Source of the DNA: a virus
Length of the DNA stretch: 25,787 nt
IMG/VR virus record: IMGVR_UViG_3300049914_000387
Location: 1-25,787 of that record
Strand: one strand, 5' to 3'
Part shown: in pieces, positions 1 through 25,787 of the stretch
Numbering within the stretch: the stretch's first letter is position 1
Layout of the letters: the number at the start of each line of letters is the position of its first letter
Notes under the pieces: model-generated
Seen by the model: only the letters and a program-made list of their open reading frames with translations
What the model was told of the DNA's origin: nothing
Database searches by the model: none
Made by a program: the position numbers and the translations under genes

Positions 1-948
1 ATGGATGCCGCTCTTCGTCATCGGCGGTATCGTTGTCTTGGCGACGCCCGAAATGGATTTCAGGACGTCCTGGACACCTTTGGCCGGCAGAATTTACTGA
101 CGGCCGATGTCCGCCAAGTGCGTTTCAATCTCTCCGTCGTTAGGAAATTCCTACAAGCCACCGGCACACGCAGCCCGCACACCATAGACCGCCCGACGAT
201 CACAGACTATCTAGCTCGACTCACCGATAACCCCAAGACCATCCGCAATCACGCGGGGGCCTTGAGTTGTTTCTGCGGATGGCTGGAGGATAGGGGCATC
301 CTTCCGGCCAACCCCGTCCGCGGCATAAAACTCCCTCGCCTGCGCCGACTACTTCCGCACTACTACAATGACCAGGAATTCATCCAAGCGTTAGAGATCG
401 CCGAGAAACACGACATCTATGTCGAGGTGTGCTTGGCCCTGATGACCGGCCTTCGGCAAGGTGAACTGCGAATCTCTGGCTGGTCCTGGGTAGATTGGTC
501 CGGTCGCATCCTGAAAGTGCCCGCCATCAAGTCGAAGTCCCCGCGCATCGTTCCCTTGAACGAGATGGCCCTGGAAGCCCTGGAGCGCCAGCGGAAGATC
601 ACGGGACACCTGGACTTCATCTTTTCAGGATGGGAGTCGCATAGTGGAAAGAACCTGCGTAACGCCCCGCGCAACATCAAGTGGTGGAGAAGGGCCTTGA
701 GGCCTTTGGTAGAGGCTATCCCTGCCTACGCTTGCTTACCGAAGGGGACCGTGGGCAGGGCATGGCACATGGCCAGACATTCCTTTGGTACGCTCATGGT
801 GCGACGGAACGGGGGGAACATCTTGCCTGATCTTCAAAGGATGATGGGACACGAAAACATTCAGACGACGATGATTTATGTCCATGTGGCGGAAGGATAC
901 AACCCGGCCATTGAGAAAATGAACATCAACTCAATCATGGACCGTTAG
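1..948 (+). CDS. int: Tyrosine recombinase / phage integrase
   Basis: Site-specific recombinase expected to insert and excise the element at an att site. Residues about 20-110 form a SAM-like core-binding domain and about 120-310 the catalytic domain. The catalytic set is visible: R152 in TGLRQGEL, a Lys at 177 or 179 in IKSKS, H256 and R259 in HMARH, H284 in GHENIQTT and the nucleophile Y293 in MIYVH. The length of 315 residues is normal for the family. The ORF begins at the first base of the window, so the first 15-20 residues, which look unlike the domain, may be spurious and the true start may lie outside. It runs opposite to the structural operon, as integrases often do. The family is sure; the attachment target is unknown. 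Confidence 0.93.
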   Translation: MDAALRHRRYRCLGDARNGFQDVLDTFGRQNLLTADVRQVRFNLSVVRKFLQATGTRSPHTIDRPTITDYLARLTDNPKTIRNHAGALSCFCGWLEDRGILPANPVRGIKLPRLRRLLPHYYNDQEFIQALEIAEKHDIYVEVCLALMTGLRQGELRISGWSWVDWSGRILKVPAIKSKSPRIVPLNEMALEALERQRKITGHLDFIFSGWESHSGKNLRNAPRNIKWWRRALRPLVEAIPAYACLPKGTVGRAWHMARHSFGTLMVRRNGGNILPDLQRMMGHENIQTTMIYVHVAEGYNPAIEKMNINSIMDR

Positions 949-993
949 ACTGTTAGACCATAAAAATGGGAAAATACAAAAGGAGTCCCCGTC

Positions 994-1230
994 ATGCGAT
1001 ACCTTATCGCCTTGTTGTGCCCGCCGCTGGCGATCCTATTGTGCGGAAAAATTATCACGGCTATTCTCAACGCGGTCGTTTGGATCGCGGGCATTGCGGC
1101 CAGCTTCTTTGTCTTCGGCTTGTTCTTCGTGTGGATACCCTACATTCACGCCTTCGCGGTCGTGGCCAGCCACAAGGCCGATCGGCGTGTCGCGCGGCAG
1201 ACAAAGGCGCTCACCAGGCGCCCGCTATGA
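994..1230 (+). CDS. Pmp3/YqaE-family small membrane protein
   Basis: A 78-residue hydrophobic protein with two membrane segments (about residues 3-17 and 22-55) and a basic tail. The order PPLAILLCGK, then AILNAVVWIAG, then WIPYIHAFAVV followed by KADRR matches the YqaE/Pmp3 (UPF0057) family, which affects membrane potential and stress tolerance in bacteria and yeast. A clear AAGGAG ribosome binding site lies 7-8 bases before the ATG, which favours this start over a longer overlapping frame from 966. It follows the integrase by 45 bases in the same direction, so the two are probably co-transcribed. It may be a lysogenic-conversion gene or a host gene next to the element; the window does not decide. 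Confidence 0.75.
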   Translation: MRYLIALLCPPLAILLCGKIITAILNAVVWIAGIAASFFVFGLFFVWIPYIHAFAVVASHKADRRVARQTKALTRRPL

Positions 1231-1232
1231 CG

Positions 1233-1262
1233 AAAACCCCCTGCCCCGCGCGGGACAGGGGG
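1233..1262 (-). terminator. Rho-independent terminator of the - strand operon
   Basis: A GC-rich hairpin at 1237-1262 (arms CCCCCTG and CAGGGGG, continued by CCC/GGG pairs after one mismatch) is followed on the - strand by TTTT at 1236-1233. It lies just past the last - strand gene, which ends at 1295, and only a few bases after the + strand gene ending at 1230. It separates the two convergent units. No T-run follows on the + side, so it should act mainly on - transcripts. Confidence 0.75.
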
Positions 1263-1294
1263 CTGGCCGGCTGGGCTGCGCCTCGGATTTTTTG

Positions 1295-1591
1295 TCAGTG
1301 GCGGGCGGCCTCGTTGATCCGGTCCCCCAGGTTTGAGATCACGTTCGCCATCCGCTCTTGTGAACTGTTCATCCCGGCGATCTGATTCGCCAGATCGGAC
1401 GACGCCGCCGTGTTGGCCTTCACTATCTCGATGAGCGTCTTGCGGTCGAAACTAATGTCCTCCAACCGATCGGCATATCGCTGATTGCGCTTGTCACTGC
1501 GGACGTACAAGCCCAACAGCGTCAAGAACGCTATCGCCAGAACGCCCAGCGCGCCGAATTGCAGTAAATTAGGGATTGACGGTTCCACCAT
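1295..1591 (-). CDS. Small single-pass membrane protein with coiled coil (holin-like candidate)
   Basis: A 98-residue protein with one strong N-terminal membrane segment (about residues 11-29, LQFGALGVLAIAFLTLLGLY), then a charged stretch and a heptad-rich helix to the end (DRLEDISFDRKTLIEIVK and on). A GGAG motif sits 7 bases before the ATG. It is the last gene before the operon terminator, directly after the tail genes, which is a common place for lysis genes. The layout of one membrane helix plus coiled coil resembles XhlA-like or class III holin-associated proteins, but I see no family signature. Function is inferred from position and topology only. Confidence 0.65.
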   Translation of the reverse strand: MVEPSIPNLLQFGALGVLAIAFLTLLGLYVRSDKRNQRYADRLEDISFDRKTLIEIVKANTAASSDLANQIAGMNSSQERMANVISNLGDRINEAARH

Positions 1592-1638
1592 TGATTGCTC
1601 CGATCAGGACGTGTAGAGCACGGGGCCGAGGCTTCTTA

Positions 1639-2652
1639 TCAGTTGGGCGGGGATTTAAGATCGAAGTCGATGCACAGGGAAGAAGAGATTGTTGCTGTGT
1701 AGTAGCTCACGCTGGTTTGTCGAATGATGAAAGTTGCCGGATCGCCGTCAAGGATTTTTTGCAATCCTGCGGCAACAGCCGAACCCGTGATCTGCCCCGG
1801 CACGCCTGCCGTAAGAGAAACAGAACCTAATGATGTCGCGTTACCGTCTATGCCACCCGGCGCACCCCAGGGGGTGTTCCAGCAAGGTAAATTATTGGCC
1901 CAATCTATTTCGGTCGAGGATTGATAGACTTCAACGGTGCAGTCGTAATCGGCGGTTATTTCGATGTAACTACTTGCGCGGGCAGTCGCGTTGGTAAGCC
2001 CTAGTGAATCATCATCACTGCGGACGCAGGCATAACCTGCGCCACGTAATTCAGCGTAGCCGCTGTTGGCGACCTGTTCCGCCGTCCAGTTCTGATCGGG
2101 CACCTGGTCATACAGGCCAGCCATCCAGTAGATAGGCATCTTCCAGCGGCCGCGCCTAAGATACTCGATCGCTTGACGCAGTTCATTGATGTGGACGGCC
2201 CGCACATGCGTAATGCCGGCTTGAAGATTGGCGTCGGTCCAGAAGTTTGTGCCGTTGATCTTGAGAAGTAACCCAACCTCTCCCGTTGGGGGCGACGTGC
2301 CAGTTATGGGCTTGTTTTCGTCTGCGTCAGCAACAGGCCAGAGCCATCGCATATAGCTCGGCGTGGGCGGAACACCGCCTAGCCCGCCGACGGACGGATG
2401 AAGAAGCGCTGACCCGCCCGCGAGCGCACTCCGAAAATTATTGAATGGCGATAAAGCAGAATCATAAAGCGGCTCTCTCACTCTAGCGCCGGAGTAGATC
2501 GCGGAAGAAAAGTCTTGCGCACTCAAATACTCTAGTTGCCGCCGACGATTGATGGCGTCGGCGATCTCGTCCGGGTCAGATAAGCGAATACGGTCCACGC
2601 CGCCCGTGAGGCGTCCAGCGGTGCCGTTGGCCCATGTGGGATTGTAGGACAT
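1639..2652 (-). CDS. Distal tail / appendage protein, function unknown
   Basis: A 337-residue protein starting at the ATG of MSYNPTWANG, 7 bases after the stop of the gene upstream; an in-frame extension to 2766 overlaps that gene and is dismissed. About residues 140-180 hold HINELRQAIEYLRRGRW, a helical motif of a type I associate with tail-fibre and surface proteins. The C-terminal part is Ser/Thr/Gly-rich with alternating hydrophobic residues, consistent with beta structure. It is the third gene after the tape measure, where baseplate, tip or receptor-binding proteins usually lie. I do not recognise a catalytic motif. The tail role rests on position. Confidence 0.7.
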   Translation of the reverse strand: MSYNPTWANGTAGRLTGGVDRIRLSDPDEIADAINRRRQLEYLSAQDFSSAIYSGARVREPLYDSALSPFNNFRSALAGGSALLHPSVGGLGGVPPTPSYMRWLWPVADADENKPITGTSPPTGEVGLLLKINGTNFWTDANLQAGITHVRAVHINELRQAIEYLRRGRWKMPIYWMAGLYDQVPDQNWTAEQVANSGYAELRGAGYACVRSDDDSLGLTNATARASSYIEITADYDCTVEVYQSSTEIDWANNLPCWNTPWGAPGGIDGNATSLGSVSLTAGVPGQITGSAVAAGLQKILDGDPATFIIRQTSVSYYTATISSSLCIDFDLKSPPN

Positions 2653-2659
2653 TCGTTTT

Positions 2660-3334
2660 TCAGCCCAAGTATTTGGCGTACACTGGATAATCGAAAATAT
2701 AACGAGTAACAGGGGGAGAACCCGTGTCCTCGATGGCCATGACCATGACGATCTTGTTGTCATCAACCGCCCCTCCAGGGCCTAGAGTCAATTCGGCTAG
2801 ATTATACGCCGTGAGTGCCGAAGCACCACTTTTGTCTGCGAATGTGCCCGCCCCCGTGCACACTTGTTCTTTGACGGAATAGGCTGCGCCGCTTATGGCA
2901 TCGACAATCCGCGCCGGAAATATCGTCGTGCCCCCGGTGCCTTCCACTTCGCCGGCGGCTTGAAAAAAATACCTGTTCACGTCGGCGTCGTCGCGCCATT
3001 GCTGAATCCAGACACGGGTGCCGGTGTCTAGACCCTCCAAACTCTTGATCTCCACTGCCTTGTCGCCGCTGACCGTCCCCCGTCCACCGGACAGCAGTTG
3101 CCATGCGCCGGCGGCGTCCAGGTACAATTCCTGGAACGTGTATTCGCCGGCCGATCCCCCTTGCGGCGTGCCGGTGAGCTGGGCAAAAAACCCGCCCTGA
3201 AATTTTCGCATGGCTACCGAGGCGGCGGCATGAGCTGCGGCGGCAGCACCGCCGGCATCGGCGGCCGTTTCCGCCAATCGGTTCAACGAATTCACCGAGT
3301 TAACCCCGGTATGGAAACGGCTCGCCATCGACAT
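2660..3334 (-). CDS. Distal tail structural protein, function unknown
   Basis: A 224-residue protein. The chosen start is the ATG of MSMASRFHTG, 2 bases after the upstream stop codon; the open frame extends to 3484 but that part overlaps the upstream gene. An Ala-rich helix (about residues 18-40) is followed by a Gly-rich, beta-prone body with FQGGFFAQLTGT near 42-53. The motif GRGTVSGDKAVEIKSLEGLDTGTRVWIQQW resembles sugar-binding or fibre-shaft modules only in composition. It sits between two other unassigned tail genes with almost no spacing, so it is very likely translated with them. No firm family assignment. Confidence 0.68.
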   Translation of the reverse strand: MSMASRFHTGVNSVNSLNRLAETAADAGGAAAAAHAAASVAMRKFQGGFFAQLTGTPQGGSAGEYTFQELYLDAAGAWQLLSGGRGTVSGDKAVEIKSLEGLDTGTRVWIQQWRDDADVNRYFFQAAGEVEGTGGTTIFPARIVDAISGAAYSVKEQVCTGAGTFADKSGASALTAYNLAELTLGPGGAVDDNKIVMVMAIEDTGSPPVTRYIFDYPVYAKYLG

Positions 3335-3336
3335 GG

Positions 3337-4122
3337 TTAGCTCACGGTGGGCAATTCCATCTGCGCGAAACCGACGTTCCCGTAAACCGTTACCAACTTG
3401 ACGGTGTTGCCGAGATTGTACGCGGCATCCCAGTTGGAAGGGATTTGCCCGTCCTCGCGCAGATAGTAAATCGTCTGTTTCCACAGGCGGGCGTTCCGCG
3501 TGACCTCGATCGTCTCCTCCCAGTGGTCGCCGCCGTCGTCGGAAGAAAAATCATAGCCCGTCACAAGCCACAAGCCGGCGGCATCGTTTTGAAACGTGTC
3601 GCTGTTGCGGTAGCCCACGACGTTCTTGGCCATGCCGAACGGGCAATTGCGGAAGCCCCTGTTGAATTGCAGCGTCACACAAGGGATGCCTTTGTCCACC
3701 GTGCCTAGTTGACGCTTGGCCGGGCGGGCGGCGCTTTCCTTCCATTCGGTGTAGAGGTCCGCGCCCGTGATATCCTGATTCGTCCGCTCGCTGACCAAGG
3801 TGACACGCCCACGGATTCGCACGGCGTCGGGATCGTACCGCGGCCCGCCCGGCGAGCGATAGACCACGGGAATCTCGGCGGCGGTGGGGCTGATGACCCG
3901 CACGGTCCGATCACACAACAAGAGCAGGCCGGAATAGCTCGGATGTTCGCTGCCCAGGACATAGCCGGCGGTCTCCGCGGCCTCCAGGGCCAGGATCGTC
4001 AGATCGTCGGCCCCCAGCGTCCGGGCAAGGCCCAGCACACGGATCGTGGCAGACTTTTCCACGATACCGAACGAGTTGAACTTGGCCTCGTTTCCTTCAA
4101 CGAGATCGACATGCACAGTCAT
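3337..4122 (-). CDS. Putative distal tail protein after the tape measure
   Basis: A 261-residue, soluble, beta-rich protein starting 10 bases after the tape measure stop. In siphoviruses the gene after the tape measure usually encodes the distal tail protein or a baseplate hub component, so this is the best guess. The mid region (about 140-205) has aromatic and Cys residues (CVTLQFNRGFRNCPFG, DHWEETIEV). There is no signal peptide or membrane segment. The sequence shows no recognised enzymatic motif; the role is inferred from gene order. Confidence 0.7.
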   Translation of the reverse strand: MTVHVDLVEGNEAKFNSFGIVEKSATIRVLGLARTLGADDLTILALEAAETAGYVLGSEHPSYSGLLLLCDRTVRVISPTAAEIPVVYRSPGGPRYDPDAVRIRGRVTLVSERTNQDITGADLYTEWKESAARPAKRQLGTVDKGIPCVTLQFNRGFRNCPFGMAKNVVGYRNSDTFQNDAAGLWLVTGYDFSSDDGGDHWEETIEVTRNARLWKQTIYYLREDGQIPSNWDAAYNLGNTVKLVTVYGNVGFAQMELPTVS

Positions 4123-4132
4123 GGGTCGCCTG

Positions 4133-5878
4133 CTATTCCTGCCCGCCGGTGAAGCTCACCCTGTCATCGTCGGAACTGTCCTCGGCGCGTTTATCCATAC
4201 GATCCAGGGTGGCGGCAATTTTGCTAGTGTTGGCGGCCGTCTTGCGGCCGGCGTCGTCGGTGGCCGGGGCGGCCGCGTTGGCAATCAGCCCATGCAGACT
4301 CATGGCCGCGCCCAGGACGCCGAATTCTTTGCTGCCGGCAGAGGTGGCCAAATCGACGGGGGCGGCGACGGCATAGGCGGCCTTGGCGGCCGAGGATGTG
4401 GCCTTGTCGGCCGCGGCCGCGGCGGCAGCGGCAGCCTTGTCGGCGGCGCGGCGGCCGGCCTGGAGCTTATCCAGACGCTCCGTAACTTTTGTCTGGTAGT
4501 AGCTGCCGATCCGATCCGTCGCGGCGGCAATGTCGGACGATAGACTTTGTTCCAGCGCCGTCCGCGTCCGCGCGGCGATCTTCGGCAACTGCTCGGTGGT
4601 GCGCTTGAACCCGTCCAGCAGCCCGGTCCAGGTGAAATCCCACCCTTCGCCCTTCAGCCATCGCCAGACGGATTCAAAGAAGTTCCACAGGTTTGTCCCG
4701 ATGTTGAAAACGATCGTCTTGGTGGCGTTCCAAATATCGACGAACAGCGCCTGCCAGTTACGCCCGAACCAATCCAGGTAGGCCGGCAGCGCGACCGTGA
4801 ACCAATGTTTCAGCGTTTCGTAGAACACCACGCCGCCCAGCAGCGCACCCTTCCAGACGATCTCCAACGCGTCGCGCCAGTTGACAAAAACGGACTCGAT
4901 GAAGGTAATGGCCTTGATGACGCCGGACGCCAACCAGGTGATGCCGTCCACGACCCAGTCGCAGACCTTGCCGATCGCGTCGCCCGTGCCGCTGAAGGTC
5001 ACGCCGAACGTCCCCAGGATGCTTCCCGCCGCATCCCACACGGCGGACCAAACACCACCGAAGGCTACCGCCACGCCGCGCAGGACGTTGAAGGTCTTGA
5101 CCATCGCCCCTTCCACCAGCGGCATGACGCCCTTGGCCCAGCCGATCGCGCCTTCGGACAGTTGGCTAAACCACGGCAGCATGACGGCGGCGGCCTGTGT
5201 GGCCGCCCCGGTCACGGCGGCCTTGATCCGCGTGAGGTTGTCGTTGAACGCCTCGGCGACGGAAGCCGTGGAACGGTTGTAGGTCAATCCCAGTGCTTCC
5301 GCCTCGGCCATCGACGCCCGTATCGCCGCGCTACCCTCCCCCAACATCGTGGACATTTCCGCCCCGGCCGAACGGCCAAACAGGGCCGCCGACAGCGCCG
5401 CCCGCTGGGCGGGATTCTGCACGGCCGCCAGCGCGTCGGACAGGCGAAGAATCTGCTGGTCCATCGGCAGGGCCGCCAAGTCCTTGGCCGACAGGCCCAG
5501 GGCGGTCAGGGCGTCCTTAGCCGTCCCCGATCCGGCGACGGCCTCGCCCAGCCGCTTATTCCACCCGGACAGCGCACCGCCGAGATCGGACACATCGGCC
5601 AGGGCCGCGGCGTGGCGCAGGCCCACGAGGGATTCGGTGGTCATACCCAGCCGATCGGCCAGTTTGCCCGTCTTGTCCATCCCGCCGGCAATTTTCACGG
5701 TCATCGCCGACAGGCCGGCTGCCGCGGCGACACCGGCCCCGCCGATCCATTTGGCCGCTAAGCCGGCCTTGGAAGCGATGGATGATATCGCCGACCCACC
5801 GGCGGCCATCGTGCGCGAAAAGGCCCCGCTCATTTGAGCCTTCAGCGCGACGATGATGTTTCTGACTTCGGTGGACAT
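4133..5878 (-). CDS. Tail tape measure protein (short)
   Basis: A 581-residue protein that should set tail length and help eject DNA. Seen: an Ala/Gly-rich N-terminus, long predicted helices, several hydrophobic segments (about residues 40-60 and 255-370, for example GVIKAITFIESVF and GALLGGVVFYETL), Trp-rich helices in the middle, and an Ala/Lys-rich C-terminal coiled region (DKAAAAAAAAADKATSSAAKAA). It lies directly after the G/GT chaperone pair, the hallmark position. Using the known rule of about 1.5 angstrom per residue, the tail would be near 85-90 nm; this is only an estimate. It is compact compared with many tape measures. Confidence 0.88.
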   Translation of the reverse strand: MSTEVRNIIVALKAQMSGAFSRTMAAGGSAISSIASKAGLAAKWIGGAGVAAAAGLSAMTVKIAGGMDKTGKLADRLGMTTESLVGLRHAAALADVSDLGGALSGWNKRLGEAVAGSGTAKDALTALGLSAKDLAALPMDQQILRLSDALAAVQNPAQRAALSAALFGRSAGAEMSTMLGEGSAAIRASMAEAEALGLTYNRSTASVAEAFNDNLTRIKAAVTGAATQAAAVMLPWFSQLSEGAIGWAKGVMPLVEGAMVKTFNVLRGVAVAFGGVWSAVWDAAGSILGTFGVTFSGTGDAIGKVCDWVVDGITWLASGVIKAITFIESVFVNWRDALEIVWKGALLGGVVFYETLKHWFTVALPAYLDWFGRNWQALFVDIWNATKTIVFNIGTNLWNFFESVWRWLKGEGWDFTWTGLLDGFKRTTEQLPKIAARTRTALEQSLSSDIAAATDRIGSYYQTKVTERLDKLQAGRRAADKAAAAAAAAADKATSSAAKAAYAVAAPVDLATSAGSKEFGVLGAAMSLHGLIANAAAPATDDAGRKTAANTSKIAATLDRMDKRAEDSSDDDRVSFTGGQE

Positions 5879-5884
5879 TTTTTG

Positions 5885-6561
5885 TCAGGAAGATTTTTGC
5901 GAAGGGATTGAAGCCGCGCCTTCTTTGGGCAGGACGGCGGCCCATGCACGCAGGGCCGCGGCGTGCTGGGCGCGCAGATCGTTACCAAACGGACGCCGGC
6001 GAGCGTTGTACCGCTCCAGTATCGCGCCGAGGTTGAACCGCCAGCCATCGACACGCTTGCCGGTCAAGGCCGCCACGATCGCCGACGCCAATAGCGCCGT
6101 GCGGAGATCGGCCCGGTCCTGGCCGGTGGGATCAAATTCCTGGAGCGCCTGGAGATCGACAAACTCACTGACCGTCCAGGTGGCTTCCAGCCGGTGGGGT
6201 GCGATCCCCGTCGCGGCGGCCAGCTTCACGACGGCCAGCCGCTGGGGATCGCCGATCAGTTTTTTTCCGCTTTCTTGCGGTCGTAAAGTCCGCCGATGAA
6301 CTCGCAGATCGTCACCAGGGCGCTCACCGGCATCACGTCGGCCAACTCGTCGGCCGATTCGAACACCGGCGCGCGGTCCTCGTTGACGATCAACGGTTGC
6401 AGGACCGTCGCCAAGCCGCCGATGTCCTCGCGGCAGGTTTGCAGCTTCTTGGCGTCGGCCAGTGTCGGGTCGAGCAGGCCGATCTCCGCGTCGTTTTCCA
6501 ACGGCACGATGTGGACGCGACGTGAGGCAATGAACTGTCCAGACTTGGTGAATCTCGGCAT
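5885..6561 (-). CDS. Tail assembly chaperone GT fusion made by -1 frameshift
   Basis: The 101-codon frame starting at 6561 meets a slippery A AAA AAC at 6265-6259 just before its stop. A -1 slip continues into an open frame to 5885, giving a fusion of about 225 residues. The T part begins KKLIGDPQRL and contains WTVSEFVDLQALQEFDPTGQDRADLRTALLASAI, which matches the pattern of GpT/DUF4035-like tail chaperones (W-x2-SE, PxG-x3-ADLR). In lambda-like phages G and GT coat the tape measure and recruit tail tube protein. The tape measure starts 6 bases later. The T frame lacks a convincing start of its own, which supports frameshifting. Confidence 0.82.
6201..6265 (-). promoter_or_regulatory. Programmed -1 ribosomal frameshift signal
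   Basis: On the - strand the zero frame reads GAA AAA AAC TGA, giving the canonical X XXY YYZ heptamer A AAA AAC at 6265-6259. After a 6-base spacer comes GCGATCCCC (6252-6244), fully complementary to GGGGATCGC (6209-6201). Inside it, GCGGCTGGC (6242-6234) pairs with GCTGGCCGC (6224-6216) using two G-U pairs. Heptamer, spacer length and two-part stem fit known bacterial and phage -1 frameshift elements. Confidence 0.85.
6256..6561 (-). CDS. Tail assembly chaperone G (unshifted product)
   Basis: A 101-residue acidic to neutral protein starting at MPRFTKSGQF, with AGGAG 9 bases before the ATG. It lies between the tail tube gene and the tape measure, as lambda G does. The C-terminus reads RKKAEKN, encoded by GAA AAA AAC TGA, so the last three codons form the slippery site. 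Most ribosomes should stop here and give the short G form. No membrane or signal sequence. The assignment rests on gene order and the frameshift arrangement. Confidence 0.85.
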   Translation of the reverse strand: MPRFTKSGQFIASRRVHIVPLENDAEIGLLDPTLADAKKLQTCREDIGGLATVLQPLIVNEDRAPVFESADELADVMPVSALVTICEFIGGLYDRKKAEKN

Positions 6562-6581
6562 GGGATAAATCTCCTATTCCA

Positions 6582-6604
6582 GCCTGCCTGTCCGGTAGGC
6601 AGGC
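6582..6604. repeat. Palindromic intergenic repeat, copy 1
   Basis: An 8-bp stem (GCCTGCCT / AGGCAGGC) around a 7-base loop, between the tail tube and chaperone G genes. The inner 21 bases are exactly the reverse complement of those at 24101-24121, and a shorter relative lies at 11546-11561. All lie outside the called genes, like REP-type dispersed palindromes. No T-run follows, so it is not an obvious terminator. Confidence 0.7.
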
Positions 6605-6610
6605 GTTGGA

Positions 6611-6670
6611 CGTGTAAACACGTTCGCCCCACGCGGCCATGTCGGCCGTCGCCTCGATAGGCAGGGCATT
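6611..6670 (+). repeat. Dispersed 60-bp repeat with CGTGTAAACACG palindrome, copy A
   Basis: By eye this stretch matches the reverse complement of 19881-19940 at about 48 of 60 positions without gaps, best over the first 40. It opens with the near-palindrome ACGTGTAAACACGT (6610-6623). It lies in the 158-base gap between tail tube and chaperone genes, next to palindrome copy 1. Function unknown. Confidence 0.6.
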
Positions 6671-6719
6671 CCTTTGCCACTTCGCCCCCACAGCGCCCCC
6701 GATTGTGCCTCGTGCCGAC

Positions 6720-7145
6720 TTACGGCGTGACCACGCCGCTGGCGGCCAGACCGGCGGGCTGGAACCCGAACTGCATCAGCATGAACCCTTCCTCAAAACT
6801 ACCCGCTTGGCCGACCTTGTTCACCATGCCGCGGTAAACGTACCAGTCACCATTTTCCAGCGTGAACTTCAGGAAATGGCTCGCGCCGTCATCCAGGGCC
6901 ACCAGGGCGTCGAAGGCCGCCTTGGTCGTGTACGTCACGGCCAACTCGATTGCGGAAAACTTTTTTTCGCCGGCGCGTTGAACCGGATCGGCCCCGTCGT
7001 TGTCGTTGAACTGCGAAATCTCCCGCTCCGACAGCGGCATCGGGATTTCGCCGTTCAAACCGCCGATGGCCGTGAACGGCCCGCCGACTACATCGGCGAA
7101 GCCGACAGTGGTTTCTTCACCATGCACTGCCACTTGATCCGTCAT
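6720..7145 (-). CDS. Major tail tube protein
   Basis: A 141-residue beta-rich protein with AGGAG 8 bases before the ATG. Segments such as GGPFTAIGGLNGEIPMPLSE and KKFSAIELAVTYTTKAAFDAL followed by FLKFTLENGDWYVYRGMV have the alternating strands and the single helix typical of lambda V or HK97-like tail tube proteins, and the length fits. It sits between the tail terminator and the G/GT chaperones, the standard place. It should form stacked hexameric rings around the tape measure. Function is assigned from fold pattern and synteny. Confidence 0.8.
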   Translation of the reverse strand: MTDQVAVHGEETTVGFADVVGGPFTAIGGLNGEIPMPLSEREISQFNDNDGADPVQRAGEKKFSAIELAVTYTTKAAFDALVALDDGASHFLKFTLENGDWYVYRGMVNKVGQAGSFEEGFMLMQFGFQPAGLAASGVVTP

Positions 7146-7169
7146 GGGGTGGTCTCCTGGGTTGGTGGG

Positions 7170-7586
7170 TTAGGCCGTGGGCCGGTGGTCGATTTTCCAC
7201 AGGCGCACCACGGCGAAGAGTGTTTGTTTCGGGTCGAGGCTCGGGGCGTCATACGGGCGGCCTTGAGGCGTCACCAGGGCGATCGTCGTGCCTGTCGCCG
7301 CCGGCAGGGCCAGCAGCACCGCCTCAATCGCCCGTTCCAGTCCGGCGGCCGCCGCGGGCGAATCCGCCACGGCGGCGATCTCCACCGTGTCGCGCTTCAG
7401 GTCCGACAGCACCTTTTTCGCGTCCGCCGCACCTTGGCTGGCCAGCTCCACGCCGCCGGTGACGGTCAGTACGACGTAGGGCCGCGGCGAACCTTCCGGC
7501 GCGGCCACCGCGTGGATTCTGTCGCCCGCGATTTCCGCTACCGCCGGATCGGCGGCCAGGGCGGCTATCAGGACCGGCTGGAGCAT
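7170..7586 (-). CDS. Tail terminator / DUF3168-like tail completion protein
   Basis: A 138-residue protein. It begins with a short helix (LQPVLIAALAADPAVAEIAGDRIHA), then PEGSPRPYVVLTVTGG, a pattern typical of DUF3168/gpU-like proteins (D..V..lvg.RI, then pyvvl). A helix with ERAIEAVLLAL and a final strand LFAVVRLWKID complete the fold. Such proteins cap the tail tube after elongation. It lies between an HK97 gp10-like gene and the tail tube gene, as expected. Confidence is good from motif order and synteny together. Confidence 0.82.
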   Translation of the reverse strand: MLQPVLIAALAADPAVAEIAGDRIHAVAAPEGSPRPYVVLTVTGGVELASQGAADAKKVLSDLKRDTVEIAAVADSPAAAAGLERAIEAVLLALPAATGTTIALVTPQGRPYDAPSLDPKQTLFAVVRLWKIDHRPTA

Positions 7587-7589
7587 GGA

Positions 7590-8021
7590 TCAACTCGCCT
7601 TCATCGCGGCGTCGATGCCGTCGGTGATTGCCGCCGCAACCTTTTTTTTCGCTTCGTCGGCGTGACGGTCGTGCGCCTTTTCCATGAAGTGAGCGCCGGC
7701 GACGTAACGCTTGCCCACCGTGAAGCCGCTGTTGACCGCCGGGCCGTACCACGCGCCCCTCGTATCCTCGCGGCTGTCGCCGAGATTGATCTTCATCCGG
7801 CCGGTGATGGAACCCTTCACCGTGCGCAGGACGGTCACAATCGCCCGGCGCAGCCGGCCGGTGCGCTTCGGGGCGGCGGCGCGTGCCGTGGCTCGCATCG
7901 CGCGAGCCTCGGCGGCCACCGCGGCCCGGACCGTGGACTTGAACACCCGCCGGCCGGCGGCGTCCATCTTCCGCAGCATCTTGATAATTTTGTCGCCGCC
8001 GCTGACGGTCGCGTAAATCAT
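7590..8021 (-). CDS. HK97 gp10-like neck / tail completion protein
   Basis: A 143-residue basic protein. An N-terminal helix (DKIIKMLRKMDAAGRRVFKSTVRAA) is followed by APKRTGRLRRAI, the signature of the HK97 gp10 family (aP..tG.Lr.si). Further on, GAWYGPAVNSGF and AHFMEKAHD match the Y-x3-E/N-x-G and (A)H-x-FM-x-A elements. These proteins join the head connector to the tail. The gene follows a head closure gene by 4 bases and precedes the tail terminator by 3. Confidence 0.88.
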   Translation of the reverse strand: MIYATVSGGDKIIKMLRKMDAAGRRVFKSTVRAAVAAEARAMRATARAAAPKRTGRLRRAIVTVLRTVKGSITGRMKINLGDSREDTRGAWYGPAVNSGFTVGKRYVAGAHFMEKAHDRHADEAKKKVAAAITDGIDAAMKAS

Positions 8022-8025
8022 CGGC

Positions 8026-8328
8026 TTACCTCTTGCCCAGCAGCAGCACGATCCATTGCCGGACGGTGGCGGGTTGGTCGGGCGGCGGGCCAGCGGCCAG
8101 GATGTTATAAACGGTTCCCTTCACCGTGGCCGTCCAGGCGGTTGTGATGCCGTCCCGCCAGCGGATCGTCGCCGTCAAGGTCGCCTCGGCCAGGATCGCG
8201 TTGCCGGCGGCGCGATCGGCGACCTTCACGGCGGCAATCTCTGCCCAAACTTCCACGCTTGCCCCGGCGGTGGGTTGCCCCCATGCGTCCAGGTTGCCGG
8301 GGGCGGTCAGTGTGATCCGGTCTTTCAT
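8026..8328 (-). CDS. Head-tail adaptor / head closure protein
   Basis: About 100 residues if started at MKDRITLTAP, which follows the upstream stop by 1 base (TGA C ATG). An ATG at 8346 (MPAAGD) is also possible. The pattern DRITL, then DAWGQPTAGASVEVWAEI, then ATIRWRDGITTAWTATVKGTVYNI and an ending in the PPPDQ...WIVLLLGKR region matches the SPP1 gp16/phage head-tail joining family (D.G......W...wA.i, and i.yr..i). It would close the portal channel after packaging. Neighbours are the gp6-like connector and the gp10-like protein. Confidence 0.85.
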   Translation of the reverse strand: MKDRITLTAPGNLDAWGQPTAGASVEVWAEIAAVKVADRAAGNAILAEATLTATIRWRDGITTAWTATVKGTVYNILAAGPPPDQPATVRQWIVLLLGKR

Positions 8329-8329
8329 G

Positions 8330-8698
8330 TCACCCGCCGCAGGCATGGTGCCCCCCGTGGTGCAGCAGACGGTACGCATGGAACTTGTCGGCCAGGGCCA
8401 GGGTGTGATTGCTCCAGCGGACCGAAGCGGCCGCCGCCGTCGTGCCGTAGCGGCGATCGTACAGGTCCGCCACCAGCAGCTTTTGCAGCAGGTGCAGCGC
8501 GGCCAAGTCCGCCGCGTCGGTCAGCGGCGAATCGAATAGCGTGGGATCATCGGTCAATAACTTGATCTCGGCGACGGCGGCCTGTTGGTAGGCCAGCAGC
8601 AGAACATCGTCGGCGTCGCCGTCCACGCGGCAATGCGCTTTCAGATCCGCCAAGGGCACAAGGTTTTCGCCGGTCAGGGGTGTCGCTTGAACGGTCAT
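8330..8698 (-). CDS. gp6-like head-tail connector
   Basis: A 122-residue helical protein. LVPLADLKAHCRVDGDADDVLLLAYQQAAVAEIKLLT matches the start of HK97 gp6/DUF3199-like connectors (l..lK.hlRid...dD..l...i.aA...v). The rest is helical with ADLAALHLLQKLLVADLYDRR. The ATG overlaps the stop of the fibre-like gene upstream in ATGA at 8695-8698, so the two are translationally coupled. A longer in-frame ORF to 8851 is rejected. The connector would attach beneath the portal ring. Confidence 0.87.
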   Translation of the reverse strand: MTVQATPLTGENLVPLADLKAHCRVDGDADDVLLLAYQQAAVAEIKLLTDDPTLFDSPLTDAADLAALHLLQKLLVADLYDRRYGTTAAAASVRWSNHTLALADKFHAYRLLHHGGHHACGG

Positions 8699-9792
8699 GC
8701 GATGATTACCTCCACGCGCGTCACGCCGTAACGGCCGGGGGCGGCGAAGTCCAGGTAGTACGTCCCGGCATTCAGCATCATCGGGGCGATCCAGTGGCCG
8801 TCGGTGCCCGTGTACGCCGACGCCAGCAGCCGCTTCGTGCCGGCATCCCACTCGGCTTTGAGGTATGCCCGGATGATCCCGTTGTCCACGCCGACGCCTT
8901 CAGCATCGACGTAGCGCAGGGCGTCCACGCCGCCGGTGTGATGGTCCACGGCAATGTCACCATCGCCGCCGCCGGCGGGCAGGTTCGCCACCGTCACACG
9001 CCCCAGTTCGTCCGTCGCCAGCAGGTTTTCCGGTACGGCCAGGATGGCCGCCGGGACGGCTTCGGCAGCGGTCTTAGCCTGGTCGGCGGCCGTGGCGGCA
9101 TTGCCGGCGGCCGTGGCAGCCGTATCAGCCGCAGTCTTGGCTTGGCCGGCGGCCGTAGCGGCCGTGTCAGCCGACGTTTTAGCCCCATCGGCCGAGGTCT
9201 TGGCGCCATCGGCGGAAGTCTTTGCCCCATCCGCGGCAGTCTTGGCGCTATCGGCTGCGGTCTTGGCCTGGCCGGCGGCCAGGGCGGCGCTGTCGGCGGC
9301 GTCGGCGGCATCTTCAGCGGCGGACACGGCATCGCTGACTTTCCCGTCCAGGTTGGCCATCTCGGTATTGTTCGCCGCGACATTACCATCCGCGTCGGTG
9401 GCTAATTTGTGATCCGGCGTGACCAGAATTTCCGCAGCGATCGCGGCGACGGTGGGAAGATTGGCGAACTCCACGGCGGCAGAGCCGTTCCACGGCACCT
9501 CGCCCATGCCTTCCAGGGGGTCGTCGGCGGCGAAATTTTCCCCCGCCTTCGATTGCACGATGAAGTCATAGTCGCCGGCGGCGGTGATCGTCGCGGGAAA
9601 ATCAGCGACATACTCGCGGGAGCCATCGCCCAGCGGGGCCAGGGCCAGGCCATAGTCCGGCCAGGTGTCTTTGTCCGGCGTTTCGCCTGCGCCCGTGGCG
9701 GGCAGATACTTCAGGCCGCGACGGGAGATTGTGACAAAGAGCGTCGTCAACCCCGCTTCGGTCGGATGCCGGAATGTGATTTCCTGGCTCAT
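8695..9792 (-). CDS. Fibre-like appendage protein with Ala-rich heptads
   Basis: A 365-residue protein beginning MSQEITFRHP; its ATG overlaps the upstream stop in ATGA (9789-9792). Three parts are visible. Residues 1-110 are an Ig-like or beta N-terminal domain. Residues 146-247 form a coiled coil with ten near-perfect heptads of the type GAKTSAD/QAKTAAD (175-244). Residues about 280-365 are a compact beta domain ending DFAAPGRYGVTRVEVIIA. This architecture fits a trimeric fibre or decoration protein. It lies between the capsid gene and the connector rather than after the tape measure, so it may be a head or neck fibre. The exact role is inferred. Confidence 0.8.
   Translation of the reverse strand: MSQEITFRHPTEAGLTTLFVTISRRGLKYLPATGAGETPDKDTWPDYGLALAPLGDGSREYVADFPATITAAGDYDFIVQSKAGENFAADDPLEGMGEVPWNGSAAVEFANLPTVAAIAAEILVTPDHKLATDADGNVAANNTEMANLDGKVSDAVSAAEDAADAADSAALAAGQAKTAADSAKTAADGAKTSADGAKTSADGAKTSADTAATAAGQAKTAADTAATAAGNAATAADQAKTAAEAVPAAILAVPENLLATDELGRVTVANLPAGGGDGDIAVDHHTGGVDALRYVDAEGVGVDNGIIRAYLKAEWDAGTKRLLASAYTGTDGHWIAPMMLNAGTYYLDFAAPGRYGVTRVEVIIA
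9061..9270 (-). repeat. Ten 21-bp coding repeats (Ala-rich heptads)
   Basis: Ten consecutive 7-codon units inside the fibre-like gene. The order is QAKTAAD, SAKTAAD, GAKTSAD three times, TAATAAG, QAKTAAD, TAATAAG, NAATAAD, QAKTAAE. The repeat length equals one coiled-coil heptad pair of turns, so slippage would change fibre length without breaking the frame. Confidence 0.85.
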
Positions 9793-10436
9793 GGAATTTC
9801 CATTGCGGTGATGTAAGAACCTGTCAGCACCGATGCGATGATGCCTGCGACCGGCGTGGCCCACTGCAAGATGAACGTTCCGGCTTGATTGACCGTGATG
9901 ACCCCTTCGACGATGCAATACTTAGGAGCGTTATCTGACCAACCCAAACTGCCCGTCAATGCAGTAACTCTCAATTCCTTGGCATTGATGGCCTCCTCGG
10001 CGGTCAGATTATAGAAATGGATATCGGCCCTGATAGCTGTGGCAGTTGCAGTCCCGCCGCCCAGCCCCACCTTGGCCCCGGCGCCTTGCGTAAACAAGTA
10101 GGCACGAAAGATATAGGTTTTGCCGGCTACCAACGTGACGGACAAGCCCGGCACGTTCGCAAGTGTCTCGGAGGTCGAATCAAATTGTGCAGTCACCCGC
10201 CCGCTCAAGATAGCCGAGGCATTGAGTTTGCTCGTGTGCGTATGTTGCGCGTCGGCATCGACGGTAGGGCCGCCCATTAATATGTTCAGGGCGGCGGCGT
10301 CGGCTAGTTTGGAGCGAGCGATGTCGGCAGTTTCGGAGATGTGAGCATTGGCAATTGCCCCGTTATCAATTTGATTGCCGTCCGCCTTTCCGGTGATCGT
10401 CGCGAAACGGTCCACTGTTCTAATCGACAGGGCCAT
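9789..10436 (-). CDS. Virion appendage / structural protein
   Basis: A 215-residue protein with AGAGGA about 8 bases before the ATG, overlapping the end of the upstream gene. Residues about 20-50 carry NGAIANAHISETADIARSKL, a short repeat-like element common in phage fibre proteins (N..I..A.Is..A.Ia.sKl). The rest is a beta-rich domain, with LSVTLVAGKTYIFRAYLFT and GTFILQWATPVAG, resembling jelly-roll tail or fibre tip domains. It belongs to the appendage block between capsid and connector genes. Structural role is likely; the exact position in the virion is unknown. Confidence 0.72.
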   Translation of the reverse strand: MALSIRTVDRFATITGKADGNQIDNGAIANAHISETADIARSKLADAAALNILMGGPTVDADAQHTHTSKLNASAILSGRVTAQFDSTSETLANVPGLSVTLVAGKTYIFRAYLFTQGAGAKVGLGGGTATATAIRADIHFYNLTAEEAINAKELRVTALTGSLGWSDNAPKYCIVEGVITVNQAGTFILQWATPVAGIIASVLTGSYITAMEIP

Positions 10437-10439
10437 TGC

Positions 10440-11444
10440 TCATGTCCTCTCGTAGAACAAGCAAGTGATGTAAGATTCGGTTATGCCGGCCAGGTTCGGC
10501 CACTGCCCCACGACGCCGTTTTTCCAGTTCACCGGATCGGTGGTAAAAATCCGGTAGGATTCATGCACGCCTGCATAGTTGGTATCGAAGGCTTTGACGA
10601 TGGTGCCGGAATACTGCCCCTGGGCAACCCCAGGCCCCCACCAGGAGTTTTGCGTCCCAAAGAGGTCGCACGCCCCGCTGGACTGCCAGGTGACGTTCGG
10701 ATCGCCGTCGAGTTTGAAGGCAAAGTTGCCTTCCCAGGCGGCTCCGTTAGCGGCATTTTGGGACGCGAACAGCGCCACCAAAAACCCCGCCTTGCTCGCG
10801 CGGTTCAAGAATGTGGCGGTCTGCTCTCCCGTGAGCGTGCCGTGATAAAAACTGGAACGAAGGCGGTAGCGACCACGTTCATCGGACGGCAACGGCCCCG
10901 ATTCATATCCCACCCACGACCATTGATAGGCGGGCGCAACGATCCAGTTTCCGTCCACGAGCTTGCCATGTTGAATCAGGATGCCGTTTGAATAGGGTAC
11001 CGGAAGGCGAAGCTGGAAGGAATACTCTTGATTGAACCAGCCTGCGATAGTCGGACTCCATCCGACCTCATGGATGGCGGTTTCCAACACCGCGGGAAGA
11101 GTCCAGCGATTGACAAAAAAGCGACCTGCCAAGGCGCATAGGGGTAAATCAACCGCCAACTTATCCGAGGGGGGATTGTTGGGGTCCGCGACGGTTCCAC
11201 AATCGACGTAAATGCGCAGGCGAGAATTCACGTCAAGAGGGCCGAAAGTGTTCCAGCCGGCGGATTCGTCAAGGACACAGAACCAGATCGTGCGTACCAC
11301 ACCCCTCTCGCCCGCGCCTAGATTCAACAGCGTGCCCGTTCGGCCGTAAACGTCATTGACATAGCTTTTTGAACTTCCCACACACGGGAACCGCAGCACA
11401 TCCAGGCGGTCAAATCGCGTCGTGATGGGGTTGCCCATAACCAT
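10440..11444 (-). CDS. DUF2961-like double-jelly-roll protein
   Basis: A 334-residue protein with GGAG 9 bases before the ATG. The N-terminal half (about 38-155) has GERGVVRTIWFCVLD, SRLRIYVD and YSFQLRLPVPYSNGILI; the C-terminal half has FKLDGDPN near 243-250, SSGACDLFGT at 255-264 and YRIFTTDPVNW at 297-307. In order and spacing this follows the DUF2961 family, two jelly rolls related to GH172 glycosidases. Where that family usually has GTEDYF this protein has GACDLF, so a conserved Glu seems absent and it may bind rather than cleave glycans. It is probably a phage surface protein. Family call moderate; enzymatic activity doubtful. Confidence 0.65.
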   Translation of the reverse strand: MVMGNPITTRFDRLDVLRFPCVGSSKSYVNDVYGRTGTLLNLGAGERGVVRTIWFCVLDESAGWNTFGPLDVNSRLRIYVDCGTVADPNNPPSDKLAVDLPLCALAGRFFVNRWTLPAVLETAIHEVGWSPTIAGWFNQEYSFQLRLPVPYSNGILIQHGKLVDGNWIVAPAYQWSWVGYESGPLPSDERGRYRLRSSFYHGTLTGEQTATFLNRASKAGFLVALFASQNAANGAAWEGNFAFKLDGDPNVTWQSSGACDLFGTQNSWWGPGVAQGQYSGTIVKAFDTNYAGVHESYRIFTTDPVNWKNGVVGQWPNLAGITESYITCLFYERT

Positions 11445-11476
11445 GTAAGAAAACTCCGGCTGTTGCTTCCACTACG

Positions 11477-11506
11477 GCCCGGCCCCCGCACTGGCGGGGG
11501 CCGGGC
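11477..11506. terminator. Perfect 13-bp GC-rich intergenic hairpin
   Basis: Arms GCCCGGCCCCCGC (11477-11489) and GCGGGGGCCGGGC (11494-11506) surround a 4-base loop. It lies in the 133-base gap after the lipoprotein gene and before the DUF2961-like gene. Neither side has a run of T, so it may be an attenuator, an RNA-processing or stability element, or a weak terminator. Confidence 0.55.
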
Positions 11507-11545
11507 TTCATCCTGGTCTTTGCGTCAACGGGGTATTTCGAACTT

Positions 11546-11561
11546 CCTGCCGGCAGGCAGG
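11546..11561. repeat. Short palindromic repeat, partial copy
   Basis: CCTGCCGGCAGGCAGG: a perfect 12-base palindrome followed by CAGG, related to the longer palindromes at 6582-6604 and 24100-24122. It lies between the lipoprotein stop and the 13-bp hairpin. Confidence 0.5.
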
Positions 11562-11577
11562 TATCAAACGGCCACCG

Positions 11578-12357
11578 TTATCCCGTGATGGCTTTCACGA
11601 TCGTCGGCGTGTTGCCCGTCTGCGCGTCGCCGTGGGCGTCCTGGAAGGCTTGCTTGACGGCTCCCTTCTGGCCGGCGGTGAATCCCTCACCTGTTTCGGT
11701 GGGCAGGCGCGTCGGCAGGGCCGCGATCTTGGCCTTGAAAATCTCGCCGCCGTCCACCACCTCGTCCAGCGGTTTCTTCCAAACCATCTTGCCTCGCAGC
11801 CATTCGACCGCGCTGCCCAGCATGGGCACGAGCGAAGCCAGCCATCGCAGGACCGGCGTGGCAAACTTGCTGGTCTGCGGTATCACCGACAAGACGCCCA
11901 GGACGATCGCTATCCCCCCGGTGCCTATAGCGACGGTCCAGAATGTGGATTTGAGCCAAGACCAAAACCGCTCCAGGACACCCGTACCTTTGTTGCCGCC
12001 GATCGTGATCTCGCCGTGCTTGCCGACGCCGATACCCTGATGCTTGGTAGCCGCTTCCGGCCCGCCCTGTCCCCACCAGGACAACACGCGGAGATAAACG
12101 GCCTTGTCCGTCATCTTGCGAGAGGTATTTGAAAACTTAGCGGGTATCCAACCCTTCGGTGCGCCTGCCTTCACTGGCGACGGCGCGGCGGGCGGTGCGG
12201 CGGGCGGCGGAGCAAAACCGTTCCCGTCGGTATTGCCCTGGGTGTAGGATTGATCCAGGGCGGCAAAGCTGCACCCAGAAACAAAGATCGGCATCGCCGC
12301 GACGAGCACCAGCACGGTAACGGCGATCAAGGCTTGACAGATTTTGTGAGTCGTCAT
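11578..12357 (-). CDS. Predicted lipoprotein with internal membrane segment
   Basis: A 259-residue protein with AAAGGGA 6 bases before the ATG. The N-terminus is a lipoprotein signal: MTTHKICQ, a hydrophobic core to about residue 27, and a lipobox FVSGC with Cys 29. A Pro/Ala linker (about 49-65) follows, then a second hydrophobic segment (about 140-160, IGTGGIAIVLGVLSVI) and an amphipathic C-terminal part. It would be exported and lipidated. Such proteins in temperate phages can block superinfection or act as spanins, but no family is recognised. It sits at the start of the appendage block after the capsid gene, an odd place for either role. Confidence 0.75.
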   Translation of the reverse strand: MTTHKICQALIAVTVLVLVAAMPIFVSGCSFAALDQSYTQGNTDGNGFAPPPAAPPAAPSPVKAGAPKGWIPAKFSNTSRKMTDKAVYLRVLSWWGQGGPEAATKHQGIGVGKHGEITIGGNKGTGVLERFWSWLKSTFWTVAIGTGGIAIVLGVLSVIPQTSKFATPVLRWLASLVPMLGSAVEWLRGKMVWKKPLDEVVDGGEIFKAKIAALPTRLPTETGEGFTAGQKGAVKQAFQDAHGDAQTGNTPTIVKAITG

Positions 12358-12374
12358 CGCAAATCCCTTTCGTG

Positions 12375-12563
12375 CTAGACATCATCCGTTTGTTCCACAT
12401 CGGCCGGGTCGATTGTCTCGCCCGGTTCATCGCCGCAAACAATCGCCATGCCCGCCATCGCCAGCCGGCGGGCCAGGTTGGCGGGCAACTCCAGGATGTC
12501 GCCGGCCTTGCCCCGATAGGCCCCGGCGATCTGGTCCAACAATTGCACCCGGTAACGTTTCAT
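12375..12563 (-). CDS. Small protein after the capsid gene, unknown
   Basis: A 62-residue protein starting at MKRYRVQLLD; a GTG three codons earlier (VKKMKRYR) is an alternative. The sequence GKAGDILELPANLARRLAMAGMAI resembles small proteins that often follow phage capsid genes (a short SH3-like strand set followed by a helix and a late acidic tail). The open frame to 12671 crosses into poor coding sequence and is not used. The function is unknown. Confidence 0.65.
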   Translation of the reverse strand: MKRYRVQLLDQIAGAYRGKAGDILELPANLARRLAMAGMAIVCGDEPGETIDPADVEQTDDV

Positions 12564-12688
12564 TTTTTTCACGCTTGGCGGTAACGGCGACACTCGTACT
12601 CGTTTGAGCCGATCCCGGCCTTCGGAGGAAAAGGAGTCAAACCTCCCCGGCATGTCGCGGCCACCGGACACGCACCCGAGAATGGGCA

Positions 12689-12711
12689 GGCGCGGGAGTC
12701 GAACCCGCGCC
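12689..12711 (-). other. T-arm-like hairpin after the capsid gene
   Basis: On the - strand GGCGCGGG and CCCGCGCC pair over 8 bp around the loop TTCGACT, 22 bases past the capsid stop. The inner 5-bp stem and 7-base loop are those of a tRNA T-arm, and GCCTGCCCA follows like an acceptor strand. No matching D-arm, anticodon arm or 5' acceptor strand could be folded upstream, so this is not called a tRNA. Confidence 0.55.
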
Positions 12712-12733
12712 GGCCTTGAATCATCGCGGCTTA

Positions 12734-13786
12734 CTAGCCGTGAATAACCTCGATGCCCACGATCGCGGCCAAGTCCGCAATCGCACCGCCGAGCTGCTGG
12801 CCGGTGTAAAGGTTCTTCTTGCTGGCCTTGCTGTCGGCCCCGATGACCAGTTCGGGGTTATAGAGCACGCCGTAGCCGCGGCCCTTGGCCAGGACGGCGG
12901 CGATAATCTTGTCGGATACCGCGCTGGCCGCCGACAGGTAATCGTTGCGGATCACGAGGCACCCGCAATAGAACTTCTCGCCGTTGACTTCCTTCCAGTA
13001 CGACACGTTGTTTTCGGTGTCGTTTTCCGCCAGGGCGATGGTGTCGCCCCGCATCATCACCACGGGGGTGGCATCTTCCGGCAGGCGGTTCTTGGCCGCC
13101 TGGACGCCCGCCCGGAACTGGGCGATCGTGTAGGAACCGGCCGCGCCGATCTGTTCGCAGAACAGCTTGTCGGCCTCGGCCCATGTGTGCGTCACGGTGT
13201 ACGCCTCGATGCCCTTCAGCGTGTCCGTGCCGTTGCCGCTGACGAAACGCCTTTTGAGCGTCTTGTTGCGGCGGCGGAAAAACGCCCGGCCGATCTCGGT
13301 GGCCACGTCGATGTTGGCGACGGCCGCCTCGTGTTGGTCGAAACTCTTGTAGTGGTGGTGAGGATACAGACTCACCGCCGGGCCGGTGCCGCTCCAGTCC
13401 GACGCGTCGCCGGCGGCGCCTTCGGTCAGCGGGTCATCATCGACCTTCGCCAACTTGCCGGTGATGCCGCTGCACGGCTGGGACAAGAAGATCGTCATCA
13501 GGTCCACGCCGATGTCCAGCGGCGGCAGGACTTGCTTGACGGCCTCGACGCGCAGGAAGTTTTCGCCCATGCTGCGGATGATTTCCTGAACGCTCTCACC
13601 CTTCAACGGGGCGATCAGGGCCGACAAAATCTTTCGCTTGTCGTCCGGCGGGCCGGACCGCACGACTTGTTCGGCGTCCTTGACGCGGCCTTCCAGCTTC
13701 GTCAGGCCAGCGCCCATTTCGTCCATACGCTGGGTTACGGTCGTCTTGACCGCCTCCAGCGCATCCTGCAATTCCTTGTCCATCAT
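12734..13786 (-). CDS. Major capsid protein (HK97 fold)
   Basis: A 350-residue protein with AGGAG 8-9 bases before ATGATG. Residues about 5-75 are a helical, coiled-coil scaffolding-like delta domain (ELQDALEAVKTTVTQRMDEMGAGL). From about 80 the pattern changes to the HK97-like shell domain: VDLMTIFLSQP, the DWSGTGPAVSLYPHHHYKS loop, DVATEIGRAFFRRRNKTL (spine-like helix) and the closing AIADLAAIVGIEVIHG. The gene follows the protease and portal, as in HK97. The delta domain should be cut by the protease upstream. Synteny gives strong support; the domain borders are approximate. Confidence 0.88.
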   Translation of the reverse strand: MMDKELQDALEAVKTTVTQRMDEMGAGLTKLEGRVKDAEQVVRSGPPDDKRKILSALIAPLKGESVQEIIRSMGENFLRVEAVKQVLPPLDIGVDLMTIFLSQPCSGITGKLAKVDDDPLTEGAAGDASDWSGTGPAVSLYPHHHYKSFDQHEAAVANIDVATEIGRAFFRRRNKTLKRRFVSGNGTDTLKGIEAYTVTHTWAEADKLFCEQIGAAGSYTIAQFRAGVQAAKNRLPEDATPVVMMRGDTIALAENDTENNVSYWKEVNGEKFYCGCLVIRNDYLSAASAVSDKIIAAVLAKGRGYGVLYNPELVIGADSKASKKNLYTGQQLGGAIADLAAIVGIEVIHG

Positions 13787-13833
13787 GTTTCAATCTCCTG
13801 TCCTGGGGACTCTTGGTCAAAAGTTTGGGACTC

Positions 13834-13850
13834 GCGGGCGACGCGCCCGC
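13834..13850. promoter_or_regulatory. Hairpin between protease and capsid genes
   Basis: GCGGGCG and CGCCCGC pair over 7 bp around a 3-base loop in the gap before the capsid ribosome binding site. It could stop exonucleases or mark an RNA-processing site that raises capsid expression. There is no T-run. The role is speculative. Confidence 0.45.
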
Positions 13851-13861
13851 CGCCCGCGGAG

Positions 13862-14497
13862 TTACTTTGATTTCGCCCATGACTTCAGGAACGCCAGCAC
13901 CGCCGCGAGATCGTAATCCTTCGCGGCCGCCGCGCGGCCCTCGGCCAGGCCGGCCGTGTAGCCGGCTTGCTTGGCGGCGTCCACGTCGGCCTTGTGGCGG
14001 TTGCGCACCACGTCAATCGCGGCCAACTGCTGCCCCGGATTGGACGTGATGGAAATGTCGCGGATGTAGAGGAACTTCGTGTAAACCGTCCGCCCCTCAC
14101 CGTCGGTCATCTTGCTGGGAATGTCCGCCCCGGCCCAAAAGCTAAGGTAAAACTGGCTGGTCGTGATGCGGTCGAAGGCCCGTTGGCCGTTGGCGTCTTT
14201 CATGTCCAACTGCCCGTACACGCGCAGGCCCTTGTCGTCGGCCTCCAGGCGGTCCGAACCGATCACGGCGGCGGCGTCGTGCTCCCACATCAGCGGCGGA
14301 TACAACTTACTGGCGGCGAACTCGGCCAACAGATCGTCGAAGGCTCCCTTGGCGACGATCGTGCCGTACCGATCCGGCTGGTCCCACAGTGCGGCGTAGC
14401 CTTCAAACTCGCCCTTGCCGTTGACCGCGCTAATCTGAATCGCCAGCAATACCGCTAGTTCATCCGCCGTTGCCGTTGCTTCCATTGTTGCTTCCAT
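13862..14497 (-). CDS. HK97-family prohead protease
   Basis: A 211-residue Ser protease expected to trim the capsid delta domain during head maturation. The start chosen is ATG at 14497, which has GGAG 9 bases upstream, lying over the portal stop; a GTG at 14512 is the longer option. Seen: FEGYAALWDQPDRYGTIVAKGAF, PPLMWEHDAAAVIGS with the conserved His (about residue 73), the strand-helix FYLSFWAG with a candidate Ser, and FLYIRDISITSNPG near 143-156. These follow the family pattern. The C-terminus is Ala/Lys-rich. Portal upstream and capsid downstream confirm the place. Confidence 0.9.
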   Translation of the reverse strand: MEATMEATATADELAVLLAIQISAVNGKGEFEGYAALWDQPDRYGTIVAKGAFDDLLAEFAASKLYPPLMWEHDAAAVIGSDRLEADDKGLRVYGQLDMKDANGQRAFDRITTSQFYLSFWAGADIPSKMTDGEGRTVYTKFLYIRDISITSNPGQQLAAIDVVRNRHKADVDAAKQAGYTAGLAEGRAAAAKDYDLAAVLAFLKSWAKSK

Positions 14498-14501
14498 TGG
14501 C

Positions 14502-15731
14502 TTAATCTCCACTGGTCGCCGCGCCGAGTTGGTCTATGCCCGTGGCGGGCGTATTGGTTTGATCTCCACTGGCCACCGCGTCGCGCCGTGTGCTGACTGC
14601 GGCGGGCATCGTGTTGGGGTTTATCAGGGCGTCGCCGTCGTCGGCTTCGTCCAGGGCCAAGCCCGAACGATCGCGAGCCTCGTTAGGCGTCATCACCGTG
14701 TTCTTTACCGCCCCGCCCAGGACGTACAACCAGTTGGCAATCGCGCCCCGGAAACGGCCTTCGGGAACGTAGGCCACCTTCCACGTCGCCCGCTGATAAT
14801 TATTCAACAGGTCGCGCGTGATCGCCTGCTCCACGCATTCCAACGGGGGCACTAGCGCGACGGTGTAGAGCGTTTCCAGGTCGCCGGGCTTGTCCGGGTC
14901 GATGCCGTAGAGCTTCAAAATCTCATCGCTCTGATGCCGCCGAGTTTCTATCTGCTGGCCTTCACGCAAAGACAGATTCACATTCTGATGATCGAAGTAA
15001 CTCGGCACGACGACATTTCCGCTCCTGCCGGCCTGGTGGCGAAGAATCTCATTCAACAGCTTTTGTTGATCTGCGACCTGCTCGCGGCTGGCCAAGCCTT
15101 TGCCGTCGGTGTTCAGCCCGGCGAATTTCCAAATTCGCTCGACGTTCCCGCCGTTGGCGAAGTAACTATAGGCCAGCTTTTCAGCGGCCAAAGCCAAGTC
15201 AAACGTCGCCAGCTCGTCCTCCCACTTCTGGCCGATCATTCCGTCGGCGGCGTGCATACGGATGTGCCAGATGTCATCCGACGTGTAAGTCTGTCCCCGC
15301 CATTGGTAGCGAATATCCCAGGGGTTGCCTTTGGGGTTCGGCTTACTGGCGGATACCTCACCTCGCGGAATAGGCCGCAGAATCAATCCCGTGTCGCGGG
15401 CTTGGCGGAAGGCGTAGGCGTTATTGTCGGCGAAGAGTTGCTCGTACATCGCCGCCCAAAAGTTGTAGCCCGTGCACACGTCGGAGATTTCATAGTTCAG
15501 CAGGCGGTGCAGCTCCCCCTTGTCGCGCTGGCCGTCCTTGCGGCGGTATGTCCCGATGGTCAGGCTGGCGGCCTGGGGCACGAGGCGCTGAAGCGCGATC
15601 GCCTTGGCGGTGGAACCGCTGCGCGTCAACTCTTGCCGCTGGGCGATCCCCGACAGCAGCCGGCCGAGGGCCTCGGCCATCGCGTCGATGCCGGCGACCG
15701 GACTGGGCTTGAACCATCCCCACAAATTCAT
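14502..15731 (-). CDS. Portal protein (HK97 type)
   Basis: A 409-residue protein forming the dodecameric portal at one capsid vertex. The motifs follow the PF04860 pattern: HRLLNYEISDVCTGYNFWAAMYEQLFADNNAYAF, then SDDIWHIRMHAADGMIGQ, a helix with ATFDLALAAEKLAYSYFANGG, and near the end the ..RSGLALDEADDGDALINPN region. The gene starts 4 bases after the large terminase stop. The last 30 residues are polar and variable. The assignment is supported by both sequence pattern and neighbours. Confidence 0.93.
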   Translation of the reverse strand: MNLWGWFKPSPVAGIDAMAEALGRLLSGIAQRQELTRSGSTAKAIALQRLVPQAASLTIGTYRRKDGQRDKGELHRLLNYEISDVCTGYNFWAAMYEQLFADNNAYAFRQARDTGLILRPIPRGEVSASKPNPKGNPWDIRYQWRGQTYTSDDIWHIRMHAADGMIGQKWEDELATFDLALAAEKLAYSYFANGGNVERIWKFAGLNTDGKGLASREQVADQQKLLNEILRHQAGRSGNVVVPSYFDHQNVNLSLREGQQIETRRHQSDEILKLYGIDPDKPGDLETLYTVALVPPLECVEQAITRDLLNNYQRATWKVAYVPEGRFRGAIANWLYVLGGAVKNTVMTPNEARDRSGLALDEADDGDALINPNTMPAAVSTRRDAVASGDQTNTPATGIDQLGAATSGD

Positions 15732-15735
15732 TTCG

Positions 15736-17421
15736 TCACCGTAGGTTTGCTAGCAGCGATTCAGCCTCAGCGGTCCGGGCGGCGGCCAGGTCGTGAGCGT
15801 TGGCCGATGGCAACCCGCCGCCGGCCAGCAGCAACGCCTTCAGGGCGATCACCAGGGCCGTCACGCCGTCGATTCGCAGAGGGGAACTTTCATTTTCCTT
15901 GCTGGGAAAACATCCGCCGTTGGCGGTTTCGGTCAGACAAACATTCTCGATGCAATAGCCTATGACGGCGTTGCCATCGTGAACGATCGTCCCGGTTTCA
16001 ATCCGCGTTTCCAGTTCACGGCAAGCGTCGGCAAGTTTGCCGCCCTGATAGATCACGCGACAGTCGATGCCGTCGCGCTGAAGGTCATTCATCAGGTAGC
16101 TGGCATACTTGCGGTCGAATCCCACCGCTTGAAGGTTGCCGCCGGCGGCGATCGCCCGGACGTGCGCGCCGATGAAATCGAAGTCGATGACCTCGGCATT
16201 CAACAGCGTCAGATCGCCGGCGTCCGCCCACAGCTTGTAGTCCGCTTCGTCGCGGAGGGACTTTTCCTCGATCCCGCGGTTCGGCAGCCAGAACGTCGGC
16301 TTGAAGTAAAGTATGCCGTTGGTCGCGTCCGGCCAGATCGCCGCGCAGGTGCAAAGGTCGTTTCGCTTGGACAGATCGATGCCAAGGTAACAGGGCAGCC
16401 GACGCAGCAGATCGTCCGGCAGCTCGGCGAAATTCCGACGGCACGCCGACCAGTCTGTCCAGTTCAGCCACCGGCTGGCGGCCTCGGTCCATTGATCGCA
16501 GTTCTTTTGCCGGAAGCTCGGCCGGGCCTTTGGATTGTCCAGGGCGTCCTGCCATCGCTTACGCAGGACTTCTTCCCGGATGGTGACGCCCAGGCCGGGG
16601 TTAGCGGCCTTGACTTGCTCGAAGTCCATCCAGCCGTCGCCTTCGGGCACGGCGTACATGATGGGCAGCGTGCGGATATCGGCGGCCTTCCCGTCGATAA
16701 GCTCCAGGCACCGCTTGAATTTTTCCCAGCACGGGCCGCGTTTCGTGCGGCCGGCCGTGGAGATGGCGAACACCATCGGGCTGGGTAGCTTGTCCGCCGA
16801 TTCGGTGACGGTATCGACCGTCGATTGATCGACGCCGTGCAGCTCTTCCAGAATGCCCGGCCCCGTGAATCCGTCCAGGCGGGTGGACTTGTTCGTTTCC
16901 TTGGCCTTCAGCTTCAGCGTGACGCCGAGGCGCGGATAATGCAGCCGGCGATAGTACGGCTGCAACTCCACTTCGCCCGATGTGATTAGCTCCGACGGCT
17001 CGCCGTCCGGCGGCCGCAACGCGGACTCGGCGTAGCCCCAAATAATCGAGGACTGGTCGATCGTGGGGCTGACAACGTTAATTTCACAATTCGCCGGCAG
17101 GGGTTCGACGAACGGCAGGATTGCCAGCAGCGGAGCAAGACTCGATGACTTGGCGTTTCCTCGCGGCACAAAGCAATAACAATACCAGTGCCGCCGGCTT
17201 CCGTCCGGCATCCGCCAACCGAAGAAACGCCAAACGAGATCGCGAAACCACGGCAGCCATTCAAACGGTACAAACTCGGCCGGCCCGGTCTTGCGGGTGA
17301 GGTAGTTCCACGCCAAAGTTTCAACGCGCTGTGGAAACGTCGGATCGAAATAGCAGCCTTGACTGGCCGCCATTTCATCACTGACCGTTTTAATCCACTG
17401 TCGCGGTACTTGCTCATTCAT
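15736..17421 (-). CDS. terL: Terminase large subunit
   Basis: A 561-residue packaging motor with ATPase and nuclease. The ATPase part has a variant Walker A, VPRGNAKSSS (85-94), a VVSPTIDQSS strand and helix, and a Walker B-like GILEELHG (189-196). The nuclease part begins at CYLGIDLSKRNDL (D349) and closes with a RIDGVTALVIALKAL helix bearing another Asp. The length is typical of the Terminase_1/HK97-like family. The ATG overlaps the small terminase stop in ATGA (17418-17421), and the portal follows by 4 bases. Confidence 0.95.
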   Translation of the reverse strand: MNEQVPRQWIKTVSDEMAASQGCYFDPTFPQRVETLAWNYLTRKTGPAEFVPFEWLPWFRDLVWRFFGWRMPDGSRRHWYCYCFVPRGNAKSSSLAPLLAILPFVEPLPANCEINVVSPTIDQSSIIWGYAESALRPPDGEPSELITSGEVELQPYYRRLHYPRLGVTLKLKAKETNKSTRLDGFTGPGILEELHGVDQSTVDTVTESADKLPSPMVFAISTAGRTKRGPCWEKFKRCLELIDGKAADIRTLPIMYAVPEGDGWMDFEQVKAANPGLGVTIREEVLRKRWQDALDNPKARPSFRQKNCDQWTEAASRWLNWTDWSACRRNFAELPDDLLRRLPCYLGIDLSKRNDLCTCAAIWPDATNGILYFKPTFWLPNRGIEEKSLRDEADYKLWADAGDLTLLNAEVIDFDFIGAHVRAIAAGGNLQAVGFDRKYASYLMNDLQRDGIDCRVIYQGGKLADACRELETRIETGTIVHDGNAVIGYCIENVCLTETANGGCFPSKENESSPLRIDGVTALVIALKALLLAGGGLPSANAHDLAAARTAEAESLLANLR

Positions 17422-17897
17422 CGAATCCGTCTATTCGCTTCCGGCCCCCGCTCACCAGGGGCACGCTTACCGTTGCCGCCGGCGTGCATCGCGGCTCGGT
17501 GCGAGGGCGTCAAGCCAAAGAACGCCGAAAGTTTCATCACCTCTTGCACCGCCGCCGCGCGCACGGCGATGGCAGGGTTGGCATACGTCCGCCCCGTTCG
17601 CCCGGCATACTTCGTCGGCCCTTCGTCGTCGATCTTCTTTTGCGCCCGAGCGTACAGTTCCAAGCTCTCGACCAGCATCCGAAACACGGGCAAGTCCTGC
17701 ATCGTCAGCAGCGCGGGATTCGTCGCGTGCAGCGTCGCGGCCAGGTCCGCCCATATCAGCGCGCCGACTTCAGACAGATTCGATGGCGGCGACGGCGGCG
17801 CGGGCAACGCGGCGGGCTTCGGCTCGGCGGGGTTGGCCGCCTGTTTCGATACCGCCGGGTCTTTCAGGCATGTGGGTAGTCGCGCAGGTCCGGGCAT
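17418..17897 (-). CDS. terS: Terminase small subunit (P27 family)
   Basis: A 159-residue protein that recognises the packaging site. The start used is the ATG of MPGPARLPTCLKDP, which matches the typical P27 N-terminus (G..PlPt.lk); a TTG at 17945 would add 16 atypical residues. After a Pro/Ala linker come LSEVGALIWADLAATL, then the helical QDLPVFRMLVESLELYARAQKKI, then NPAIAVRAAAVQEVMKLSAFFGLTPSHR, all family hallmarks. The gene is coupled to the large terminase by a 4-base overlap. P27-type terminases beside an HNH gene usually indicate cos-site packaging. Confidence 0.9.
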   Translation of the reverse strand: MPGPARLPTCLKDPAVSKQAANPAEPKPAALPAPPSPPSNLSEVGALIWADLAATLHATNPALLTMQDLPVFRMLVESLELYARAQKKIDDEGPTKYAGRTGRTYANPAIAVRAAAVQEVMKLSAFFGLTPSHRAAMHAGGNGKRAPGERGPEANRRIR

Positions 17898-17967
17898 ATC
17901 ACGCACCCCCGAACCCTCGGCCGTATCATGGAAGAGGATGGGCAAGGGTTTGAGGCAAACGGCACTT

Positions 17968-18324
17968 TCAAAGCACCCCCACCCCCCCGGTCAACATTCG
18001 CTTGTACGCTTGACGCCGTTGCTGCTGCCGCACGAATCGCTGCGCTTCACGCTCACGCTCTGGCAACGTCATCATCGTCACTCGCCGCAAGAGCGCCTGT
18101 TCCTCACTTTGCTTATCCACGTTGCACGCTGGGCAAAGTGTTTGCAGGTTCGCCAAGTCAAACGCCAAGCCGGGCCATCCTGCCAGGGGAAGAATGTGAT
18201 CCACGTCCAGCTTGCCGCCGTGCCCGCCGCAACGTACACACGCATACAAGTCGCGGGCCAGGGCGGACAACCTTACATGCCGCCATGCACGCCGACCGTA
18301 CCATGCTGCCCGTTCGTTTCGCAT
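17968..18324 (-). CDS. HNH endonuclease beside the terminase
   Basis: A 118-residue protein with AAGGA about 7 bases before the ATG. The core is YACVRCGGHGGKLDVDHILPLAG, then DLANLQTLCPACNVDKQ: two CxxC pairs (C29/C32 and C64/C67), the DH at 42-43, N59, and Asn instead of the last His (68). It belongs to the terminase-associated HNH class known from HK97 gp74, which helps the terminase cut at cos. The C-terminal half is a basic helix. The gene opens the packaging module, after two strong hairpins. Confidence 0.9.
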   Translation of the reverse strand: MRNERAAWYGRRAWRHVRLSALARDLYACVRCGGHGGKLDVDHILPLAGWPGLAFDLANLQTLCPACNVDKQSEEQALLRRVTMMTLPEREREAQRFVRQQQRRQAYKRMLTGGVGVL

Positions 18325-18336
18325 GAGCCGTCCTTA

Positions 18337-18371
18337 GCCGCGGGCACAGCAAGCGTCACCGTGCCCGCGGC
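18337..18371. promoter_or_regulatory. Perfect 11-bp hairpin before the HNH gene
   Basis: GCCGCGGGCAC (18337-18347) and GTGCCCGCGGC (18361-18371) pair over a 13-base loop, 12 bases before the HNH start. On the - strand it is followed by TAAGGA, the ribosome binding site, with no T-run. It could be an attenuator, a translational control element, or part of a cos-type site next to the terminase genes. Confidence 0.55.
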
Positions 18372-18450
18372 CGACGGGATCATGGAGTTTTTTGAATGCT
18401 CGGCGGGGCGATCACCCGCGTATCCACAAGGGGATTGTCTATGACTGGGC

Positions 18451-18467
18451 CGCTCGGCCGCCGAGCG
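18451..18467. promoter_or_regulatory. Hairpin just after the sigma-like gene
   Basis: CGCTCGG and CCGAGCG pair over 7 bp around a 3-base loop, 1 base past the stop of the sigma-like gene. No T-run follows on the - strand, so termination would be weak or need a factor. It marks the border between the regulatory and packaging modules. Confidence 0.45.
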
Positions 18468-18468
18468 A

Positions 18469-18780
18469 TTAAGTAGTCATCTCGACCAACGCAGGAACGG
18501 CCGCCCGCAATTCCTCACGGCTGCCACGGCCGTAGGGCCTGGGCCTGGGCAAGCCGGCCGCCACGACCTTGTTACAGGCACGTCGTAACGTCTGCCGGAC
18601 GGCACCGGCTGGAACGCCCAGGAAGCCAGCCACATCCGCCTCGCTGTAGCCGTCGCTGTAGCAACTCGCCAGGATGTGCCGCTCCAGTTCGGTCAGCCGC
18701 AGTTTGTCGATGAAGCGACGCTGAATCAGCGTAACCCGTGAAGGACGCAAATCTTCCGGGCATTCATCGTCTGCGGACAT
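18469..18780 (-). CDS. Sigma-70 region 4-like transcription regulator
   Basis: A 103-residue protein with GGAGG about 9 bases before the ATG. Residues 29-72 (RLTELERHILASCYSDGYSEADVAGFLGVPAGAVRQTLRRACNKV) form a helix-turn-helix of the sigma region 4 type (LtelErhIl...y..G.s..dvA..LgvpagaVrq.l.RA). Similar short proteins in phages (ArpU/RinA-like) switch on late genes. It stands directly before the packaging module and after an AT-rich leader of 116 bases, fitting a late-gene activator. No region 2 is present, so it is not a full sigma factor. The specific target is inferred. Confidence 0.8.
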   Translation of the reverse strand: MSADDECPEDLRPSRVTLIQRRFIDKLRLTELERHILASCYSDGYSEADVAGFLGVPAGAVRQTLRRACNKVVAAGLPRPRPYGRGSREELRAAVPALVEMTT

Positions 18781-18896
18781 AACACTGTCCCTCCACTTAA
18801 GAGTGCCGAAACGTTACTTTTTTAAGCATTTTCCCTATTGATTCTTCACTGACCGTAGCGGTAACTGCTGTCGAGCAAACGAGTAAAAATTTTCTT
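18781..18896 (-). promoter_or_regulatory. AT-rich leader of the sigma-like gene
   Basis: This gap is strikingly AT-rich against its GC-rich surroundings, with tracts such as AAAATTTTT and TTAAAAAAG on the - strand. It probably holds the promoter of the sigma-like gene. I could not find a convincing -35/-10 pair at good spacing. The small inverted repeat ACCG-CTA-CGGT at its centre could be an operator. Confidence 0.45.
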
Positions 18897-19247
18897 TCAA
18901 AAATCATCTTCAAGTCCCATTGTGGCTTCCGTCGCCGCCATGTGCATCAGGTAGGCTTGCATCCGCCGCCGCAGTTTCGGCGCGACGTGGCCGGCAGCGA
19001 AGGCCGCCAGCACATCCACGATCCGTGGCGGCCGTGGCCCGTCCAGCAGCTCTACGCCCGTCCTGGGCCGCCGGCGGGCCACAGGGATCGGCTCGCCCTT
19101 GCGGGCATAGACTCGGCTAAGCGCGTAGTCCTCGGCATGGGCGAACCATGCCGGCGTGAGATCGTCCAGGTAGCAGCCATAACAGACGCCGGCCGACGCC
19201 ACCGGCGTATCGTGCTTATCGACGCACCGGGAACAGTGAACACTCAC
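18897..19247 (-). CDS. Small Cys-rich (putative zinc) protein
   Basis: A 116-residue protein that starts with GTG at 19247, overlapping the upstream stop in GTGA. An N-terminal CSRCVDKHD, then GVCYGCYLDD, gives two CxxC pairs likely to hold one zinc ion. The rest is helical and basic (VARRRPRTG, APKLRRRMQAYLMH), as in nucleic-acid-binding phage proteins. The open frame continues to 19352 but that part overlaps the previous gene. It is coupled to its upstream neighbour, which also carries Cys pairs, so they may work together. No known family recognised. Confidence 0.72.
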   Translation of the reverse strand: MSVHCSRCVDKHDTPVASAGVCYGCYLDDLTPAWFAHAEDYALSRVYARKGEPIPVARRRPRTGVELLDGPRPPRIVDVLAAFAAGHVAPKLRRRMQAYLMHMAATEATMGLEDDF

Positions 19248-19576
19248 GGTTGGCCCCCCTTCGCGGCCACCCGAACCCGCTCGACAAAACCAAGGCACCA
19301 GTGCCACGCCGTCAGCGGCGGGCCGATGATGTGCTTTCCCTCCACCCGCCAAGGACCGCCGATTTCAGCTTGGCAGGTATAGCTGGTGATCCGTCCGTCC
19401 AGCCGCCCGCTGACGGCCCGCAGATTCAGACAGTCGATGCACCGGCCGAGCTTCAGGGCCGGCACTTCATCCGCCACATCAGCCGCTTCCGGCGGCCAGG
19501 CAGGCTCACCAGCAGCGGCAGTTTTCGCCGGTGGTGGCGACAACAAATCCAGGTTGCCCTTGCGAAAACGGTACAT
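19244..19576 (-). CDS. Small Cys-containing protein, unknown
   Basis: A 110-residue protein. The ATG at 19576 (MYRFRKGNLDLL) has GGAAGGGA about 6 bases upstream, so it is preferred to a TTG two codons earlier. After an Ala/Pro linker come GRCIDCLNL (CxxC), SYTCQAEIGGPW and AWHWCLGFV, four Cys in a zinc-ribbon-like spacing. It is the first gene after the iteron-like region and stands only 27-30 bases from the nearest AGTACCGC repeat, so its promoter may overlap those repeats. Possibly it takes part in replication or in control of it. No family recognised. Confidence 0.72.
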   Translation of the reverse strand: MYRFRKGNLDLLSPPPAKTAAAGEPAWPPEAADVADEVPALKLGRCIDCLNLRAVSGRLDGRITSYTCQAEIGGPWRVEGKHIIGPPLTAWHWCLGFVERVRVAAKGGQP

Positions 19577-19603
19577 AATCAATCCCTTCCGTGGGGTAAG
19601 AAA

Positions 19604-19858
19604 CGAGTACCGCGGCGAGTACCGCAGTCAGTACCGCACAACACGCCGATATAAGGTTTCTCCGCAATGTGGGTTGCGGACGAGTACCGCGAAATACCTC
19701 ACAAAATACAGATTCATCGCACACACGCGCCCGCCTGCGCACGCAAAGGGTAGGCGGACTCTGCGGGACTTCGCGGGACCGCCGCGACAAGCCCCCACCG
19801 GCAAACGTCTTGCCCCTGCCTACCATCGCGGTACTTTGTGCGGTACTACTGCGGTACG
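19604..19858. other. Iteron-like region: candidate replication origin
   Basis: Within the 414-base gene-free gap, AGTACCGC occurs at 19606, 19618 and 19630, exactly 12 bases apart, and at 19683. The reverse form GCGGTAC occurs at 19828, 19840 and 19851 (12 and 11 apart). Between the clusters lie a hairpin (19661-19680, TCCGCAA/TTGCGGA), an AT-richer stretch (about 19692-19720) and degenerate copies GCGGGAC at 19763 and 19773. The gap follows the primase-helicase gene. This is the layout of an initiator-bound origin, though a multi-site operator is also possible. Confidence 0.6.
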
Positions 19859-19880
19859 CAAAAACGGTGCGGACGGCGGC

Positions 19881-19940
19881 AACGCCCCGCACGTCGCGAC
19901 GGCGGCCGACACGGCCGCACGGGCCGAACGTGTTTACACG
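19881..19940 (-). repeat. Dispersed 60-bp repeat with CGTGTAAACACG palindrome, copy B
   Basis: The reverse complement of this stretch matches 6611-6670 at about 48 of 60 positions. The palindrome lies at 19929-19940. It sits between the right iteron cluster and the end of the primase gene. A shorter match (CCTGGCGGCG, then GTGTAAACAC after 2-3 bases) is found on the - strand near 24197-24222. Confidence 0.6.
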
Positions 19941-19996
19941 CACGCCGCCAGGGCGGCCGTTACAGATAGAGGCGAACCTTGTATCGCCGATCTTCA

Positions 19997-22339
19997 TCAT
20001 GGCTCACCGTCCCCGCTGCCGGCCGCGGCGGGCAGGTTGTCGCCGGCGGGCAGGCCGATGCCTTCGTAGAACCGGCCGGTCAGATGATTTCGCCGAATGC
20101 GAACGCCGGGGCAGACGGCCGCCAGTTCCCGGCCGAAGCTCTGTCGCGTCGTGGCCTGGTCGCGGCCGTCGGCCTCGCACCATGCCTTCCAGGCGGCGTA
20201 GAGGTCCGCGACGGTGGCTGATAGGCGTTCGCCGACTTCGCATCGCTCGCGGACGAATGCCGCCACGGGGCTGGTCAGGTCCGCCAGCATTTCGACCGCC
20301 TGGGCGGACGAATCCGGCGTGACGAATTTGCCGCGTGCGTGCAGCCGCTCCCAGCCGCCAAGCGCCCAGTTCAAAATGCCGGGCAACTCGCCGCGCAGGC
20401 GGTTGAACAGGCCGATGTCCTCGTGCCCATACCAACTCGACCGCAGCGTCAGCACCAGGAACCGCCCCGCCAGCGCGCCGGCCGCGTCGCGCAGGCGCGG
20501 AAGCTCGTTGGCCAGGAAGGCGAATCGCGTGTTCAATTTCGCCGTGAGGTGATCCTGATACATCCGCCGGATCGTCAGCACGTCCTCACCGCTGATGCAC
20601 AGCAGCCGTTCGACGATCGTTTGGGCGTTCGGTCCGCTGAAACGCGCGTCGGAGATAATCGCCAAGCTCTTGCCGATAAGCTGTTGCAAGCCGAACGTCT
20701 CGCCGAGGCTGTCGGTCGTGGGGCCGGCGACGTTGGCCTTGCCGATTAGCTCGGTCATCACCCGGCCGATCGTGCCCTTGCCGCTGCGCCGCGGGCCGAC
20801 CAGCAGCAGCATCTTTTGCTGGCCGGTGTCCGGCGTGAGGCAATAGCCGAACCATTCCTGGAGCAAGTCGATCGCCCCGCCGTCGTCGGGCCACAGTTGC
20901 CGCAGAAACGCGATCCATTCTTCAGGCACGGGCGCTTCAGGATCGAAATCGAAGTCCAGCGCATTGAACGTGAACAGGTCCGGCGTCGGCGGCAGTACCG
21001 CGGCGGTGGGAATGTGCAGCGACATGGAATGGCAGGGCAGCACGTCGCGCGCGGCGATATCATCGCGCCCGGAAAGCCAAAACGGCACGTCGGCGGCCAC
21101 GGGGATATGCACCGCCGAGCGGATCGTGTCCAGGGCGGCGTTGACCGTCGCCGGATTCGCCGGAAACGGCACGAGTTCGGGCTTGTCCCCGCCGCTGTAG
21201 GTTAGCGAGTCGTGCAGCCAGGGTTGCAGCCGGTGGCGGATCGCTTCGTCCTCGGCCTCCCGGTAGGCGTTGGCGTTCCAGGCGTACAGCGTGCCGGCGT
21301 AGGCGTGCAGCGTGCGGCCGTCCTTGCGCGTATGGAAGGCCCGAAGGTACGCCCTCGCCGTCGGCAGCGTCCGCCGCGTGGAAAGAACCAACCGCTTTGA
21401 ATCCGGGTCGATCTCGCCCAACCGTACCGCCCCGCCTGCGTCCGCCAAGTCGGCGGCGGCGTCATCCGTTGCCGCAGTCGGCGCGGCGACTGCCGGCGAC
21501 GGCGATTCCGGCATTGTGCGGGGCGATTTCGCGCCGCTGTCAATGCCGCTGGCAATCGTGGCGGTGATCTCGCCGGCGGGCAGGCCCGCCCGCTTGGCGG
21601 CGTCCGCCAGGACCGCTTCGACCGTCGATCGGTCCAGCAGGCCGCCGGCGATGAGCTGGCCGAGGCTATAGGCCGCTTCGTTTAGCGTGCTGTTGCGCGT
21701 GCCTTCGGCGGCGGCGGCCACTTTGCGGGCCTCACCGTCCAGGGCGGCCAGGGCGTAGCGGCGGGCGCGATCATTTAGCGGTTGCGGATGGTCGCCGGTA
21801 GCCGGCGGCGGGCGATGGTCCATCGAATCGCCGGCGACAAGCATCGCCAGCAGGTTTGCCGGCAAATCGGCCAGGGCGATCTGCCCCGGCGCGCGGCCGT
21901 CCATCCAGGCGTAAGGTTTGCCTGTTTCGGGATGGACGCTGCCGGGATAGACCACCTGGCCGCCGTCGCCGCGGGTATCGACGCCGGGGGCGATCCGGCC
22001 GGAGCTGTTGCCCAACTCGACGCCGGCCGGTAGGCGGAAATACAGATGCCATCCGCCGCCGCCGGTGACGGCGGTGATCGTCGCCGGAAGGTTCAATGCC
22101 TTGACGGCGGCCTTGTCAAAATTCGTCTTGGCGGCGTCCAGGTCCACCACCAGCACCCCGCCGCTGGCTGCCCCGGTGCGCAGGCCGACGTTGCCGCGCT
22201 CGGCCCACAGCAGCGCTTGCTGGAGCGTTTCGCGCGGGCGCTTCTGCCAACCGTCCAGCGTGGGGCGCTTGCCGGCCAGGGGGGTGAAGCTCCACCCCAT
22301 GCCGTAGCCGATTTCGACGTTGCGCTGGAGATTGCTCAC
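19997..22339 (-). CDS. Bifunctional primase-polymerase / SF3 helicase
   Basis: A 780-residue replication protein that primes and unwinds DNA. Residues about 10-170 are a Prim-Pol domain: GNVGLRTG, VLVVDLDAA with D66 and D68, TGGGGWHLYF with H98, and DTRGDGGQVVYPGSVH. A linker (about 175-310) follows. From about 470 comes a D5/P4-type SF3 helicase: Walker A GPRRSGKGT (515-523), Walker B-like SLAIISDA (558-565), the FAFLANELPRLRD sensor (606-618) and a C-terminal winged region. It starts with GTG at 22339, overlapping the PnuC-like stop. The iteron-like region lies directly downstream, as expected for a phage replication unit. Confidence 0.94.
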   Translation of the reverse strand: MSNLQRNVEIGYGMGWSFTPLAGKRPTLDGWQKRPRETLQQALLWAERGNVGLRTGAASGGVLVVDLDAAKTNFDKAAVKALNLPATITAVTGGGGWHLYFRLPAGVELGNSSGRIAPGVDTRGDGGQVVYPGSVHPETGKPYAWMDGRAPGQIALADLPANLLAMLVAGDSMDHRPPPATGDHPQPLNDRARRYALAALDGEARKVAAAAEGTRNSTLNEAAYSLGQLIAGGLLDRSTVEAVLADAAKRAGLPAGEITATIASGIDSGAKSPRTMPESPSPAVAAPTAATDDAAADLADAGGAVRLGEIDPDSKRLVLSTRRTLPTARAYLRAFHTRKDGRTLHAYAGTLYAWNANAYREAEDEAIRHRLQPWLHDSLTYSGGDKPELVPFPANPATVNAALDTIRSAVHIPVAADVPFWLSGRDDIAARDVLPCHSMSLHIPTAAVLPPTPDLFTFNALDFDFDPEAPVPEEWIAFLRQLWPDDGGAIDLLQEWFGYCLTPDTGQQKMLLLVGPRRSGKGTIGRVMTELIGKANVAGPTTDSLGETFGLQQLIGKSLAIISDARFSGPNAQTIVERLLCISGEDVLTIRRMYQDHLTAKLNTRFAFLANELPRLRDAAGALAGRFLVLTLRSSWYGHEDIGLFNRLRGELPGILNWALGGWERLHARGKFVTPDSSAQAVEMLADLTSPVAAFVRERCEVGERLSATVADLYAAWKAWCEADGRDQATTRQSFGRELAAVCPGVRIRRNHLTGRFYEGIGLPAGDNLPAAAGSGDGEP

Positions 22340-22569
22340 GTTTGCGCTTTCACCTTCCCCCAGGCCCGCAGCCCCACCACGGCCAGGACGAGAAACACGG
22401 TGTCGCGGAAAGTAAGGGCGTACATGCGCACCGAGGCGTGCAGGGCGGCCGAAACGGTGTTAGAGAAAATCCACAGGTAAAAGCACCGCCGATCCCGGCG
22501 GTTATTCAGAATCACCCCGGCGATGGCCACCACCGTAACCGCCCAACCGGCCGCTTCGGTGAGGATCAC
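22336..22569 (-). CDS. Short PnuC-like membrane protein
   Basis: A 77-residue protein of three hydrophobic helices. The pattern GWAVTVVAIAGVILNNRRDRRCFYLWIFSNTVSAALH, then FRDTVFLVLAVVGLRAWGK, resembles one half of PnuC-type nicotinamide riboside transporters (the N-W-x2-S region and the Y/FL.La..G...W ending). Full PnuC proteins are about three times longer, so this is a half-unit that would have to assemble as an oligomer. It starts with GTG and overlaps both neighbours by 4 bases (GTGA). Set between a methyltransferase and a primase, it may serve nucleotide or NAD metabolism, but transport is inferred only from resemblance. Confidence 0.7.
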   Translation of the reverse strand: MILTEAAGWAVTVVAIAGVILNNRRDRRCFYLWIFSNTVSAALHASVRMYALTFRDTVFLVLAVVGLRAWGKVKAQT

Positions 22570-24050
22570 GATTCGCCCCCTGTCTTGCGGACTTTTTGAA
22601 CAAAAATCACTTCCTCCCAGTCAATCCGGCATTCGCTGTCGGCCGGGAGATCGGATTCATACAGTCGCCGGAAGAAACTTTTGCGTTCTTTGCGCACGAC
22701 GGCCGGCGGACCGAACAGCGTCGGCGTGGTCGTTTCTTCCACCAGGTGCGCCCGAGCGCGGCAGATCGGCGTAGCGCCCAGGGCCGTCAGCAGCCGCAGC
22801 GTGTCGTCGCATAGCCGGACGCGCCGGCGAGCCTTGACGTAATCCTTCACGACGATCGCACAGACACCGCCCGGACGCAGCGCCGCCAGCATGGAGCGAT
22901 AGACCTCGGCCATCGCCTGCCAGTACGTTTCGCCTGCCTCGCGGCCGACTTGTCCTGGCGTCTCGCCGTAGGATCGCTGGTAGTTGTCGCTCGCCTTGGC
23001 TGGTGTGAACTTGTCATCGTGGTCATTTAGGCAATCCGCGAACGGCGGACTTGTCACGCCCCCGTCGATTCGCCCTTCCGACAGGTTGCCGATGTTGGCC
23101 GGATCGCAGCCGTAGCCGGCGTGACGCTGGGAAGCCCCTAAGCAACCGCCGGCAGCCGGATCGTTGCGCTTGGCGAGTGAATGTTCGCGCGTTTCCTGCT
23201 CACTGTTGTCGCCTCGGATGCTGTCGGCATACGGCGGGCTGGTCAGCACGGCGGCCAGGGATCCATCGGACAGCCCTTCGATCTGGCCATCGGAGTCGCC
23301 GTAGCGTGCGAATTCCCCCGGCTCGGCCTGTTGCGTCCCTCGCTCGCCGCCGCGGCGGCCGTTGTGTTCCTGGCTCATTGGCAGGTTGTACGGCGGACTG
23401 GACAGCACACCGTCAAGATTGCCTTCCACGAGGGACGCAATCTGTCCCGGCGCGCTGCCCTGGTCTTGATAGCCGTGCCCGGTGCCGTGAACGGTGCGAC
23501 TGCAACCATTGCCTTCGGCGATCGGATAGTCGCTCTGACCGCTCAACGCGGCAGCAATCCCCCCGCCGGTTTGCTGGCCGCCGAACGGCGGCGACGATAC
23601 GACGCCGACGATGTGATCGCGGATGATTTCAGCGAAGCGGCGGCTATCGCCCTGAATCAGCACGGGCAGGGGCGCGCCGAGATTTTGCAGGCGCAGCGTG
23701 TGAAGGCTGATATTTTCCCGGCCGAGGCGGACGAACTTTTCCTCCAACTCCACGCCCACCCACCGCAGGCCGTGGTAGGCCGCCACGATGCCGCCAAGCG
23801 CCACACCGCCGAAGGGATCGCCGAGCAAGTCGCCCGCTCGCCAGTAGCCTTGCTCCAGGCCGTGGCGGATGATTCGCTCGATGAGTCCCTTGGCGAACTT
23901 GGCCGGATGCTGGTAGGCGTCCGGCACAATCAGGTCGCCCCATGCGTCGTTGTAGCAGCCGTGCCAGTCCAGGACCGGGATTGCAGACATAGGGGGTGTT
24001 CCGTCAAGAGGTGCGGCTTGTTCGCGCTTTGCGGATTTAGCCTTCGCCAT
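22566..24050 (-). CDS. DNA methyltransferase with four SPP(F/Y) motifs
   Basis: A 494-residue protein likely to methylate adenine N6 or cytosine N4. The AdoMet-binding motif is GDPFGG (77-82) followed by RWVGVELEEKF. The amino-methyltransferase catalytic motif appears four times: SSPPF 152-156, SSPPY 217-221, TSPPY 270-274 and TSPPF 333-337, each after a segment like GQIxxLxxGxxDGV. The end, RKSFFRRLYESD...CRIDWEEVIFVQK, resembles a phage methylase group I recall with such repeats. Only one of the four is needed in known enzymes. It begins after AAGG at ATG 24050 and overlaps the PnuC-like gene. A self-protection role is inferred; no restriction gene is present. Confidence 0.85.
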   Translation of the reverse strand: MAKAKSAKREQAAPLDGTPPMSAIPVLDWHGCYNDAWGDLIVPDAYQHPAKFAKGLIERIIRHGLEQGYWRAGDLLGDPFGGVALGGIVAAYHGLRWVGVELEEKFVRLGRENISLHTLRLQNLGAPLPVLIQGDSRRFAEIIRDHIVGVVSSPPFGGQQTGGGIAAALSGQSDYPIAEGNGCSRTVHGTGHGYQDQGSAPGQIASLVEGNLDGVLSSPPYNLPMSQEHNGRRGGERGTQQAEPGEFARYGDSDGQIEGLSDGSLAAVLTSPPYADSIRGDNSEQETREHSLAKRNDPAAGGCLGASQRHAGYGCDPANIGNLSEGRIDGGVTSPPFADCLNDHDDKFTPAKASDNYQRSYGETPGQVGREAGETYWQAMAEVYRSMLAALRPGGVCAIVVKDYVKARRRVRLCDDTLRLLTALGATPICRARAHLVEETTTPTLFGPPAVVRKERKSFFRRLYESDLPADSECRIDWEEVIFVQKVRKTGGES

Positions 24051-24099
24051 CCTTGGCTTCCTTCACGTCTTACTTCCATGCCCGCCCCGTGGGGCGGCG

Positions 24100-24122
24100 A
24101 CCTGCCTACCGGACAGGCAGGT
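24100..24122. repeat. Palindromic intergenic repeat, copy 2
   Basis: An 8-bp stem (ACCTGCCT / AGGCAGGT) with a 7-base loop, in the gap before the methyltransferase gene. Its inner 21 bases are the exact reverse complement of the copy at 6583-6603. A second, smaller hairpin (CGCCCC-GT-GGGGCG) lies just to its left at about 24083-24096. Confidence 0.7.
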
Positions 24123-24173
24123 TCGTTACCGCCGCCAAACGCTGCAACTGACGATTCATGTCCTCTTTGCTGC

Positions 24174-24485
24174 TCACGGGAGATCGCCTTCGATTCGGTG
24201 TTTACACGCCGCCGCCAGGACGGGACTTTGCGGGGTTGGCCGGGTATTGGACCGTCCGGCGGGGTGCTTAGAACGGCTGCGGCGCTTCTTTTCGCGCCAT
24301 TCAGCGAGGATACGTTGGATGACGTACCACAATGGCGTACCGACGTGGCCGCCCCGCGGATCGGCAAAGCAACTAGGGACGTTCATCTTGCCGACCGTCT
24401 GCATCCGATCGAAGTGTCGCGCCAGCGCCACCAACTCGGCGTGCAGCTCGGCGGATACCCGTATCAGTCGCCACGCGACGGCCAT
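24174..24485 (-). CDS. Small early protein, possible ribbon-helix-helix
   Basis: A 103-residue basic protein starting at MAVAWRLIRV; its ATG shares one base with the upstream stop (TGATG). The N-terminal RLIRVSAELHAELVALARHFDRM looks like a ribbon-helix-helix strand and helix, and PLWYVIQRILAEWREKKRRSRSK like a second helix with a basic tail. An insert of about 25 residues separates them, longer than in classic RHH proteins, so the call is tentative. The last codons overlap a short match to the GTGTAAACAC dispersed repeat. It may bind DNA as an early regulator. Confidence 0.6.
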   Translation of the reverse strand: MAVAWRLIRVSAELHAELVALARHFDRMQTVGKMNVPSCFADPRGGHVGTPLWYVIQRILAEWREKKRRSRSKHPAGRSNTRPTPQSPVLAAACKHRIEGDLP

Positions 24486-24673
24486 CAGCTCGCCCCCCCT
24501 TCTGATGGATCCGCCGGGGCGATCACCAGGAACCGCCCGCCGGCGATGGTCCATCGCTGCCCGGTGGCGTGAGCTGCGCGGGCCGCGGCGGCAGCCGATC
24601 GACGCTCGCCCAGGACGCGGTAGCGCCCGGACGGCAACACGATCTGGCGGCGGTGGCGGCGGCGGTGATTCAT
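24485..24673 (-). CDS. Small basic early protein, unknown
   Basis: A 62-residue protein with GAGGGG before the ATG, overlapping the upstream stop in ATGA (24670-24673). The N-terminus is very basic (MNHRRRHRRQ), followed by strand-like IVLPSGRYRVLGE, an Ala-rich helix and RWTIAGGRFLVIAP. It is coupled to genes on both sides, which is the main support for its being real. No family recognised; nucleic-acid binding is possible from charge. Confidence 0.6.
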   Translation of the reverse strand: MNHRRRHRRQIVLPSGRYRVLGERRSAAAAARAAHATGQRWTIAGGRFLVIAPADPSEGGAS

Positions 24674-24969
24674 CCCTGCCCCTCTTGGCTCGCCGGGATT
24701 CCGGCGGCAATGCCGGTGGGCACTTTGTAATTGGATAACTTCACTTGCGCTGCGTTACTGGCGGCTTCCTGTCGCGTCTTGCCCCGCGCGATAATCGGCC
24801 GGGTGAGGCGCTTATCGGTGGGCTTGGTCACGGGCGTTTTCGCGGGAGTCGGCTCGCCGTACACAACCCACTCGCCGCCGACAAAACCCTTGCTTGCGTC
24901 GTCGAAGCGGCTTGGCAGATAGACCGTCTTTCGCAGCGCCGCGTTGTAGGCTTCCTCAAACGTAATCAT
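24670..24969 (-). CDS. Early protein, unknown
   Basis: A 99-residue soluble protein beginning MITFEEAYNAAL. It has a short helix, a Trp-containing strand (GGEWVVYG), a Pro/Thr/Lys linker and a C-terminal helix (KTRQEAASNAAQV). The ATG overlaps the lysozyme-like gene stop in ATGA (24966-24969). The coupled arrangement supports expression. I see no conserved motif and give no function. Confidence 0.65.
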   Translation of the reverse strand: MITFEEAYNAALRKTVYLPSRFDDASKGFVGGEWVVYGEPTPAKTPVTKPTDKRLTRPIIARGKTRQEAASNAAQVKLSNYKVPTGIAAGIPASQEGQG

Positions 24970-25787
24970 TTCGCATTCCCTTCATCGCGCGCCGTCAATA
25001 CCTGTTTCACATCGCGCCAATAGTTCGCGGCGTCCTGGGATCGCCAGTGTTCCGGGCCGCCGTTGTGAAAACGGGCCAGGATTTCAAAATCACGTTCCCG
25101 AAGGGCCCTTGGACAACGCCGCTGCCAGTAGCCGTACATCTCGATTTCACAAACCATCTTGTTTCGGCAGAACCGTTCGTAGGGCAGATCGATTCCGCTA
25201 TCGGTCCAGTGAGCGAGTTGAATTTGATAAGGCCCGCGGGATTCGCCGCCGTCCCCGTCGCGCAGGTCCTCGCCGCTTGAACTTTCGCGGGCGTACAGGG
25301 CGTCATACAGCGGGCGCAGCTCACCAATAGTCGGCCAGGGGGAGCGTGGAGGACTCGCCCCCCTGGCCTGCAAGGCGGGAGCCTGTTGCATCGGGGGGAA
25401 TGCAACGGCGTCAACCGCCGCCGCCGGAAGGACCGTGTACGGAGGGGACACGATCCTTTGGCGGTAGCGCTCCTGGACGGCCACGGCGACATTGAGCAAG
25501 GCGAAGAGCAACAGAGCGGCGACGACTATTTGGCCTTTTGACCAATTGACTTTTTGCGAATCTATGGTAGGATGCTGGACCACGGACGGGCTGCCCTGGA
25601 GGGCATCGTAAGGATGAAGCGGCCTGACCGTGAACAGCTTGGATATCAAATCAGCCGAAGCAACCCTATTGCCTCGGCTGTTCTTTGCGCTCGACGCTTG
25701 ACGTGCTCTGTCGTCGCAGATCGACATGGGCAGCGTCGAGGCGCGGTGTTGCGATGGAGTGCGGTTTGTCTGAATCCTCTGCGACAT
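24966..25787 (-). CDS. Membrane-anchored lysozyme-like protein (invertebrate-type pattern)
   Basis: A 273-residue frame reaching the window edge. Residues about 86-104 are a single membrane helix, then a Pro/Ala linker, then a lysozyme-like domain (about 155-265). The domain follows the i-type (destabilase) pattern: ARESSSGED with candidate catalytic E168, GPYQIQLAHWTDSG, a CxxE region at 213-216, ARFHNGGP (238-245) and ANYWRDV. It would cut peptidoglycan from a membrane-bound position. Residues before about 69 lack clear coding character and overlap a + strand promoter and hairpin, so the true start may be GTG at 25583. It leads the coupled early genes. Activity is inferred. Confidence 0.7.
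   Translation of the reverse strand: MSQRIQTNRTPSQHRASTLPMSICDDRARQASSAKNSRGNRVASADLISKLFTVRPLHPYDALQGSPSVVQHPTIDSQKVNWSKGQIVVAALLLFALLNVAVAVQERYRQRIVSPPYTVLPAAAVDAVAFPPMQQAPALQARGASPPRSPWPTIGELRPLYDALYARESSSGEDLRDGDGGESRGPYQIQLAHWTDSGIDLPYERFCRNKMVCEIEMYGYWQRRCPRALRERDFEILARFHNGGPEHWRSQDAANYWRDVKQVLTARDEGNAK
25546..25573 (+). promoter_or_regulatory. Candidate + strand sigma-70 promoter
   Basis: TTGACT (25546-25551), a 16-base spacer and TAGGAT (25568-25573) preceded by TGG, an extended -10. It points away from the - strand operon, toward the right edge, and lies inside the doubtful 5' part of the lysozyme-like frame. A start site near 25580 would fit. Confidence 0.45.
25652..25686 (+). terminator. 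Candidate rho-independent terminator
   Basis: A 12-bp stem with one mismatch (CAGCCGAAGCAA / TTGCCTCGGCTG), a 5-base loop and TTCTTT after it on the + strand. It stands about 105 bases after the predicted start of the + promoter at 25546-25573. Together they could frame a short RNA, or the hairpin could insulate the operon from upstream sequence. Confidence 0.5.

Follow-up and report, generated by a model that had tools for sequence, protein, structure and literature searches.

A candidate replication origin behind a D5-type primase-helicase gene in a Planctomycetes-type prophage: iteron words that covary with an RFX-like wing

The Rep helicases of SaPI elements bind iterons just downstream of their own gene through a C-terminal domain, apparently as two hexamers, and the C-terminal domain of Cch2 binds iterons in vitro (PMC7581432). 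In the Sulfolobus plasmid pRN1, an essential origin lies directly downstream of the gene for orf904 (PMC4234260), and the alpha protein of phage P4 possesses a C-terminal winged-helix origin-binding domain, the structure of which is cited in PMC10516667. RFX1 is a known case of a wing that reads the major groove (PMC4333399). In the RepA/ori system of the Vibrio cholerae PLE and in Odn of ICP1, the DNA-binding domain of the initiator and the iterons covary and are swapped as modules (PMC8263062).

Only a minority of phages with D5-type primase-helicases have a known origin. The present results offer a rule that locates the origin immediately behind the gene of the helicase, predict part of the repeat word from five wing residues, name the reading element and make the pairing of initiator and origin partly readable from sequence. 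Origin choice by a self-loading helicase becomes a testable question. The pairing of wing and word also suggests how co-resident elements could keep their replication apart, and that bacterial viruses use an RFX-like wing to read DNA in replication.

In this study, we analysed an IMG/VR virus contig over a stretch of 25,787 nucleotides, referred to here as the window. With a probability of roughly 87%, we consider positions 19604-19858 to be the replication origin of a prophage of Planctomycetes type, in which the element's own primase-helicase binds AGTACCGC iterons via a C-terminal RFX-type winged helix.

The iteron array and the adjoining helicase gene

The octamer AGTACCGC occurs eight times in the window, compared with a mean of 0.59 and a maximum of 3 in shuffled sequences. 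Six of the eight copies lie inside 19604-19858 as two opposed clusters; the copies at 17403 (minus strand) and 20994 (plus strand) are at chance level. As an earlier sequence-only reading had described, the forward form is repeated at exact 12-base steps in the left cluster (19606-19613, 19618-19625 and 19630-19637, plus strand), with one further single copy on the left side (19683-19690, plus strand). The same reading counted three reverse copies in the right cluster. Two of these are exact and 12 bases apart (19828-19835 and 19840-19847, minus strand), but the third, 11 bases further on, is CGTACCGC (19851-19858, minus strand), which matches AGTACCGC at 7/8 positions. Degenerate copies between the clusters were also correctly noted: three are present at 19753-19780 in 10-base steps, with the minus-strand forms GGTCCCGC, AGTCCCGC and AGTCCGCC. 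One was found by scan (GCGGGACT, 19763-19770) and two were read from the sequence (GGCGGACT, 19753-19760; GCGGGACC, 19773-19780). The form AGTCCCGC is itself the iteron word of a relative, L061. The gap from the primase stop to the next ORF is 414 bp; its description as the sole gene-free stretch of more than 300 bases holds if the 78-aa ORF, without a Pfam match, that is all the comparable gap 949-1294 contains is counted as a gene.

The centre between the clusters comprises a 13-nt alternating purine-pyrimidine tract (CGCACACACGCGC, 19718-19730), found by sequence scan, and an AT-richer stretch beside it (19691-19717) that may be the melting site. Such tracts are enriched family-wide, that of the window being short compared with those of its relatives. 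The GC content is 0.50-0.55 in 60-bp intervals over 19660-19749 versus approximately 0.65-0.75 in most flanking intervals. The hairpin reported between the clusters is present (arms TCCGCAAT/GTTGCGGA, 19661-19680), but the region folds no better than shuffled sequences (z = -0.76 for 19640-19760 and -1.82 for 19691-19762), and it has no long stem-loop of the kind found in a pRN1-type origin. A pRN1-like stem-loop origin was rejected for the family as well, the centre showing shuffle-like folding in most loci with L010 (z = -3.2) as the sole outlier. An RNA element was likewise discarded, as an Rfam search gave no match. The promoter and operator scan detected one minus-strand hairpin resembling a terminator, no better than chance, and no match to a sigma-70-type promoter in 19400-20100, the only promoter type that the scan covers.

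The adjoining gene (19997-22339, minus strand) encodes a 780-aa primase-helicase of the Prim-Pol and D5/SF3 type, the proposed self-loading initiator, as assigned by Pfam (Prim-Pol, 6.9e-33; DUF5906, 1.4e-12; Pox_D5, 3.6e-6), PHROG (DNA primase, 2e-70) and Foldseek. The best Foldseek match of the helicase is the SaPI5 primase-helicase 7ola (E = 3.4e-17, with a moderate TM-score of 0.6), which was also matched in a sequence profile search of the PDB (E = 2.4e-26). Like a SaPI-type self-loading replicon, the window has a D5/SF3 (Primase_Cterm-like) helicase and an iteron cluster directly 3' of the helicase gene. The helicase part was modelled with AF2 from an alignment with 103 relatives (mean pLDDT 95). 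By this model, by profile matches and by Pfam, the tail carries a predicted RFX-like winged helix (residues 685-763; 20051-20287, minus strand). The profile of the tail family matches RFX5 (1.8e-5) and hRFX1 (1dp7, 4e-4), the similarity to the RFX type extends over the domain, and Pfam RFX_DNA_binding was found in 26 of the 103 relatives. The wing hairpin is formed by residues 747-751 and 755-762 in the AF2 model.

Two Cys-containing ORFs without a family, a sigma-70 region-4 protein, an HNH protein, the small and large terminases and the portal are encoded downstream on the same strand; the terminase and portal genes set the window apart from a satellite of the SaPI kind, which has no virion genes of its own. 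Several other features of the record deserve mention. A 103-aa protein (18469-18780, minus strand) comprises barely more than sigma-70 region 4 and is a possible phage transcription regulator. A 494-aa ORF resembling N6/N4 DNA methylases (22566-24050, minus strand) contains the SPP[FY] motif four times, as if internally repeated, the catalytic-type copies being SSPPF, SSPPY, TSPPY and TSPPF. Between the methylase and primase genes, a 77-aa ORF (22336-22569, minus strand) matches only the C-terminal third of PnuC-type NMN transporters. Both record ends (1 and 25787) fall on the ATG start codon of an ORF, as though a provirus had been trimmed at gene borders, and attachment sites and host flanks are absent from the record.

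Conserved layout and changing words among relatives

Helicase scans of viral and genome collections gave 208 loci including the window, of which 205 had a closed frame, and 175 were unique after deduplication. An opposed cluster was defined as an 8-mer with at least two copies per orientation, and was sought in 400-bp intervals that begin where the helicase domain ends. Such clusters follow the helicase gene in 40% of the 175 loci versus 0.5% elsewhere in the same loci, and in 48% versus 0.25% for the 105 closest loci. Alternating purine-pyrimidine runs of at least 14 nt are present after the gene in 28% of the loci (43% of the closest) versus 1.3% elsewhere. In the set of 68 curated loci, the commonest tandem step is 10 bp, alternating tracts of at least 10 nt are flanked by iterons on either side in 53/56 loci, and the CGC end points inward for the majority orientation left of the tract in 54/56. 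The window is atypical among its relatives: its first iteron is approximately 139 bp from the stop versus a median of 13, and its iterons are spaced by 12 and 11 bp versus the usual 10 bp.

The layout is constant while the words change. Most words have the form NNNNN-CGC, and 24 distinct five-base words were counted among the 68 curated loci. They include AGTACCGC (window and L010), TGTACCGC, ACTGTCGC, ACCGTCGC, ACCGACGC, TGGCACGC and TGGAACGC, and further AGTCCCGC, ACCTGCGC, ACATGCGC, ACAAGCGC, ACCCCCGC, TGGTCCGC, TGTCACGC and more. Conservation of the repeats in related phages, on which the earlier reading turned, is borne out: L010 and L333 carry AGTACCGC itself, L127 has a mixed form, and the layout is kept with other words elsewhere. 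The N-terminal primase modules vary among the relatives while the helicase and tail are common to them, and the origin therefore goes with the helicase.

The same layout after the helicase gene is found in the 16-kb circular Streptomyces virginiae plasmid NZ_CP108186 (CCTGAACA, 11 copies) and in a Pseudonocardia plasmid (AGGCGGGG, six copies), both of which may be phage-plasmids because they carry a terminase gene. Marinobacter phiTHAF39 has copies of AAGGGACA after the helicase gene, and the lytic relatives Alteromonas R9Y1, Escherichia Bas82 and Vibrio have no such cluster there. Some loci depart from the pattern in their own ways. In Alteromonas phage R9Y1 (L378), where repeats are absent after the gene, AACGTTAC occurs five times approximately 2.9 kb upstream of the gene end, perhaps as a relocated origin. 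In L016 (7311-7689), the helicase frame runs approximately 125 codons further, through the iteron cluster. L018 contains at least 13 copies of CTCGCGGC/GCGGCACT upstream of the helicase (2495-2715); these differ from the L018 iterons, GGTCCATA, and look like a tandem coding repeat.

The position of the repeats bears on two other explanations. A cos or pac packaging site bound by the small terminase would suit the HNH and terminase genes 1.3-2.2 kb downstream and the terminase gene of the two best plasmid relatives, but we regard it as highly improbable, the position being anchored to the helicase gene across the 175 loci and the word following the wing residues of the helicase. Still less credible are arm-type integrase sites or a neutral expansion of tandem repeats, for which the opposed orientation, the fixed polarity and the covariation with the helicase would be unexpected; an integrase gene is present in the same record, but approximately 18.6 kb away on the linear record.

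Covariation of the repeat word with the helicase wing

For each protein column, we correlated mismatch in pairs of loci with how far their words diverged at the five variable positions, correcting for divergence of the helicase body. Words were framed manually in the first 68 loci, and the analysis was repeated with machine-called words from 67 loci, old and new. With the hand-framed words, the top six of 381 protein columns all lay at residues 748-756 (r = 0.30-0.50), the codons of which occupy 20072-20098 on the minus strand (IRRNHLTGR in the window), whereas body columns had a mean r of 0.003 (s.d. 0.07, maximum 0.27). The wing mean was reached by 0/1000 within-clade permutations at three redundancy levels; with redundancy reduced most strictly (41 loci), two columns of the body ranked among the top four. 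Along the tail the signal forms a sharp peak that falls to near zero immediately ahead of residue 748 and beyond 757, a profile that speaks against simple linkage. With the machine-called words, the nine best columns all fell within the winged helix, and seven of these belonged to the wing; columns 752 and 754 reached r values of 0.56 and 0.43, and the best body column 0.23.

Individual residues were paired with individual bases in these 67 loci. A at base 5 accompanied Q, N or H750 in 18/18 loci versus 3/49 loci without these residues, G5 accompanied L, V, M or C750 in 7/7 versus 1/60, and C or T5 accompanied R750 in 32/33 versus 6/34. R752 was found with TG in 27/29 loci (4/38 without it) and T, S or A752 with AC in 27/34 (0/33), while G4 occurred with R748 in 19/24 versus 3/43. 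Because bases 7 and 8, mostly GC, correlate with columns of the helicase body, which looks like deep phylogeny, they were omitted from the code. All 202 of 202 pairs with identical wings differed by 0 or 1 base in the word at body identities of 0.44-0.99, and pairs with at least three wing differences differed at 3.6-3.7 of the five bases at every body identity; both counts are descriptive, since sequence pairs are not independent.

Further scans provided 91 helicases with less than 97% body identity to the first set, 24 of them with a machine-called NNNNNCGC word. The nearest wing neighbour predicted 94/120 variable bases in these loci and the nearest body neighbour 71/120; in this small held-out set, prediction from the wing was better in 11 and worse in 2 (p = 0.022). 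Q or N750 was again found with A5 (10/10 versus 1/14) and R752 with TG (15/16 versus 0/8). L333, with the wing TRRNQ, has the word AGTACCGC as in the window, whereas its nearest body relative has TGGCACGC. L345 shares 88% body identity with L063 (ACCTGCGC), yet has the wing TRQAR and the word TGTCACGC.

Taken as a code, these pairings would be near-modular, with residue 748 specifying base 4, 750 base 5, 751/752 bases 1-2 and 754 base 3 (for example, Q/N/H750 for A5, L/V/M/C750 for G5 and R752 for TG). It is fairly probable that a large class of phage and plasmid replicons has come to differ in origin specificity through a few wing changes of this kind, and that this specificity is predictable from the protein. 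The wing codons and iterons are closely linked, and specificity modules are known to be swapped in other systems (PMC8263062), so the repeats might be origin-like while the association of wing and word reflects hitchhiking within a few hundred bp that recombination moves together. We consider this quite unlikely, as r is near 0 for residues just before the wing and for those that separate it from the iterons, different residues pair with different base positions, and the same residue-base matches recur at only approximately 40-60% shared body and in the new loci.

Elements that reside in one genome were also compared. Genome G203 contains L304 and L345, which have 89% helicase-body identity, the wings SRMGS and TRQAR and differing words; the pair appears from its sequences to be a recent specificity switch. 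A strict rule that co-resident elements have differing words was rejected: most pairs differ, but the G544 pair shares ACTGTCGC and the G726 elements have nearly the same wing and words, and because of these two pairs the rule is not absolute. Separately, the distant relatives L360, L361 and L364, from different genomes, have the common word CTAGGGAC and wings of the form RxRxRxRxY, possibly a further class of the code.

Covariation tells only which protein binds and not the purpose of binding. The repeats could thus be operators through which the helicase or another phage regulator controls the downstream genes (Cys-rich ORFs, sigma-like, terminase); they separate the primase gene from the genes that follow it on that strand, and initiators often regulate as well. 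This function is unlikely in view of the symmetric layout around a low-complexity centre, the same layout on circular plasmid records and the promoter scan, limited to the sigma-70 type, described above. Looping between the clusters, a repressor role and binding by the Cys-rich proteins, all raised in the earlier reading, gained no support from these analyses but may apply.

Proposed mechanism and comparison with known systems

The RFX-like tail, the wing mode of RFX1, the analogy to SaPI Rep and the structural match to SaPI5 together lead us to an origin bound by the wing of its own helicase. The suggestion that the repeats are initiator binding sites beside replication genes is likewise favoured by their position and layout in relatives and by the covariation of word and winged helix. 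We infer that the primase-helicase, encoded just upstream, would bind the AGTACCGC iterons by its C-terminal RFX-type winged helix, the wing hairpin (748-756) reading the five variable bases and more conserved parts of the domain reading the near-constant CGC. The opposed clusters, with their CGC ends inward, may position helicase assemblies to either side of the centre. The centre would then be melted at the AT-richer stretch and the alternating purine-pyrimidine tract, after which the Prim-Pol domain would prime synthesis, the region thereby acting as an origin.

Among described systems, the RFX proteins (hRFX1 and RFX5) resemble the tail in a profile match over the whole domain including the wing, but they are eukaryotic transcription factors, whereas here the domain is a helicase tail with diversified wings. 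The PLE and ICP1 systems employ a RepA_N initiator without a helicase, iterons of approximately 30 bp and swaps of whole domains, in contrast to the residue-by-residue changes seen here. The pRN1 protein orf904 likewise combines Prim-Pol, an SF3 helicase and a winged helix; its origin is a 100-nt stem-loop, in place of which the window has iterons and a centre with shuffle-like folding. The alpha protein of phage P4 is also a primase-helicase with a C-terminal winged helix. P4 has short iterons at two separated sites, ori and crr, unlike the window, where one cluster directly follows the gene and only single AGTACCGC copies occur outside 19604-19858 in a record that may be incomplete. A search of the open-access literature found no description of wing-iteron covariation or of planctomycete origins.

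The closest likeness is to SaPI Rep/ori (SaPI5; PDB 7ola and 7om0) and SCCmec Cch2, which share a self-loading helicase of the D5/Primase_Cterm type with short iterons directly downstream. The element studied here differs from them in having terminase, portal and other virion genes, in iterons that for the most part have a CGC end and lie around an alternating purine-pyrimidine tract, and in a specificity that appears to reside in an RFX-type wing whose residues match bases in a readable pattern. By analogy, the region probably functions in the manner of SaPI Rep/ori and can be grouped with the D5 self-loading initiators; what is new is its breadth in planctomycete prophages, a conserved layout with changing words and the pattern linking wing residues to bases.
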